Of a DNA stretch of 64,000 nt, positions 1-64,000 are shown piece by piece. The stretch spans positions 392,501 to 456,500 of the forward strand of contig NZ_CP083553.1 of NCBI RefSeq assembly GCF_025144465.1, given 5' to 3'. The DNA comes from Leisingera sp. S132. Lineage in GTDB: Bacteria; Pseudomonadota; Alphaproteobacteria; Rhodobacterales; Rhodobacteraceae. The notes beneath the pieces were generated by a model. That model searched no databases, was not told the origin of the DNA, and saw only the letters and a program-made list of their open reading frames with translations. A program made the translations under genes and the position numbers. The stretch's first letter is position 1. Every line of letters starts with the position of its first letter.

Positions 1-1
1 G

Positions 2-1060
2 TTTCGCGCCGAATTGGTTCGTATGCAGGAGGTCGAACAGCAGAAGGCCCTAAGCAAAGACGCCGAATTGGCATATGTGGTGCAGCAGCTAAGCGAGCGC
101 CTATCACGTATGGCAAATGGCGATCTAACCATACGCATCACCGAGGCTTTCCCGGCGGAATATGAAAATCTGCGCGACGATTTTAACGGCTCGATCGACA
201 ACCTGAACGCCACAGTGCAGCAAGTGATCGAGGCTTCTTCGAGTATCCGTAACGGGGCGGCAGAAATCAGCCAAGCCTCGGATGATCTGTCGCACCGTAC
301 CGAAAGCCAGGCTGCTACCCTGGAGCAGACAGCGGCGGCGATTGATGAGCTTACAGCCAGCGTGAAATCCGCGGCCGAGGGTGCGCGCCGTGTAGAAGAT
401 ACCGTCCGAGAGGCCCGCCAAGAGGCTGAAAGCAGCGGCGAAGTGGTGCGGAACGCAGTCGCCGCAATGGGAGTAATCGCGGAAAGTTCCAGCAAAATCG
501 ACCAGATCATTGAGGTGATCGACGATATTTCCTTCCAGACTAACCTTCTGGCACTCAACGCTGGTGTAGAGGCATCCCGTGCTGGTGAGGCCGGCCGCGG
601 CTTCGCGGTGGTAGCCTCAGAGGTGCGGGCACTGGCGCAGCGTTCCTCGGATGCAGCAATGGAGATCAAGACGCTGATTTCCGACAGCTCCCGCCAAGTA
701 GATCAGGGTGTCGATCTGGTAGGTCGGGCAGGCGAGGCTCTGCAGTCAATTTCCACCCGTGTCAGCCATATCTCGAAGCTGGTCACCGAAATCGCTGAAG
801 GCGCAGAGGAGCAATCTACCGGCCTGCACGAGATCAACACCGGCGTGACCCAGCTCGATCAGGTGACCCAAAAGAATGCCGCGATGGTGGAAGAAGCCAC
901 GGCCGCAGGCTATATGCTGAATGCCAACGCCATCAAATTGGCAAAACTGGTGGGCCGGTTCAAGGTCGATGGCAATGGTGCTGAGCCCGTGGCCCCGGCA
1001 GTGACGGAAGCGGTTGAGACACACTCCTCAGTACATGCTAGTAAGCACTGGGAAATCTAG
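2..1060 (+). CDS. methyl-accepting chemotaxis protein, 3' part
   Basis: This is the cytoplasmic part of a chemoreceptor that relays ligand state to CheA/CheW. The reading frame is open to the window edge, so the sensor and membrane segments lie upstream. The visible 352 residues begin with a HAMP-like segment ([13 protein letters not shown]) followed by long coiled-coil helices. The signalling hairpin tip is clear ([18 protein letters not shown], then [18 protein letters not shown]). Most family members read NAAIEAARAGE at the tip; the G, V and S changes here are mild. The C-terminus (SKHWEI) is not a good match to the NWETF-type CheR/CheB docking pentapeptide. Insertion-sequence debris starts about 250 bases downstream. 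The family call is secure; the ligand is unknown. Confidence 0.93.
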
Positions 1061-1312
1061 ATTAACCTGTAGGACACGGGACTTGATCTGACATTTCTGC
1101 TCTTCTGGAGCGCAAGCATGAAGGACCGCTCCTTCCGCTGCTCTGCGGCGCTGAAATCTGAGCGCTTGTAGCATTTCTGATCTTGCGTGTGCATGCAGCG
1201 CGAAATTCGAATTCACAGGTTGGGCTCTTCGTTAGCTTTCGCCGCGCCAGGCGTGAATGGCCGATCCCCGAGCACAAGTCCTGCTCCCGCAAAAGGGATC
1301 GTTACCTTCTGA
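1061..1312. other. intergenic region between chemoreceptor and IS element
   Basis: I see no supported gene or clear regulatory signal here. The short open frames on the minus strand lack ribosome sites and recognisable sequence. Confidence 0.5.
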
Positions 1313-1336
1313 GGGGCGTTGTTGCACAAATCGGGT
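1313..1336. repeat. left terminal inverted repeat of the IS5-family element
   Basis: These 24 bases are the exact reverse complement of 2384-2407. They mark the left end of the element. Confidence 0.88.
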
Positions 1337-1377
1337 GAGGGATTCACTGCGTGAATCCAGCATGATAGCTGGTAGGC

Positions 1378-2351
1378 ATGAGCAGTTGGGCCCCTACTAA
1401 ATACAAGACCACGAACTGGTCGGCTTACAATGACGCGTTGAAGCGGCGCGGCTCGCTGACAATCTGGTTTGATCCAGAAATGATCTGGACGCCGCCGCCG
1501 ACCGGCACGCGTGGCAGACAACCGATCTTCAGCGATGCGGCGATCCAGACCTGTCTGACTTTGAAGGTGCTCTTTGGCCTGCCCTTGCGACAAACGACTG
1601 GGTTCGTGCAAAGCCTGCTGAAGCTTGTCGGCCTGGACTGGGTGGTGCCGGACTTCAGCACCCTGTGCCGCCGCCAACGAACTCTGAACGTGAGCATCCC
1701 CTATCGAGGCAGCAAGGGCCCGCAGAATCTGCTGATCCCCTCTCGTGACATCACTGCGTGATGCACTGCCGGGCAGCGGACAGCACCGGTATCAAGGCCG
1801 AGGGTGAAGGCGAGTGGAACGCCCGCAAGCACGGTGGCCCCAAGCGGCGCATCTGGCGCAAGATACACATCGGCATCGATGAGGAAACACTGGAAGTTCG
1901 GGCCGTCGAAGTCACCGGAAGCAACATCGGTGATGCGCCCATTCTGCCTGATCTCCTTGACCAAATCCCGGCAGACGAAGAGATCGGTTCCGTGACCGCC
2001 GACGGGGCCTGCGACACGCGCAAATGCCACGAGGCGATTGCCACCCGTGGTGCCGCCGCTGTCATCCCGCCCCGCAAGAACGCCAAGCCCTGGAAGCCAA
2101 CGAGCCCGGGCGCAGTGTCACGAAACGAAGCCCTGCGCGCCTCGAAGTATCTCGGCCGCGCCATCTGGCGACGGTGGAGCGGATATCACCGCAAGAGCCG
2201 GGTTGAGTCAAAAATGAACTGCATCAAGCTGCTCGGCCAATCCCTGATGGCAAAAGACTTCGAACGCCAAGTCGCCGAGCTGCAGGTTCGTATCGCCGTA
2301 CTGAACGGCTACACGGCGCTTGGGATACCTGTCACAGTTTCCGTAGGATAA
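1378..2351 (+). pseudogene. IS5-family transposase, frameshifted by a 41-bp insertion
   Basis: The N-terminal part (1378 to about 1737, ending GSKGPQNLLI) and the C-terminal part (from about 1779, DSTGIKAEGEGEWNARKHGG) are consecutive in intact family members but lie in different frames here. The 41 bases at 1738-1778 separate them and bring stop codons. The first catalytic Asp (DSTGIK), the second (TADGACDT) and the final Glu (YHRKSRVESKM) of the DDE triad are all still encoded. No full-length product can be made without frameshifting and stop readthrough. The expected contiguity of LLI and DST comes from my memory of the family, not from an alignment run here. Confidence 0.85.
1738..1778. 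other. 41-bp insertion inside the IS5 transposase gene
   Basis: This stretch interrupts the transposase frame exactly before the catalytic DST motif. It contains the 11-mer TCACTGCGTGA (1751-1761), which also occurs near the left end of the element (1344-1354). No flanking duplication is obvious. Confidence 0.65.
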
Positions 2352-2383
2352 GTCCGCCCGGGGAAAGGGGAACTGCGGTCAGA

Positions 2384-2407
2384 ACCCGATTTGTGCAACA
2401 ACGCCCC
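2384..2407. repeat. right terminal inverted repeat of the IS5-family element
   Basis: These 24 bases are a perfect inverted copy of 1313-1336 and mark the right end of the element. Confidence 0.88.
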
Positions 2408-2522
2408 GTCTGGGTCGTCTTGCCATCGTTGCTCCTTCGTCCCGGCACGCTGCCGGATCAGGAGCGGAAAATCCACCTAGCTCAACTGTTCAGATTTCTC
2501 GAGCCACCTCTGTGGGGGAGCC

Positions 2523-2726
2523 TCACTTCAGCTTGCTGTTCTCGTCTTCGAGCTGTTTCAGCCGCCGGATCTCCGACACACCCATCCCCGCATAGACCTT
2601 CTTCCCGCGATAGAACGTCGCTTCCGCGACCCTCATCTTGCGGCAAATCTCTCCAACCGCCGTCCCGGCTTCCGCTTGCCTCAAAGCAAAGGCAATCTGT
2701 TCGTCGCTCAATCGTTTCTTCGGCAT
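2523..2726 (-). pseudogene. IS3-family transposase OrfA remnant
   Basis: The 67-residue product starts MPKKRLSDEQIAFALRQAEA and continues with a helix-turn-helix typical of IS3-family OrfA (about 88 to 100 residues), ending prematurely at DENSKLK. The usual FYRWKK motif reads FYRGKK, so the conserved Trp is lost. No orfB with the DDE catalytic domain follows, and no matching terminal repeats were found. It is a dead fragment beside the IS5-family copy, marking a spot that has taken repeated insertions. Confidence 0.75.
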
Positions 2727-2914
2727 CGGTACACTCCCTCTCTTGCCAGAAATGTTCCCAATAATTCGCATTCACTCCGGACCAGTTTCAGGGGGCAGGA
2801 CCAGGTTCAGAACCAGCTGAATGGAAAAGTTTAACCAGTGCTTGCTTTTGTCCCTGCCGAGCCGGGTCCGGACCTGTGGCGGCTAATCTTATTGCGCAAT
2901 ATTCTTTCAGCCCT

Positions 2915-3784
2915 TCATTGCGCCTGAATGCCTTTGGCAAAGTCCATGAAGGCGCGGATCACGCGGACGTCACGGCGCTGGGTGAGGTAGATGATGCTTT
3001 CGCTCATCGTGAGTTCGGCATCGCGCAGGCTGTATTTGACCAGACGGTCGTCATGGCCGAATTCCGCCTCGGAGACAAAACCGATACCCGCGCCGGAGGC
3101 CACAAGCTCACGCACGGCCTCGCGCCCTTCGGCGACAATTGCGGGCTTCAGCCGGATGCCCTGTTCACGCGCGGCGGTCTCGACTTTCTCTCGGGTCTTT
3201 GAGCCCTCCTCGCGGAACACCAGCGGAAGCTGTGCCAGCTCCTGGAACGACAGGTCCGCTTGCGAGGCCATCAGCAGGCCTCGCGCGGCAAAGGCAACGA
3301 TGCCGGTGGCGCCGAGGTTCAGAACACTCATGTCCTTGCCCGGGGACAGGCTGCCGGCCACCCCGATTTCGGCATTGTAGTCACGCAGTTCATCGATGAT
3401 TTCGCCCGTGTTCCCGGCGCGCAGCGAAATAACCACATTCGGGTAACGCTTCTGGAAGGGCCCCAGGAAGCCGGTCATGTGCTGGGCAGAGTCCGCAATG
3501 ATGCGCAACTCCCCCTCAACTGCGGCACGGGTTGCCGACAGGTAGTCGCCGATCCGGCTTTCCACCTCGAAGTACTGCTTGGTCATGTGAAGCAGGTCCT
3601 CCCCCGCGGCTGTCAGGAACACCCGTTTCTTCTCGCGCCGGAACAGCAGCACGTCGTGGTCCTGCTCCAGCTTGCGCACCTGTTCCGAAACCGCCGGCTG
3701 GGTCAGGTGCAGTGCCTCTGCGGCGCGGGAAAAGCCGCCCAGAAGGGCCACGTGGTGAAAGGCCTTGAGTTGTGAGTGACGCAT
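2915..3784 (-). CDS. LysR-family regulator, divergent from phnW
   Basis: A 289-residue LysR-type regulator. The N-terminal winged helix-turn-helix is at about residues 3-62 (FSRAAEALHLTQPAVSEQVR) and a periplasmic-binding-protein-like effector domain follows from about residue 90. It is transcribed away from phnW across a 117-bp gap that holds the perfect inverted repeat ATAGGTaagACCTAT, a T-N11-A LysR box. The arrangement suggests it activates phnWAY in response to a phosphonate such as 2-aminoethylphosphonate or a pathway intermediate. The effector is inference; the family is clear. Confidence 0.9.
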   Translation of the reverse strand: MRHSQLKAFHHVALLGGFSRAAEALHLTQPAVSEQVRKLEQDHDVLLFRREKKRVFLTAAGEDLLHMTKQYFEVESRIGDYLSATRAAVEGELRIIADSAQHMTGFLGPFQKRYPNVVISLRAGNTGEIIDELRDYNAEIGVAGSLSPGKDMSVLNLGATGIVAFAARGLLMASQADLSFQELAQLPLVFREEGSKTREKVETAAREQGIRLKPAIVAEGREAVRELVASGAGIGFVSEAEFGHDDRLVKYSLRDAELTMSESIIYLTQRRDVRVIRAFMDFAKGIQAQ

Positions 3785-3806
3785 AAGGGGTTTCCCGTGA
3801 ACTTAT

Positions 3807-3821
3807 ATAGGTAAGACCTAT
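3807..3821. promoter_or_regulatory. LysR-type operator between the regulator and phnW
   Basis: The sequence ATAGGTAAGACCTAT has 6-bp perfect arms around a 3-bp centre and fits the T-N11-A rule for LysR-type boxes. It lies 23 bases upstream of the regulator start and 81 bases upstream of phnW. Confidence 0.55.
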
Positions 3822-3901
3822 CATTGAATTGTTTTTTGCAATTTTACATATGAATTGTGCTGGCGCAATCATGCTCTCGAACCATGCTTTGGAGACAGGC
3901 A

Positions 3902-5089
3902 ATGACCGCTTCCGCACCGCAGATAGACCCGCCGTTTCTGGGTGAACCGTACCTTCTGACCCCTGGGCCGCTGACCACATCCTATGAGGTGAAACAAGCC
4001 ATGCTGCGCGACTGGGGCAGCTGGGACGACGACTTCCGCGCCATGACCCGCGACATGCGCAGCCGCCTGCTGGCATTGCTGGGTGAGGGTGCCGGCGCTT
4101 TTGACTGCGTGCCGATGCAGGGCTCCGGCAGCTTTGCGGTTGAGGCGATGCTGGCGTCTTTTGTGCCGCGGGATGGCAAGGCGCTGGTGCTGGCCAATGG
4201 CGCCTACGGGCTGCGCTCGGCGCAGACGCTGCAATACCTGGGCCGCGACTATCAGTTGCTGGACAAGGGAGACTACCTTCCGCCGCGCGGGGAGGAGGTG
4301 GCGCAGATCCTGGCGGATGATCCGTCGATCACCCATGTGGTGGCCATTCACTGTGAGACGTCTTCGGGTATCCTGAACCCGGTGGAGGAGATTTCCGAAG
4401 CAGTTTACGCCGCGGGCCGCAAACTGCTGGTCGACTCGATGTCGGCCTTTGGCGCGATTGAACTGCAGCCGTCGCAGATCCGCTATGAGGCGATGGTGTC
4501 TTCTGCCAACAAATGCATCGAAGGGGTGCCGGGCTTCGGCTTTGTCATCGCCCGCAGAGAGGAGCTTGAGGCGGCCAAGGGCAACAGCCATTCGCTTTCC
4601 CTGGATGTGCATGCGCAATGGGCGCATATGGAAAAGACCGGCCAATGGCGGTTCACCCCGCCGACCCATGTGGTTGCGGCCTTCCTGGAAGCGCTCAAGG
4701 CGCATGAGGCTGAAGGCGGCGTCGCGGGGCGCGGCGGCCGCTACACCCGCAACCGCGATGTGATGGTTGCTGGCATGCGCGAGCTGGGGTTCGAGACCCT
4801 GCTGCAGAACCGCTGGCTGTCGCCCATCATTGTCACATTCTTTTGCCCTGCGGACAGGAACTTTGTCTTCGACCGCTTCTACGATCTGATGAAGGAGAAG
4901 GGCTTTATCATCTACCCGGGCAAGCTGACCGTTGTGGACAGTTTCCGCGTCGGCTGCATCGGGCAGATGGATGAACATGTGATGCGGCAGGTCGTGACTG
5001 CCGCCAAGGAAACGCTTGCCGAAATGGGCGTCGCCAGCGCGGCCCCGCCCGCCGCGGCGCTGGAAGAACGCGCCAAACTGGCCGCCTGA
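3902..5089 (+). CDS. phnW: 2-aminoethylphosphonate:pyruvate transaminase
   Basis: PhnW transfers the amino group of 2-aminoethylphosphonate to pyruvate, giving phosphonoacetaldehyde and alanine in the cytoplasm. The 395-residue product has the fold-type I start (EPYLLTPGPLTTSYEVKQAM), the QGSGSFAVEAM loop and the PLP lysine K204 in SANKCIEGVPGFGF. The ATG at 3902 was chosen because GGAGA lies 6 bases upstream; the frame is open 15 codons further. It is the first gene of phnW-phnA-phnY (20-bp gap to phnA). The presence of phnA and phnY rather than phnX indicates the hydrolytic route through phosphonoacetate. Confidence 0.95.
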   Translation: MTASAPQIDPPFLGEPYLLTPGPLTTSYEVKQAMLRDWGSWDDDFRAMTRDMRSRLLALLGEGAGAFDCVPMQGSGSFAVEAMLASFVPRDGKALVLANGAYGLRSAQTLQYLGRDYQLLDKGDYLPPRGEEVAQILADDPSITHVVAIHCETSSGILNPVEEISEAVYAAGRKLLVDSMSAFGAIELQPSQIRYEAMVSSANKCIEGVPGFGFVIARREELEAAKGNSHSLSLDVHAQWAHMEKTGQWRFTPPTHVVAAFLEALKAHEAEGGVAGRGGRYTRNRDVMVAGMRELGFETLLQNRWLSPIIVTFFCPADRNFVFDRFYDLMKEKGFIIYPGKLTVVDSFRVGCIGQMDEHVMRQVVTAAKETLAEMGVASAAPPAAALEERAKLAA

Positions 5090-5109
5090 GAGATAGAGGA
5101 CTTTAAGAT

Positions 5110-6354
5110 ATGACCATTCAATCCCCCGTCGTTGCAAACGGCCGCGCCTATGACGTGCCCAAGACCTGCGCAATTGCCATTTGCCTGGACGGCTGCGAGC
5201 CGGAATATCTGGACAAAGCAATTGCCGACGGTCTGATGCCCACGCTCAAGCGGATGCGCGCGGAAGGCACTGACCGGCTGGCGCATTCAGTGGTGCCGTC
5301 ATTCACCAACCCCAACAACCTGTCGATTGCGACGGGCCGCCCGCCGGTCGTGCACGGGATCTGCGGCAACTACCTGATCGACCCGGACACCGGCGAAGAG
5401 GTTATGATGAACGACGTGCGCTTTCTGCGTGCACCGACGGTATTCAAGGCGTTTTATGATGCGGGCGCGCGGGTGGCGGTGGTCACCGCCAAGGACAAGC
5501 TGCGGGCGCTGCTGGGTGCAGGCCTGGTGTTTGATGAGGATCGCGCCAAGTGCTTCTCTGCAGAAAAGTCCGATACCTCCACCGCCGCCGAGCACGGGCA
5601 GGAGAAAGCCAGCGAATGGCTGGGCATGGCGCAGCCGGAGGTTTACTCGGCAGAGCTGAGTGAGTTTGTTTTTGCCGCCGGGGTGAAGCTGCTGAAGGAA
5701 TGGGCGCCGGATGTGATGTATCTGACCACCACCGACTATGTGCAGCACAAGTACAGCCCCGATCAGGCGGAGGCCAAGGCCTTCTACGAGATGTTCGACA
5801 AGTACCTGACAGAGCTGGACGCGCTGGGCGCCGCCATCGTGGTGACCGCCGACCACGGCATGAAGCCCAAGCACCACGCCGATGGCTCCCCCAGCGTGAT
5901 CTACGTGCAGGACCTGATGGATGACTGGCTGGGCGAGGGCCAGGCGCGGGTGATCCTGCCGATCACCGACCCCTATGTGGTGCACCACGGCGCGCTTGGC
6001 TCCTTTGCCACCTGTTATCTGCCTGAAGGCGCGGACCGGGCGGAGATCATGCAGCGGCTGGCAGGCTATGACGCGATCACCGATGTTCTGACCCGCGAGG
6101 AGGCGGTGGCCCGGTTCGAGCTGCCTGCTGACCGGATCGGCGATATCATCCTGGTCTCGGGCGAAAACATCTGCATCGGCACGTCTGAGCACCGTCATGA
6201 TCTGGCGGCGCTTAATGAGCCGCTGCGCAGCCATGGCGGGCTGACCGAACAGGAGGTACCCTTCATCTGCAACCGCGTCCTGCCGCTGCCGGAGCGCCCG
6301 GTGCTGCGCAACTTTGATGCGTTTTTCTATGCCGCGCAGGCGGCGGCGCTGTGA
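5110..6354 (+). CDS. phnA: phosphonoacetate hydrolase
   Basis: PhnA cleaves the C-P bond of phosphonoacetate, yielding acetate and phosphate. The 414-residue protein belongs to the alkaline phosphatase superfamily. It shows the metal-binding Asp in [10 protein letters not shown] (D27), the nucleophile Thr region [12 protein letters not shown] (T66 by family analogy) and the later metal sites [10 protein letters not shown] and [11 protein letters not shown]. The length is normal for PhnA. It sits between phnW and phnY. This is the phosphonoacetate hydrolase usually called PhnA, not the small PhnA zinc-ribbon protein of the same name. Confidence 0.93.
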
Positions 6355-6371
6355 ACATGAAGGATCAGGCC

Positions 6372-7820
6372 ATGAGCAATATCGAAATCCGCAACGAGGG
6401 CATGCGCATCGGCGGCGAGGTGGTCTTTACCGAGGAAACCGTGCCGGTTCTCTACCCCTACACCAACGAGGTCGTGGGCCATGTACCGGCTGGCCAGGCT
6501 GAACACGCCCGCAAGGCGTTTGAGATTGCCGCGAACTACACGCCCAAGCTGACCCGTTATGAACGCAGCCAGATCCTGCAGCGGGCAGGGGAGCTGATCG
6601 GGGAAAAGCGCGAGTGGCTGGCCAAATGGCTGACGCTGGAGCTGGGCATCTGCCACCAGCACGCGATCTATGAAACCAAGCGCGCCCAGGACGTCTATCA
6701 GTTTGCCGCCGCCGAGGCGCTGAAGGACGATGGCGAGATCTTCTCTTGCGACCTGACGCACAACGGCAAGGCGCGCAAGATCTTTACCAAGCGAGAGCCG
6801 GTGAAGGCGATCTCGGCGATCACCCCGTTTAACCACCCGCTGAACATGGTCAGCCACAAGATCGCACCTGCGATTGCCACCAACAACTGCATGGTCTGCA
6901 AGCCGACGGAACTGACGCCGCTGACCTGCATTGCGCTGGCCGATATCCTGTACGAAGCGGGGCTGCCGCCGGAGATGTTCCAGGTGGTCACCGGCTGGCC
7001 TAAGGACATTGGCGATGAGATGATCACCAATGAAAACATCGACATCATCACCTTCACCGGCGGTGTGCCGGTGGGCAAGATGATTGCCGAGAAAGGCGTC
7101 TACAAGCGGCAGGCGCTGGAGCTGGGCGGCAACGACCCGCTGATCGTGCTGAATGATCTGTCTGACGCCGATCTGGAAAAGGCGGCCACCATTGCCGTGG
7201 CCGGCGCCACCGGCAACTCCGGCCAGCGCTGCACCGCGATCAAACGCATCCTGGTGCAGGAAAGCGTCGCTGACCGCTTTGTGCCGCTGGTTCTGGCGAA
7301 GGCGCAGAAGATCAGGTTCGGCGATCCGCAGGACCCGGAAACCGAGCTGGGCTGTGTCATCCACGACAAGGCTGCGGAGCTGTTCGAAAACCGGGTGCTG
7401 CAGGCCGCGGAGGAAGGCGCCGAGATCCTCTACCATCCGCCCCGCCAGGGCGCGCTGCTGCCGCCGATCGTGGTCGACAAAGTGCCGCACAACAGCGAAC
7501 TGGTGATGGAAGAGACCTTTGGCCCGGTGATCCCGATTGTCCGTGTGCCGGATGACGACGCCGAAGTGATGCGGATCTCCAACTCCACCGAGTTCGGGCT
7601 GTCCTCCGGCGTCTGCACCAACGATCTGAACCGGGCGATTGCCTATATCAACGGGCTGGACGTGGGCACCTGCAATATTTGGGAGCAGCCCGGCTACCGC
7701 ATCGAGATGTCCCCCTTCGGCGGGATCAAGGACAGCGGCAACGGGGTCAAGGAAGGTGTGATCGAGGCGATGAAATTCTTCACCAACGTGAAGACCTATT
7801 CACTCCCCTGGCCGGAATAA
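6372..7820 (+). CDS. phnY: phosphonoacetaldehyde dehydrogenase (NAD-dependent)
   Basis: PhnY oxidises phosphonoacetaldehyde to phosphonoacetate, linking PhnW to PhnA. The 482-residue aldehyde dehydrogenase has the Asn of the active site in [14 protein letters not shown], the LELGGNDP glutamate motif and the catalytic Cys C287 in [11 protein letters not shown]. The chosen ATG at 6372 has AAGGA 7 bases upstream. GTG at 6351 and ATG at 6357 are alternatives that would overlap or abut the phnA stop. A strong terminator hairpin follows directly. Confidence 0.93.
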
Positions 7821-7829
7821 GGCCGGCCC

Positions 7830-7862
7830 GCCGGGGCTGGCTCCACCTGGCCCCGGCCTTTT
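7830..7862 (+). terminator. terminator after phnY
   Basis: GCCGGGGC pairs with GCCCCGGC across a 12-base loop, followed by CTTTT. It lies between phnY and the class-III aminotransferase gene, so the latter may be expressed by readthrough or from its own promoter. Confidence 0.7.
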
Positions 7863-7899
7863 CATCTTTCCCTTTTGACCCCCTGCACGGAGGCGGCAC

Positions 7900-9246
7900 A
7901 TGCTCGTCCATACGGAAGGTGAATCCAACACGTCCGAAGCCCGAAAGGCCTGGCTGAAAACATCCATCGGGCCGAATTCCGCGCCGCTGCTGGAACGGGA
8001 CGCAAACGCCTTCCTGCACCAGAGCCTGTCCAGCCCCTGCGTCAGCACCATTGCCAAGGCCGACGGCATCTGGATCGAGGACATGGATGGCCGCCGCTAC
8101 ATGGATTTCCATGGCAACTCGGTGCATCACCTGGGGTATGGCCACCCCAAGCTGGTTGCAGCCATCAAGAAGCAGCTGGATGACCTGCCGTTTGCGCCGC
8201 GCCGCTTCACCAATGAACCTGCGGTGGAACTGGCAGAGAAACTGGCGGCAATCACCCCCGGCGATCTGGGCAAGACCCTGTTCACCACCGGAGGTTCCGA
8301 CGCCAATGAGGTGGCGCTGAAGATCGCCCGCGCCGCCACCGGGCGCTTCAAGACCCTCAGTTTCTGGGATGCGTTCCATGGCGCGGGTTTCGGCGCCGCC
8401 TCGGTCGGGGGGGAGGCCACCTTCCGCAGCCACATCGCCGGACCCTTGCTGCCGGGGACGGAGCATGTGGCACCGTTCAGCCCGTCCAACTGCGCCTATG
8501 GCCACAAGTCGCTGGCGGCCAGTGCAGAGGCCTGCGCGCGGATGATCGACTATGTGCTGGGACGCGACGGCGACTATTGCGCCTTCATCGCAGAGGCGAT
8601 GCGCGCGGTGCCGAACGTGCCGCCGCCGGGGTTCTGGAAATCGGTGCGCGAGATCTGCGACCGTCACGGGGTGCTGCTGATCCTGGACGAAATCCCCACC
8701 GGGCTGGGCAAGACCGGGCAGATGTTTTCTTTCCAGCATGACGGAATCGTGCCGGATATCGTGACACTGGGCAAAGCGCTGGGCGGCGGCATCCTTCCCA
8801 TCGCCGCCTGCGTGGCGCGGCGCGATCTGGATGTCTGCGGCGATTTTGCCATCGGCCATTACACCCACGAGAAGAACCCGGTCACGGCCCGAGCGGCCCT
8901 GACCACGCTGCAGATCCTCGAGGAGGAGGGGCTTGTGGAGCGCGCCGCCGAACTGGGCCGCCACGCACTGGAGCGTCTGCGCGACGCACTGGGCCAGGTG
9001 TCCGTTGTCGGTGATATCCGCGGCCGCGGGCTGATGTTCGGGGTGGAGATCGTCGAGGACCGGCAGACCATGGCGCCCGGCATCGCCAAAGCAGAACAGA
9101 TCTACTACGCCTGCCTTGAAGGCGGCCTCAGCTACAAGATCAGCCAGGGCAGCGTGCTGACCCTGTCGCCGCCGCTGACCATCTCCCGCGCGGATCTGGA
9201 CCGGGCGCTGGATATCGTGATTGCCGCGGTGAAGGCGGCAGACTGA
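7900..9246 (+). CDS. pbfA: class-III PLP enzyme, probable (R)-1-hydroxy-2-aminoethylphosphonate ammonia-lyase
   Basis: The 448-residue protein is a class-III aminotransferase-fold enzyme with the PLP lysine K292 in TLGKALGGG and the Asp in LILDEIPTGLGKTGQ. PbfA enzymes have this fold but act as lyases, turning (R)-1-hydroxy-2-aminoethylphosphonate into phosphonoacetaldehyde and ammonia; they occur next to phnW, phnY or phnX. The position just downstream of phnWAY fits that role, since its product would enter at PhnY. GGAGG six bases before the ATG supports the start. The alternative is an ordinary omega-transaminase for another amine. Fold is certain; the lyase assignment rests mostly on context. 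Confidence 0.72.
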   Translation: MLVHTEGESNTSEARKAWLKTSIGPNSAPLLERDANAFLHQSLSSPCVSTIAKADGIWIEDMDGRRYMDFHGNSVHHLGYGHPKLVAAIKKQLDDLPFAPRRFTNEPAVELAEKLAAITPGDLGKTLFTTGGSDANEVALKIARAATGRFKTLSFWDAFHGAGFGAASVGGEATFRSHIAGPLLPGTEHVAPFSPSNCAYGHKSLAASAEACARMIDYVLGRDGDYCAFIAEAMRAVPNVPPPGFWKSVREICDRHGVLLILDEIPTGLGKTGQMFSFQHDGIVPDIVTLGKALGGGILPIAACVARRDLDVCGDFAIGHYTHEKNPVTARAALTTLQILEEEGLVERAAELGRHALERLRDALGQVSVVGDIRGRGLMFGVEIVEDRQTMAPGIAKAEQIYYACLEGGLSYKISQGSVLTLSPPLTISRADLDRALDIVIAAVKAAD

Positions 9247-9271
9247 CGCCCCATTGTGCGGACCAGTAAGA

Positions 9272-9298
9272 AGCCCCGGCCACTGCCGGGGCTATTTT
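9272..9298 (+). terminator. terminator after the class-III PLP enzyme gene
   Basis: AGCCCCGGC pairs with GCCGGGGCT across the loop CACT and is followed by ATTTT. It closes the phosphonate module before the pilus cluster. Confidence 0.8.
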
Positions 9299-9488
9299 GC
9301 TCAGCCTGGCAACTTGCTCCGGCTGCAGCGGTTGCGGGAATTAATACATCCCTGACGTGTGTTTCTGGCCTTCCGGGCTGATGCGCCGCTCTTCCAGCCT
9401 CCGGTAGAGTCAATGCAGGCCGGTGCCACTTGGTGCCGCAGCCACATGAACCGCCGGCCTGCCGGCGTCTATCTGATGGGAGACTGAA

Positions 9489-9692
9489 ATGACTGCATAT
9501 CTGAAAACGATGCTGTCCAAACTGCGCGGCGATGAGCGCGGGGTGACACTGGTGGAGTACGGCATTGCCATCGCGCTGGCAGTGGCTCTGGGCACTGCTG
9601 CCTTGGACAACCTGGCGGGTGACGTCGGGGACTCGATGGATGCGGCAGGGGCCTGCATGCCGAACTCGGACGGATCCGCGTCGACTTGCTAA
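9489..9692 (+). CDS. flp: Flp/Fap-type major pilin
   Basis: A 67-residue type IVb prepilin, the major subunit of Tad pili used for surface attachment. The prepilin cleavage site is ERG|VTLVEYG with the cut after G18, giving E23 at mature position +5 and the adjacent Tyr of the Flp motif. A hydrophobic stretch to about residue 45 and a short polar tail ending in Cys follow. It is the first gene of a long pilus cluster and is separated from cpaB by 205 bp, as is common for highly expressed pilin genes. Confidence 0.92.
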   Translation: MTAYLKTMLSKLRGDERGVTLVEYGIAIALAVALGTAALDNLAGDVGDSMDAAGACMPNSDGSASTC

Positions 9693-9897
9693 CTTGTTGC
9701 GTTGTCTTCCCGATCCCGATCGGGGAGCCTGGCGGATTCGGGGCTTCGGGGGGAATGCTCCGCATCCGCCAGAAAACTGCCGCTGGCGTTTACCTGCGGC
9801 AAGCACGGCAGGAAGCAGAAGCCTGCGGCCACATTTTCCGACGAACAGCCGGGACCGCCCTTCTGCTGCGCCAGCCAGCGACGAAAGGAAACCTGGC
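9693..9897. other. flp-cpaB intergenic spacer
   Basis: No gene is supported here. A short hairpin (CCCGAT/ATCGGG, 9709-9724) follows the flp stop without a T tract and could mark the 3' end of a separate pilin transcript. Confidence 0.4.
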
Positions 9898-10713
9898 ATG
9901 AATATTTCATCACTTCTCAGCATGATTTCCGGACTGGCCCTGGCGGGCGGCTCTGCCTATGTGGCTAAGGATTACATCGACGGGCAGGCCGTGACCGGCG
10001 GCCCTGAAGGGCCGGCGCTGGTCGAAGTTGTGGTCGCCTCTCAGGATATCGCTTTCGGGACGGCATTGACCGCGCAATCGCTGACCACCATTTCCTGGCC
10101 GGCCGAGGCCCGGCCCGCTGGCACGTTTACCAGTTTTGACGCCTTGCTTCCGGATACCGGAAAACCGCCGCGCCGCGCCCGCCGCGCGATTGCACAGGGA
10201 GAGCTGATCCGGGCGTCCAAGGTCTCGAACTTCGGGGAAAAGGTGACGATCGTGCAGACGCTCAGCCCGGATCACCGTGCGATGGCCCTCAAGGTCAGCG
10301 CAGAAACCGCAGTGGGCGGTTTCGTGACCCCGGGCGACAGCGTTGATGTGCTGCTGACCCAGGGCCGCGGTGCCGGGCTGAAAACGGTGACCATCCTGCA
10401 GAACGTCCGGGTGATCGGTGTGGACCAGGATGCCAACCAGGAAACTGACCAGCCGGGCGTCGCCCGCACGGTCACGGTTGAGGTCACTCCGGACGGAGGC
10501 CAGCGCCTTGCTCTTGCGCAGCGCGCGGGCACGCTGAGCCTGACCTTGCGCAATCAGGAAGCGGCTGCCGAGGAGGTTCCGCTGGAGTCGATCAGCCTGA
10601 ATGACGTGCTTCGGAATGTGCAGGTGCAGCTGCCGGAACCGGCGGCAGAGCCTGCGCGCAGGACCGTTCTGATCCGCCGCGGCACCGAAGTGTCTGAAAC
10701 TGAAATCCGCTGA
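9898..10713 (+). CDS. cpaB: Flp pilus assembly protein CpaB/RcpC
   Basis: The 271-residue periplasmic pilus-assembly protein begins with a membrane anchor (MNISSLLSMISGLALAGGSAYVA). A SAF-type domain follows (VVVASQDIAFGTALTAQSL at about 40-60, then ARRAIAQGELIRASKVS) and an RcpC-like domain (MALKVSAETAVGGFVTPGDSVDV). In Tad systems CpaB works with the secretin in the outer part of the machine. GAAAGGA nine bases upstream of 9898 supports this start; the frame is open far upstream without further evidence. Confidence 0.9.
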   Translation: MNISSLLSMISGLALAGGSAYVAKDYIDGQAVTGGPEGPALVEVVVASQDIAFGTALTAQSLTTISWPAEARPAGTFTSFDALLPDTGKPPRRARRAIAQGELIRASKVSNFGEKVTIVQTLSPDHRAMALKVSAETAVGGFVTPGDSVDVLLTQGRGAGLKTVTILQNVRVIGVDQDANQETDQPGVARTVTVEVTPDGGQRLALAQRAGTLSLTLRNQEAAAEEVPLESISLNDVLRNVQVQLPEPAAEPARRTVLIRRGTEVSETEIR

Positions 10714-10743
10714 TTGAAACCGCACTGAGAGGCCTGCCGGACC

Positions 10744-12201
10744 ATGCGCCAGAACAACCGCATAAGAAAGTTTGCACAGGATGAGCGCGGCACGATGCTG
10801 GTCATCTGGGGGCTGACCTTTGTGGTGCTGCTGGGGATTGCGGCGATGTCGTTCGACCTGGGCCGCACGGGCATCACACGCAGCGAACTGCAAGCCTACA
10901 CCGACAATGTGGCGCTGGCCGCTGCAGGCGAGCTGGACGGCAAGAATGATGCCATCACCCGCGCCCGGGCTGCTGCCGCCAATCTGATCAGCGACCGCAA
11001 GACCTTCGGCACCGGCGGCAGCGTGCTGAGCGGGGATACCGATTACACGCTCACTTTCTATTCCGAACTGCCCGATGATGACGCCGCGGCCCTGACCGCT
11101 GTCACCGCAGACCCGGCAGAGGCGGCCTTTGTCCGCGCCGTCGCAGCGCCCAGCACGGTGCCCGCCACCTACGGCGCGGTATTTGCCGCGCTGACCGGCC
11201 GGTCCCGCCCGAATGAATTGGCGCGGGCCTCATCCGTGGCGGGCTTCACCCAATATGCCTGCGACATTACCCCGCTGATGTTCTGCGTCCCGCCGGGCTT
11301 CTCGGCGGACGCCAGCATCGGCGACATGATCCTGCTGCGTTCCGGCGGCAGCGGTTCCGCCTGGGGCCCTGGGGACTTCGGCTTTCTTGATCCGGCCAAG
11401 GTGCTGGTCGATGACGAAGGGCCATGCGCGGGGCTCAACGGGGCGCAGCTGGATGCCTGCCTGCTGGGGGCCGAAGGCAGCATCACCCAGTGCTTCAGCC
11501 AGCGCGGTGTCGATATCGAGCCGGGGCAGAAAGTGGGCATCCGCGATGCCATCTTCAACGTGCGCTTCGATATCTACAAGGCGATCATGAACGGCAAGCG
11601 CAATGACGCCGACTACCCGCCGGCGCCCAATGTCATCAAGGGCATTGTGCCCCATGGCGGCGGCAGCTGCATCGGCAGCAACGAAGACCCGTCGCCGGAC
11701 ACCGTGGGCCTGCCGCGCGATGATTGTTTTGCTGCCGGTGGCTGCGCGCGCTTTGGTGACGGCAAGTGGACCGCCGGGCGGGCCGGCTATGTCGGCACCA
11801 ACTATGGCGGCGTCGACCCGCACCCCGGGGCCACCACCCGCTATGAGTATTATCTGGAAGAGATTGATGCCGCTGGCGGTCCCGGAGGCGCTGGCGGCAT
11901 CCTGTCGGGTCTGGCTGAGACCGGCCGCCCGGTGTGCTCACCCAACCAAAGCGCCAGCCCGCAGCGCCGGGTGGTGATCGCCGCGGGAATCGACTGCGCT
12001 GCAAACCCGATCAACGGCTCGACCTCCGATGTGCCGGTGCAGGAATTCGTGAAGATCTTCCTGACCGAGCCGGTGGGTGACGACGGCGCCTCGCCGCCAA
12101 CCCTGGATATCTGGGGCGAGGTTGTGGGCAGCGCGGGCGGCGGGGCCGGGGGCACTGGTGACGCCGGTATCTTCCGCGATGTCGTGCAGCTCTACAGGTG
12201 A
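10744..12201 (+). CDS. TadG-like pilus assembly protein with Gly/Cys-rich extension
   Basis: The 485-residue product has a TadE/G-type N-terminus: a positive stretch, DERGTMLVIWGL and one transmembrane helix ending near residue 39, followed by SELQAYTDNVALAAAGELDG, the usual start of TadG-like proteins. The glutamate at +5 after the Gly is absent, so it may not be processed as a pilin. From about residue 170 there is a long extracellular region rich in Cys, Gly, Pro and Asp (for example GGPGGAGG near 380) that I do not recognise. It overlaps the next gene's start region, so co-translation is likely. Confidence 0.75.
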   Translation: MRQNNRIRKFAQDERGTMLVIWGLTFVVLLGIAAMSFDLGRTGITRSELQAYTDNVALAAAGELDGKNDAITRARAAAANLISDRKTFGTGGSVLSGDTDYTLTFYSELPDDDAAALTAVTADPAEAAFVRAVAAPSTVPATYGAVFAALTGRSRPNELARASSVAGFTQYACDITPLMFCVPPGFSADASIGDMILLRSGGSGSAWGPGDFGFLDPAKVLVDDEGPCAGLNGAQLDACLLGAEGSITQCFSQRGVDIEPGQKVGIRDAIFNVRFDIYKAIMNGKRNDADYPPAPNVIKGIVPHGGGSCIGSNEDPSPDTVGLPRDDCFAAGGCARFGDGKWTAGRAGYVGTNYGGVDPHPGATTRYEYYLEEIDAAGGPGGAGGILSGLAETGRPVCSPNQSASPQRRVVIAAGIDCAANPINGSTSDVPVQEFVKIFLTEPVGDDGASPPTLDIWGEVVGSAGGGAGGTGDAGIFRDVVQLYR

Positions 12202-12206
12202 TCGGG

Positions 12207-12710
12207 ATGGCTGGCAAAACACATTTCTCCGGCGGCTGGACCGCCTTTCGCAAGAGGGAAGAGGGCGCGGTGCTGGTGGAGTTTGCACTGATGCTGCCGG
12301 TGATGCTGCTGGTTTTTGCGGTGATCATCGAGGGCGGGCGGATGATGTGGTCCTACCAGGCTGCAATCTCCGGCGTGCGCGATGCAGCCCGTTACCTGGC
12401 GCGGGTGGCGCCGCAGAACATCTGCTCCTCCGGCGGCACTGTGGACGCGCACCAGCCGCAACTGCTGGCGATCGTGCGCGAAAGCATTTCGGGTGATGCG
12501 CTGTTTCCGGCCAGCCTTGCGGTGACCTCAGTCACCCCCGGCCTGACCTGCCAGGCGGGCAATTACCGGATTTCGCCTGCGCCGGTTGTGACGGTGCGGG
12601 CCAGCCTGACTATGACCTTTCCTTTTGCGGGTGTCTTTGAACTGAACGGCGGCAGCCGTGCCACCATCAATACGGTCATCACCGACCAGAGCCGGGTATT
12701 CGGAACATGA
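12207..12710 (+). CDS. tadE: TadE-family pseudopilin
   Basis: A 167-residue pseudopilin with the processing site EEG|AVLVEFALMLPVMLL and a single N-terminal transmembrane helix. The ATG at 12207 is preferred over a GTG at 12198 that overlaps the upstream stop. TadE-like minor pilins are processed by TadV and are needed for Flp pilus assembly. The gene abuts the preceding tadG-like gene and its stop overlaps the next start (ATGA). Confidence 0.85.
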   Translation: MAGKTHFSGGWTAFRKREEGAVLVEFALMLPVMLLVFAVIIEGGRMMWSYQAAISGVRDAARYLARVAPQNICSSGGTVDAHQPQLLAIVRESISGDALFPASLAVTSVTPGLTCQAGNYRISPAPVVTVRASLTMTFPFAGVFELNGGSRATINTVITDQSRVFGT

Positions 12711-13351
12711 AGGCACTGACGAAAGAATATGCAGCGCTGCGCCGGTTCCGCCGGGATCAGGAGGGCGCCGCGCTGGTGGAGCTGGGCGTTGCCATCCCGC
12801 TGTTTCTGCTGTTGTTCATGGGCATCATCGATTTCGGCCGCATGGCATTTCACTATGTGGTGGCGGAACGGGCGATGAATGTGGCCGCCCGCGTGGCCGC
12901 GGTGCGGCCGCCGGCCTGCGCCGGGGTGCCGGAATTTCACCGGCGCGACCCATCGGCCACCGGCACGCCGCCGGAGTTCGGCACCTCCTGCCGGGCCGGG
13001 ACGGACATCTGCCTGGATGCGGGCACGGTGACCTGCGCGGGCAGTGCGGCCAATGCCACGGCAAATGAAATCTGGGGCCTGGTTCGCGGCGCGATGCCGC
13101 CGGATGCCACCATCGCCGCGCTTTCGTTCAGCTACAGCTACGACGGCAGCCTCGGCTTTCTGGGCGGGCCTTACGTGCCCGTGGTCACGGTGGAGCTGCA
13201 AAACCAGACATTTCAGTTCGTGTCGCCGCTGGGGCGGCTGGCGGCGCTGGCCGGTGCGGCGGGGGGATCCGGCCTGGGTGCTGCGGTGCCGTTCCCGCCG
13301 ATGAGCGTCTCTTTGCCGGGTGAGGACCTGGCACTGGGCCAGAGCGGCTGA
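12707..13351 (+). CDS. second TadE-like pseudopilin
   Basis: A 214-residue TadE-type protein with the site QEG|AALVELGVAIPLFLLLFMG and the +5 Glu retained. Four Cys residues fall between about 67 and 107 (PPACAGV, TSCRAG, DICLDA, VTCAGS), suggesting disulphides in the extracellular part. It overlaps the preceding tadE by four bases. It is either TadF-like or a second TadE; homology alone would not separate these. Confidence 0.82.
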   Translation: MKALTKEYAALRRFRRDQEGAALVELGVAIPLFLLLFMGIIDFGRMAFHYVVAERAMNVAARVAAVRPPACAGVPEFHRRDPSATGTPPEFGTSCRAGTDICLDAGTVTCAGSAANATANEIWGLVRGAMPPDATIAALSFSYSYDGSLGFLGGPYVPVVTVELQNQTFQFVSPLGRLAALAGAAGGSGLGAAVPFPPMSVSLPGEDLALGQSG

Positions 13352-13374
13352 AGCGACAGAGAAAGGAGAGGCCG

Positions 13375-14607
13375 ATGCAGGCTGAAACACAATCCATTGC
13401 GGTCATCTCAAAGGATCCGGCTGTCTGTGCGCTGGTTGCCAGCGTGGCGCAGTTTCAGCCCGGGACCGGAGTGCAGAAATACGCATCCGCGCTCACCGAC
13501 ATAAACGGCACCGCGCTGCAGCTGGCCAAGGACAACGATCTGATCATTTTCCGCGCCGGGGCAGATGCGGCCGCCGACGCTGTGGCGGTCAGGGAGATGC
13601 TGAGCCACACCGGCGGCGATGCGCGGATCCTGGCCCTGGCCGATACCCGCATGCCCTTTGCTGATCTGCGGCTGCTGACAGAGGCCGGGGTGCTGGATGT
13701 GCTGCCGGAAACCGCTTCCGTCGACGAGATGTCGGCGGCGATCCGCAAATGCCTGAAGGCAGAGGAGGCGCAACCGGCCCCCGGCGGCACTGCCCGCGGC
13801 AGCCGCGAAGGCATGGTGGTTGCAGTCAGCCAGTCCTGCGGCGGTGCGGGGGCGACGACGCTGGCTGTGAACCTGGCGGACTGCCTGACCCGGCGCCGCG
13901 GCTTGCGGCGGCGGGAGGCGGAGTTCAAGGTCGCTCTCCTGGATCTGGATCTGCAATTCGGCGCTGTCGGCAGCTTCCTCGACTTGCCGCCGAACCGCTG
14001 TCTTTACGAACTGGCAAGCGAGGGGTTCGTTCCCGACGATGTCTTTGCCGGACAATCCATGAGCGAGGCCGCCCCCGGACTGTGGGTGCTGGCAGCCCCG
14101 GCGGAGATTGCCCCGCTGCATGCGCTGAAACCGGAACAGGTGCAGGCGCTTGTCGCGCACATGCGCCAGCAGTTCGACTTCGTGGTGATCGGCCTGCCGC
14201 GGGCGCTGGCGGAATGGCTGACGCCGGTTCTGGAAGCCAGCGAGCGGCTGCTGATGGTGACCGGCAGCTCGGTGCCTGCGATCAGCCAGGCGCGGCGGCT
14301 GCTGGATTTCTATGCCGAGGCCAGCATGAGCTTGCAGACCGACATCGTGATCAGCCGCGAACGCAAGCCGCTGTTCGCTGCAAGCCACCACAAGGAAGCC
14401 TCCAAGCTGCTGCAAAAGCCGTTCAAGTACTGGCTGCCCGACGATCCATCGGCCGCTGCTGCCGCGGCGGACCGCGGCGTGCCGCTGTCATCTGCCGCCG
14501 GCCGCTCCAGCCTGGCCAAGGCGATCCGGCGGCTGTCATGCGACCTGATTGAAACAAGAAAAGCCCGCACCAGCGCGGCGCAGCCTCAGCAGGGAAAGGC
14601 GGTTTGA
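13375..14607 (+). CDS. cpaE: CpaE/TadZ-type pilus localisation ATPase
   Basis: The 410-residue protein has an N-terminal receiver-like domain (to about residue 130) and a MinD/ParA-like ATPase domain. The Walker A region is CGGAGATTLAVNLAD, and LLDLDLQFGAVGSFLDL forms the A' motif. In Tad systems this protein places the secretion machine at a pole or patch and binds the CpaF ATPase. GAAAGGAGAG before the ATG is a strong ribosome site. It is one base short of overlapping cpaF. Confidence 0.9.
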   Translation: MQAETQSIAVISKDPAVCALVASVAQFQPGTGVQKYASALTDINGTALQLAKDNDLIIFRAGADAAADAVAVREMLSHTGGDARILALADTRMPFADLRLLTEAGVLDVLPETASVDEMSAAIRKCLKAEEAQPAPGGTARGSREGMVVAVSQSCGGAGATTLAVNLADCLTRRRGLRRREAEFKVALLDLDLQFGAVGSFLDLPPNRCLYELASEGFVPDDVFAGQSMSEAAPGLWVLAAPAEIAPLHALKPEQVQALVAHMRQQFDFVVIGLPRALAEWLTPVLEASERLLMVTGSSVPAISQARRLLDFYAEASMSLQTDIVISRERKPLFAASHHKEASKLLQKPFKYWLPDDPSAAAAAADRGVPLSSAAGRSSLAKAIRRLSCDLIETRKARTSAAQPQQGKAV

Positions 14608-14608
14608 G

Positions 14609-15999
<1,391 letters not shown>

Positions 16000-16000
<1 letters not shown>

Positions 16001-16992
16001 TGCTGAAGGAAATCTTGAACGGCGTGCACAGCTGGAATGGCCAGCTGGGGGGCTACGCGGTCTATTGCGGCATTGCAGTCGGGGTTTTGCTGCTGATGTC
16101 CGGGCTGCGGCAAATGCTGGGCCGCAAGGGCCGGTCGGCAGCCTCCCGCAGCCGCCGGATGCGGATGATTGCACAGGGGCGCAGCGGCACTGATCGTCTT
16201 GCCATCCTCAAGCCGCCGCAGCAGCGGACCGGATGGCGGCGCATTCCGGTGGCGGGGGATCTGCCGCAGATCCTGCGCCAGGCGGATGTGCCGCTGAGCC
16301 CAGGCCTGTTCTGGCTCGGCTGCACTGCGCTAACCGTCCTGGTTTCGGTTGCCGCAGCGGGATATGCGGGGTTGCCACAGGGGCTTGCGATCGGGGGGCT
16401 TGCCGGCTTTGGCGTGCCGTTTGCGCTGCTGCTCAACCTGCAGCGCAAGAAGATGGACAAGCTGATGCACCAGCTGCCGGACGCGCTGGAAATGCTGGCA
16501 CGCGGCCTCAAGGTGGGTCACCCGCTGAACAACTCGATCGGTATCGCCGCCCGCGAGATGCCGGACCCGGCAGGCACCGAGCTGGGCATCATCTTTGATC
16601 AGGTGACCTATGGTGACGACCTGCCGGATGCGGTGCAGGAATTTGCCGACCGGACCGGGCTTGAAGACGCGCAATACCTGGCCGCCAGCATCAGTATCCA
16701 GCACGGCACCGGCAGCGATCTGTCGGTGATGCTGGAAACCCTCGCGCGGGTCATCCGCAGCCGCATTGTCCTGCGCCGCAAGGTGCATGCTCTGGCCTCC
16801 GAGGGGCGGTTGACTGCCTGGATGCTGTCGGCCCTGCCGCTGGTGATCTTTGCCACCGTCTCGGTGCTGACGCCGGACTACTACGCGGGCGTGGCAGAGG
16901 ATCCGCTGTTCCGGCCGATGATGGCCGGAATCGTCCTGCTGACCGTTCTGAACGCGCTGATGCTGCGCAAACTTGTCAATTTCAGGATCTGA
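16000..16992 (+). CDS. tadB: Tad pilus inner-membrane protein TadB
   Basis: The 330-residue inner-membrane platform protein has a T2SSF domain in its C-terminal half (MLARGLKVGHPLNNSIGI, then GTGSDLSVMLETLARVIRSR) flanked by paired transmembrane segments. Its start overlaps the cpaF stop by one base. With TadC it forms the membrane platform driven by CpaF. Confidence 0.92.
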
Positions 16993-17007
16993 CCGGGGAG
17001 GCCTGCC

Positions 17008-18009
17008 ATGGAGGAATATGTCACAGGGGTATTGACTGGAACCGGGCTGGCGCCTGGTGCGCTGGCCGCCGCCGCGGTGGCCGCAGCTGTACTATTGATC
17101 TACTTTGGTGCTGCTGCCGGCATGGCCCGGAAATCGCCCGCTGCGGCGCGGCTCTCGTCGCTGGGGGAGACCCGCCGCCGGCAGTCCCGGGACTTGGCGC
17201 TGCTGAAGGCGCCTGCTGACCAGCCTGGCGGGCTGATGAAGGCCTTTGTGCCTGCCAGCCTGACGGAACGGTCGGAACTGGAGAACAAGCTGTCCCAGGC
17301 AGGGTTCTCGCAGGCCGGGGCGCTGCGCGCGTTCACGCTGATCCGGGTCTTGCTCGGGCTGGCACTGCCGGGGGTGCTGCTGCTGGTCATCGCCGCCGCC
17401 AAGACACCGGGTTTATTGCCGGCCAATCCAGTGACCGCGCAGGTGGCGGGCTGGACCAACATGCAGGTGTTCCAAGCGCTAAGCGGGCTGGTGGGGGCGG
17501 GTTTCTTTGGCCCGGTCTATGTGCTGAACGCCCGCGCCGCTGCTCGCCGCCGCCGGATCGAGGAGGCTTTCCCCAACGCGCTGGACCTGATGCGCATCTC
17601 GGTGGATTCCGGACTGGGCTTCGACGCCGCCATGACCCGGGTCGGCAACGAACTGGCGCAGGTTTCGCCGGATCTGGCCTTTGAGCTGCTCAGCGTCCAG
17701 CGGCAGATCCAGGCCGGCCGGGCGCGGCAGGATGCGCTGCTCGATATGGCCAGCCGAACCGGCGTCGAGACGGTCCGGTCGTTTGCCAATGTGGCCCTGC
17801 AGTCAATGCAGTTCGGCACCAGCATGGCGGCGGCGCTTGCGACGTATTCCGAGGACCTGCGCAATCAGCGGGAAATGCGCGCGCAGGAAATGGCCAGCAA
17901 ACTGCCGGTCAAGATGTCGGCGGTTCTGGCCTCCCTGATGCTGCCTGCGCTGATCATGATTACCATCGGCCCGGTGGTAATCCGCTACATCCGTTTCATT
18001 GCGAACTGA
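17008..18009 (+). CDS. tadC: Tad pilus inner-membrane protein TadC
   Basis: The 333-residue partner of TadB has an N-terminal transmembrane helix, a central pair, and a T2SSF domain (FPNALDLMRISVDSGLGFDA). The C-terminal helix follows KLPVKMSAVLASLMLPALI. A 15-bp gap separates it from tadB and GGGGAGG precedes the ATG. TadD and other lipoproteins that often follow tadC are absent. Confidence 0.92.
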   Translation: MEEYVTGVLTGTGLAPGALAAAAVAAAVLLIYFGAAAGMARKSPAAARLSSLGETRRRQSRDLALLKAPADQPGGLMKAFVPASLTERSELENKLSQAGFSQAGALRAFTLIRVLLGLALPGVLLLVIAAAKTPGLLPANPVTAQVAGWTNMQVFQALSGLVGAGFFGPVYVLNARAAARRRRIEEAFPNALDLMRISVDSGLGFDAAMTRVGNELAQVSPDLAFELLSVQRQIQAGRARQDALLDMASRTGVETVRSFANVALQSMQFGTSMAAALATYSEDLRNQREMRAQEMASKLPVKMSAVLASLMLPALIMITIGPVVIRYIRFIAN

Positions 18010-18260
18010 TTCGAAACCAATTTGGACAATTGCCGGAAATGGTTGCGATTGGTTCGGGCCCTTAAGTCCAAAAGACTGAAAAAATCGCCCTAGGATTGCA
18101 AATTTGCGCGGCTGGACGCAATTTTCGTCAAATTCTTGACGCAATTGAATGGGCCGGCCAGCATGAGGGGACGCAATAGGGGGTTGATAGGTACGGGCGC
18201 TTGCTAAGTTACTAAAAGCGCTATGTTAAAAGTTAACATTGCTGTGGGGGGACGCGCGTT

Positions 18261-19100
18261 ATGGGGACCAATGCGCATTTTGACACCCACACCATTCGGG
18301 CTGCTGAGGCCGGAATGATTGCGCCAATTGCGCGCTGGTGTGAGTGTTTGCACGGCTGTGCGCCTTTCAGGGACGCGTTGAGCGGACTGGCGGCGGCCAT
18401 TAAAGGGGAAGCAGCTGCAATTTGCAGGGTATCAACCGGCCAGGGCCGGGCTTCCGGATCGGTTTTCTTTGACAGGGCTGCGGGCAGCGGAAACGGACCG
18501 CCACTGGAGCGCTCTTTTGCCCGCTCGGTGCTGGGCAGCTATCTGGACAAGGCCAAACCTGGTGCGATCTGGTACAAATCCATGAGCGACGAAGCGGCGG
18601 ATCCGGTTCTGGACCGGTTCCACACGTCCCGCAATATGGTGGAACTGGCGGTGATCCCGCTGTCGTCCGGCAAGCAGCACACCGATTTCCTGGAGGTTCA
18701 TTTCTCCTCCCGGCCCGGTGCGGTGCAGCAGGCGCTGCTGAACATCATCTCCGGCACCTTGGTGAGGACTTGGACCAACCGGTCGCCCGGGCTCTACGCC
18801 GAGGCCTGCCTGACAGAGCGGCGCGCGGCCCGCGGATCCGGTGTCCAGGCGCATCTGCTGAGCATGGAGAACCCGGCCCAGCTGAGCCGCGCCGAGTACC
18901 GCGTCTGCGTGCTCTTGAGCAAAGGTCAGACGGCCAAGCGGGTGCAAACGGATCTTGGAATCTCGAAATCGACGCTGCGCACACATTTGCGAAACATCTA
19001 TGCCAAGACGCAGACCGGCAACATGAGCGAACTTGTTTACCGGCTGGTCTCTGTCGACAGCTTCTCGGGGCAGGTGCCGCGGCGCATTTCGGCGGCATGA
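18261..19100 (+). CDS. LuxR-type HTH regulator inside the Tad cluster
   Basis: The 279-residue protein ends in a LuxR-type helix-turn-helix (about 205-265: LSRAEYRVCVLLSKGQTAKRV, then LGISKSTLRTHLRNIYAKT). The N-terminal 200 residues match no sensor domain that I recognise with confidence; there is no obvious receiver phosphorylation site or acyl-homoserine lactone domain. It lies 251 bp after tadC and overlaps tadV (ATGA). It probably controls pilus expression or phase, but that is inference from position. Confidence 0.8.
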   Translation: MGTNAHFDTHTIRAAEAGMIAPIARWCECLHGCAPFRDALSGLAAAIKGEAAAICRVSTGQGRASGSVFFDRAAGSGNGPPLERSFARSVLGSYLDKAKPGAIWYKSMSDEAADPVLDRFHTSRNMVELAVIPLSSGKQHTDFLEVHFSSRPGAVQQALLNIISGTLVRTWTNRSPGLYAEACLTERRAARGSGVQAHLLSMENPAQLSRAEYRVCVLLSKGQTAKRVQTDLGISKSTLRTHLRNIYAKTQTGNMSELVYRLVSVDSFSGQVPRRISAA

Positions 19101-19579
19101 CGGCGGGAGCCGATCTCCTGCCGCTGGCTGCGGCCACGCCGGTTCTGATCCTGGCCGCAACGGGGGACCTGCGGCACCTTCGGATATCCAACCGGCTGAT
19201 GCTGGGATTGGCTGCGGTCTTTCTGCTGACCGCGCCGCTGCTGCCGTTGGCGGAAACCGGGCTGCGCCTGCTGGCAGCCAGCATTGTTTTTGCCCTGTGC
19301 TTTGCGCTGTTCTGCGGGCGGGTGCTGGCAGGGGGCGACGTCAAGATGATGGCGCTGGCCATGCTGTTTGTGCCGTCCTCCGCGCTGGCGGCCTTCGGCT
19401 GGAGCTTTAGCGCCGCAATGCTCACTGTGCCTCTTGCACTGACTGTGCTGGGCCGGATTGAGGCCGCTGCCGCCTGGCGGCATTGGGCTTCGCTTCAGAC
19501 GCCGGGGAAGATGCCGATGGGGGCAGCCATTTCCCTGGCTTTGATGCTCTTGCTGATTGTTCTGGCTGCCAAGGCGTGA
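19097..19579 (+). CDS. tadV: prepilin peptidase TadV/CpaA
   Basis: A short A24A-type aspartic peptidase of 160 residues that cleaves Flp and TadE-like prepilins. It has about five transmembrane helices and both catalytic aspartates in context (ATGDLRHLRISN and AGGDVKMMAL). The ATG at 19097 overlaps the stop of the LuxR gene; a longer in-frame extension would lie wholly inside that gene. It closes the pilus cluster and converges on the Lrp-type regulator. Confidence 0.9.
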   Translation: MTAGADLLPLAAATPVLILAATGDLRHLRISNRLMLGLAAVFLLTAPLLPLAETGLRLLAASIVFALCFALFCGRVLAGGDVKMMALAMLFVPSSALAAFGWSFSAAMLTVPLALTVLGRIEAAAAWRHWASLQTPGKMPMGAAISLALMLLLIVLAAKA

Positions 19580-19600
19580 TCCCGCACTGATGCAGAAACC

Positions 19601-20059
19601 TCAGCGGGCAGGCGGAAAAACTGCCGTCCGCTTGACTGTTCCATAGACAAAACTGGTGTCGATCGAGGCAATGCCGCCAACCGGGTGGATACGGTTTCGG
19701 ATAAACTCCTCATAGGCCTCCAGATCCGGCACCAGCACCCGCAGCTGATAATCCATCGCGCCGGTCAGCACGTGGCATTCCAGAACTTCGTCGATCAACT
19801 GCATCTTGCGCTCGAAATTCTTCACATCCACTTCGCCGTGCCGCTCCAGCTTGATACGGACAAAGACGGTGATCGGCAGCCCGTAGGATTTGGCATCAAC
19901 CACCGCGCTGTAGCCCTGGATCACCCCCTGGGCCTCTAGGTTGCGCACGCGGCGCAGGCAGGGGGAGGGGGAGAGGCTTACTGCCTCTGCCAGGTCCTGG
20001 TTGGTCATTCGCCCGTCCCGTTGCAGGGCGCGGATGATCTGGCGGTCCTTACTGTCCAT
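19601..20059 (-). CDS. mdeR: Lrp/AsnC-family regulator of methionine catabolism
   Basis: A 152-residue Lrp-type regulator. The helix-turn-helix is near the N-terminus (RMTNQDLAEAVSLSPSPCLRRV) and a RAM ligand-binding domain follows (VLECHVLTGAMDYQLRV). The ATG at 20059 has AGGAG seven bases upstream; a longer frame would translate a perfect palindrome that looks like an operator. In Pseudomonas putida an Lrp-type gene mdeR sits divergent to mdeA-mdeB, and the same layout is seen here. The name rests on synteny and family. Confidence 0.82.
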   Translation of the reverse strand: MDSKDRQIIRALQRDGRMTNQDLAEAVSLSPSPCLRRVRNLEAQGVIQGYSAVVDAKSYGLPITVFVRIKLERHGEVDVKNFERKMQLIDEVLECHVLTGAMDYQLRVLVPDLEAYEEFIRNRIHPVGGIASIDTSFVYGTVKRTAVFPPAR

Positions 20060-20072
20060 TTCGCACTCCTGA

Positions 20073-20089
20073 TTGGCAGAATCTGCCAA
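20073..20089. promoter_or_regulatory. palindrome upstream of the Lrp-type gene
   Basis: TTGGCAGA-A-TCTGCCAA is a perfect 8-bp inverted repeat in the divergent region between the Lrp-type gene and mdeA. It lies just upstream of the regulator's ribosome site and is a likely autoregulatory site. Confidence 0.55.
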
Positions 20090-20174
20090 AATAGTTACCT
20101 ATATAGAAATAATTCGCAATCCGTTGCCGGTAAAATAGGCGGATGATGCCTGTAACAACAGACAGGAGCATCCC

Positions 20175-21377
20175 ATGAAAACCTCCGGCGGCTTTGCCAC
20201 TCGTGCCATCCACCACGCCTATAATCCGCAGGACAACGAAGGCGCGCTGACGCCGCCGCTGCACCTGACCTCCACCTTCACATTTGAGACCGCCGAGGCC
20301 GGCGGCGAGATGTTCGCAGGCGAGCGGCAGGGCCATATCTACAGCCGGATCTCCAATCCGACCTGCGACCTTCTGGAGCAGCGGATCGCCACGCTGGAAG
20401 GCGCCGAGGCGGGGCTGGCTCTCAGCAGCGGCATGGGGGCCATCACTGCGGTTCTGTGGACGCTGCTATCACCCGGTGACGAGGTCATTGTGGACAAGAC
20501 GCTTTACGGCTGCACCTTTGCCTTCATGCGCCACGGGCTGGCGAAATGGGGCGTTACCATCACCCATGTCGACATGACCGACATGGAGAACCTGCGCGCG
20601 GCAGTTTCGGACAAGACCCGCGTTGTGTATTTCGAGACCCCGGCCAACCCGAACATGCGGCTGGTGGACATCGCAGCGGCCTCAGAAATTGCCCATGCCG
20701 CAGGCGCGCAGGTGGTGGTCGACAACACCTATGCCACCCCCTATCTGACCCGCCCGATCGAACTGGGTGCCGATATCGTGCTGCACTCGGCCACCAAATA
20801 TCTGGGCGGCCACGGCGATGTGGTGGCGGGCCTTGTCGCCGGCACCGCCGAGCAGATCGGTGAAATCCGCCTGGTCGGCATGAAGGACATGACCGGCGCG
20901 GTGATGGCGCCCTTCAATGCCATGCTGATCCTGCGCGGCCTCAAGACCCTGGCGCTGCGTATGGACCGTCACTGCGCCTCTGCTGTGACCGTGGCCGACT
21001 ATCTGGCCGCCCATCCGGCAGTGAAATCGGTTTCCTTCCCGGGGCACGAGAGCTTTGCCCAGACCGATGTCGCCAAGCGCCAGATGGCGCAGCCCGGTGC
21101 CATGATCGCCTTTGAGGTCGAGGGCGGCCTGCAGGGCGGCATCGCCTTCATGAACGGTTTGCAGATGATCCAGCGGGCAGTCTCGCTGGGCGATGCGGAA
21201 ACCCTGATCCAGCATCCGGCCTCGATGACCCATTCGACCTACACCCCGGAGGAACGCGCCGAGCACGGCATCAGCGACGGGCTGATCCGCCTGTCCGTGG
21301 GCCTGGAAGAGGTCGAGGATATCCTCGCCGACCTGGAGCAGGCCTTGCCCGCTCCCATGCAGCACGCCGCCGAGTAA
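20175..21377 (+). CDS. mdeA: methionine gamma-lyase
   Basis: A Cys/Met-metabolism PLP enzyme of 400 residues that cleaves L-methionine to methanethiol, ammonia and 2-oxobutyrate. The PLP lysine is K208 in HSATKYLGGHGD. The segment TLYGCTFAFMRHGL contains a Cys (C113) equivalent to the active-site Cys116 of P. putida methionine gamma-lyase, which separates this subgroup from cystathionine enzymes. It lies between an Lrp-type regulator and an AceE-like dehydrogenase gene, 10 bp from the latter. Methanethiol release would connect it to the marine sulphur cycle. Confidence 0.9.
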   Translation: MKTSGGFATRAIHHAYNPQDNEGALTPPLHLTSTFTFETAEAGGEMFAGERQGHIYSRISNPTCDLLEQRIATLEGAEAGLALSSGMGAITAVLWTLLSPGDEVIVDKTLYGCTFAFMRHGLAKWGVTITHVDMTDMENLRAAVSDKTRVVYFETPANPNMRLVDIAAASEIAHAAGAQVVVDNTYATPYLTRPIELGADIVLHSATKYLGGHGDVVAGLVAGTAEQIGEIRLVGMKDMTGAVMAPFNAMLILRGLKTLALRMDRHCASAVTVADYLAAHPAVKSVSFPGHESFAQTDVAKRQMAQPGAMIAFEVEGGLQGGIAFMNGLQMIQRAVSLGDAETLIQHPASMTHSTYTPEERAEHGISDGLIRLSVGLEEVEDILADLEQALPAPMQHAAE

Positions 21378-21387
21378 GGAGAAAGCC

Positions 21388-23772
21388 ATGCGCCCCGATC
21401 TGACCCACCTCAAGACCATCGAGCAGCGGCTGTTGTGGCTGTCGCATTGGATGATTCACAACGCGAACCACATCCGCCCCAAGGCGGACGGGATCAAGAT
21501 CGGGGGGCACCAGGCGTCCTCGGCGTCGATGGTGTCGATCATGACGGCGCTTTACTTCTCGGCGCTGAAGCCGGGCGACCGGGTGGCAGTGAAACCGCAT
21601 GCCTCGCCCGTCTTCCACGCGATGCAGTATCTGATGGGTAACCAGACGCGCGAGAAAATGGAGAACTTCCGCGGCTACGGCGGGGTGCAAAGCTACCCCA
21701 GCCGCACCAAGGATATCGATGACGTGGATTTCTCAACCGGCTCTGTCGGCCTTGGCGTCGGGATCACCGCGCTGGCTTCGATGGTGCAGGATTTCATCAC
21801 CGCCAAGGACTGGGGACAGGACGCCCGCACCGGGCGCATGGTGGCGCTGGCAGGTGATGCCGAGCTGGACGAAGGCAACATCTACGAGGTGCTGCAGGAA
21901 GGCTGGAAGAACGATCTGCGCAACACCTGGTGGATCATCGACTACAACCGCCAGTCTTTGGACGGCATCGTCCGCGAGGGCCTGTTTGAGCGGATCGAGA
22001 AGATCTTTGACGCCTTCGGCTGGGACGTGGTGCGGGTGAAATACGGCGCCCTGCAGCGCGCGGCATTCAAGGAGCCGGGCGGTGAAGCCCTGCGCGCCTG
22101 GATCGACGCCTGCCCGAACCAGCAGTATTCCGCGCTCACCTATATGGGCGGCGCGGTCTGGCGGCAGCACCTGATGGATGACCTGGGCGACCAGGGCGAC
22201 GTCAGCGCGCTGATTGAGAAGCGCAGCGATGAAGAACTGGCCCAGCTGATGGAAAACCTCGGCGGCAACTGCGTGGAGACGATGGCGGATGTGTTCGCCT
22301 CCATCGACCACGACCGCCCGGTCTGTTTCCTGGCCTATACGGTCAAGGGCTGGGGTACTCCGATTGCCGGCCACAAGGACAACCACGGCGGCCTCATGAC
22401 CAAGGCGCAGATGGCGGAGTGGCAGGCCCATATGGGGGTCGCGGATGGCGAGGAGTGGGAGCCCTTCGCCACCGTTTCCGACTCCGCCGCGCTGCAGGGC
22501 TTTCTGCGCCAGGTGCCGTTTTTTGCCGAAGGCCCGCGCCGTCATTTCGACGCGCCGCTGCCGGTGCCGCCGATTGCGATTGATACCTCCCGCGAAATCT
22601 CCACCCAAATGGCCTTTGGCAAGATCCTCGATGATCTGTCCAAGGGCGACAGCGAACTGGCGTCTCGGATTATGACCACCTCTCCCGATGTGACCGGCAC
22701 CACCGGGCTGGGGCCTTGGGTCAACCGGCGCAAGCTGTTTGCACGCGAGGTGCAAAAGGATGCCTTTATTGAGCACCGCATCCCTTCCACCGCGAAATGG
22801 AACTTCGCCCCAGAGGGGCAGCATCTGGAACTGGGCATCGCCGAGATGAATCTGTTCCTGCTGCTGGGCGCCGCCGGGCTGTCGCATTCGCTGTTCGGCA
22901 AACGGGTGATCCCCATTGGAACTGTTTACGACCCCTTTGTTTGCCGCGGTCTCGATGCGCTGAACTATGCCTGCTACCAGGACGCGCGTTTCATGATTGT
23001 GGGCACACCCTCCGGCGTCACGCTGGCGCCTGAAGGCGGCGCGCATCAGTCCATTGGCACGCCGCTGATCGGCATGAGCCAGGACGGGCTGGCGGCGTTT
23101 GAGCCTGCCTTTGCAGATGAGCTGGCAGTGATCATGGAATGGGCCTTTGACTACCTGCAGCGCGACGGCGAGGGCGACCCGGATGAGCGCACCTGGCTGC
23201 GCGACGAGACCGGCGGCTCGGTCTATCTGCGCCTCACCACCAGCCCGATGGAGCAGCCCGGCAAGCGCGCCGATGAGGACTTCCGCCAGGGGGCCATCGA
23301 CGGTGGCTACTGGCTGCGCAAACCGGGGCCGAACTGCGATGTTGTCATCGCCTACCAGGGCGCGGTCGCACCGGAGGCGATCAAGGCCGCAGGCATCATC
23401 GGTGAAAGCCGCCGCGACGTGGGCGTGCTGGCAGTGACTTCTGCTGACCGGCTGAATGCGGGCTGGACCGCGGCGCAGCGCGCGCGCTCGCGTGGCAACG
23501 CCTCCGCGCAATCGCATATCGAGACGCTGATGGGCGGCCTGCCGCCGCATTGCAAGGTGATCACCGTGATCGACGGCCACCCCGCGACGCTTGCCTGGCT
23601 GGGCGGGGTTGCCGGCCACCAGACCATCCCGCTGGGGGTGGAGCATTTCGGCCAGACCGGCACCATCGGCGATCTCTACCGCCACCACGGGCTGGATGCC
23701 GCGGCCATCGTGGCCAAGGTGAACGGGCTGACTGCCGGCAAACGGGTCAGCAACGCGGTGCCGGCCGGGTAA
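21388..23772 (+). CDS. mdeB: AceE-like 2-oxoacid dehydrogenase E1 (probable 2-oxobutyrate dehydrogenase)
   Basis: The 794-residue thiamine-diphosphate enzyme resembles the homodimeric pyruvate dehydrogenase E1 (AceE) and transketolases. The TPP motif runs from GDAELDEGN to WWIIDYNRQ, and the N-terminus has GIKIGGHQASSASM. In P. putida the gene after mdeA encodes an AceE-like E1 that handles 2-oxobutyrate, the lyase product. The tight coupling here (10-bp gap) argues for that role. No E2 or E3 gene is adjacent, so it would have to use a complex encoded elsewhere or act without one. Confidence 0.82.
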   Translation: MRPDLTHLKTIEQRLLWLSHWMIHNANHIRPKADGIKIGGHQASSASMVSIMTALYFSALKPGDRVAVKPHASPVFHAMQYLMGNQTREKMENFRGYGGVQSYPSRTKDIDDVDFSTGSVGLGVGITALASMVQDFITAKDWGQDARTGRMVALAGDAELDEGNIYEVLQEGWKNDLRNTWWIIDYNRQSLDGIVREGLFERIEKIFDAFGWDVVRVKYGALQRAAFKEPGGEALRAWIDACPNQQYSALTYMGGAVWRQHLMDDLGDQGDVSALIEKRSDEELAQLMENLGGNCVETMADVFASIDHDRPVCFLAYTVKGWGTPIAGHKDNHGGLMTKAQMAEWQAHMGVADGEEWEPFATVSDSAALQGFLRQVPFFAEGPRRHFDAPLPVPPIAIDTSREISTQMAFGKILDDLSKGDSELASRIMTTSPDVTGTTGLGPWVNRRKLFAREVQKDAFIEHRIPSTAKWNFAPEGQHLELGIAEMNLFLLLGAAGLSHSLFGKRVIPIGTVYDPFVCRGLDALNYACYQDARFMIVGTPSGVTLAPEGGAHQSIGTPLIGMSQDGLAAFEPAFADELAVIMEWAFDYLQRDGEGDPDERTWLRDETGGSVYLRLTTSPMEQPGKRADEDFRQGAIDGGYWLRKPGPNCDVVIAYQGAVAPEAIKAAGIIGESRRDVGVLAVTSADRLNAGWTAAQRARSRGNASAQSHIETLMGGLPPHCKVITVIDGHPATLAWLGGVAGHQTIPLGVEHFGQTGTIGDLYRHHGLDAAAIVAKVNGLTAGKRVSNAVPAG

Positions 23773-23811
23773 ATGCCCGTCTGAGCTTGCGGGATCAGAT
23801 TGAAGTGCTGG

Positions 23812-23841
23812 GGCGGCCGCGCGGAAACACGGCCGCCTTTT
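23812..23841 (+). terminator. terminator after the AceE-like gene
   Basis: GGCGGCCG pairs with CGGCCGCC across a 10-base loop and is followed by TTTT. It ends the mdeAB transcript just before the converging decarboxylase gene. Confidence 0.75.
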
Positions 23842-23844
23842 GCA

Positions 23845-26133
23845 TTATTCCGCCACGCAGTCGGCGAAGTAGTGGGTCAGCCCGTCGGGGCCGGTTTCTT
23901 GCACCAGACCGTGAATGTCGGTCTCGAACCCCGGGCATTCCCGCCCGAAGGCGCGGTTGAACTTCAGGTATTCGACGATCTTCTTGTTGAACACCTCGCC
24001 CGGGATCAGCAGCGGAATGCCGGGCGGGTAGGGGGTCACCAGGCTGGTGGTGATGCGCCCCTCCAGATCGTCGATCGGCACCCGCTGGGTGGTGCGCCGC
24101 GCGATATGGCTGAAGGCTTCGCTTGGCTTCATCGCCGGGGTCAGGTCGCTCAGGTACATCTCGGTCGACAGCCGCGCCACGTTGTTCTTGGCGTAAAGCG
24201 CATGCACATGCGCGCACAGGTCGCGCAGGCCCATCTGCTCATACCGCGGCTGGCTGGCGCAGAATTCCGGCATCGCCCGCGGCACGGCCAGGTTGCGGGC
24301 AAAGTCGTCCTTGAACTGCTGCAGCGCGCTCAGCAGCGAGTTCCAGCGGCCCTTGGTGATGCCGATGGTGAACATGATGAAGAAGGAATAGAGCCCGGTC
24401 TTTTCCACCACCACGCCGTGCTCGGCCAGGTATTTGGTCACGATCGAAGCCGGGATGCCCCAGTCCTCGAACCGGCCGTCCAGATTGAGGCCCGGGGTGA
24501 TGATGGTGGCCTTGATCGGGTCCAGCATGTTGAAGCCCGGTGCCATGTCGCCAAAGCCGTGCCAGCTGTCCTCGCCGCCCGCCTCCACACCGTCGGCATC
24601 GGTCTTCTTCAGAACCCAGTCCCGGGTGCTGCCGATGCCTTCCCCGGCCAGCTCCTCCGGCCCCCAGACCTGGAACCACCAGTCATCGGCGCCGTATTCC
24701 TCATCGACCTTGCGCATTGCGCGGCGGAAATCCAGCGCCTCCATGATGCTTTCCTCGACCAGCGCGGTGCCGCCCGGCGGCTCCATCATCGCCGCCGCCA
24801 CATCACAGCTGGCGATGATCGAATATTGCGGGCTGGTGGAGGTGTGCATCAGGTAGGCTTCGTTGAACAGATGCCGGTCCAGCTTGGTCTCCTCGCTGTC
24901 CTGCACCAGCACATGGCTGGCCTGGCTGATGCCCGCCAGCAGCTTGTGAATCGACTGGGTGGCATAGGTCACCGAGTGTTTGGTGCGCGCCCGCTTGCGG
25001 CCCATCGCGTGATAGCTGCCGTAGAAATGGTGGAAGGCCGCATGCGGCAGCCAGGCTTCGTCGAAATGCAGGTTCTCGGCGTAACCGTCCAGCTGCCCCT
25101 TGATCACCTCGGTGTTGTAGAGAACCCCGTCATATGTCGACTGAGTCAGGGTCAGGATCCGCGGCCTCACCGACTCGGCATCCACATCTTCCAGCAGCGG
25201 GTTGGCGCGGATCTTGGCCTTGATACTGTCTATTTCGAATTCCGAATGCGGGATCGGGCCGATGATGCCCCAGTGGTTGCGGGTCGGCTTCAGGAACACC
25301 GGGATGGCACCGGTCATGATGATCGAATGCAGGATCGACTTGTGGCAGTTTCGGTCCACCACCACAACGTCACCCGGTGCCACCGTGTGATGCCAGACCA
25401 TCTTGTTGGAGGTCGAGGTGCCATTGGTCACGAAATAGCAGTGATCGGCGTTGAAGATCCGCGCTGCATTGCGTTCCGAGGCCCCAATCGCGCCGTTGTG
25501 GTCCAGCAGCTGCCCCAGCTCCTCCACCGCGTTGCAGACATCCGCGCGCAGCATGTTTTCGCCGTAGAACTGGTGGTACATCTGCCCGACCGGGCTTTTC
25601 AGGAAGGCCACGCCGCCGGAATGCCCCGGGCAGTGCCACGAATAGGAGCCGTCCTCGGCATAATCCAAGAGCTTCCTGAAGAACGGCGGCTGGATGCTTT
25701 CCAGGTAACTCTTCGCCTCGCGGATGATGTGGCGCGCGACAAACTCCGGCGTGTCCTCGAACATGTGGATAAAGCCGTGCAGCTCGCGCAGGATGTCATT
25801 GGGCAGGTGGCGGCTGGTCTTGGTCTCGCCGTAGATGTAGATCGGCACGTCGGCGTTCTTCCAGCGCACTTCCTCGATAAACGTGCGCAGGGCGACTACC
25901 GCGGGATCCAGATCGGGGCCGGGGGTGAATTCCTCGTCGTCGATGGACAGCACAAAGGCACTGGCGCGGGACTGCTGCTGCGCATACTGCGACAGGTCGC
26001 CATAGCCGGTCACGCCCTGCACCTCAAAACCTTCATCCTCGATGGCCTGTGCCAAGGCGCGGATGCCGGAGCCTGAGGAATTCTCGGAGCGGAAGTCTTC
26101 GTCAATAATGACAATGGGAAAGCGGAATTTCAT
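23845..26133 (-). CDS. Orn/Lys/Arg family decarboxylase
   Basis: A large fold-type I PLP decarboxylase of 762 residues that makes a polyamine or diamine from a basic amino acid. It has the N-terminal receiver-like wing domain (FPIVIIDEDFRSENSSG), the PLP lysine K397 in TQSIHKLLAG, and the C-terminal domain containing PYPPGIPLLIPGE. The length matches the biodegradative AdiA/CadA/SpeC group; sequence alone does not settle arginine against lysine or ornithine. The ATG at 26133 begins the conserved wing domain and is preceded by a purine-rich site. No antiporter gene is adjacent, which argues against a simple acid-resistance pair. Confidence 0.88.
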   Translation of the reverse strand: MKFRFPIVIIDEDFRSENSSGSGIRALAQAIEDEGFEVQGVTGYGDLSQYAQQQSRASAFVLSIDDEEFTPGPDLDPAVVALRTFIEEVRWKNADVPIYIYGETKTSRHLPNDILRELHGFIHMFEDTPEFVARHIIREAKSYLESIQPPFFRKLLDYAEDGSYSWHCPGHSGGVAFLKSPVGQMYHQFYGENMLRADVCNAVEELGQLLDHNGAIGASERNAARIFNADHCYFVTNGTSTSNKMVWHHTVAPGDVVVVDRNCHKSILHSIIMTGAIPVFLKPTRNHWGIIGPIPHSEFEIDSIKAKIRANPLLEDVDAESVRPRILTLTQSTYDGVLYNTEVIKGQLDGYAENLHFDEAWLPHAAFHHFYGSYHAMGRKRARTKHSVTYATQSIHKLLAGISQASHVLVQDSEETKLDRHLFNEAYLMHTSTSPQYSIIASCDVAAAMMEPPGGTALVEESIMEALDFRRAMRKVDEEYGADDWWFQVWGPEELAGEGIGSTRDWVLKKTDADGVEAGGEDSWHGFGDMAPGFNMLDPIKATIITPGLNLDGRFEDWGIPASIVTKYLAEHGVVVEKTGLYSFFIMFTIGITKGRWNSLLSALQQFKDDFARNLAVPRAMPEFCASQPRYEQMGLRDLCAHVHALYAKNNVARLSTEMYLSDLTPAMKPSEAFSHIARRTTQRVPIDDLEGRITTSLVTPYPPGIPLLIPGEVFNKKIVEYLKFNRAFGRECPGFETDIHGLVQETGPDGLTHYFADCVAE

Positions 26134-26289
26134 GCTGTTCTCCTGGCGGGTATCCAGCCCTGTTTTTGAGGATACAGGCTGCCCGCAATGATGCAACGCC
26201 CGCGGCAGGGCGCAATTCGCGTTACGCCGATCCGTAGAGTCCGCCAAGAGGGCATGTGCAGAATTCGCTGGCTTTTGACGGGCAGATAG

Positions 26290-26302
26290 TTGACATTGTC
26301 AA
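26290..26302. promoter_or_regulatory. palindrome at the MarR gene start
   Basis: TTGACA-T-TGTCAA is a perfect 6-bp inverted repeat ending five bases before the ATG of the MarR-type gene. It is a likely self-operator placed where it would block initiation. Confidence 0.5.
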
Positions 26303-26307
26303 TTATC

Positions 26308-26760
26308 ATGACACAGACACGCTTCCATCTGCATCACTCCCTCGGTTACCAGATCACCATGCTGGCGCGTGTGATCGAACGCCGCTTCGAACTGCGCATC
26401 GCCGAATACGGGCTGACCCGCGTCACCTGGTGCGTGCTGCTGGCAGCGGGTGAAGAGGGACTGGCGACCCCATCGGAGATTGCGGATTTCATCGGCATCG
26501 ACCGCACCGCCACTTCCCGCGCCTTGCGTCAGATGGAGGCCGGCGGGCTGATCACCCGCCGCAGCGGAGAGGGCGACGGGCGCTCAATCCGTGTGGCGCT
26601 GACCGCCGCGGGCCAGGCGGCGCTGCAGGCGGTGCTGCCCATCGCGCAGGAGAACGCGGCGTACTTTGAGGCCAAGCTGAGCGGCGCAGAACTGGCCGCG
26701 CTCCGCCAGTCCGCCGTCAAGCTGCTGCAGGACGAGCCGCGCATCGTCGCCAAACTGTAA
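26308..26760 (+). CDS. MarR-family regulator
   Basis: The 150-residue winged-helix repressor has DNA-binding helices at about residues 50-95 (ATPSEIADFIGIDRTATSRALRQMEAGGLITRRSGEGDGRS). It is 16 bp upstream of the reductive dehalogenase gene and in the same orientation, so it probably senses a halogenated aromatic substrate. No clear Shine-Dalgarno precedes the ATG at 26308, which overlaps an operator-like palindrome; a leaderless transcript is possible. Confidence 0.88.
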   Translation: MTQTRFHLHHSLGYQITMLARVIERRFELRIAEYGLTRVTWCVLLAAGEEGLATPSEIADFIGIDRTATSRALRQMEAGGLITRRSGEGDGRSIRVALTAAGQAALQAVLPIAQENAAYFEAKLSGAELAALRQSAVKLLQDEPRIVAKL

Positions 26761-26776
26761 ATCTCCGGGGGCAACC

Positions 26777-29700
26777 ATGGGCAAACTGTTTTCCTACCGC
26801 AATCGGCCTGTGCACCTGGGGCCGTACCCGATGGAATCCTTGGCACGGCAGGCGGCCCCTGACAGACCCGAAGCGCAGCCGCCGATGACGCAGGTCAGCT
26901 TCCGCCGCCCCGATGCGCCGCTCTCCATCGTCAACGCTATGCGCGACTATCAGGCGATGCTGGACGCCACCCGCGAAGGGCTGGTGAAAACGGAAGGCGC
27001 AGAAATTCCTGCGGACCCGCAGCAGCGCACGGATCACATGAAGGCCTTCGGCTATTTCTGCGACGCCTCTCTGGCCGGTGCCTGCGCGGTGCCTTCCGGC
27101 GCCTGGCTGGACGCGCCGCTGGTGAACCCGGATGTGGCGGCGCTGGCGGAAACCCTGCGCACGAAACAGACCAAGACCTTCGCCTCCGGCATCGACGTGG
27201 TGATGGCAAACTTGCGCGAGGCGATGCAAGCCCCGCCCGCAGACTGCCGCCACCACACGCATGCGCTGGTCTATGTCTATGAATTCCCCCGCGACCCCGG
27301 GGCCGGGGAAGATGGCACTGACTGGTTGGCGGATGCGCAGGACCAGCGCGCCTGTTTGCGGGCGGCGGAAACCGTAGTGACGCTCGCCAATTACATCCGC
27401 CTCCTGGGGTGGGAGGCGCGCGCCCATACCGGAGCCGCCAGTGATGTGCATCTGGGCCAGCTGGCGGTGCAGGCCGGGCTCGCCACTTCTGAGGACGGCG
27501 TGCTGACAAACCCCTTCCTCGGCACCCGCTTCGGCATCGCCGCCGTCACCACCACGCTGGAGCTGGCCGCCGATCTGCCGCTGGTGCCGGGCCAGGCACC
27601 GGGCCTTGCGTACCGGCTGGGCCTTGGCACCCACGCCAAAAGCGCCGTCGCCCGCGACCCATACGCCAAGCGCCGCTTTATGGACGGCCCGCACCCGTTC
27701 GAGACCCTGAAACGGGTGGACGATCCAACCACCTACATCGACGAGGTGAACGTCGCGCGCGTCCCGAAACGCGCCGACATGTTTGCCCGCGCCCTGTTCG
27801 GCGACCTTGGCAAAGGCCCGCAAGAGGCGGCGAAGAACGGCAATTATGTCCGCAAGTCCTCCTCCGCCTTTGCCTTCCGATCCTCGCTTGCGGCCTTCGT
27901 GCTGCTGCAGGACGGCGAACCCGCGCCGCAAGTTGACCACAGCGCCGCCGATGCCGCCCGCAATGCTGCCAGTATCAAGGCCGCAGCCTATTTCCTCGGC
28001 TGCGACGCGGTGGGTATCTCACGCTGCCCGGACTGGGCCTACTACTCCCATGACGCGGCGGGCGAACCCCTGGCGCCCTACCACGAAAACGCCATCAGCA
28101 TCATCATCGACCAGGGCCATGAGACGATGGAGGGCGCCTCCGGCGACGACTGGATCGCCTGCGCCCAGTCGATGCGTGCCTACTTGCGGTTTTCGCTCCT
28201 GGGCGGGGTGATCGCGCAGCAGATCCGCAACCTCGGCTATACCGCCCGGGTGCATTCGGTGATGGACGGCGAGGTGTTGCAGCCGCCGCTGCTGCTGCTC
28301 TCCGGCCTTGGCGAAGTTTCCCGCATCGGCGAGGTGATCCTGAACCCCTTCCTCGGCCCCCGCCTGAAATCCGGTGCCGTGACCACCAACCTGCCGATGA
28401 CCCACGACAAACCGGTGGATTTCGGCCTGCAGCGCTTCTGCGAGGCCTGCAACAAATGCGCCCGTGAATGCCCCTCCGGCGCCATCACCGCCGGGCCGAA
28501 GCTGATGTTCAACGGCTACGAGATCTGGAAGTCCGACAGCCAGAAATGCACCACTTACCGCGTCACTGTGCCCGGCGGTGCCATGTGCGGCCGCTGCATG
28601 AAGACCTGCCCCTGGAACCTGGAGGGCCTGTTTGCCGAAGCGCCGTTCCGCTGGGCGGCGATGAATGTGCCCGGCAGTGCGCCGCTCCTGGCCAAGCTCG
28701 ACGACGCGCTGGGCAACGGTGAGGTGAACGCGGTCAAGAAATGGTGGTGGGACCTGGAGATGGAGGACGACGGCGCGTATCTGCCGTCAAAGCACCCTGT
28801 CAACGCGCGCAAGCTCTCCAAGGGTCTGGACCTGAAGTTCGAGGATCAGACCCTGGCGGTCTATCCGGCGCCACTGGCACCGCCTCCTTATGCCTGGCCC
28901 GCGCCGATGGACCGCGAGGCCGGTATCGCCGCCTATCAGGCCATGATCCCAGCGGCGGAGCACAAGCGCCGGCGTGCGGCAGGCCTGCCGCCGGAACATG
29001 TCTATACTGCCGGCCAGGGCGACGCCCCGGTGATGCGGGTGCGCCTGTCGATGGTTGAGCACATGACGGAGGCTGTCACCAAGTATGAGTTCTCCCTGCC
29101 GGACGGTTCTCTGCTGCCGCCGGCAGCAGCCGGTGCACATATCGACGTGGTCGTCGCGCCGGAATTTTTCCGCCAATACTCGCTGTCGGGCGATCCCGCT
29201 GATCGCAGGAAATACCAGATTGCGGTGCTGCGCGAGAATGCTGGCCGCGGCGGTTCCAGGCTGATGCACCGGATCTTTGAAGAAGGGCGGATGGTGTTCA
29301 TCTCCAAGCCGATCAACCACTTCCCGCTGGTGGAGGATGCCGCCAAATCCTACCTGATGGGCGGCGGTATCGGGGTGACGCCGATGATTGCAATGGCCCA
29401 CCGCCTGCACGCTTTGGGCCGGGACTTCGAATTCCGCTACTCATGTTCGAAAAAGTCAAGTGCAGGGTTCGTTAGGGACCTTTCTGAGGTGCCTTGGATT
29501 GATAAAGTGCATCTGCATTTCTCCGATCAAGGCACCCGGGCGGACCTTGGGGAGGTTCTGAAGTACCGCCCTGGAAGCCATGTCTACACTTGCGGGCCGG
29601 AAGCCTACATGCAGGCCGTACTGGAGGCGGCAGAAGCCAATGGCTTCCCGGAAGAGGCCCGCCACATGGAATACTTCTCGGTTCCCGAACAGCCTGAATA

Positions 29701-29974
29701 CGAAAACCATCCCTTCACCCTGAAGCTGGCAAAATCGGGCCGCGAGATCCTGGTTCCAGCGGACAAGACCGCAACCGAGGCACTCGCCGAAAACGGCATC
29801 CACGTGGATGTGAAATGTTCCGACGGGATTTGCGGAGTCTGCAAATGCGGGCTTGTTGCCGGCGAGGCGGAGCACCGCGATTTTGTGCTGTCGAACAAGC
29901 AGCGCGAGGGTGCCATTATTCTTTGCCAGTCCCGCGCGAAGGCACCGGACGGCGTGCTGGAGATTGATCTCTAG
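26777..29974 (+). CDS. self-sufficient reductive dehalogenase (RdhA fused to a ferredoxin-reductase module)
   Basis: The 1065-residue protein joins a corrinoid reductive dehalogenase to its own electron supply. The N-terminal two thirds resemble RdhA, with two 4Fe-4S sites: CEACNKCARECP (C555, 558, 561, 565) and a second set C591, C604, C607, C611 (CGRCMKTCP). The C-terminal third resembles phthalate dioxygenase reductase: a flavin domain (FFRQYSLSGDP), an NAD domain (YLMGGGIGVTPM, YTCGPEAYM) and a plant-type 2Fe-2S cluster (C1014, C1019, C1022, C1050). No Tat signal is present, so it is cytoplasmic. This matches the aerobic catabolic group (Comamonas BhbA, Nitratireductor NpRdhA) acting on ortho-halogenated phenols. 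No separate RdhB anchor is needed or seen. Confidence 0.92.
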   Translation: MGKLFSYRNRPVHLGPYPMESLARQAAPDRPEAQPPMTQVSFRRPDAPLSIVNAMRDYQAMLDATREGLVKTEGAEIPADPQQRTDHMKAFGYFCDASLAGACAVPSGAWLDAPLVNPDVAALAETLRTKQTKTFASGIDVVMANLREAMQAPPADCRHHTHALVYVYEFPRDPGAGEDGTDWLADAQDQRACLRAAETVVTLANYIRLLGWEARAHTGAASDVHLGQLAVQAGLATSEDGVLTNPFLGTRFGIAAVTTTLELAADLPLVPGQAPGLAYRLGLGTHAKSAVARDPYAKRRFMDGPHPFETLKRVDDPTTYIDEVNVARVPKRADMFARALFGDLGKGPQEAAKNGNYVRKSSSAFAFRSSLAAFVLLQDGEPAPQVDHSAADAARNAASIKAAAYFLGCDAVGISRCPDWAYYSHDAAGEPLAPYHENAISIIIDQGHETMEGASGDDWIACAQSMRAYLRFSLLGGVIAQQIRNLGYTARVHSVMDGEVLQPPLLLLSGLGEVSRIGEVILNPFLGPRLKSGAVTTNLPMTHDKPVDFGLQRFCEACNKCARECPSGAITAGPKLMFNGYEIWKSDSQKCTTYRVTVPGGAMCGRCMKTCPWNLEGLFAEAPFRWAAMNVPGSAPLLAKLDDALGNGEVNAVKKWWWDLEMEDDGAYLPSKHPVNARKLSKGLDLKFEDQTLAVYPAPLAPPPYAWPAPMDREAGIAAYQAMIPAAEHKRRRAAGLPPEHVYTAGQGDAPVMRVRLSMVEHMTEAVTKYEFSLPDGSLLPPAAAGAHIDVVVAPEFFRQYSLSGDPADRRKYQIAVLRENAGRGGSRLMHRIFEEGRMVFISKPINHFPLVEDAAKSYLMGGGIGVTPMIAMAHRLHALGRDFEFRYSCSKKSSAGFVRDLSEVPWIDKVHLHFSDQGTRADLGEVLKYRPGSHVYTCGPEAYMQAVLEAAEANGFPEEARHMEYFSVPEQPEYENHPFTLKLAKSGREILVPADKTATEALAENGIHVDVKCSDGICGVCKCGLVAGEAEHRDFVLSNKQREGAIILCQSRAKAPDGVLEIDL

Positions 29975-29998
29975 CCCGCGTGCTGGACGGCGCGGCCC

Positions 29999-30046
29999 AA
30001 TTTTCTTGTGAAAGAAAATTGCCAAAAGTTTTGCTGAAAACTTTTG
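29999..30046. terminator. two tandem perfect hairpins after the dehalogenase gene
   Basis: AATTTTCTT-gtga-AAGAAAATT (29999-30020) is followed two bases later by CAAAAGTTTT-gctg-AAAACTTTTG (30023-30046). Both are AT-rich in a GC-rich setting and sit between converging genes, so a bidirectional terminator is the simplest reading; a dispersed repeat unit is also possible. Confidence 0.55.
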
Positions 30047-30065
30047 CGCGCGGGGCGGCGGCGGG

Positions 30066-30458
30066 TCAGAACACCTGCCGCTCTCCCAGCAGATAGCGGG
30101 CGACGTCCGCATAATCAAACATCAGCGACACCGCGATCACCGCGCAGACCAGCAGGATGATCCGCTGCGGCCAAACGGGCATATCCACCCGCATCCGCTG
30201 CCGCCACAGCCAGAAGACCAGAGGCGTCCACAGGATCACATGGGGCAGCCCCAGCAGCCGCACATATCCCAGCTTTCCATACAGCCAGTAGACTCCAACT
30301 CCCGCCAGCACGCTAGCGGCCACAGTGACCAGCCCCGCCAGGCGGCCGGGCTTCCAGAACAGCAGCGCCAGCGGCAGCACAAAGGCGCCCAGAAACAGGA
30401 TGTTGACCCAGATCTGTACCCATACCGGCTGGGTTGCGATTGCCTCTTCCAATGTCAT
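30066..30458 (-). CDS. small membrane protein of unknown function
   Basis: The 130-residue product has four predicted transmembrane stretches (WVNILFLGAFVLPLALLFW, LVTVAASVLAGVGVYWLYG, LPHVILWTPLVFWLW and IILLVCAVIAVSLMF). I recognise no catalytic motif or named family. It lies 53 bp downstream of the sulfatase gene on the same strand and may be co-transcribed with it. Confidence 0.7.
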   Translation of the reverse strand: MTLEEAIATQPVWVQIWVNILFLGAFVLPLALLFWKPGRLAGLVTVAASVLAGVGVYWLYGKLGYVRLLGLPHVILWTPLVFWLWRQRMRVDMPVWPQRIILLVCAVIAVSLMFDYADVARYLLGERQVF

Positions 30459-30511
30459 GGCACGGCCCTCCCGTCTGCGACCCTAGGCAAGGGCCGTCCG
30501 CACGGCAAGCG

Positions 30512-31978
30512 CTACAGAGCCGGGCCTTCGCGCATCCTCTCCTGCTCGTCCGGCGTCGGCGTGTGGTTGAACACGTAGGCCGTGCGGCAGGCCTCCTCGC
30601 CGCCCAGTTCCGCGATCCTGCGGCGCTGACTGGCAAAGGCGCGGAGGTTCACGTCCTCCGGATCGCAGATCATCTGCAGCCGCCGCTCGCCCTCAGCCAG
30701 CGCCGCCTTGATCTCCGGATCATTCACCGCGTCCATCGCCCGGTTCACCTGCTCATGCGGGTCTGCCTCCAGATCAAACAGCTGCGGCTGCATCCCGGCG
30801 TAATAGACGTGTTTCCACTTGCCCCAGCGCACCATGAAGGCGCCGGTTTTCGATCCGCCGTCATGGTATTCGCTAAAGCCGGTTCGGCTTTCGTCATAGG
30901 GCGCATTGGCAATCCTGCGCAGCGAGACGCCTGGCAGATCTTCGGCCTCAGCCAGGCTGCAGACCTCGCGTGCGGTGGCGGCGATGTCGGTCAGGCTGGT
31001 GCAGGTTGCCACCTGATGCCCTGCCGGAATTCCCGGCCCGGCGGCGATCATCGGAACCCCGGCCGATTGCTCGTACATCACCTGCTTGGTCCAGAAACCC
31101 TGATCGCCCATCATGTCGCCATGATCCGAGACGTAAAGGATCACGGTGTTCTCCAGCTGGCCGCTGTCCTCCAGCGCCTTGATAACCCGGCCCGCGCAGT
31201 CATCCATGAAGGAGGTGAGCCCGTAATAGGCCGTCTTGGCCTCGCGCATCTTCTGTTCGCCGAAGTAGTCATCGTAGTTGAAAAACTCCGCGATATTGCG
31301 CAGTTCCTCATGATCCGGCAGCCCCCCGCCATAGCCCACCGGCAGGTCCACCTCAGCCGGGTCGTACAGGCTGTACCATTCCTCCGGGCAGGTCAGCGGG
31401 TAATGCGGGCTGACCAGGGACACGAACGCCGCCCAAGGTTGCAAGTTCCTCTTGGGATCCAACAGCCAGGCCTCTGCTGCCTCGGTGATGGCGAGATCGT
31501 AATCGGTGTAGGTGCTGGACCCGGTGCCGACATCGCCGGCCAGTTCGGCGGCGGAGCCGTAAGGCGGCGGGTTTTCCCGCAACAGGCCGATCGCCCAGCC
31601 CACGCCGCCTACCACATGCATTGGCAGGACTTCCTCGGAAAACCCGTTGTCATCTTCCTTGGAACGGAAATGCAGCTTGCCGATCGACACCACCTCGCGG
31701 CCTGCGCCGCGCAGGGCGTGCATCCAGCTGCGCGGGCTGCCGCTGTAGGGCGTGGCACTGTCCCAGTGGCCGGTCCTGTGCACCCAATCGCCGGTGGCCA
31801 GCGCAGCCCGGGCCGGCACGCACATGGGCGATGGCGTATAGGCCGCGGTGAATATTGTGCCGCGCGCCGCCAGCGCATCCAGGTTTGGCGTTTTCACAAT
31901 CGGATGCCCGGCACAGCCCATCGCATCCTTGCGGTGCTCGTCGGAAATGATGACCAGGAAATTCGGCTGCTTGCTCAT
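30512..31978 (-). CDS. formylglycine-dependent sulfatase-like hydrolase
   Basis: The 488-residue alkaline-phosphatase-superfamily enzyme has the sulfatase signature C53-V-P-A-R57, in which the Cys becomes formylglycine. Metal-binding sites are D13 (IISDEH) and SDHGDMMGDQG, and SIGKLHFRS carries the conserved Lys/His. There is no signal peptide, so it acts in the cytoplasm on an imported sulfate or phosphonate ester. Choline-sulfatase is one candidate, but the context (no bet genes) does not confirm it. A LysR gene is divergent across a 126-bp gap. Confidence 0.88.
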   Translation of the reverse strand: MSKQPNFLVIISDEHRKDAMGCAGHPIVKTPNLDALAARGTIFTAAYTPSPMCVPARAALATGDWVHRTGHWDSATPYSGSPRSWMHALRGAGREVVSIGKLHFRSKEDDNGFSEEVLPMHVVGGVGWAIGLLRENPPPYGSAAELAGDVGTGSSTYTDYDLAITEAAEAWLLDPKRNLQPWAAFVSLVSPHYPLTCPEEWYSLYDPAEVDLPVGYGGGLPDHEELRNIAEFFNYDDYFGEQKMREAKTAYYGLTSFMDDCAGRVIKALEDSGQLENTVILYVSDHGDMMGDQGFWTKQVMYEQSAGVPMIAAGPGIPAGHQVATCTSLTDIAATAREVCSLAEAEDLPGVSLRRIANAPYDESRTGFSEYHDGGSKTGAFMVRWGKWKHVYYAGMQPQLFDLEADPHEQVNRAMDAVNDPEIKAALAEGERRLQMICDPEDVNLRAFASQRRRIAELGGEEACRTAYVFNHTPTPDEQERMREGPAL

Positions 31979-32104
31979 CGGGACCTCCCATCCAGCCGCC
32001 GCAGCCGCAATGGCCAGGCGGGCAGGCCGCAGTGTTCTGGAAATCCGCGCGGCAATCCAATAGATAAATCTGCAATGAGGTCATAAGAAAATTTATGGAC
32101 TGGC

Positions 32105-32950
32105 ATGGTGACACCTCTGAAGTGGCTGCACAACTTCGAAGCCGTGGCCCGGCTCGGCAACATGACACTGGCCGCGCAGGAGGTCGGGCTGACGCAGGCC
32201 GCGCTCAGCCAGCAGATGCAAGCGCTGGAAACCCACCTGAAACTGCAGCTGTTCACCCGCGAGCCGCGCGGGATGTCGCTCACTGCCTCTGGTGCGCAGC
32301 TTTACAGCGACGTCTTTCCGGGGCTGGAGCAGATCTCCAACGCGCTGAAACGCTACCGTCAGCCGCAGAGCAGCCGCCTGCGGATCCTTTGCAACGCCAG
32401 TTTTGCCCTGCGCTGGCTGATCCCTAATCTGCCGGGGTTCCATGCCCGTCATCCTGGTATTCATGTGGAAACCCGCACTGCCCTCTGGCGGCCGGAACGG
32501 CACGGCTACGACCCGGATGCGGAGATCTACCTTGGCGGCCCGGTCCAGCCGGCGCCTGCCAGGGCACTCGTGAAATGCAGCCTTACCGCGGTTCGTGCAC
32601 CGGGCTGCGCCGAAGAAGGGCCGCTTCCCGTAATCCGCATCAGCGGCCAGGAAAGCCTGTTTGCGGAATGGCTGAAGTCACCGCGTTTCACGGGTCGCGC
32701 GACCCGCCAATCCATTGAAGTCGACAGCGTGCACGCTGCTGTCAGCCTGGCCGCAGATGGTCTTGGCTGGACCCTGTGCCCTTCCTTTCTTGTCCGCCCG
32801 GAGCTGCAGACCGGACGGCTTCTCGCCGCTGATGCAGATGTGACGGCGCCCAAGCGGGCCTATTGGCTGCGTTTGAAGGACCGTCCGGGCGCTGCGGCAG
32901 AGGCCTTTTGCGAGTGGATCACAGCTGAACTGCCCGCCGGATTTGGGTAA
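32105..32950 (+). CDS. LysR-family regulator (GcvA-like), divergent from the sulfatase
   Basis: A 281-residue regulator with the N-terminal helix-turn-helix (NMTLAAQEVGLTQAALSQQMQAL) and an effector domain (LRILCNASFALRWLIPNLPGF, GVYL-like dyad IYLGGP). The family resemblance is to the GcvA/AmpR branch. Its divergent position suggests it controls the sulfatase gene; the effector is unknown. Confidence 0.88.
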   Translation: MVTPLKWLHNFEAVARLGNMTLAAQEVGLTQAALSQQMQALETHLKLQLFTREPRGMSLTASGAQLYSDVFPGLEQISNALKRYRQPQSSRLRILCNASFALRWLIPNLPGFHARHPGIHVETRTALWRPERHGYDPDAEIYLGGPVQPAPARALVKCSLTAVRAPGCAEEGPLPVIRISGQESLFAEWLKSPRFTGRATRQSIEVDSVHAAVSLAADGLGWTLCPSFLVRPELQTGRLLAADADVTAPKRAYWLRLKDRPGAAAEAFCEWITAELPAGFG

Positions 32951-33010
32951 GTGCATCCTGGCGCAGAGTGTTCAGTGAAGGCTTGCGCGAACATCCAAGG
33001 GCTGTTTCTT

Positions 33011-33031
33011 TTCATCTTTCCAAAAGCACTC
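33011..33031. repeat. single copy of a dispersed TTCATCTTTCC motif
   Basis: TTCATCTTTCCAAAAGCACTC closely matches the arm of an inverted repeat at 44026-44045. It lies in the gap before the COG0523 gene. Confidence 0.5.
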
Positions 33032-33127
33032 AAAGCTCCGCGGCCAGCGGCAGGTGCCTTCGCTTAGGGCGGGGCGGATGGATTCAGCCTTGCGGCCCGG
33101 CAGGCGGGCTGCTATCTGCAACATGAT

Positions 33128-33142
33128 TGTTATGATATAACA
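33128..33142. promoter_or_regulatory. Zur-like box before the COG0523 GTPase gene
   Basis: TGTTAT-GAT-ATAACA is a perfect 6-bp inverted repeat that resembles alphaproteobacterial Zur operators. It also contains -10-like hexamers (TATGAT, TATAAC) and ends one base before the ATG, so Zur-Zn binding would block transcription. Confidence 0.65.
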
Positions 33143-33143
33143 T

Positions 33144-34358
33144 ATGGATTTACACATGATGGATAACAGGCTGCCGGTAACTGTGCTCTCGGGCTTCCTC
33201 GGAGCGGGCAAGACCACGCTCTTGAACCATGTTCTGAACAATCGGGCGGGCCGCCGGGTGGCGGTGATCGTCAACGACATGAGCGAGGTGAACATCGACG
33301 CGGACCTGGTGCGCGGCGGGACGGAGCTGTCGCGCCAGGACGAGAAACTGGTGGAAATGACCAACGGCTGCATCTGCTGCACACTGCGCGATGACCTGCT
33401 GCAAGAGGTGCGCCGCCTCGCGGCGGAAGGGCGCTTTGACTACCTGCTGATCGAAAGCACGGGCATTGCGGAACCGCTGCCGGTCGCTGCGACCTTTGAT
33501 TTCCGGGACGAGCAGGGCGCCAGCCTTTCGGACGTGGCCCGGCTGGACACCATGGTCACGGTGGTTGATGCGGTGAATCTGCTGCGGGATTTCGCCAGCC
33601 ATGACTTCCTGAGCGACCGCGGTGAAAGCTTGGGCGCGGAGGACGACCGCACCCTGGTCAACCTTTTGACCGATCAGATCGAATTCGCCGATGTCATCAT
33701 CCTGAACAAAGTGTCGGATGCAGGCGCCGACCAGACCGCCGCGGCAATGGCGGTCATCAAGGCGCTGAACCCCGATGCCGAGGTGATCCACGCCGATTTT
33801 TCCGAAGTTGACGGGGACCGTATTTTCGACACCGGCCGGTTCGATTTTGACAAGGCGCATGAGCATCCCTTGTGGGCCAAGGAGCTCTATGGCTTTGAGC
33901 ATCATGTGCCGGAAACAGAGGAATACGGCATCAGCTCCTTTGTCTTTCGGGCCAGGCGCCCCTTTGATCCTGCCAAGGTCCACGCTGTTCTGAATGGCGA
34001 CCTGCCAGGGGTGATCCGGGCCAAGGGCCATTTCTGGATGGCCAGCCGGCCCGAATGGGCCGCTGAATTCTCGCTGGCCGGGGCAATCTCCTCGGTCCGG
34101 CCGCTGGGCCTGTGGTGGGCTGCGGTTCCAGCGGAACGCTGGCCCTCCCATCCTGAGGCCCGGCGGGAATTTCTGCAGAACTGGGACGAAACCTGGGGTG
34201 ACCGGCGGCAGGAACTGGTGTTCATCGGTGCAGGCCTCGACAGGGCGGCAATCACCGCACGGCTGGACGCCTGCCTGATGCCGGAAACGGCGAAAGGCTT
34301 CAACCCGGCCTGGGACATGCTGGACGACCCCTTCCCAAGCTGGCGCCGCAATGGCTGA
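33144..34358 (+). CDS. COG0523-family metal-chaperone GTPase (CobW/ZigA-like)
   Basis: The 404-residue G3E GTPase has Walker [10 protein letters not shown] at residues 17-25, the metal-binding CxCC motif GCICCT (C76, C78, C79) and ESTGIAEP, plus a C-terminal CobW_C domain. Such proteins deliver zinc to client enzymes under zinc limitation. The Zur-like palindrome directly at the start supports zinc-repressed expression. The ATG at 33144 would give a nearly leaderless transcript; ATGs at 33156 and 33159 are alternatives. It overlaps the DUF6525 gene by eight bases. Confidence 0.9.
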
Positions 34359-34620
34359 CCGCCGGGTGCGCCGCAATCTGAACTCCCGCCTGAAACGGCG
34401 GCGCAGGGCAGGGGATCCAATGCAGGCCTACGATGCCTTGCCGCCGGCCTTGCGGCAGTGGCTGGCGTCCGCTTGCTTGCCCTGGAGCCCGGCGTCGGCG
34501 CTCAGGCTCTGGACCAAGGCGGGCGGCAGCCGCGATCCCATGGCCGCGGCCGCACGGATGGACGCCGCTGAACAGGCAATGCTGAAACGGGACGCCCGCG
34601 TCTGGGCATTCCGGAACTAG
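34351..34620 (+). CDS. DUF6525-type small basic protein
   Basis: An 89-residue, Arg-rich protein with the pattern [18 protein letters not shown] and [15 protein letters not shown], which I recognise as the DUF6525 group common in Rhodobacteraceae. No function is known. Its start overlaps the COG0523 gene's stop by eight bases, so translational coupling and shared zinc-dependent control are likely. Confidence 0.75.
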
Positions 34621-34625
34621 ACACA

Positions 34626-34652
34626 AAGACCGCCGTCTCAGGCGGTCTTCTT
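34626..34652. terminator. bidirectional terminator between DUF6525 and hxlR genes
   Basis: AAGACCGCC pairs with GGCGGTCTT across GTCTCA and is followed by CTTCTTCT; on the other strand a short T run follows. The right arm overlaps the stop of the converging HxlR gene. Confidence 0.65.
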
Positions 34653-35015
34653 CTCCGCCTCCGCCGCGGCGTCAAACTCCGCCCGGGCGGCGTCGATCAC
34701 CGGCAGATGCTCCAGCGCCCAAAGCCCCAGCGCCCTGACCGGTTCGCGGAACGACTCGCCCAAGGGCGTCAGCGCATATTCCACCTTGGGCGGGATTGTC
34801 GGGTGATAGGTCCGGCTCACCAGCCCATCGCGCTCCAGCTCACGCAAAGTCAGGCTCAGCATCCGCTGGGAAATCCCCAGATGCCGTTTCAGCTCATTGA
34901 ACCGCAGCACGCCGTATTGCGCCAATGAGATCACGATCAGCACGCTCCAGCGGTCGCCAACCCGTGACAGCACCTCGTTGATGCGCCCGCACTCCGGGCA
35001 TTGCCCATCCGCCAT
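34638..35015 (-). CDS. HxlR-family regulator
   Basis: The 125-residue winged-helix regulator has CPECGRINEVLSRVGDRWSVLIVISL and RFNELKRHLGISQRMLSLTLRELERDGLV, typical of the HxlR group that senses electrophiles or oxidants. It is divergent from a nitroreductase-type gene across 114 bp and probably controls it. Confidence 0.9.
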   Translation of the reverse strand: MADGQCPECGRINEVLSRVGDRWSVLIVISLAQYGVLRFNELKRHLGISQRMLSLTLRELERDGLVSRTYHPTIPPKVEYALTPLGESFREPVRALGLWALEHLPVIDAARAEFDAAAEAEKKTA

Positions 35016-35129
35016 GGTGGTACCTTCCGTGTTACCGGGGCTCAGGAATGTGCCTTCTTGTGCCCTCTCCGGTGCCGCTTATATAGCTGGTTACAAATTT
35101 ATACCACCCTTCCTGAAAGGACCGGACAC

Positions 35130-35771
35130 ATGAGCAAGAGCACCCTGATCGAGAAGCTGAACTGGCGCTACGCCACCAAGAAAATGGACACTGCCAAGGC
35201 GGTCCCGCAGGAGAAGGTCGACCAGATCATCGAGGCGATCCGGATGGCGCCGACGTCCTCCGGCACCCAGCCGTTCGAGGTGTTTGTCATCACCAACCCG
35301 GAGATCCGCGCGCAGATCCGCCCGCACGCCTGGGACCAGGCGCAGATCACCGACGGCTCGCACCTGATCGTCTTTGCCGCCTGGGACAACTACTCCGAGG
35401 ACCGGATCGACGCCGTCACCCGCCAGATGACCGAAGAGCGCGGTGAGATCCCGATGCTGAACCAGTATTACGACAATCTGAAGGCCACCTACCTGCCGCG
35501 CGAAGAAAGCACCAACCACGACCACGCCGCCCGTCAGGCCTATATCGCGCTGGGCTTTGCCCTGGCTGCCGCGGCTGAGCTGGAGGTCGACAGCACCCCG
35601 ATGGAGGGGTTCACGCCGGAGAAGATCGACGAAATTCTGGGCCTCAGGGACAAGGGCCTGCGCTCTGTCCTCTTGCTTCCGCTTGGCTACCGGCAGGAAG
35701 ACGGTGATTGGCTGCTGCCGATGAAAAAAGTGCGCAAGTCCCGTGAAACCATCGTGACAGAAATCGCCTGA
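35130..35771 (+). CDS. nitroreductase-family NAD(P)H-dependent oxidoreductase
   Basis: The 213-residue flavin enzyme of the NfsB/DrgA group has a YATKKMDTAK start, SSGTQPFEVFVITN near 46-60 (FMN site) and LLLPLGYRQEDGDWL near the end. These enzymes reduce quinones or nitroaromatics. GAAAGG nine bases before the ATG supports 35130; the open frame extends further upstream into the hxlR promoter. The HxlR neighbour suggests induction by electrophiles. Confidence 0.88.
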   Translation: MSKSTLIEKLNWRYATKKMDTAKAVPQEKVDQIIEAIRMAPTSSGTQPFEVFVITNPEIRAQIRPHAWDQAQITDGSHLIVFAAWDNYSEDRIDAVTRQMTEERGEIPMLNQYYDNLKATYLPREESTNHDHAARQAYIALGFALAAAAELEVDSTPMEGFTPEKIDEILGLRDKGLRSVLLLPLGYRQEDGDWLLPMKKVRKSRETIVTEIA

Positions 35772-35897
35772 GCATTCTCCGTATGACAGCAGCAGGCGGC
35801 ATTTCCGGCCGCCTGCCTGCCCCCCTTTGCAGGCGCATATGGAAATCAAATCGAATTGAATCCTTTAATGTGCTGATTTCAGGCTACATTAACAGCT

Positions 35898-36467
35898 GTG
35901 TGTTACTTTTTCAGGCACGGCTCTTGCCGCTTCCATAGGGCCGAAGAGTGGTGTGATTGTGCCGGGGGCAGCCAAGGCGTGTTTACTTCTGATTTCTCTG
36001 CAGGCGAACTGCAGCCGGAACTGAAGCAAGTGTTTTACCACTGGCGGAACGCCGCGGAAGACGGGGAATTCCCGCGGCTCACTCAATTTGAACTGCCAAA
36101 TGCCCGCCCGGCTCCGAACGTTCTGTCAGTCTTTGAAATTGAGCGGACACAAACCGGCGCAGCCGCCGATTTCAAAGCGCTGTACGTCCGCAACAAGATC
36201 ATCAACACGCTGGGAAACAAATACGTTGGCACCCGGCTCTCGGAACATCCCGGCTTTGGACCCGGTTCCATGATCTGGAGCTGTTTTCACGAAGTCGCCT
36301 CCACCTCCCGGCCATTGCTCGCTGCACTGCCCTATGTCGGACCGCTGCCGGAATACCGCAGCTCGTCCGAAATCTACCTGCCGCTGCGGGGGGAGGGGGT
36401 GTCGGTTGACTATGTGCTGGTGGGTGTCGTGCTGCTGGAACAGGAGTACAGCCACAAAGCGCACTGA
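35898..36467 (+). CDS. PAS_5-like protein of unknown function
   Basis: The product of up to 189 residues contains LKQVFYHWRNAAEDGEFPRL, LPNVSVFEIER-like text, VGTRLSEHPGFGPGSMIW and a run of beta strands, which resembles the PAS_5 domain found in alphaproteobacteria. The start is uncertain: GTG at 35898 gives the longest form and GTG at 35979 would remove a Cys-rich leader that looks non-coding. It is monocistronic, upstream of rpsA. Confidence 0.62.
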   Translation: MCYFFRHGSCRFHRAEEWCDCAGGSQGVFTSDFSAGELQPELKQVFYHWRNAAEDGEFPRLTQFELPNARPAPNVLSVFEIERTQTGAAADFKALYVRNKIINTLGNKYVGTRLSEHPGFGPGSMIWSCFHEVASTSRPLLAALPYVGPLPEYRSSSEIYLPLRGEGVSVDYVLVGVVLLEQEYSHKAH

Positions 36468-36780
36468 CCCGGGCGGGGCACGTTGCGGCAGCGCGGCAGG
36501 CCGCGCCTCAGATTGCTCCGCTGTCTGCCGCAAATCCCCTTGCACCTTGCCATGCAGGGCTTTTCCCTTGCGCGCACCCGGGAATCCGCCTATATCGCGC
36601 GCTGTCAGAACATGGGCGGTGAACGCCCGGGCGGCATATCTGAGCAGGGCTGGGGACTACCTCGGCCCTTTGTGTTTGTTTGATCAGATGTGCTCCGGGC
36701 CACGTTCTGGACTGGCTTAACCAAGACCGGCGGAGACAACCGCCCGGCCAGAAACACTAGTAAAGGAAACCTGAGACCTC
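36468..36780. other. rpsA upstream region
   Basis: No gene is supported. The stretch holds a plausible rpsA promoter at 36568-36596 and would give a leader of about 180 bases, long enough for S1 autoregulation. A short open frame at 36483-36683 has no recognisable sequence. Confidence 0.45.
36568..36596 (+). promoter_or_regulatory. candidate rpsA promoter
   Basis: TTGCGC (-35) and TATATC (-10) are separated by 17 bases. It is the best sigma70-type match in the gap before rpsA. Confidence 0.4.
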
Positions 36781-38460
36781 ATGGCTCAAAACGCATCGAT
36801 GGAGGAATTCGAAGCCCTCCTGAACGAAAGCTTCGAAATGGACACCCCGGACGAAGGTTCGGTTGTCAAAGGCAAAGTGCTGGCAATCGAAGCCGGCCAG
36901 GCCATCATCGACGTCGGCTACAAAATGGAAGGCCGCGTTGATCTGAAAGAATTCGCAAACCCCGGCGAAGCGGCTGAAATCGCAGTCGGCGACGAAGTGG
37001 AAGTGTTCCTGCGCGCCGCTGAAAACGCCCGTGGCGAAGCTGTCATCTCCCGCGAGATGGCCCGCCGCGAAGAAGCCTGGGACCGCCTCGAAAAAGCCTA
37101 CGCAGACGATCAGCGCGTCGAAGGCGCGATCTTCGGCCGCGTCAAAGGCGGCTTCACCGTCGACCTGGGCGGCGCTGTTGCCTTCCTGCCCGGCTCGCAG
37201 GTTGACGTGCGCCCCGTGCGCGACGCCGGCCCGCTGATGGGTCTGAAGCAGCCGTTCCAGATCCTGAAGATGGACCGCCGCCGCGGCAACATCGTTGTCT
37301 CCCGCCGCGCGATCCTTGAAGAGTCCCGCGCCGAGCAGCGCGCCGAGGTTATCGGCAACCTGTCCGAAGGCCAGGCAGTGGACGGTGTCGTCAAGAACAT
37401 CACCGAATACGGTGCGTTTGTTGACCTGGGCGGCGTTGACGGCCTGCTGCACGTCACCGACATGGCATGGCGCCGTGTGAACCACCCCTCCGAGATCCTG
37501 TCGATCGGCGAAACCGTCAAGGTTCAGGTCATCAAGATCAACAAAGAGACCCACCGCATCTCCCTGGGCATGAAACAGCTGCAGGAAGACCCGTGGGATC
37601 TGGTTGGCGCCAAGTACCCGCTGTCTTCCGTGCACAAGGGCCGCGTCACCAACATCACCGATTACGGTGCATTTGTTGAGCTGGAGCCGGGCGTCGAAGG
37701 TCTGGTCCACGTGTCCGAAATGTCCTGGACCAAGAAAAACGTCCACCCGGGCAAAATCGTCTCCACTTCCCAGGAAGTCGACGTCATGGTTCTGGAAATC
37801 GACGGTGCCAAGCGCCGCGTGTCCCTGGGCCTCAAGCAGACCATGCGCAACCCGTGGGAAGTCTTTGCTGAGACCCACCCGGAAGGCACCCAGGTCGAAG
37901 GCGAAGTCAAGAACATCACCGAATTCGGTCTGTTCATCGGCCTCGACGGCGACATCGACGGCATGGTTCACCTGTCCGACCTGTCCTGGGACGAGCGCGG
38001 CGAAGACGCGATCCAGAACTACCGCAAAGGCGACGTGGTTCAGGCCGTTGTCTCCGAAGTGGACGTCGAGAAAGAGCGTATCTCGCTGTCGATCAAAGCC
38101 CTGGGCGGTGACAAGTTCGCCGAAGCCGTGGGCGGCGTGAAGCGCGGCTCGATCGTGACCGTCGAAGTGACCGCAATCGAAGACGGCGGCATCGAAGTGG
38201 AATACGAAGGCATGAAGTCCTTCATCCGCCGCTCCGACCTGTCCCGCGACCGTGCCGACCAGCGCCCCGAGCGTTTCTCGGTTGGCGACAAGGTCGACGT
38301 GCGCGTCACCAACGTCGACTCCAAGACCCGCCGCCTGGGCCTGTCCATCAAGGCGCGCGAGATCGCGGAAGAGAAAGAAGCAGTGGAACAGTATGGCTCC
38401 TCGGACTCCGGCGCATCGCTGGGCGACATCCTGGGCGCCGCACTGAAGTCGGGCGACTAA
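36781..38460 (+). CDS. rpsA: 30S ribosomal protein S1
   Basis: The 559-residue protein contains six S1 RNA-binding repeats (for example VVKNITEYGAFVDLGGVDGL and VTNITDYGAFVELEPGVEGL), the normal layout and length for alphaproteobacteria. It binds mRNA leaders on the 30S subunit. AAAGGAAA lies 10-15 bases before the ATG. Codon use is strongly biased, consistent with very high expression. A perfect terminator follows. In many relatives ihfB is close downstream; here four accessory genes lie between. Confidence 0.97.
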   Translation: MAQNASMEEFEALLNESFEMDTPDEGSVVKGKVLAIEAGQAIIDVGYKMEGRVDLKEFANPGEAAEIAVGDEVEVFLRAAENARGEAVISREMARREEAWDRLEKAYADDQRVEGAIFGRVKGGFTVDLGGAVAFLPGSQVDVRPVRDAGPLMGLKQPFQILKMDRRRGNIVVSRRAILEESRAEQRAEVIGNLSEGQAVDGVVKNITEYGAFVDLGGVDGLLHVTDMAWRRVNHPSEILSIGETVKVQVIKINKETHRISLGMKQLQEDPWDLVGAKYPLSSVHKGRVTNITDYGAFVELEPGVEGLVHVSEMSWTKKNVHPGKIVSTSQEVDVMVLEIDGAKRRVSLGLKQTMRNPWEVFAETHPEGTQVEGEVKNITEFGLFIGLDGDIDGMVHLSDLSWDERGEDAIQNYRKGDVVQAVVSEVDVEKERISLSIKALGGDKFAEAVGGVKRGSIVTVEVTAIEDGGIEVEYEGMKSFIRRSDLSRDRADQRPERFSVGDKVDVRVTNVDSKTRRLGLSIKAREIAEEKEAVEQYGSSDSGASLGDILGAALKSGD

Positions 38461-38492
38461 TAGTCCCTGGCCTCACGGCTGACAAAACAGAA

Positions 38493-38522
38493 AGCCCCGC
38501 AGGTATCTGCGGGGCTTTTTGT
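38493..38522 (+). terminator. rpsA terminator
   Basis: AGCCCCGCAG pairs perfectly with CTGCGGGGCT across GTAT and is followed by a T run. Confidence 0.88.
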
Positions 38523-38606
38523 TTATGGCACGATGGCTACACCCTGTTTGACCCAGAGCCGCCCCAGCGCTAAGCATCCTCCGGTCGGCGATGCTGGGGT
38601 CACGTC

Positions 38607-39440
38607 TTGCAACACGAAGGTTCCAAACGAAAAACTGAGGTGGCGACCCTGCGGTCGCGGCCGGATCTTTATGGCATAGAGACCCTTGCTGCGCGCTATC
38701 TGAAACAGACCTTCAAACCCCACGCCCATGACGAATACCTTTTTGGCGTGATCGGTGGCGGTGTCCATGCTGTCTGGTGCCGCGGTGAAATGAATCAGGT
38801 GCCGCAGGGCTCGGTGGTCACCATGCGGCCCGGCGATGTCCACCATGGCGGCGCGGGGAGCGAGGCTGGCTGGCGGCAGCGGATGATCTATATCCCTGAG
38901 GCCGGGATGCGGGCGCTGCTTGAAGACGTCACAGGCCGCGCGCCAGCCGGAACGCTGGACTTCGGCGCCGCCTTCCATGCCCGGCCTGGACTTGCACGGC
39001 GCTTTGCCGTTCTGCATGAGGTTCTGCACACATCTGATCAGACTCTGTCGCGTGACGTGGCGCTGGTTCAGATGCTGGGCGGGCTGCTACGCGAACTTGC
39101 GCCGGAGGTCTCCCAGCCGCTGCCCAGCGGCGGCGGGCGCATTGCCGACGCCATCGAATATCTGCACAGCCGCGTCGAGGAGAACGTGCCGCTGGAGGAC
39201 CTCTGCCGTATCACCGGGCTGCGGCGGCGGCAGACGATTGACGCCTTCCGGCGCGCCACCGGCCTGCCGCCCCATGCCTGGCATCTGCAGCGCAAGGTTC
39301 AGCATGTGAAAGAGCTGCTGCGCGCGGGCCTCTCTCCGGCGGAGGCTGCGGCCCAGGCGGGGTTTGCAGACCAGAGCCACATGGGCCGCCACTTCCGCGC
39401 CATCACCGGCATCACCCCCGCTGCTTACGCCAAAGCCTGA
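38607..39440 (+). CDS. AraC-family regulator
   Basis: The product of about 277 residues has an N-terminal cupin-like arm (FKPHAHDEYLFGVIGGG, VTMRPGDVHHG) and a C-terminal AraC helix-turn-helix pair (about 175-270: VPLEDLCRITGLRRRQTIDAF and LSPAEAAAQAGFADQSHMGRHF). The listed start is a TTG; a later in-frame start is possible, as no strong ribosome site is visible. It precedes an EamA-type exporter gene by 76 bp, a common AraC-exporter pairing. Confidence 0.85.
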   Translation: MQHEGSKRKTEVATLRSRPDLYGIETLAARYLKQTFKPHAHDEYLFGVIGGGVHAVWCRGEMNQVPQGSVVTMRPGDVHHGGAGSEAGWRQRMIYIPEAGMRALLEDVTGRAPAGTLDFGAAFHARPGLARRFAVLHEVLHTSDQTLSRDVALVQMLGGLLRELAPEVSQPLPSGGGRIADAIEYLHSRVEENVPLEDLCRITGLRRRQTIDAFRRATGLPPHAWHLQRKVQHVKELLRAGLSPAEAAAQAGFADQSHMGRHFRAITGITPAAYAKA

Positions 39441-39516
39441 CACCGCGTTTTCGTTCTATAACGCCCGGGCACCGGCAGCCTATTCGGCCTCTGATGGAAA
39501 ACCGAAGGGGGCAGAA

Positions 39517-40413
39517 ATGGCCGTTTCCGAAAACTTCGTTGCAAGGCGCACTGCTCTATGGGCCGATCTGGCGGTGCTGGGTGTGGCGCTGGTCTGGGGC
39601 GCAAGCTATCCGGTTGCCAAGGGCGCGCTGGAGCATATGCCGGTGCTGCTCCTGATCTTCTTCCGCTTTGCGCTGACTGCGCTGGTGATGGGACTGGTGG
39701 CCTGCCGCGACCTGCGCGCGGCCTGCCGGAGGGATATTCTGTCCGGAGCGCTTCTCGGAAGTATCCTCTGCGCCATCTTTCTTGCAGAGACCTGGGGTGT
39801 GTCGCTGACCACGGCCACGAACACCGCGCTGATCATCTCGCTCTGCACCATCTTCACGCCGTTTCTGGAGTTCGGCCTGCAGCGCCGCCTGCCGCCTGCC
39901 GGGGTTATTGCAGGGGCTGCTGTGGCGGTGGCGGGTGTCATGGTGCTGTCGGGCGGCGCCGGGGCGTTCGGGGCCGGTGATGCGCTGGTGCTCTGCGCCG
40001 CGGGCCTGCGGGCGGTGATGGTGGTGTCAACCAAGCGCCTGATGGAAGGCAGCCGGCTGTCCTCGGCCGCGCTGACAGCCGTGCAGGCCTTTACGGTTGC
40101 CGGTCTGGTGCTGGCGCTGATGCTGTTCCAATCCGGTCCTGCCGGGCTGCTGGCAGGCGCCGGAATTGAAGGCTGGGCCGCCGTTGCCTTCCTGTCGCTG
40201 TTCTGCACGATCGGTGCCTTCTATGTCCAGAACGCAGCCGTCCGCCGCACCAGTCCCACGCGGGTCAGCTTTTTGATGGGAACAGAGCCGCTGTTCGGCT
40301 TTGCGCTGGCCTGGATGCTGCTTTCGGAACCCGCCTCTGCAAGCGCCCTGATCGGAGCCGGGCTGATCGTCGGCGGCACCTTTGTTGGGCTGGCGGCAGA
40401 GAGGCGGCGCTGA
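39517..40413 (+). CDS. EamA-family (DMT) transporter
   Basis: The 298-residue membrane protein has about ten transmembrane helices and two EamA halves (VLGVALVWGASYPVAKGAL at the start, then SPTRVSFLMGTEPLFGFALAWMLL). Such transporters export amino acids or metabolites. GAAGGGGGCAGAA before the ATG at 39517 supports the start; the frame is open upstream inside the AraC gene. The substrate is unknown. Confidence 0.88.
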   Translation: MAVSENFVARRTALWADLAVLGVALVWGASYPVAKGALEHMPVLLLIFFRFALTALVMGLVACRDLRAACRRDILSGALLGSILCAIFLAETWGVSLTTATNTALIISLCTIFTPFLEFGLQRRLPPAGVIAGAAVAVAGVMVLSGGAGAFGAGDALVLCAAGLRAVMVVSTKRLMEGSRLSSAALTAVQAFTVAGLVLALMLFQSGPAGLLAGAGIEGWAAVAFLSLFCTIGAFYVQNAAVRRTSPTRVSFLMGTEPLFGFALAWMLLSEPASASALIGAGLIVGGTFVGLAAERRR

Positions 40414-40437
40414 CGCCGGCGCCTCCGCTTGCGGCTG

Positions 40438-40635
40438 TCAGTTCGGCCGCACCGCCACCAGCACGACGCCCAGTTCCTCTTCCAGTTCCTGCAGCTTCTT
40501 CAGCTTCTCGTCAGGCAGGGCGGCGGTGGTTGCCTCAATACCTGCCAGCGCCACAACCGGGCTGCCGATATCTTTTTCGAGGCTCTTGATCGCGTCCAGT
40601 TTGTCCGCCTCAAGCGAGGCAAGCGGATACAGCAT
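40438..40635 (-). CDS. conserved small protein, function unknown
   Basis: A 65-residue acidic/hydrophobic protein (MLYPLASLEADKLDAIKSLE at the start, LPDEKLKKLQELEEELGVVL near the end). GGAGGAG before the ATG strongly supports translation. It lies 115 bp downstream of the Amt-like gene, behind that gene's terminator. I recognise no family. Confidence 0.65.
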   Translation of the reverse strand: MLYPLASLEADKLDAIKSLEKDIGSPVVALAGIEATTAALPDEKLKKLQELEEELGVVLVAVRPN

Positions 40636-40702
40636 AGTCGTCTCCTCCGTGTTGATGCCGTTGACTATAGCCGATTCTTGGCGGCACGGGCCTGAACGGC
40701 AC

Positions 40703-40730
40703 AAAAAAGGCCCCGGCAGCAACCGGGGCC
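40703..40730 (-). terminator. terminator of the Amt-like gene
   Basis: On the minus strand GGCCCCGG pairs with CCGGGGCC across TTGCTG and is followed by six T residues. It closes the Amt-like gene and separates it from the 65-residue gene. Confidence 0.85.
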
Positions 40731-40749
40731 TCTTGCAGCGCAGGCAGGA

Positions 40750-42123
40750 TCAGGCGTGCTGGGCGCTGTCTGCGTGGGTGACAACATCCGGTTCCAGGTC
40801 CCAGTTCTTGCCGTCCAGCCCGTCGATCTGGTCGTCCTCGGAGACCCGCAGGCCCACGGTGCGTTCCAGCAGGAAGGACAGGATCAGTGCCGTGACCACC
40901 CCGGTGCCGATGCAGACGGCAGTGCCCGCCAGCTGCATCACCAGCGAAATCTCGCCGTGCTGGAACGCATAGGCGCCTTCTTCGATGCCGAAATAGCCGC
41001 CGCGCGGCGTGCCCGCCTTGAACAGGCCCAGCAGCACCATGCCCAGGGTGCCGCAGCCCAGGAACAGCGGGAACAGCTTGTGCTCGTCGATGCCGCGCTT
41101 CAGCGTGAACTCATAGACGGCATAGGCCGCTAAAGGCGCCGCCAGGCCGACGATGAAGGCCTGCCAGGGCAGGTAGACATCAAAGCCGGATGCGCCTGCA
41201 ACATAGCCCGCCAGCGGGCCCAGCAGGGTATAGGCGTATTTGCCGGTGGCATAGGCGATCAGCAGCCCGGTGATGGCGCCGCCGGCCCAGACCATGGCAT
41301 AGTTGTTGAGAGCAATGCCGACGCTGGTGTCGGCCATGGTGACGCTCACGGCCAGCGCTTCGGGATCAAAGAAGAACAGGCAGGACAGGATCACCATCGG
41401 CAGGCCTGCAAAGATTAGCAGCAGGCCCGGTGCGCACAGCCCGATGCTTGGCGCCAGATAGGCCGAGATCCGCGGATGCGGCGCCATCATGCCGGGGCGC
41501 GCGCCCAGTTTGGGGGTGAACACCAGCGCCATGCCGGCCGGGAACAGATAGACAAAGCCGACGCCGAAGAAGTCGTGGAAACCGGCATTGGTCAGCGGCC
41601 CCACGGAGCCCCAGGTCGCCCAGCTGAGCGCCGAGGAGACCACCGCGGCCACGATGCAGGTGATGAAATAGGCCGGCGCCTTCATCCGCTCCGACACGGC
41701 GAAGTGCAGCAGGATGTTGATGATGCCGGCAAACACCGCCAGGAAGAAGATGAAGATCTGGAAGGTGTTCAGCCCCGGGAAGGTTGCCGGGTCAGTGTGA
41801 TGCGCCAGTGCATTGGTCATGGCGCCGCCCAGCCACCAGTCGTTGATGGAATCCATCATGGTCGAGCCTTCCATGATGTAGTACTGCCCGGCCCACAGGC
41901 CGAAACCGATGACATAATAGGTGGCAAAGCCGAGGAAGAACCCCAGCGTTTTCTCGATGGTCGAGTTGAACAGGTTCCTGCGCCGCGCGGTGCCCGCGTC
42001 GATCAGCAGCAGGCCGACAACGACCAGGATGGCCCCGACGATGCCCGATGCATAAAGAATGTTCTGCACCAGCGAATTCAGGGTGACTTGCTGTACATGT
42101 ATCGTGCTCATGTCCAATGGCAT
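40750..42123 (-). CDS. divergent Amt-family protein lacking the twin-histidine pair
   Basis: The 457-residue protein has the Amt/Rh fold by overall pattern: about eleven transmembrane helices, PLAGYVAGASGFDVYLPWQA, and the C-terminal tail ERTVGLRVSEDDQIDGLDG that matches Amt tails. However, the two pore histidines of ammonium transporters appear missing: the usual DFAGGTVVHINAG reads DFFGVGFVYLFPAG (about residues 184-197), and FGVHGVGG reads FPLFLGCG (about 351-358). Asp184 may correspond to the conserved pore-mouth Asp. GGAGAG before the ATG at 42123 fixes the start. No glnK is adjacent. The substrate or a sensing role is unclear. Confidence 0.8.
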   Translation of the reverse strand: MPLDMSTIHVQQVTLNSLVQNILYASGIVGAILVVVGLLLIDAGTARRRNLFNSTIEKTLGFFLGFATYYVIGFGLWAGQYYIMEGSTMMDSINDWWLGGAMTNALAHHTDPATFPGLNTFQIFIFFLAVFAGIINILLHFAVSERMKAPAYFITCIVAAVVSSALSWATWGSVGPLTNAGFHDFFGVGFVYLFPAGMALVFTPKLGARPGMMAPHPRISAYLAPSIGLCAPGLLLIFAGLPMVILSCLFFFDPEALAVSVTMADTSVGIALNNYAMVWAGGAITGLLIAYATGKYAYTLLGPLAGYVAGASGFDVYLPWQAFIVGLAAPLAAYAVYEFTLKRGIDEHKLFPLFLGCGTLGMVLLGLFKAGTPRGGYFGIEEGAYAFQHGEISLVMQLAGTAVCIGTGVVTALILSFLLERTVGLRVSEDDQIDGLDGKNWDLEPDVVTHADSAQHA

Positions 42124-42641
42124 TTCCAGTTCTCTCCAAGTTGGTTTGCTGTCCTGCCGGTTGTTTGCCACCGGCTTTGACAGGCCGGCGCCCGTTGCCG
42201 CCAAAGGGCGGATGCGCCGGTTAGATTGGACCAGATCCGGTCAGTTCCGCTGACACGCCTGGTCAGGAAAGCATGGGCGATGCCGGGCGCTTTACAATGA
42301 AAAATTTTACCCGCCGGAAATATAGTTTCATATGCGGCATGCAAGGCCGGCAGATGCCGCATCCCGCGCGGCTCAGCAGGGAGAGGGCCGGCTTCGGCGT
42401 GTAACCGGCACAGGCTTGCGGCGCCCCGAATCAAACCGGGCTTGCCCCCCGCGGCAGTGCCGATGCCGCGCTGCGGCGGCGCTTTGATGCCCGCGATTGG
42501 GGCCTTGCGGCCTCAAAAGGTGGTAAAGAGCCGCCGATTTGCCCGTCAAACCTGCGGCATTTTGTTCCCCCGCGCTCGGAATTTTCCTATACTCTCAGAA
42601 TAATAGCCAAAACATACCGGCACCCTGGGAGGAAAAAGAAC
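42124..42641. other. 518-bp region between the Amt-like gene and ihfB
   Basis: No gene is supported. It must hold the promoters for both divergent genes; a TATACT -10-like hexamer lies at 42588-42593, 48 bases before ihfB, but I see no convincing -35 partner. GC-rich inverted repeats occur around 42460-42540. I see no sigma54-type site for the Amt-like gene. Confidence 0.4.
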
Positions 42642-42926
42642 ATGATCCGCTCTGAGTTGATTCAGAAGATTGCAGACGAAAACCCGCACCTGTATCAGCG
42701 GGATGTGGAGAGGATCGTGAACACGGTGTTCGAGGAAGTGACCGATGCCATGGCCCGCGGCGACAGGGTCGAACTGCGCGGCTTCGGTGCCTTTTCGGTC
42801 AAGAAGCGGGACGCGCGCACAGGCCGCAATCCCCGCACCGGCGAGACGGTCGAAGTCGAAGAGAAACATGTGCCGTTCTTCAAGACGGGTAAACTCTTGA
42901 GGGACCGCCTGAACGGGAAAGCCTGA
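42642..42926 (+). CDS. ihfB: integration host factor beta subunit
   Basis: A 94-residue DNA-bending protein of the HU/IHF family. [26 protein letters not shown] and [24 protein letters not shown] are typical of the beta subunit, including the DNA-intercalating Pro in the beta arm. GGGAGGAAAAAG precedes the ATG. Its stop overlaps the lapA start by one base. Confidence 0.95.
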
Positions 42927-43276
42927 TGCGTTACATTCGCTACGCGGTTCTTGGGGCGCTGGCCATTGTGCTGGTGTCCGTCTGTCTGGCCAACAGCACG
43001 GTGGTTGAGCTGAAACTGATGCCTGCGGCTTTTGCCGAACTGGCCGGCTTCAACTACAGCATCGCGCTGCCGCTGTTTGTGGTGGTGCTGGGCGGGGTTG
43101 GCGCCGGGCTGGTGATCGGCTTCCTGTGGGAATGGCTGCGCGAGCACAAGCACCGCAGCGAAGCGGCCCAGAAGGCCCGCGAGGCGCGCAAGCTGAACCG
43201 TGAAGTGACCCGGCTCAAGAAGCAGAAGAACGAAGGCAAGGACGAGGTCCTGGCGCTTCTCGAAGACGCAAGCTGA
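42926..43276 (+). CDS. lapA: LapA-domain membrane protein (DUF1049)
   Basis: The 116-residue protein has two transmembrane helices ([19 protein letters not shown] and [21 protein letters not shown]) and a charged coiled-coil tail ([18 protein letters not shown]). LapA-domain proteins help control lipopolysaccharide assembly; here the lone domain follows ihfB, a standard alphaproteobacterial arrangement. Confidence 0.85.
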
Positions 43277-43283
43277 CCTGGCA

Positions 43284-43937
43284 ATGACGGACATCCGGGT
43301 CAAGATCTGCGGGCTCAGCACGCCGCAGGATGTGTCAGCTGTTGCCGCGGCAGGGGCGGCCTATGCGGGATTTGTGTTCTTCCCGAAGTCGCCGCGCAAT
43401 GTCTCCATCGCTCAGGCCGCCGCGCTGGCGATCGAGGCGCCAATCGGCCTGTGCAAGGTGGCACTGACGGTGAATGCCTCTGATGATGACCTGGACGCCA
43501 TCACCGGCGCTGTGCCGCTCGACATGCTGCAGCTTCACGGGAAGGAATCCCCGGAGCGGGTGGCAGAGGTGCGCGCCCGCTACGGGCTGCCGGTGATGAA
43601 GGCGGTTGGCATTGCCGATGCCTCCGACATTCCCCAGATTGCGCTCTATGAACAGGTGGCCGACCAGCTGCTGATCGACGCCAAGCCGCCCAAGGAGGCA
43701 GAGCTGCCCGGCGGCAACGGCCTTGCCTTCGACTGGCGGCTGCTGGCGGCACGCAAATACTGGCAGAAACCCTGGATGCTGGCCGGCGGGCTGACGCCGG
43801 AAAACGTCGCAGAGGCCATCCGCATGACCGGCGCGCGCCAGGTCGATGTCTCCTCTGGCGTCGAAAGCGCACCAGGAGAGAAGGATGCGGCTCTGATTGA
43901 GGCCTTCACCACGGCCGCCCACGCCGCCCGCGGCTGA
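43284..43937 (+). CDS. trpF: phosphoribosylanthranilate isomerase
   Basis: The 217-residue TIM-barrel enzyme of tryptophan synthesis opens with [13 protein letters not shown], where Cys is the catalytic base, and has [12 protein letters not shown] and LLIDAKPP in order; [13 protein letters not shown] and [14 protein letters not shown] form the phosphate site. It follows lapA by seven bases and is in the ihfB-lapA-trpF operon. trpB lies 506 bp downstream. Confidence 0.95.
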
Positions 43938-44443
43938 CGGCCCCCGCCGCCGCGGGTTTCTGGATATGCCGCCAAGAGCGGGATTTAAGTATTTTGGGGA
44001 AAGATGAAAACACCGGGCCTGCGCCTTCATCTTTCCAAAAATACTCTGTGCGCGGCATCAGCGGCACACGCGGCGCCCAGGGTGTTGCACTCCCGGCGTA
44101 CGCCCCCGTCACGGCATTTTAAGCCCATTGTGCCATGATCCTTCCTGATCGCGGTCACTGCCGGGCCTGACACTCCCGGCACATTGGAACAGGGCCCTTT
44201 GGCAGGGGCACGCACAGACGACGTTTCGCGTGCGGGAGCAACCCTCCCGTCCCGCCTCCGCCCCTTGGCGACGCCGCCATCCTTATCCTTCCCGCCTTTT
44301 GGACAGGCAGCACATCGCAAACAGCGGCAGATCACCGGCAGGGCAGGGGCCTTGGCCGGGCACATCTGGTTGCGCAATCTCCCTTTACCAAGGCGCTGCT
44401 GCGCTATAGTCATGGCGGGCGCTGCGAAAGTGAGGGAAGAACC
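43938..44443. other. trpF-trpB intergenic region
   Basis: No gene is supported. It contains an inverted repeat of a dispersed motif (43988-44045) that may end the trpF transcript. A TATAGT hexamer at 44405-44410 is the best -10 candidate for trpB, 33 bases before its ATG, though its -35 is weak. Confidence 0.45.
43988..44045. repeat. inverted pair of the dispersed TTCATCTTTCC motif
   Basis: AGTATTTTGGGGAAAGATGAA (43988-44008, partly shown here as 21 bases trimmed: AGTATTTTGGGGAAAGATGA) faces TTCATCTTTCCAAAAATACT (44026-44045) across a 17-base loop. The arms differ by one indel and one mismatch. A related single copy is at 33011. Confidence 0.6.
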
Positions 44444-45703
44444 ATGGCCGACGATCTTTTCAACAGCTTCATGAACGGTCCGGACGAACAGGGCCGCTTT
44501 GGCATCTTTGGCGGGCGTTTCGTCTCCGAAACCCTGATGCCGCTGATCCTGAGCCTTGAGGAAGAATACAACAAAGCCAAGGACGATCCCTCCTTCTGGG
44601 CCGAGATGGAAAGCCTGTGGAAACACTACGTTGGCCGTCCCAGCCCGCTGTACTTCGCCGAACGCCTGACCGCGGAGCTGGGCGGCGCCAAGATCTATAT
44701 GAAGCGCGACGAACTGAACCACACCGGCGCGCATAAGGTGAACAACGTGCTGGGCCAGATCCTGCTGGCGCGCCGCATGGGCAAGACCCGCATCATCGCT
44801 GAAACTGGTGCGGGCCAGCACGGCGTCGCAACCGCTACCGTCTGCGCCAAGTTCGGGCTCAAATGCATCGTCTACATGGGTGCCCATGACGTGAAGCGGC
44901 AGGCGCCGAACGTGTTCCGCATGCGCCTCCTGGGGGCTGAGGTGATCCCGGTCACTTCCGGACGCGGCACATTGAAGGACGCGATGAACGACGCGCTGCG
45001 CGACTGGGTGACCAACGTGCGCGACACTTTCTACTGCATCGGCACCGCGGCCGGCCCGCACCCCTATCCGGCAATGGTGCGTGACTTTCAGTCGGTCATT
45101 GGCAAGGAAGTCCGCTGGCAGCTGGCCGAGCAGGAAGGCGAAGGCCGACTGCCGGACACCGTGATTGCCGCGATCGGCGGCGGCTCCAACGCCATCGGCC
45201 TGTTCTACCCGTTCCTGGACGAGGCTTCGGTGAACATCATCGGGGTTGAGGCCGGCGGCAAGGGCGTTGACGACCGGATGCAGCATTGCGCGTCGCTGAC
45301 CGGCGGCCGTCCCGGCGTGCTGCACGGCAACCGCACCTACCTGCTGCAGGATGAGGACGGCCAGATCCAGGAGGGCTTCTCGATCTCCGCGGGGCTGGAC
45401 TACCCGGGCATCGGGCCGGAGCATTCCTGGCTGCACGACACGGGCCGCGCCCAGTATGTCTCGATCACCGACAAGGAGGCACTGGAGGCGTTCCAGGTCA
45501 GCTGCCGCACCGAGGGCATCATCCCGGCGCTGGAACCCAGCCACGCGCTGGCCCATGTGATGAAGATCGCGCCGGATCTGCCCAAGGACCACATCATCGT
45601 GATGAACATGTGCGGCCGCGGCGACAAGGACGTGTTCACCGTCGCCAAGCATCTGGGCTTTGACATGTCCGACACCGAGGAAGGCCGCACCTTCGAGGAA
45701 TAA
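44444..45703 (+). CDS. trpB: tryptophan synthase beta subunit
   Basis: The 419-residue PLP enzyme joins indole and serine. The PLP lysine is K98 in HTGAHKVNN, the glutamate loop is [12 protein letters not shown], and the phosphate loop is GGGSNAIG. Length and motifs are normal for TrpB1. It is followed by its own terminator. trpA lies about 2.9 kb downstream behind four unrelated genes. Confidence 0.96.
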
Positions 45704-45739
45704 GGCCAGTGCCGCGTCTCCTCTGTGTTGTCTGAATGA

Positions 45740-45766
45740 GGCTCCGGGATTTCCGGGGCCTTTTTT
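45740..45766 (+). terminator. trpB terminator
   Basis: GGCTCCGG pairs with CCGGGGCC (one G-T pair) across GATTT, followed by TTTTTT. Confidence 0.8.
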
Positions 45767-45773
45767 CTCCGGA

Positions 45774-46118
45774 TCAGCGCAGCGACCGCAGCACCTGATT
45801 GCGCGCCAGAGTCTCTTCCTCCATGCAGGCCCAGTAGAACATCGGCGCAGCACTGCCGCCCGCGGCCAGTTCAGGCCTGCACGCAGCGTCGCGCTGCTTC
45901 AGCCAGGTGCGCTGTTCTGCCAGCAGGGCCGCGCCTGTGCCGCGGGTATCCGCCAGCGCTTTTTTCTGCTTCCATAGGCGGTTCAGCTCGTCGTCTGCAA
46001 ACTGCCACTTCTCCTGGGCGCAGAAATTAGCATCGATCTGGGTCTGCCCGCTGCAACGGGATTGCGCGGCTGCGGCAACAGGGCTGAGTGCCGCCAGCAG
46101 GGCAAGTATCCGCATCAT
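45774..46118 (-). CDS. secreted LprI/DUF1311-type protein
   Basis: The 114-residue product has a signal peptide (MMRILALLAALSPVAAAAQ) and the four-Cys pattern of the LprI/DUF1311 domain (CSGQTQIDANFCAQEKWQFADDEL split across residues 22-45, then RDAAC and YWACMEEE). Some members inhibit lysozyme. AAGGAGAA before the ATG supports the start. Confidence 0.8.
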   Translation of the reverse strand: MMRILALLAALSPVAAAAQSRCSGQTQIDANFCAQEKWQFADDELNRLWKQKKALADTRGTGAALLAEQRTWLKQRDAACRPELAAGGSAAPMFYWACMEEETLARNQVLRSLR

Positions 46119-46148
46119 TGCCGGTTCTCCTTCTGACTGGGGCGCGGC

Positions 46149-46526
46149 TCAGGCCGGGTCGGCGGCGTAGCTTTGCAGCACGCTCAGCGGCACGATGTCC
46201 AGCGCCCGAATGTGGGTGGCTTCCAGATGGACCTTTGGCGCGCAGCCTTCATCTGCGGCCTGCAGGAAGCGGGCCGCACACAGGCACCAGCGGTCGCCGG
46301 GCTGCAGGCCCGGAAAGCTGAACTCGGGCCGAGGGGTGGACAGGTCGTTGCCGACATATTTGGAAAATGCCAGGAACTCCGCCGTTGTGACCACGCAGAC
46401 GGTGTGGCTGCCCTGGTCATCAGCGCAGGTGTTGCAATGACCGTCGCGGAAAAAGCCGGTCACCGGGCCGTTTGAGCAAAGCGCAAGCGGGCCGCCCAGA
46501 ACATTGATGCTGTCGTCTTTGTCCAT
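46149..46526 (-). CDS. DUF2237-family protein
   Basis: The 125-residue protein has the family pattern GPLALCSNGPVTGFFRDGHC, TCADDQGSHTVCVVTTAEFL and PGDRWCLCAARF, with eight conserved Cys residues. The function is unknown. It is downstream of ychF on the same strand with its own start signals. Confidence 0.85.
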   Translation of the reverse strand: MDKDDSINVLGGPLALCSNGPVTGFFRDGHCNTCADDQGSHTVCVVTTAEFLAFSKYVGNDLSTPRPEFSFPGLQPGDRWCLCAARFLQAADEGCAPKVHLEATHIRALDIVPLSVLQSYAADPA

Positions 46527-46676
46527 CGAAGACCTGTCCTAGCTGCGTGCCCCGGTAAGTGTAGTGCGATTGCACCCTGCGTCCCGGTATTTCCGGCAGC
46601 AGTGGCAGGGCTGTCAAACACAAAACCGCCCGCCAGCGGGGCTGGCGGACGGCTGAAAACTCACCTGAAAAACGGA

Positions 46677-47774
46677 TCAGGTGTTGAACAGGAAATGCAG
46701 CACGTCGCCGTCCTTGACGACATAGCTCTTGCCTTCGGCCCGCATCTTGCCGGCTTCCTTGGCGCCCTGTTCGCCATTGCAGGCGATAAAATCGTCATAG
46801 GCGATGGTTTCGGCCCGGATGAAGCCCTTCTCAAAGTCGCCGTGGATGACGCCTGCCGCCTGTGGCGCGGCGGTGCCGGTGCGGATGGTCCAGGCGCGCG
46901 CTTCCTTGGGGCCGACGGTAAAGTAGGTTTCCAAGTGCAGCAGTTCGTAGCCCGCGCGGATCAGCCGGTCGAGGCCGGCTTCCTCCAGCCCCATCTCCTC
47001 CAGGAACATCTGGGCCTCATCGGCTTCCAGCTGGCTGATCTCTTCCTCGATCTGGGCAGAAATGATCACATGGCTGTTGCCCTGCGCCGCGGCCATTTCC
47101 GCGACCTTGGCGGAATGGGCGTTGCCCTCGACCGATTCCGACTCGCCCACGTTGCACACGTACAGGACCGGCTTGGTGGTCAGCAGCTGCAGCATCTTCC
47201 AGGCTTTGGCGTCCTCGGCGTCGATCTCGACCAGGCGGGCGGGCTTGCTGTCTTCCAGCACCGCTTGGGCGGCGGCCAGCAGGCGGTCCTGCTGCTGGGC
47301 CTCCTTGTCGTTGCCCTTCAGCTTGCGCACCAGGTTGGCGCGGCGCTTCTCGATGCTTTCGAGATCCGCCAGCATCAGCTCGGTCTCGATCACCTCGGCG
47401 TCCGTGACCGGATCGACGCGGCCGTCCACATGGGTCACGTCGCCGTCTTCAAAGCAGCGCAGCACATGGGCAATCGCATCCGTTTCACGGATGTTGGCCA
47501 GGAACTGGTTGCCCAGGCCTTCGCCCTTGGACGCGCCTTTCACCAGGCCCGCGATGTCGACAAAGGTCATCCGGGTCGGGATGATCTGCTTGGAGCCGGC
47601 AATCGCTGCCAGCTTGTCCAGCCGTGCGTCCGGCACGCCGACCTCACCCACGTTGGGCTCGATGGTGCAGAACGGAAAGTTGGCCGCCTGCGCCGAGGCG
47701 GTTTTGGTCAGCGCGTTGAACAGCGTCGATTTACCCACGTTGGGCAGGCCGACGATTCCCATTTTAAAGCCCAT
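46677..47774 (-). CDS. ychF: redox-regulated ATPase YchF (Obg family)
   Basis: The 365-residue P-loop protein binds ribosomes and prefers ATP. It shows G1 [18 protein letters not shown], the G3 region [14 protein letters not shown], a coiled-coil insert around 130-200, and a C-terminal TGS domain ([14 protein letters not shown] to [11 protein letters not shown]). The ATG at 47774 has AGGAGG six bases upstream; the frame is open 88 codons further without support. The length is normal. Confidence 0.95.
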
Positions 47775-47994
47775 TGCGGCCTCCTGATGCCATTTGGGAG
47801 CTGCTTCTAGGCAGCATTGCACGCCCGCGCAAGCCAAGTCTGTCTGGCAGAAGTGCCACAGTCGCGAACTGTGTGCCGCTTCACAGACAGTATGCACACT
47901 GATTTTCCATAAGCCCCTTGGCAAATGTTTAGGGAGTTTTAGAACACTCTTGAAAAAGCTTGGCCAAAAGTCATTATTTTCCGAGGGGCTGGAA

Positions 47995-48492
47995 ATGAAA
48001 AAGACAACTCTGCTGGCGGCTGCGGTTTCGGCAGCCATGGCGGCACCTGCAGCAGCGCAGGAAGTGACACTGGGGCTGGGGTATTCCGATTACCACCGGG
48101 AAACCGCGGAAAACGGCGCCCTGTTTGCTGCGGAGTACCTGCACACGCCGTTTTACGAAAAGGGGCGGCTGTCGGCACGTTTCGGCGGCACTCTGCAGGT
48201 GGTGGAGACAGGCGATGTTTTTGCCGGTATTGGCATCAGCGGCCTGATCGACCTGAACAACAACTGGTTCATCGAAACCAGCGTCATGCCCGGCGCCTAT
48301 CACGAAAGCTCGCCGGAAAACGATCTGGGGTCCGCCTTCGAAATCCGCAGCCTGCTGGCGGTGGGCAAGCGGTTCCAGAACGGCAAGGCTGTGTCGCTGG
48401 CCATCAGCCACAAGTCCAACGCCTCCACCGCGGACGAAAACCCGGGCGTGAACTCGCTGACCCTGCGCTGGCATATTCCGCTGGGCAGCTGA
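47995..48492 (+). CDS. PagL-like lipid A 3-O-deacylase
   Basis: The 165-residue outer-membrane barrel has a signal peptide cut near AAAQ|EVTLG. The active-site region SHKSNAS supplies H139 and S141, and N142 fits the oxyanion Asn of PagL. The third PagL residue, a Glu 14 positions after the His in P. aeruginosa, is Asn153 here (PGVNSL). The protein ends in alternating beta strands and a terminal Ser rather than Phe. It would remove a 3-O acyl chain from lipid A, altering the outer surface. Confidence 0.78.
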   Translation: MKKTTLLAAAVSAAMAAPAAAQEVTLGLGYSDYHRETAENGALFAAEYLHTPFYEKGRLSARFGGTLQVVETGDVFAGIGISGLIDLNNNWFIETSVMPGAYHESSPENDLGSAFEIRSLLAVGKRFQNGKAVSLAISHKSNASTADENPGVNSLTLRWHIPLGS

Positions 48493-48576
48493 GCCGGGCC
48501 GCCGGACCTCGCGCGGGATTGATTTCCCGCGCAACATTCGGCACACCGGGGCGGACAGATTTCAAAAGGCCCGCCC

Positions 48577-49368
48577 ATGACCCGTATCGATGCCAAATTC
48601 GCTGAACTGAACGCCGCCGGCAAGAAAGCCTTTGTCACCTATGTGATGGCGGGCGACCCTGACTACGACACCTCGCTGGAGGTGGTGAAGGGGCTGCCGG
48701 GCGCAGGTGTCGACATCATCGAGCTGGGCCTGCCGTTCACCGATCCGATGGCCGACGGGCCGACCATCCAGCTGGCGGGCCAGCGGGCGCTCGACGGCGG
48801 CATGACCCTGGAAAAGACGCTGCAGCTGGCCGCCGATTTCCGCAAGGGCGACGACACCACCCCGATCGTGCTGATGGGCTACTACAACCCGATCTACAAC
48901 CGCGGCGTGGACAAGTTCCTGGAGGATGCCAAGGCGGCCGGCATCGACGGGCTGATCGTGGTGGACCTGCCGCCCGAGGAAGACGATGAGCTGTGCATCC
49001 CGGCGCAGAAGGCCGGGCTGAACTTCATCCGCCTGGCGACGCCGACAACCGACGGCAAGCGCCTGCCCAAGGTGCTGCAGAACACGTCGGGCTTTGTCTA
49101 TTATGTTTCGATCACCGGCATCACCGGCGCGGCTGAGGCCGAGGCCGGCGACGTGGGTCCTGAGGTCGCCCGCATCAAGGCCGCGACCGATCTGCCCGTC
49201 ATCGTGGGCTTTGGCATCAACACGCCGGAGAAGGCGCAGAACATCGCGTCAATTTCGGACGGCGCGGTCGTGGGCAGTGCCATCGTCAGCCAGATCGGCG
49301 CAGGCAAGTCCCCGGCAGAGGTGCTGGCCTTTGTGAAGTCGCTGGCGGACGGTGCTCACAAGGGCTGA
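48577..49368 (+). CDS. trpA: tryptophan synthase alpha subunit
   Basis: The 263-residue TIM barrel cleaves indole-3-glycerol phosphate to indole. The catalytic Glu and Asp are in [17 protein letters not shown], and [11 protein letters not shown] and [10 protein letters not shown] form the phosphate-binding side. It is separated from trpB by a reverse-strand block and pagL, and has its own terminator. Confidence 0.95.
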
Positions 49369-49395
49369 CGCTCTTTCGTTATGAGATTTGGAAAG

Positions 49396-49418
49396 CCGCG
49401 CCTTCGGGCGCGGTTTTT
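49396..49418 (+). terminator. trpA terminator
   Basis: CCGCGCC pairs perfectly with GGCGCGG around a TTCG tetraloop, followed by TTTTT. Confidence 0.88.
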
Positions 49419-49466
49419 GCGTTTCCAGGGGTGCGGCAAACGGGGCGTTGCTTTTGCTGGGCTGAA

Positions 49467-49487
49467 TTGGTAAAGAAAATTTACCAA
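49467..49487. promoter_or_regulatory. GntR/FadR-type palindrome before the FMN dehydrogenase gene
   Basis: TTGGTAAA and TTTACCAA form a perfect 8-bp inverted repeat across GAAAA, 21 bases before the GTG start. The TTGGT...ACCAA pattern resembles operators of the FadR/PdhR/LldR branch of GntR regulators. Confidence 0.6.
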
Positions 49488-49508
49488 ATGATAGCGGGAG
49501 AGAGTCCG

Positions 49509-50675
49509 GTGCCGGTGATTACCAATATCAACGACCTGAAGCGCATCTATGAACGCCGTGTGCCGCGGATGTTCTTTGATTATGCCGAGAGCGGCAGCTG
49601 GACAGAGCAGACCTTCCGCGAGAATACCTCGGACTTTGAGCAGATCCGCCTGCGCCAGCGGGTGGCTGTGGACATGACCGGACGCACGACAGCCAGCCAG
49701 ATGATCGGCCAGGACGTGGCGATGCCGGTGGCACTGGCGCCGGTGGGGCTGACGGGGATGCAGCACGCCGATGGCGAAATCAAGGCGGCCCGCGCGGCGG
49801 AGGAATTCGGCGTGCCGTTCACGCTTTCCACCATGTCGATCAACTCGATCGAGGAAGTGGCGGAGGCGACCTCCCAGCCGTTCTGGTTCCAGCTTTATAC
49901 GATGAAGGACGAGGACTATATCCGCCGCCTGATCCAGCGCGCCAAGGATGCCAAGTGCGCGGCGCTGGTGATCACGCTGGATCTGCAGATCCTCGGCCAG
50001 CGCCACAAGGATCTGAAGAACGGGTTGTCCGCCCCGCCGAAGTTGACGCCCGCCACTATCGCCAACCTGATGACCAAGTGGACCTGGGGCCTGCAGATGC
50101 TGGGCGCCAAGCGGCGCAACTTTGGCAACATCGTGGGTCATGTGCACGGCGTCTCCGACACCTCGCAGCTGGGCGCCTGGACGGCAGAGCAGTTCGACCC
50201 GGCGCTCGATTGGGGCAAGGTCGAAAAACTGATGGAGATGTGGGGCGGCAAGGTGATCCTGAAGGGGATCCTGGATGCCGAGGATGCCCGCATGGCCGCC
50301 AAGCTGGGTGCCGATGCCATCGTGGTGTCGAACCACGGCGGGCGGCAGCTGGACGGCGCGCTGAGTTCCATCCGGATGCTGCCGGAGATCATGGACGCTG
50401 TGGGCAGCGATGTTGAGGTGCATCTGGACAGCGGCATCCGCTCCGGCCAGGACGTGCTGAAGGCGCTGGCGCTGGGGGCCAAGGGGACCATGATCGGGCG
50501 CGCCTTTGTCTATGGCCTGGGCGCCATGGGGCAAAAGGGCGTGACTGCGGCGCTGGAAGTGATCCGGAAAGAACTGGATACCACCATGGCGCTGTGCGGC
50601 GAACGCTCGGTCGAGGCGCTGGGACGCCATAACCTGCTGATCCCGGAGGATTTCGGCGGCCGCTGGCAAACGTGA
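49509..50675 (+). CDS. lldD: FMN-dependent alpha-hydroxy-acid dehydrogenase (L-lactate dehydrogenase type)
   Basis: The 388-residue TIM barrel of the LldD/glycolate oxidase family oxidises an L-2-hydroxy acid, most likely lactate. It has RVPRMFFDYAESGSWTEQTF, the FMN-binding VALAPVGLTGMQHADGE, and the catalytic region VVSNHGGRQLDGA with HLDSGIRSGQD. The GTG at 49509 has GGGAGAGA upstream and gives the conserved start MPVITNINDL; ATG at 49488 would overlap the operator-like palindrome. Lactate is the best guess; other 2-hydroxy acids are possible. Confidence 0.87.
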   Translation: MPVITNINDLKRIYERRVPRMFFDYAESGSWTEQTFRENTSDFEQIRLRQRVAVDMTGRTTASQMIGQDVAMPVALAPVGLTGMQHADGEIKAARAAEEFGVPFTLSTMSINSIEEVAEATSQPFWFQLYTMKDEDYIRRLIQRAKDAKCAALVITLDLQILGQRHKDLKNGLSAPPKLTPATIANLMTKWTWGLQMLGAKRRNFGNIVGHVHGVSDTSQLGAWTAEQFDPALDWGKVEKLMEMWGGKVILKGILDAEDARMAAKLGADAIVVSNHGGRQLDGALSSIRMLPEIMDAVGSDVEVHLDSGIRSGQDVLKALALGAKGTMIGRAFVYGLGAMGQKGVTAALEVIRKELDTTMALCGERSVEALGRHNLLIPEDFGGRWQT

Positions 50676-50773
50676 AATCAGCGCAATAACGACAATCAAG
50701 CGGAGTTTTTGCTGTCCAAGCCTCCCGTATGCGAGCAACCTTGAGTTGTTTGATTTGGCATCGGGAGGTTTTG

Positions 50774-52519
50774 ATGCGGACGTTTTTAGCAACCTGCGCA
50801 ATTGGTGCGGCAGCGATGGCGGCGCCGGCGGCGGCGCAGACGGTTTATGTCAATCAGGGCAGCGACTGGACACCCAGCCTGCGCCAGCAGTTCTACACCC
50901 AGGATCAGGGTGCGCGGATCATGCCGATTGCCTGGATGCGGGCGCTGACCCTGCCGGGCGGCGAGGCGTTTCTGCATGATGCGCTGGCGCGTTATGGTTA
51001 TTTGCCGATGGCGGGGCGGCAGCAGGCCGACCTGCCGGCCGGTTTCACGACCAATGGAACCGGTACGGATATGGCCGTGGGCATGAGCTGCGCCGCTTGC
51101 CACACCCGCCAGATTGAGGTGAGCGGCACCGCCTACCGCATCGACGGCGGCCCCGGCATTGTCGACTTCCAGAGCTTCCTCAAGGATCTGGACGATGCGG
51201 TTCTGGCGGTGCTGGCAACGGATGATGCGTTTGACGCCTTTGCAGATCAGGTGCTGGGTTCCGGTGCGGACCCGGCTGCCGAAGCGGCGCTGCGGGCTGA
51301 GGTCGAGGTCTGGAGCAAGCGGTTCCACACCCTGATCGACCGGTCGCTGCCGGATCCGGCCTGGGCGCCGGCCCGGCTGGATGCGATTTCGATGATCTTC
51401 AACCGTCTGGCCGGCCTCGACATCGGCGAAGCGGCGGATGACTACCTGATCCCGGACAATATAGCGGTGGCGGATGCGCCGGCACGCTATCCGTTCCTTT
51501 GGAACGCGGCGCGGCAGGACTTCACCCAATGGCCGGGGTTTGCGGCCAATGGCAATGATCTGCTGGGGCTGTCCCGGAACCTGGGTGAAGTGTATGGGGT
51601 TTTTGGCGAGTTCCATCCGCAGCCGAAGACCGGCGGGCTGTTCAACCGGGACTTCATCTCGGTGAATTCAGCCAATTGGGAGGGGCTGAGCGAGCTGGAG
51701 AAATGGATCTGGGATATCGGTGCGCCGCAATGGCCCTGGGAGCTTGACCATACACTGGCGGCGCAGGGGGAGACGGTCTTTAACCGGGACACGTCGGACG
51801 GCGGCTGTGTTGAATGCCACGGCAAGAAGAAAGGGAAGTTCCGTTCGATCTTCCACACCACCTATGCGACGCCTGTCCTGGATGTGGGTACTGACACCCG
51901 TGAATGCGGAGTTCTGGCGCGCAGCGTGAAAACCGGGGTGCTGGACGGTGCCTCCATCCCGCTGACGGGCACCACCCTGGGGGCCGAAGCATCAGCCTTT
52001 GATGTGCTGGCGGTTTCCGTAGTCGGTGCGATTGTGCAGCATGGGCTGTCAGGCGCGGACAAGGATTTCATGGCGCTGGCCAAAGCTGCGGGGGATACCC
52101 CCTCAGCCGAGGATGATCGCGAGGTGCTGGAGCGGTTCTCGGATCTGCGCAAGGCGTTTCCCACCGGGGATAGGGCAGGGCTGCTCAAGTCCATGACCGG
52201 CGCAGAGAGCTGTAAATATGAGGCGCGGGTGCTGGACGGTATCTGGGCCGCCGCGCCCTATCTGCACAATGGCAGCGTGCCCACGCTGACAGCGCTGCTG
52301 ACAGCGCCAGCAGACCGTCCGGCGTCGTTCACGCCCGGTCCGAACTATGATATCGAGGCGGTGGGCATGGCGGCAGAGCAGAGCGCCTTTGATCAAGTGA
52401 TCGAGACCACCGGCTGCGATCAGCTTGATTCGGGCAACAGCCGCTGCGGCCACGATTACGGCACCAGCCTCTCCGAGGCGGATAAAAAGGCGCTGCTGGA
52501 GTACCTGAAGTCGATCTGA
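50774..52519 (+). CDS. periplasmic di-haem cytochrome (peroxidase/RoxA-like)
   Basis: The 581-residue protein has a signal peptide (ending AAPAAAQ) and two c-type haem sites, CAACH at 106-110 and CVECH at 345-349. The C-terminal part contains VLDGIWAAAPYLHNGSVPTL, typical of the di-haem cytochrome c peroxidase superfamily. Its size and spacing of haems exceed those of classical CcpA peroxidases (about 330 residues) and recall RoxA-type rubber dioxygenases. The substrate is unknown. GGGAGG seven bases before the ATG supports the start. Confidence 0.8.
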   Translation: MRTFLATCAIGAAAMAAPAAAQTVYVNQGSDWTPSLRQQFYTQDQGARIMPIAWMRALTLPGGEAFLHDALARYGYLPMAGRQQADLPAGFTTNGTGTDMAVGMSCAACHTRQIEVSGTAYRIDGGPGIVDFQSFLKDLDDAVLAVLATDDAFDAFADQVLGSGADPAAEAALRAEVEVWSKRFHTLIDRSLPDPAWAPARLDAISMIFNRLAGLDIGEAADDYLIPDNIAVADAPARYPFLWNAARQDFTQWPGFAANGNDLLGLSRNLGEVYGVFGEFHPQPKTGGLFNRDFISVNSANWEGLSELEKWIWDIGAPQWPWELDHTLAAQGETVFNRDTSDGGCVECHGKKKGKFRSIFHTTYATPVLDVGTDTRECGVLARSVKTGVLDGASIPLTGTTLGAEASAFDVLAVSVVGAIVQHGLSGADKDFMALAKAAGDTPSAEDDREVLERFSDLRKAFPTGDRAGLLKSMTGAESCKYEARVLDGIWAAAPYLHNGSVPTLTALLTAPADRPASFTPGPNYDIEAVGMAAEQSAFDQVIETTGCDQLDSGNSRCGHDYGTSLSEADKKALLEYLKSI

Positions 52520-52528
52520 TCCCGGAAA

Positions 52529-52567
52529 ATGCCGCCGCAGCCCTGTTCGCAAGGGCTGCGGCGGCAT
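52529..52567. terminator. long hairpin after the di-haem gene
   Basis: A perfect 16-bp stem (ATGCCGCCGCAGCCCT and its complement) encloses a 7-base loop. There is no T tract, so it may act as a transcript stabiliser or a non-canonical terminator. Confidence 0.6.
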
Positions 52568-52665
52568 GAAACCCCTTTCCAAACTGGCTGAACGCGGCTA
52601 TAGGCACGGCTTCACGCGGGGTGACAGCCTTGGAGGCACCCCGGCAGTCATATTGGAGAATTAAG

Positions 52666-53295
52666 ATGGCAAAAGAGATTCCTGATCTCGTAGTCCAGGA
52701 ACGTGCGGGGACAGGCAAGGGCGCCGCTCGCGCTGCGCGCCGCGCAGGCATGGTTCCGGGTGTGGTTTACGGTGGCGACGCAGAGCCGCTGGCAATCCAG
52801 GTTCCGTTCAACGAGCTGCTGAAAAAGCTGAAAGCCGGCCAGTTCAAGTCCACCCTGTGGAACCTGAAAGTGGAAGGCCACGAAGACGTGCGCGTGATCT
52901 GCCGCGACGTTCAGCGCGATGTGGTCAAGGACCTGCCGACCCACCTCGACCTGATGCGCCTGCGCCGCACCTCGAAGATCAACCTGTTCATCCACGTTGA
53001 GTTCATCAACGAGGACAAGGCTCCCGGCATCAAGAAAGGCGGCATGCTGACCGTCGTGCGTCCGGAAGTCGAACTGAGCGTGACCGCCGGCGACATCCCG
53101 GAGAAGATCGTTGTGGACCTGGAAGGCCTGAACATCGGCGACGTGGTCACCATCTCGTCCGTGGATCTGCCCGCAGGCGCCAAGCCGACCATCGACCGCG
53201 ACTTCGTGATTGCGAACATCGCAGCACCGGCCGGCCTGGCTTCTTCCGATGACGAAGAAGAAGGCGAAGGCGAAGAAGCCGCTGCCGAAGAATAA
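52666..53295 (+). CDS. rplY: 50S ribosomal protein L25 (Ctc form)
   Basis: The 209-residue protein binds 5S rRNA. The N-terminal L25 domain has [21 protein letters not shown], and the C-terminal TL5/Ctc domain follows from about residue 100. The acidic tail [13 protein letters not shown] is common in alphaproteobacteria. GGAGAA before the ATG at 52666 supports the start. In most relatives pth follows directly; here a DadA-like gene lies between. Confidence 0.96.
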
Positions 53296-53322
53296 GACCC
53301 GCGCCCCTTGGGCAACGGTTTC

Positions 53323-53354
53323 ACGGGCTCCCATCCGGGGGCCCGTTTTCTTTT
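53323..53354 (+). terminator. rplY terminator
   Basis: ACGGGCTCCC pairs with GGGGGCCCGT (one G-T pair) across ATCC, followed by TTTCTTTT. Confidence 0.85.
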
Positions 53355-53433
53355 GTGCGCCGACTGTCCGCAGGTGATTGACTTTTGCCTGTGCCGCTGT
53401 CCCATTTCCCTCTGAGGACGGGAGGAGACGGGC

Positions 53434-54675
53434 ATGGCGGACTACGATATCGCCGTTGCGGGCGCGGGCATTGTGGGGATGAGCTGCGCGCTGTGGGCGC
53501 AAATGCGCGGCCACAAGGTATTGCTGATCGACCCGGAGGATCCGGGATCAGGCACCAGCTATGGCAATGCCTGCACGCTGGCGACCTATGCGTGCCTGCC
53601 GGTGAATGATCCCTCGGTGCTGACCTCGCTGCCCAGCCTGATGTTTTCCAAGGACAGCCCGTTGTCGCTGTCCTATGCCCATGCGCTGCGCAATCCGGGC
53701 TGGATGCTGTCTTTTCTTGCTAACTGCCGCCCCGGCCCGTCAAAGCGGATTTCGGGTCATCTGGCGGATCTCCTGTCGCACGCCGATGCCGGGATCAACC
53801 CGCTGATCGAGGCCGCGGGCGCAGCGGATCTGGTGGTGGAGCGCGGCCAGCTGTCGGTCTGGTCAACGGAGAGCGCGGCCAAGGCTGCCAGCGGTGGTCT
53901 GGAGCGCCGCCGCGCCCTGGGCATTCCGTGGCGCGAGGTGGACCCGGAGGAAGCGCTGGAGATGGAGCCGGGGCTGCATCTGCCGGTCAAACGCGCCGTG
54001 CATTTTCACGCCGCCCGCAGTTTGCGCGATCCGCTGGAGTTCATCACCCGGATGCACAAGGCCTTCACGGATCTGGGCGGCACGACCCTGCGCGCCAGGG
54101 CAGAGGCGGTCAGCGCCTCGGACACTGGCGTGGAGCTGCAGGCCGGCGGCCAGAGCCTCACCGCGGGCCATGCGGTGATTGCCAGCGGCGCGTTTTCCAA
54201 GCAGATCGAAGGGGCTGGCACGCGGAAACTGCCCTTGGGCACAGAGCGCGGCTATCACGTGATGTACGAAGGCGAGGCGCACCGGGTGACGCGGCCGGTG
54301 GGCTGGGGTGAGGCCGGGTTTTATGCGGTGCCCCATGCGCAAGGCCTGCGCCTCACGGGCACGGTGGAGATCGCGGCGCTGGATGCGCCCGTGAACAGGC
54401 GCCGGCTGGCCTATATCGCCCGCAAGGGGGCTGAGATGCTGGGGCCGCTGCCCGCGCCGAGCAGCGAATGGCTGGGCTACCGTCCGACAATGCCGGATTC
54501 TCTGCCGGTCATTGGGCGCAGCGCGCAGTCGGACCGGGTGCTTTATGCCTTTGGCCACCAGCATATCGGGCTGACCCTGGGCGGCATTACCGGGCGGCTG
54601 ATCACCGATCTGGCGGAAGGCCGCCAGCCCAACGTGGACCTGGCGCCTTTTGCGGCGGACCGCAGCTTTGCCTGA
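53434..54675 (+). CDS. DadA-like FAD-dependent amino-acid oxidoreductase
   Basis: The 413-residue flavoprotein of the DAO family has an N-terminal FAD site (VAGAGIVGMSCALWAQMRGH), the TSYGNACTLATYACLPVNDP loop and a C-terminal GHQHIGLTLGGITGRLI. It most resembles the small subunit of D-amino-acid dehydrogenase (DadA), which passes electrons to quinone. Substrate not determined; an imino-acid or hydroxyproline-type substrate is possible. GGGAGGAGA precedes the ATG. It lies between rplY and pth, which are usually neighbours. Confidence 0.85.
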   Translation: MADYDIAVAGAGIVGMSCALWAQMRGHKVLLIDPEDPGSGTSYGNACTLATYACLPVNDPSVLTSLPSLMFSKDSPLSLSYAHALRNPGWMLSFLANCRPGPSKRISGHLADLLSHADAGINPLIEAAGAADLVVERGQLSVWSTESAAKAASGGLERRRALGIPWREVDPEEALEMEPGLHLPVKRAVHFHAARSLRDPLEFITRMHKAFTDLGGTTLRARAEAVSASDTGVELQAGGQSLTAGHAVIASGAFSKQIEGAGTRKLPLGTERGYHVMYEGEAHRVTRPVGWGEAGFYAVPHAQGLRLTGTVEIAALDAPVNRRRLAYIARKGAEMLGPLPAPSSEWLGYRPTMPDSLPVIGRSAQSDRVLYAFGHQHIGLTLGGITGRLITDLAEGRQPNVDLAPFAADRSFA

Positions 54676-54753
54676 CGCCGCGCGGCTCTGGATTCCGCGG
54701 CCCAAATAGGGCATCACTCGGTTTCCTTGAAACGCAGATCGGGCAGGACCCCC

Positions 54754-55431
54754 ATGAAACTCTTTGTCGGCCTTGGCAATCCCGGCCCGAAATATGAGCG
54801 CAACCGCCATAACATCGGCTTCATGGCGCTGGACCAGATTGCCGGCGATCACGGGTTTTCTCCTTGGAAGTCCAAGTTTCAGGCGCTGATTTGCGAGGGG
54901 ACTCTTGGCGGCGAGAAGGTGCTGCTGCTGAAGCCGCAGACCTTCATGAACCTGTCCGGCCAGTCGGTGGGGGAGGCGATGCGGTTCTACAAGCTGACGC
55001 CGGCTGATGTGGTGGTGCTGCATGACGAACTGGACTTGGCGCCAGGCAAGGCACGCATGAAGCAGGGCGGCGGCCATGCCGGCCACAACGGGCTGCGGTC
55101 GATCCATTCGCACATCGGGGCCGATTATGCGCGGGTGCGGCTGGGGATCGGGCATCCGGGCCACAAGGACGCGGTGGCGGGCTATGTGCTGCGCGACTTC
55201 CCCAAGGCAGATGAGGGCTGGCTGGACGACCTGATGCGCGGGATTTCGGATGGCGCGGCTGAACTGGCCAGGGGTGATGGCGGCAAGTTCATGAACGCGG
55301 TGGCCCTGCGGGTGGCGCCGCCGCGCAGCTCCACCACCAAGCCCAAGGCGGAGGCGAAGCAGCCCGCCAAGGAGGAGGTGGCGCCGGATACCCGCTCGCC
55401 GCTGGAAAAACTGATGGACAAGTTCAAGTAA
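54754..55431 (+). CDS. pth: peptidyl-tRNA hydrolase
   Basis: The 225-residue enzyme recycles stalled peptidyl-tRNAs. It has VGLGNPGPKYERNRHNIGFM with the catalytic His, LKPQTFMNLSGQSVGEAM, VLHDELDLAPGKARMKQGGG and GGHAGHNGLRSI. The C-terminal tail from about 190 is charged and rich in Lys and Pro, as often seen in Rhodobacteraceae. The ATG at 54754 begins the conserved domain. A 31-bp gap leads to the nucleoside hydrolase gene. Confidence 0.95.
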   Translation: MKLFVGLGNPGPKYERNRHNIGFMALDQIAGDHGFSPWKSKFQALICEGTLGGEKVLLLKPQTFMNLSGQSVGEAMRFYKLTPADVVVLHDELDLAPGKARMKQGGGHAGHNGLRSIHSHIGADYARVRLGIGHPGHKDAVAGYVLRDFPKADEGWLDDLMRGISDGAAELARGDGGKFMNAVALRVAPPRSSTTKPKAEAKQPAKEEVAPDTRSPLEKLMDKFK

Positions 55432-55462
55432 GCCTAGGCTGAGAACAGAAAGAGACAGGCAG

Positions 55463-56383
55463 ATGGTGAAACTGATTATCGACACCGATCCGGGCATCGA
55501 CGATGCCATGGCGATCTTCTATGCCGCCGCGGCCCCGGACATTGACCTCCTGGGCCTGACCACGATCTTCGGCAATGTGACCACCGCAACGGCCACCCGC
55601 AATGCGCTGCGCCTCTTGGAGGCCGCGGAACTGGACGTGCCGGTGGCGGCTGGTGCCACCACTCCCCTGGTGCTGCCGCCGTTCAAGCCTTCGGCGCATG
55701 TGCACGGCGACGAGGGCTTTGGCGACATTCCGGCGGCAGAACCCAAGGGCCAAGCGCTGGAGGAGGACGCAGCGGATTTCCTTTGCCGCATGGCACGGGA
55801 GCACAAGGGTGAGCTGGTGGTCTGCCCGATCGGCCCGCTGACCAACATCGCGCTGGCGATGCAGCGGGACGCGGAGTTCATCAGGAACGTGAAATCCATC
55901 GTGGTGATGGGCGGCTCGCTGGAGGAGGGCGGCAATATCACGCCCCACGCAGAGGCCAACATCTACCATGACCCGCATGCCGCGGACGTGGTGTGCCAGG
56001 GCGGGTCCAAGGTGGTGTTTGTCGGGCTGGACGTCACCCACCGCATTCTGTGCCTTGCGCACGACTTTGAGGCGATCGCCGCCAAGTCGCCGGAACTGGG
56101 CGGCATGCTGCAGGAGATGTCCTATTTCTACCTGAAATTCTACCTGGAGGTCGCGGGCAAGAACGGCTGTTCGCTGCATGACCCGGCGGCGGTGATCGCC
56201 TGCACCAACCCGGAACTGTTCGGGATGCGTGATGTGGCGCTTGAGGTGTCCTGCGAGGGCGAAACCTCCGGTGCCACCCTGGCCGCGCCTGACAGCGGGC
56301 GGGAGCCGGTCAAGGTCTGCATGACGGTTGAGGCAGATGCGGTGAAGACGCTGTTCCTCAAGCGCCTGGCGCTGCTGCCGTAA
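55463..56383 (+). CDS. inosine/uridine-preferring nucleoside hydrolase
   Basis: The 306-residue enzyme splits the N-glycosidic bond of ribonucleosides. The calcium-binding DTDPGIDDAMA cluster is at residues 6-16, and VVMGGSLEEGGNITPHAEANIYHDP and CLAHDFE follow. The length is normal for the IU-nucleoside hydrolase family. It appears to be co-transcribed with pth and serves nucleoside salvage. Confidence 0.92.
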   Translation: MVKLIIDTDPGIDDAMAIFYAAAAPDIDLLGLTTIFGNVTTATATRNALRLLEAAELDVPVAAGATTPLVLPPFKPSAHVHGDEGFGDIPAAEPKGQALEEDAADFLCRMAREHKGELVVCPIGPLTNIALAMQRDAEFIRNVKSIVVMGGSLEEGGNITPHAEANIYHDPHAADVVCQGGSKVVFVGLDVTHRILCLAHDFEAIAAKSPELGGMLQEMSYFYLKFYLEVAGKNGCSLHDPAAVIACTNPELFGMRDVALEVSCEGETSGATLAAPDSGREPVKVCMTVEADAVKTLFLKRLALLP

Positions 56384-56406
56384 CCAGCCTGGCGGCCTGC
56401 GGGCTG

Positions 56407-57267
56407 TCACGCATACCGTTTGGCCCCGGCGACGCAGAGCACCACAAACGCGGTGGCGCCCAGCATGGCGGGGGCCACCGGCTCTGACAGCAGCCAGCCT
56501 GCCAGGATCAGGCCCAGGAACGGCTGCAAGAGCTGCAGCTGCCCCACGCCTGCGGTGCCGCCAAGCGCCAGGCCGCGGTACCAGAACACAAACCCGATCA
56601 GCATCGAGAACATCGAGACATAGCCCAGGCTGATCCAGACGGGCAGGCTGAGGCCCGCCAGGGTTTCAGGCCGGGCGGCCAGCGCAGTCAGCGCCATCAC
56701 CGGCAGCGCCAGCGCCAGCGCCCAGGAAATCACCTGCCAGCCGCCCAGCCGCCGCGACAGCTGTGCGCCCTCGGCATATCCCAGACCGCATAAGGTAATG
56801 GCCGCCAGCATCAGCGCATCGCCGGCCAGCGACACATCCGCGCTCTGCGACAGGGCAAACCCCGCCACCGCAAAGCTGCCGAGGATGGAAAACAGCCAGA
56901 ACAGCGGGCCGGGCCGCTCGCCGCCGCGCAGTACGCCGAAGATGGCGGTCGCCAGCGGCAGCAGGCCGATGAAGACGGTCGAATGCGCGGCTGTGATATG
57001 CTGCAGCGCCATCGCGGTCAGCAGCGGAAAGCCGATCACCACCCCGCCCGCGACCACTGCCAGCGGCAGCAGGTCCTGACGGCGCGGCACCGGCTGGCGC
57101 AGCAGCAGGAGCAGCGTGGCACCGGCCATTGCGGCTATGACAGCCCGGACTGAGGTCAGGAACACCGGGTCCAGCATCCCCACGGCAACACGGGTTGCAG
57201 GCAGTGATCCGCTGAAGATCACGACACCCAGCAGCCCGCTGCCCCAGCCTGAAAACGATGCCTGCAT
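56407..57267 (-). CDS. EamA-family (DMT) transporter, divergent from a MocR regulator
   Basis: The 286-residue membrane protein has about ten helices and two EamA halves, beginning with FSGWGSGLLGVVIFSGSLPATRV. It is divergent from a MocR-type regulator across a 118-bp gap that holds a strong palindrome, a typical regulator-exporter pairing. Substrate unknown. Confidence 0.88.
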   Translation of the reverse strand: MQASFSGWGSGLLGVVIFSGSLPATRVAVGMLDPVFLTSVRAVIAAMAGATLLLLLRQPVPRRQDLLPLAVVAGGVVIGFPLLTAMALQHITAAHSTVFIGLLPLATAIFGVLRGGERPGPLFWLFSILGSFAVAGFALSQSADVSLAGDALMLAAITLCGLGYAEGAQLSRRLGGWQVISWALALALPVMALTALAARPETLAGLSLPVWISLGYVSMFSMLIGFVFWYRGLALGGTAGVGQLQLLQPFLGLILAGWLLSEPVAPAMLGATAFVVLCVAGAKRYA

Positions 57268-57333
57268 GGTCTGACTCCCTTGTCTTTTGGGCTTTCTAAG
57301 ACTGCAGGCGTGTCATAGACAGATACAGGGCCA

Positions 57334-57353
57334 TACAGTTTTGTAAAACTGTA
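57334..57353. promoter_or_regulatory. 20-bp palindrome between the EamA and MocR genes
   Basis: TACAGTTTT and AAAACTGTA form a perfect 9-bp inverted repeat around GT. Further ATACAG copies lie on both sides (about 57323 and 57369). MocR regulators often bind such combined direct and inverted repeats. Confidence 0.65.
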
Positions 57354-57385
57354 CTGGAGGTTGGAGCAATACAGTGAGGTGTCCC

Positions 57386-58804
57386 ATGGCACAGCCCTCC
57401 CGACGTGCGCTGGTCATCAATGACATCCGGCGGCGCATCACGTCGCGGGCGCTGGTTGCGGGCGACAAGCTGCCGTCGGTCCGGGGCTGCGCGGCCAAGC
57501 TGGGCGTGTCGCCTTCCACCGTGGCGGAGGCCTATGACGTTCTGGCCGCCGAAGGGGTGATCCACGCGCGGCGCGGGGCGGGGTTCTATGTTGCAGCCAA
57601 GCCGCAGCCCTTCGCGGTGTCTGAGACCGGGCCGCAGCTGGCGCGCGAGGTGGATCCATTGTGGGTGGCGCGGCAGTCGCTGGATGCGGGCCCGGATGCG
57701 CCCAAGCCAGGCTGCGGCTGGCTGCCGGAGGATTGGATGCCTGTGGCCTCCCTGCGCCGTGCGATGCGGACGCTGGCAGCGGCACCGGAAGCAGTGCTGA
57801 CGGACTATGGCAGTTCCAAGGGCGCCGCCGGGCTGCGGCGCCATATCAGCCGCCAGCTGTTCGACCAGGGACTGGCCTGCCCGCCGGATCAAGTGCTGCT
57901 GACCGGTTCTGGTTCGCAGGCACTGGATCTGGTCTGCCGGATGCTGCTGCGCCCGGGCGACACCGTGCTGGTTGATGATCCCTGCTACTTCAATTTCCAG
58001 GCGCTGCTGCGGGCGCATCAGATCCGCATTTTTGGGGTGCCTTACACGCCGGACGGCCCGGACCTGGAGTGTTTCGAGGCAGCGCTGGGGGAACATCATC
58101 CGCGGCTCTACCTGACCAATTCCGCGCTGCACAATCCGACCGGGGCCACGATCACTGCGCCAGTGGCGCACCGGGTGCTGGCGCTGGCCGCGCAGCATGA
58201 CCTGATCATTGTCGAGGATGACATTTTTGCGGATTTCGAGCCGGAGCTATCCCCGCGGCTGGCCACACTGGATGGGCTGGAGCGGGTGGTGCGGACCGGG
58301 AGTTTTTCAAAAACCCTCTCGGCCTCGTTGCGCTGCGGCTACATTGCCGCCCGCGGCAGCTGGATCGAGGCGCTGACCGACCTGCAGGTTGCGGTGAATT
58401 TCAGCGGCCCCAGCCCGATGGTGGCGGAACTGCTGCACACAGTGCTGACGGATGGCAGCTGCCGCAAGCATCTGGAGGCCCTGCGCCACCGGCTGAGCCG
58501 CTGCCGGGCTGAGGCGCAGGTGCGGCTGGCGGAGCTTGGGATCCGACCCTGGGTGCAGCCGCGCGGCGGTTTCTACCTGTGGAGCGAGCTGCCGGGCGGG
58601 ATGGATGCGGCGGTGCTTGCGCGTGCCGCCCTGCAGGAGGGGATGGTTCTGGCGCCCGGCAATGTGTTCAGCGTGTCGCAAGGCAAGGCGCCGTTCATGC
58701 GGTTCAACGTGAGTCAGATGCAGGACAGCGCCTGCTGGCAGACCCTGGCGCGGCTGCTCGAAACCGAGGGCGGTGCTGCCGCTGGCTGGAAAGGCGCTGG
58801 CTGA
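57386..58804 (+). CDS. MocR-type regulator (GntR HTH fused to an aminotransferase domain)
   Basis: The 472-residue protein has a GntR winged helix (about 8-75: VINDIRRRITSRALVAGDKL, then LGVSPSTVAEAYDVLAAEG) fused to a fold-type I aminotransferase domain with the PLP lysine K309 in TGSFSKTLSAS. MocR proteins use bound PLP as a sensor. GAGG eight bases before the ATG at 57386 supports this start over a GTG at 57374. It probably controls the divergent EamA gene and itself through the palindrome at 57334-57353. Confidence 0.92.
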   Translation: MAQPSRRALVINDIRRRITSRALVAGDKLPSVRGCAAKLGVSPSTVAEAYDVLAAEGVIHARRGAGFYVAAKPQPFAVSETGPQLAREVDPLWVARQSLDAGPDAPKPGCGWLPEDWMPVASLRRAMRTLAAAPEAVLTDYGSSKGAAGLRRHISRQLFDQGLACPPDQVLLTGSGSQALDLVCRMLLRPGDTVLVDDPCYFNFQALLRAHQIRIFGVPYTPDGPDLECFEAALGEHHPRLYLTNSALHNPTGATITAPVAHRVLALAAQHDLIIVEDDIFADFEPELSPRLATLDGLERVVRTGSFSKTLSASLRCGYIAARGSWIEALTDLQVAVNFSGPSPMVAELLHTVLTDGSCRKHLEALRHRLSRCRAEAQVRLAELGIRPWVQPRGGFYLWSELPGGMDAAVLARAALQEGMVLAPGNVFSVSQGKAPFMRFNVSQMQDSACWQTLARLLETEGGAAAGWKGAG

Positions 58805-58838
58805 TAGCCTGCCTGCAGTGCGGCCGGCGCTGGCCCTG

Positions 58839-59387
58839 TTAGCCGTAGTCGAGCTTGGACTGCGCGATCAGTGCTTGGGCCGAGGCGCGGGTTTCGTAGT
58901 TTTCGAGGAAAACAAGGTCATGCACTCTGCTGGCCTCCTCGATCCGCCTCAAGTCCTCTGTCAGGGCGCGGTCGTAGAGTTCGGCCGGAGTGCTGCTGCG
59001 CCCCCTTACCTCGAATTGGGATCCGAGCACAGCCACCTGCTGGCCGCTGCGCATCAGCTTGGCCAAAAAGACCAGATTCAGAAACCTGCTGCCGTCCTTG
59101 CGGTGGTTCACCAGCAGGAAACGCGCCTGCCCGGCGGCGGGGTCCGTCAGGAATTCGCGCATCCGCTCGCGTACGGGGCCGGCACCGCCTTGGGGCTGAA
59201 GAAAGCGGCAGTTGCGCCCCAGAACCTCATCCGCGCCATAGCCGGTCAGCGTGCAGAACGCGCTGTTGACCCCGGTAAGCGGGCTGTCCGGCTGGGTGGA
59301 ATCCGCAAGCGTCAGCGCAACGCTGCTGCGTCCGAAAATGCTGAGGAGGGCGTCAAAGCCGCTGTGATCGTTGAAGAATGCGGGCAT
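58839..59387 (-). CDS. short LOV-domain blue-light photoreceptor
   Basis: The 182-residue protein has a PAS/LOV core (about 13-125) with the flavin-adduct motif GRNCRFLQ, C60 being the photoactive Cys. LVNHRKDGSRFLNLVFL and GSQFEVRGR are typical of LOV strands, the final Gln being the flavin-contacting residue. No output domain follows; a C-terminal helix (residues 130-182) may mediate dimerisation, as in short LOV proteins such as that of Dinoroseobacter shibae. The ATG at 59387 begins the domain; a longer frame overlaps the neighbouring regulator gene. Confidence 0.88.
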   Translation of the reverse strand: MPAFFNDHSGFDALLSIFGRSSVALTLADSTQPDSPLTGVNSAFCTLTGYGADEVLGRNCRFLQPQGGAGPVRERMREFLTDPAAGQARFLLVNHRKDGSRFLNLVFLAKLMRSGQQVAVLGSQFEVRGRSSTPAELYDRALTEDLRRIEEASRVHDLVFLENYETRASAQALIAQSKLDYG

Positions 59388-59514
59388 GGCGGCATTCTGA
59401 TACCAGCAGAGGAGAGTCGCAACAAAAAGGAGCGTTCCCGAAGGTAAGCTTCGTTCACGCCCTCTGGTCTGCGGCAGGCCGCTTGGCACTGCCAGGCCGC
59501 GGCGGCGCGGACCG

Positions 59515-60216
59515 TCAGCCCTGGGTGAACAGCTGGTAGCCCGGATGGGCAACCGCGCTGAGGCTGGTGATCGGGGCCTCGCCGATCCAAGTGGTGCGCT
59601 CCATTACAAACAGCGCATCCCCGGGCTTGCTTTGAAGTATCCCGCTGTCGCTGTCGGTGCCGGGGCGGGCATAGAGGCGCAGGTCGCAGCGGCTGTAGGG
59701 GCGGTTGCGGACCAGCCATTCGTTGGCGCTTTCCCGGGTCAGGTCCACCGAGGTGATCTCCGGCACGGTTTCCAGGCAGATCCAGCGGTCCTCGAAAATA
59801 TAGGGGCGGCTGTCGGCCAGGTGCAGGGCCTCGACGCGCAGCATCGGGCGGGCTTCGGGCAGGGCGAAGTTGGCCATGATGGCCGGGCTGGACGGCTGCA
59901 CGGATTGCCGGATCAGCTGGTAGCCGTAGGTGCTGCCTTTCTGCTCGACTTCAAGCCGGGTGATCGGAATGTTGAGCGTTGCCCGCGTCACCGGGTCGCG
60001 CCGCACCATGGTGCCGCCCTTGCGGCGCCGTTCCACCAGGCCGCTTTGGGCCAGGTCGCGCATTGCCCGGTGAACGGTGGAGCGTGCACAGCCGAAGCGG
60101 GCGGCGAATTCCTCGTCCCGCGGCAGCTTGTCCCCCGGCCCGTAGGTGGAGTTCAGGATCATCTCCCGGATGCTGTCCCGGATGCTCACCCAGGAATGCC
60201 GCTGCTTGTCCGTCAT
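59515..60216 (-). CDS. GntR-family regulator with UTRA domain (HutC type), divergent from dctP
   Basis: The 233-residue regulator has an N-terminal winged helix (about 10-75: RDSIREMILNSTYGPGDKL, then FGCARSTVHRAMRDLAQSG) and a C-terminal UTRA ligand-binding domain (to GDALFVMERTTWIGEAPITS). GGGGAGGACG before the ATG at 60216 fixes the start; the open frame continues upstream through the operator. It is divergent from the TRAP genes across a 200-bp gap with a perfect 28-bp palindrome, so it very likely represses the transporter. Confidence 0.92.
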   Translation of the reverse strand: MTDKQRHSWVSIRDSIREMILNSTYGPGDKLPRDEEFAARFGCARSTVHRAMRDLAQSGLVERRRKGGTMVRRDPVTRATLNIPITRLEVEQKGSTYGYQLIRQSVQPSSPAIMANFALPEARPMLRVEALHLADSRPYIFEDRWICLETVPEITSVDLTRESANEWLVRNRPYSRCDLRLYARPGTDSDSGILQSKPGDALFVMERTTWIGEAPITSLSAVAHPGYQLFTQG

Positions 60217-60305
60217 CGTCCTCCCCAGGCCAAACGGGAAAATGCGCTGCGCCGCTCCATATTGCATTCTGCGCGGAAAGGCGAATTGAACCCGCGCAAC
60301 CGTGA

Positions 60306-60334
60306 TTGACATTAATATGTAGCTACATATTAAT
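60306..60334 (+). promoter_or_regulatory. candidate dctP promoter inside the palindrome
   Basis: TTGACA (60306-60311) and ATTAAT (60329-60334) are spaced 17 bases and both lie largely within the 28-bp palindrome. The predicted leader is about 75 bases. Confidence 0.6.
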
Positions 60335-60336
60335 GT
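60309..60336. promoter_or_regulatory. perfect 28-bp palindromic operator upstream of dctP
   Basis: The half-site ACATTAATATGTAG is followed directly by its exact reverse complement. The dyad is centred between the divergent GntR/UTRA and dctP genes and covers the only good promoter in the gap. Confidence 0.8.
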
Positions 60337-60416
60337 AAAGCGCGTACAAAAAACCGATATCTGCGCTGCCGTGCGCGGCCCGCAGCAGATGCACCGACAG
60401 ACGGAGGACTGGAGAC

Positions 60417-61502
60417 ATGGAAAGACGCGCATTCTTGAAAGCAGGCGCAATGGGCGCGGCTGCGGCCACGCTGGCCAGCCCGGCCATCGCTCAGGGCAAG
60501 ATGCAGTGGAAGATGGTCACGGCCTGGCCCAAGAACCTGCCGGGACCGGGTGTGGCGGCGCAGATGCTGGCCGACCGGATCACCACTCTTTCGGGCGGCC
60601 GGATCGAGGTGAAGCTGTTTGCCGCGGGTGAACTGGTGCCGGGCCGCGGGGTGTTCGACGCGGTGTCCGAAGGCACGGCTGAGTTGTACCATGCTGTTCC
60701 GGCATACTGGGGCTCCAAGTCCAAGGGCATTCTGCTGTTCGGCTCGCAGCCGTTCGGCCTGCGCGCGGATGAGCAGTTCGGCTGGCTGTACCACGGCGGC
60801 GGCCAGGCATTGTATGACGAGATGTACGGCCGTTTCGGCATCAAGCCGTTCCTGTGCGGCAACTCCGGCCCGCAGTGGGGCGGCTGGTTCAAGACCGAGA
60901 TCAACTCTGCCGAAGACCTGAAAGGGCTGAAGTTCCGCACCACCGGCCTGGCGTCGGAAATGGCCTCGAAACTGGGCATGGCGGCAGAGGCCACCAGCGG
61001 CCCGGCGATGTTCCAGGGCCTGCAGACCGGCGCGCTGGACGCGGGTGAGTTCATCGGCCCCTGGACCGACAGTGCGCTGGGCTATTACCAGGTGGCCAAG
61101 AACTATTACTGGCCCGGTGTGGGCGAGCCGTCCTCGGCTGAGGAATGCGGCGTCAATGCCAATGCCTTTGCCGGGCTGCCCGATGATCTGAAACAGGTCG
61201 TGTCGCTGGCCTGCGAGAGCCTCTACAATCCGGTCTGGACCGAATACACCACCAAACACGCGCTGGCCCTCAAGAAGATGGTCGACGAGGACGGTGTGCA
61301 GGTGAAGATGTTCCCTGAGGACGTGATCGCCGCAATGGGCGCTGCCGCCAAGGAAGTGATTGCCGAACTGCAGGAGGACGAGGATGAGCTGGTGCGCCGC
61401 ATCACCGAAAGCTTCCTGGCCTACCGTGACAGCGTGGGCGGCTACATGAGCTATGCCGACAATGGCCAGATGAATGCCCGTGCCTCGGTGATGGGTTACT
61501 GA
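60417..61502 (+). CDS. dctP: TRAP transporter substrate-binding protein
   Basis: The 361-residue periplasmic protein has a Tat-like leader (MERRAFLKAGAMGAAAATLA, cut near AIAQ). It belongs to the DctP/TakP branch: WKMVTAWPKNLPGPG, GGRIEVKLFAAGELVPGRGV, and LKGLKFRTTGLASEM with the substrate-carboxylate Arg. TakP-like members bind 2-oxo acids, often as dimers; the true ligand is unknown. GGAGAC before the ATG supports the start. A hairpin with T tract separates it from dctQ, which would favour higher levels of the binding protein. Confidence 0.92.
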   Translation: MERRAFLKAGAMGAAAATLASPAIAQGKMQWKMVTAWPKNLPGPGVAAQMLADRITTLSGGRIEVKLFAAGELVPGRGVFDAVSEGTAELYHAVPAYWGSKSKGILLFGSQPFGLRADEQFGWLYHGGGQALYDEMYGRFGIKPFLCGNSGPQWGGWFKTEINSAEDLKGLKFRTTGLASEMASKLGMAAEATSGPAMFQGLQTGALDAGEFIGPWTDSALGYYQVAKNYYWPGVGEPSSAEECGVNANAFAGLPDDLKQVVSLACESLYNPVWTEYTTKHALALKKMVDEDGVQVKMFPEDVIAAMGAAAKEVIAELQEDEDELVRRITESFLAYRDSVGGYMSYADNGQMNARASVMGY

Positions 61503-61516
61503 TAGCGGCAAGACAG

Positions 61517-61547
61517 CCGGCGCCTGCAGCAGCGGGCGCCGGTTTTT
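61517..61547 (+). terminator. hairpin between dctP and dctQ
   Basis: CCGGCGCC pairs perfectly with GGCGCCGG across 10 bases and is followed by TTTTT. It probably attenuates transcription into the membrane-subunit genes. Confidence 0.82.
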
Positions 61548-61562
61548 GATGGGGAGAGCAGG

Positions 61563-62057
61563 ATGCAACGGGTTGCAGATGCGCTGGACGGTGTGAACCG
61601 GGGGCTGGCGCATGTGGTGCGCTGGCTGGCGCTGGTCATGGTGCTGGCGCAGTTCGCTATCGTGGTCGGGCGCTATGTGTTCGGGGTGAACTCGATCGCC
61701 GCGCAGGAGAGCGTTCTCTATATGCATGCCACCCTGTTCATGCTGGCCGCGGGCTACACTCTGCTGGTCGACAAGCATGTGCGGGTCGATGTGTTTTATG
61801 CCGGCCTCAGCCGCAGGGCGCAGCGCCGCATCGATATCTTCGGCCACCTGTTTTTGCTGCTGCCCTCGATGGCGGCGCTGCTCTACTGGTCCTGGCCGTC
61901 GGTGCGCAATTCCTGGTCCATCCTCGAAGGCCCGCTGGCAGTTGGCGGCATTGAGGCCGTATTCCTGCTGAAATCGCTGATCCCGGCCTTCTGCGTGCTG
62001 GTGATGCTGCAATCTCTGGCGCTGCTGATCCGCCTGCTTTCCGAAGGTGACGCCTGA
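61563..62057 (+). CDS. dctQ: TRAP transporter small membrane subunit
   Basis: The 164-residue protein has four transmembrane helices (WLALVMVLAQFAIVVGRYVF, SVLYMHATLFMLAAGYTLL, FGHLFLLLPSMAALLYW and LIPAFCVLVMLQSLALLI), the normal DctQ layout. GGGGAGAGCAGG precedes the ATG. Its stop overlaps the dctM start by one base. Confidence 0.92.
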   Translation: MQRVADALDGVNRGLAHVVRWLALVMVLAQFAIVVGRYVFGVNSIAAQESVLYMHATLFMLAAGYTLLVDKHVRVDVFYAGLSRRAQRRIDIFGHLFLLLPSMAALLYWSWPSVRNSWSILEGPLAVGGIEAVFLLKSLIPAFCVLVMLQSLALLIRLLSEGDA

Positions 62058-63607
62058 TGACCGCCTATCTTGACCTGATCATGTTCGCCGCATTGATGGC
62101 GGCGATCCTCATGGGGTTTCCGGTCGCTTTCTCCATTGCCGGTGTGGCGGTGATCTTTGCCTATCTCGGTTGGGTGCTGGGGGTAATGGACATCTCGCTG
62201 CTGGGGGCGCTGGGCCAGCGGGCATTCGGCCTGCTGAGCAACGAGGTGCTGATCGCCATTCCGCTATTCGTGCTGATGGGGGCAATCCTGGAGAAAAGCC
62301 GCATCGCGGAAGAGCTCTTGGACACCATGGGGCGGCTGTTCGGCCAGCTGAAGGGGGGCTTGGGTATTTCGGTGGTACTGGTTGGGGCGCTGCTGGCGGC
62401 CTCGACCGGGATTGTCGGCGCGACCGTGGTGGCGATGGGGATGATCGCCCTGCCAGCCATGCTGCGCGCAGGCTATGATCCGCGGGTGGCGTCAGGCATT
62501 GTGTGCACGGCCGGCACGCTGGGGCAGATCATCCCGCCTTCAACGCTTTTGATCATCCTGGCGGATGTGATGTCGAACGCCTACCAGCAGGCCCAGTACG
62601 AACAGGGCAAGTTCTCAGTCGAGGCGCTGTCGGTGGGCCAGTTTTTTGCCGCGGCGCTGGTTCCGGGGCTGGTGCTGGTGCTGCTCTATCTTCTCTACAT
62701 CCTGATCCGCGGCCTGCTGCGGCCGCAGGACATGCCGTCGGCGCCGGCCGGGGCGGTCCGCCCGGCACGTGCCGAAATCGTGCGCGCGGTGGTGCCGCCG
62801 GTCCTGCTGATCTTTGCCGTGCTCGGCGCCATCCTGGGCGGTGTTGCCACCCCGACGGAAGCGGCATCGGTGGGCGGCATCGGCGCCCTGCTGATGGCGG
62901 GCGCAAGGGCAGGCGGCCCGGCGCCGCTGATCCTGTTCGGTGCGGCGGCCCTGATCCTGCTGGGGATCCTGTCCGGTGTGCATCCGGTGCGGCTGCAGCG
63001 CAGCGACCTGGGCGCCGGCGATCTGGCAGCGGGCGTTTTCTATGCGCTGCTGGCGGGCGCAGGGGGTATTGCCATCCTGGCGGCCCTGCGCAGCGGGCTG
63101 CAGAAACGCATCCTGCATGACGCCGTGACCTCAACCGCTACGATGACGGCGATGATCTTTGCAACCATTCTGGCGGCTGGCATGTTCTCCCTGGTTTTCA
63201 TCGGGCTGGGCGGCGAGGAGCGGGTGGCGCATTTCCTGGGCAGCATGCCCGGCGGCCCGACCGGTGCGCTGCTGTTCTGCATGCTGTTCATCTTTGTGCT
63301 GGGCTTCTTCCTCGATTTTGTCGAAATCTCTGTCATCGTGCTGCCGCTGGTGACGCCGGCCCTGATCCTGATGGGCCATGATCCGGTCTGGCTGGGCATC
63401 CTGATTGCGATCAACCTGCAGACCAGTTTCCTGACGCCGCCCTTTGGCTTTTCGCTGTTTTACCTGCGCGGCGCCGCGCCCAAGGAAGTCACCACCCGCC
63501 AGATTTACCAGGGGGTGGTGCCGTTCATCGGGTTGCAGGCGGCGGGCGTTCTGCTGGTCTGGCTGTTCCCCGGTCTTGCCACCTGGCTGCCGGCCGCAAT
63601 TTTCTGA
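62057..63607 (+). CDS. dctM: TRAP transporter large membrane subunit
   Basis: The 516-residue transport subunit has about 14 helices, against about 425 residues for the commonest DctM proteins. Conserved parts are LLAASTGIVGATVVAMGMIAL and AGTLGQIIPPSTLLIILAD near the N-terminus and FLDFVEISVIVLPLVTPAL plus NLQTSFLTPPFGFSLFYLRG near the C-terminus. The extra length is a stretch around residues 280-350 with additional helices, seen in the larger DctM group paired with TakP-like binding proteins. Confidence 0.92.
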   Translation: MTAYLDLIMFAALMAAILMGFPVAFSIAGVAVIFAYLGWVLGVMDISLLGALGQRAFGLLSNEVLIAIPLFVLMGAILEKSRIAEELLDTMGRLFGQLKGGLGISVVLVGALLAASTGIVGATVVAMGMIALPAMLRAGYDPRVASGIVCTAGTLGQIIPPSTLLIILADVMSNAYQQAQYEQGKFSVEALSVGQFFAAALVPGLVLVLLYLLYILIRGLLRPQDMPSAPAGAVRPARAEIVRAVVPPVLLIFAVLGAILGGVATPTEAASVGGIGALLMAGARAGGPAPLILFGAAALILLGILSGVHPVRLQRSDLGAGDLAAGVFYALLAGAGGIAILAALRSGLQKRILHDAVTSTATMTAMIFATILAAGMFSLVFIGLGGEERVAHFLGSMPGGPTGALLFCMLFIFVLGFFLDFVEISVIVLPLVTPALILMGHDPVWLGILIAINLQTSFLTPPFGFSLFYLRGAAPKEVTTRQIYQGVVPFIGLQAAGVLLVWLFPGLATWLPAAIF

Positions 63608-63688
63608 CAAGGGAAACGGATTGCAGATAGGAGGGCTGTGCGGAGAATAACCTGCGCGTCGTCCGCATTCGCGCTGCCGCGGTACGCA

Positions 63689-64000
63689 TTACTGCGGAGG
63701 CGCGGGGAAGGCCTGCCCCTGGTGGCCAAGGCAGGTTTCCATTTCCGCCTGCATGTTTTCGATGGCGTTGCACAGCTGCTCTGCGAATGCCTTGGAGGTC
63801 AGCGACTGGGTGGCGTAGCCCGGCGTCAGGATCGATACGCCGGTTCCGATTCGCGGGCGGAACCTGCGAAACACCAGATCCTTCGTGGTCTGCCGCTGCT
63901 GCAGGCAGCTGTAGGCAGTGATCATGTCGCAGATCATGTAGCAGATGCCTGCCGCAACAAATTGCAGGCCAGGTGCCCAGGTGCGCAGCTCCAGCCGCTT
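63689..64000 (-). CDS. hypothetical protein, 3' part
   Basis: The frame is open to the window end, so the gene start lies outside. The visible 103 residues include VAAGICYMICDMITAYSCLQ and end ETCLGHQGQAFPAPPQ. I recognise no family. Cys residues are frequent (five in the visible part). An internal ATG at 63937 would give an 82-residue product, but the upstream frame shows no stop. Confidence 0.45.
   Translation of the reverse strand, partial: KRLELRTWAPGLQFVAAGICYMICDMITAYSCLQQRQTTKDLVFRRFRPRIGTGVSILTPGYATQSLTSKAFAEQLCNAIENMQAEMETCLGHQGQAFPAPPQ

What the first reader, a model, noticed from the sequence alone, without database searches (positions are those of the whole stretch)
9489..19579. 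Tad pilus locus without a visible secretin, with an embedded LuxR regulator
flp, cpaB, two tadE-like genes, cpaE, cpaF, tadB, tadC and tadV are present, but no cpaC/rcpA secretin, OmpA-like protein or TadD lipoprotein appears. A LuxR-type regulator with an unrecognised N-terminal domain sits between tadC and tadV. Either the outer-membrane parts are encoded elsewhere or this is a secretin-independent variant, perhaps with the large TadG-like protein taking an outer role.
Basis: partly seen in the sequence, partly recalled or inferred. Interest (0 to 1): 0.55.

Follow-up and report, generated by a model that had tools for sequence, protein, structure and literature searches.

The report
Tad pilus locus lacking its secretin
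This marine bacterium (a Leisingera) carries a second pilus-building gene cluster without its own outer-membrane gate, and nearly all examined relatives with this cluster also carry a complete pilus cluster, so the simplest explanation is two pilus motors sharing one exit pore, with a dedicated regulator attached to the gateless one.

Summary
Window 9489-19579 holds flp-cpaB-tadG-tadE-tadE-cpaE-cpaF-tadB-tadC-luxR-tadV and no secretin, OmpA-like or TadD gene. The secretin is encoded elsewhere: 2.46 Mb away on the same contig lies a complete Tad locus with secretin, OmpA, TPR proteins, motor and platform. In a 199-genome, one-per-genus family sample, 23 genomes carry the window-type locus and all 23 also hold a Tad secretin (base rate 165 of 199; Fisher p=0.010). 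Of 79 named genomes, 78 hold it; in the 79th the complete locus runs off a contig end. Relatives in Novosphingobium and Rhizobium have the same gene order with a secretin between cpaB and tadG, so the Rhodobacteraceae form looks like the same operon minus its gate. TadG homologues coexist with secretins there, so TadG is not a replacement. The CpaB secretin-docking hairpin is kept in 100 of 100 homologues. Best reading: a second inner-membrane Tad machine that uses the resident secretin; sharing is inferred, not shown. The LuxR protein has a predicted GAF/VqsR-like sensor domain and is a near-constant partner. S. meliloti flp-2 is the published precedent.

The parts
9489..9692 (+). flp, major pilin (67 aa), prepilin motif G|VTLVEY, two Cys in the tail
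   Evidence: PF04964 sub-threshold; motif conserved in relatives
9898..10713 (+). cpaB/rcpC, periplasmic alignment ring protein; C-terminal hairpin TVLIRRGTEVSETEI kept
   Evidence: TIGR03177 198.7 bits, PF16976, RcpC 9gzr E 8.5e-12, hairpin conservation
10744..12201 (+). TadG-like large pseudopilin (485 aa), no vWA match, many invariant Cys
   Evidence: PF13400; alignment
12198..12710 (+). tadE-like pseudopilin 1
   Evidence: PF07811 E 5.1e-13
12707..13351 (+). tadE-like pseudopilin 2 (TadF position)
   Evidence: PF07811 E 9.4e-11
13375..14607 (+). cpaE/tadZ, MinD/ParA-type localisation ATPase
   Evidence: PF13614
14609..16000 (+). cpaF/tadA motor ATPase
   Evidence: PF00437 E 2.5e-65; tree
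16000..16992 (+). tadB platform protein
   Evidence: PF00482
17008..18009 (+). tadC platform protein
   Evidence: position and homologues in relatives annotated as T2SS F family
18010..18260 (.). 251-bp spacer before luxR; blocks conserved in Leisingera, e.g. TATGTTAAAAGTTAA; probable separate promoter
   Evidence: alignment of 9 Leisingera-group loci; promoter role inferred
18261..19100 (+). LuxR-type regulator: predicted GAF/VqsR-like N-terminal domain plus GerE HTH
   Evidence: PF00196; model pLDDT 86.6; fold matches
19097..19579 (+). tadV/cpaA prepilin peptidase
   Evidence: PF01478 E 1.7e-10

Best explanation
This is the inner-membrane half of a second, paralogous Tad (type IVc) pilus machine: its own pilin, pseudopilins, CpaE, CpaF motor, TadB/TadC platform, CpaB periplasmic ring and TadV peptidase. 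It has no gate of its own and most likely docks, through the C-terminal hairpin of its CpaB, onto the secretin-pilotin complex (RcpA, TadD, OmpA-like) encoded by the complete Tad locus elsewhere on the chromosome: two machines, one gate. The linked LuxR protein, a GAF-like sensor domain fused to an HTH, most likely switches the cluster on or off in response to a small ligand. Shown: gene content; absence of a gate in the locus; presence of a complete locus in the genome and in nearly every relative; single secretin-less clade; conserved hairpin; conserved LuxR linkage. Inferred: physical sharing of the secretin, that a pilus is made, and the LuxR ligand and targets.
For: Own genome: PF00263 gives two secretins. 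One lies in a full Tad locus, L003, whose TadG(vWA-like)-TadE-TadE trio lies about 110 kb away, L124. The other lies beside an FHIPEP/SctV-type gene on contig C5. Family sample: 23 of 199 genomes carry window-type cpaF (at least 65% identity), all 23 have a further cpaF and 23 of 23 a Tad secretin; base rate 165 of 199; Fisher one-sided p=0.010. Named genomes: secretin in 40 of 40 and 38 of 39; complete-type cpaF in 40 of 40 and 38 of 39. The one miss, G248, has the complete-type cpaF cut off at a contig end. 0 of 104 loci have a secretin, OmpA or TadD. Colinear sister loci with a secretin between cpaB and tadG. Secretin-less Rhodobacteraceae cpaF form one clade, 99/99. CpaB hairpin Arg is invariant in 100 of 100; in P. 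aeruginosa loss of the RcpC hairpin abolishes Tad function (PMC12307814, section 9 read). 35 of 104 loci also lack tadV, at least 8 of them because contigs end or the locus is trio-only, which fits dependence on a partner system.
Against: The complete locus is common (83%), so the co-occurrence is only moderately surprising at genus level, and genomes are not independent. No genome was found that keeps the complete locus's secretin after losing that locus's motor, which would have been a direct sign of sharing. In PMC12307814 RcpC without the hairpin still co-purified with the RcpA N-domain, so the hairpin is not a clean proof of docking. The complete locus's CpaB hairpin is bracketed by two Cys that the window CpaB lacks. 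In S. meliloti flp-2 a separate orphan secretin, not that of flp-1, is the candidate partner (PMC10934763, passages).
Confidence: 0.72

Rival explanations
1. The machine is secretin-independent: it builds a short periplasmic or inner-membrane-anchored filament (pseudopilus) or exits by an unknown outer-membrane route, and the complete Tad locus is only a frequent neighbour.
For: No gate in 104 of 104 loci; a distinct TadG with many invariant Cys and no vWA match; base rate of the complete locus is high.
Against: CpaB docking hairpin kept in 100 of 100; no genome with the window type convincingly lacks the secretin; sister loci have a secretin in the same operon slot.
Confidence: 0.15
2. The locus uses another secretin, such as the T3SS-type one on contig C5 or an orphan secretin, as proposed for S. 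meliloti flp-2.
For: A second PF00263 protein exists in this genome; precedent in S. meliloti (PMC10934763, passages).
Against: Only 7 of the 79 named genomes showed a second distinct secretin place at E<=1e-20 (an eighth, G268, has two places that look like one broken gene), so it cannot be the general partner; here the second secretin sits beside SctV-type and Secretin_N genes.
Confidence: 0.06
3. The locus is decaying and no longer makes a pilus.
For: It lost a component relative to sister loci; two Leisingera loci (L043 ANG-M1, L045 ANG-Vp) show only tadG-tadE-tadE.
Against: All eleven frames are intact in the window and the gene order is kept across many genera, with the CpaF clade well supported.
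Confidence: 0.07

Closest known systems
Sinorhizobium meliloti flp-2 cluster on pSymA (PMC10934763, passages read)
   Same: Second Tad cluster with cpaB but without cpaC/cpaD/cpaO beside a complete chromosomal cluster; deletion mutants imply it makes filaments
   Different: Different gene order; orphan secretin locus on the same megaplasmid; its CpaF does not fall in the Rhodobacteraceae clade (long branch, place unsure)
Complete Tad locus of the same genome (L003, C1:2863-2873 kb)
   Same: Homologous cpaB, cpaE, cpaF, tadB, tadC, tadV
   Different: Has secretin, OmpA, two TPR proteins, vWA-like TadG trio about 110 kb away, no linked luxR
Plasmid tad loci of Novosphingobium sp. ES2-1 and Rhizobium bangladeshense
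   Same: cpaB ... tadG-tadE-tadE-cpaE ... cpaF-tadB-tadC order (Rhizobium has an L,D-transpeptidase gene between cpaE and cpaF)
   Different: Carry a secretin and a small gene between cpaB and tadG; no luxR annotated between tadC and tadV
Myxococcus xanthus Kil system (as described in PMC10934763, passage only)
   Same: Tad-like machine encoded in two complementary clusters
   Different: Predatory killing system; not compared by sequence here
VqsR / LuxR-family regulators
   Same: Ligand-domain fold (VqsR LBD 5xhx, Z 11.1, rmsd 3.2, 149 residues) plus LuxR HTH
   Different: No autoinducer-binding Pfam match at E<=0.01; ligand unknown

Membership tests
Tad / type IVc pilus inner-membrane machine | CpaF/TadA ATPase with TadB and TadC platform | tested here: met
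   tadC by homology and position
Tad / type IVc pilus inner-membrane machine | Flp prepilin with G|xxxxEY motif | tested here: met
   motif in window and in relatives; PF04964 below its cut-off
Tad / type IVc pilus inner-membrane machine | TadE/TadF pseudopilins, TadV peptidase, CpaE/TadZ | tested here: met
   PF07811 x2, PF01478, PF13614 above cut-offs
Complete diderm Tad apparatus in one locus | Secretin RcpA/CpaC in the locus | tested here: not met
   0 of 104 loci; present elsewhere in the genome
Complete diderm Tad apparatus in one locus | TadD pilotin and OmpA-like/RcpB protein in the locus | tested here: not met
   0 of 104 loci (one weak TPR match in L012 at E 9e-4, at the edge of the stretch)
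Secretin-free Tad system (monoderm type) | No Tad secretin in the genome | tested here: not met
Split Tad system (S. meliloti flp-2 kind) | Gateless cluster whose pili need a secretin encoded elsewhere | not testable with these tools
   co-occurrence only; needs a secretin deletion
AHL-binding LuxR receptor | Autoinducer-binding domain PF03472 and AHL binding | tested here: inconclusive
   no Pfam match at E<=0.01, but GAF/LuxR-ligand-like fold
Functional pilus | Filaments on cells | not testable with these tools
   none

The most novel reading that the evidence does not exclude
A secretin-independent Tad machine in a diderm: an old, family-wide lineage that lost its gate and now builds a periplasmic pseudopilus, or exits by another route, capped by a Cys-rich TadG and controlled by a GAF-LuxR sensor.
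Probability: 0.13. Interest if true: 0.8.

Novelty: new variant of a known kind. Interest (0 to 1): 0.4.

Why it matters
If two motors share one gate, Rhodobacteraceae offer a clean natural test of which parts of CpaB and the secretin decide partner choice, and of how a cell can display two pilus types, one under a dedicated sensor, through one pore. It also warns that counting 'complete tad loci' by single-locus gene lists will miss or misjudge such machines in roseobacters, where Tad genes are used as markers of algal colonisation (PMC8383342, abstract and passages).

Tried and rejected
TadG as an outer-membrane substitute: rejected because TadG homologues occur with a secretin in the same loci (L035 56 bits, L036 72, L032 98, L119 91). 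A structure for TadG was predicted from 12 sequences but is too poor to use (mean pLDDT 52), so no fold search was made.

Secretin-less window-type genome without a partner: the one candidate, G248, proved to be a MAG in which the complete-type cpaF runs off contig C122 (12492-12818 of 12818).

Search for a genome that kept the complete locus's secretin but lost its motor: none, so no direct sign of sharing.

Spread: window-type CpaF at E<=1e-175 in 2 of 387 genomes of the class, both in the same family.

Shared regulatory site between the flp and luxR upstream regions: conserved blocks in each, but no common palindrome was established.

S. meliloti CpaF2 placement: long branch, place unsure.

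Not in print: in searches I saw listings only, and opened PMC8383342 (outline with abstract, passages), PMC10934763 (passages) and PMC12307814 (passages, section 9); none of what I saw describes this Rhodobacteraceae locus type.

Full report
What is there. The window lies in a Leisingera: its TadG is 80-92% identical to those of named Leisingera genomes. The locus reads flp, cpaB, TadG-like, tadE, tadE, cpaE, cpaF, tadB, tadC, a 251-bp spacer, luxR, tadV. The flanking genes are aldehyde dehydrogenase-like and aminotransferase-like on the left, and Lrp-type (minus strand), methionine gamma-lyase-like and transketolase-like on the right (read; family names recalled). There is no secretin, OmpA-like or TadD gene in the cluster.

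Where the gate is. The genome (7 contigs, 4.69 Mb) has two PF00263 proteins. One is at C1:2864295-2865704 in a complete Tad locus (L003): cpaB, secretin (PF00263, PF13629, BON), OmpA, cpaE, cpaF, tadB, tadC, two TPR proteins, TadV. Its TadG, with a recalled vWA-type metal-site motif, and two TadE-like proteins lie about 110 kb away (L124 6625-9417). So even the complete system is split. The other secretin is on contig C5 next to a Secretin_N protein and an FHIPEP protein, and looks like part of a type III system.

Does this hold across relatives? In 199 genomes of the family, one per genus, window CpaF gives two clear groups: at least 65% identity in 23 genomes (window type) and 52-59% for the other listed matches (the listing was cut after about 155 rows). 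All 23 have at least one further cpaF, and 23 of 23 have a Tad secretin at E<1e-145. In the same sample 165 of 199 have the secretin. Fisher's one-sided p is 0.010, which is modest because the complete locus is common. A scan of named genomes with the TadG profile kept 80 of 151 confirmed relatives. Of the 79 genomes held (L096's was not), 78 have the Tad secretin (40 of 40; 38 of 39) and 78 have the complete-type cpaF. The exception, G248, has that cpaF cut by a contig end. Eight of these 79 are the same genomes as, judged by identical secretin coordinates, so 94 different genomes were examined and 93 have the secretin. The 80 loci include two (L043, L045) that hold only tadG-tadE-tadE, and several cut by contig ends. 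Outside the family the type was not seen: 2 of 387 genomes of the class, both of this family.

How it arose. Plasmid loci of Novosphingobium and Rhizobium have the same order but with a secretin and a small gene between cpaB and tadG. A Sphingobium plasmid locus (L129) and two Rhodobacteraceae loci (L032, L119) also carry an own secretin. In the CpaF tree the 24 secretin-less Rhodobacteraceae rows form one clade (99/99), separate from the complete-locus clade (100/100) and from the sister loci. Loss of the gate once, at the base of this clade, is the simplest account; the root is not fixed, so direction is inferred.

How it probably works. In P. aeruginosa RcpC (CpaB) forms a dodecameric periplasmic ring whose C-terminal hairpin is modelled to pair with the secretin N-domain, and removing the hairpin abolishes Tad function, although hairpin-less protein still co-purified with RcpA-N (PMC12307814; abstract, passages and section 9). 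In 100 window-type CpaB proteins the linker before the hairpin is variable, but the hairpin has [IV]x[VIL]RR[GA] with the second Arg invariant (100 of 100), Arg or Asn before it (99 of 100) and Gly or Ala after it (100 of 100). A fixed motif search in the last 45 residues found it in 85 of 100; at least some of the other 15 have it upstream of a C-terminal extension. A protein without a secretin to meet would not be expected to keep this. The complete locus's hairpin is flanked by two Cys that the window's lacks, so any docking is not identical. 35 of 104 loci also lack a detectable tadV; at least 8 of these 35 stretches are cut by contig ends or are trio-only. Together this favours a second inner-membrane machine that uses the resident gate.

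The LuxR. A homologue lies between tadC and tadV or near flp in 21 of 22 sampled loci (L017 is cut; in L028 it is split over two frames) and in 74 of 80 named loci. Of the six without, two are the trio-only loci, three are cut by contig ends and one (L115, Ruegeria marisrubri) has none within 20.5 kb. The complete locus has none within L003. The predicted structure is good (mean pLDDT 86.6). Residues about 14-180 match VqsR's ligand domain (Z 11.1, rmsd 3.2, 149 aligned) and phytochrome GAF domains, and Foldseek's best full-length hits are RhlR, SdiA and TraR-type receptors, at low TM-scores. It is most simply a GAF-type sensor with a LuxR HTH; no AHL-binding Pfam domain was found.

Verdict. 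What remains of interest is that this is a conserved, clade-wide gateless Tad machine with its own regulator, of which S. meliloti flp-2 is the nearest published analogue (PMC10934763, passages).

Noticed in passing
L004 8819-12926 (G000 contig C5, 178.6 kb): Secretin, Secretin_N protein and FHIPEP/SctV protein side by side, next to ABC/HlyD-type export genes and an RND efflux gene: looks like a plasmid-borne type III secretion system with a secretin split in two genes.
   Followed up: partly
window 9489-9692: The Flp tail holds two Cys (ACMPNSDGSASTC); similar Cys pairs end the Flp of several relatives (e.g. L010, L022, L023, L024, L028), suggesting a disulphide loop on the pilin.
   Followed up: no
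L043 9273-12108 and L045 9776-12467: Leisingera sp. ANG-M1 and ANG-Vp loci carry only tadG-tadE-tadE of this type, in other neighbourhoods and without motor, pilin or CpaB nearby.
   Followed up: partly
L020, L021; L007-L009, L011, L018: Two or three tandem flp genes in window-type loci of other genera.
   Followed up: no
L119 and L032: Further tad locus type in Rhodobacteraceae with its own distant secretin (40% identity to the resident-type one in L119); the genome of L119 (G142) thus has three tad loci.
   Followed up: partly
window 18010-18260: The spacer upstream of luxR is strongly conserved in Leisingera, including a GTTAA-N2-GTTAA repeat; possible regulator site.
   Followed up: partly
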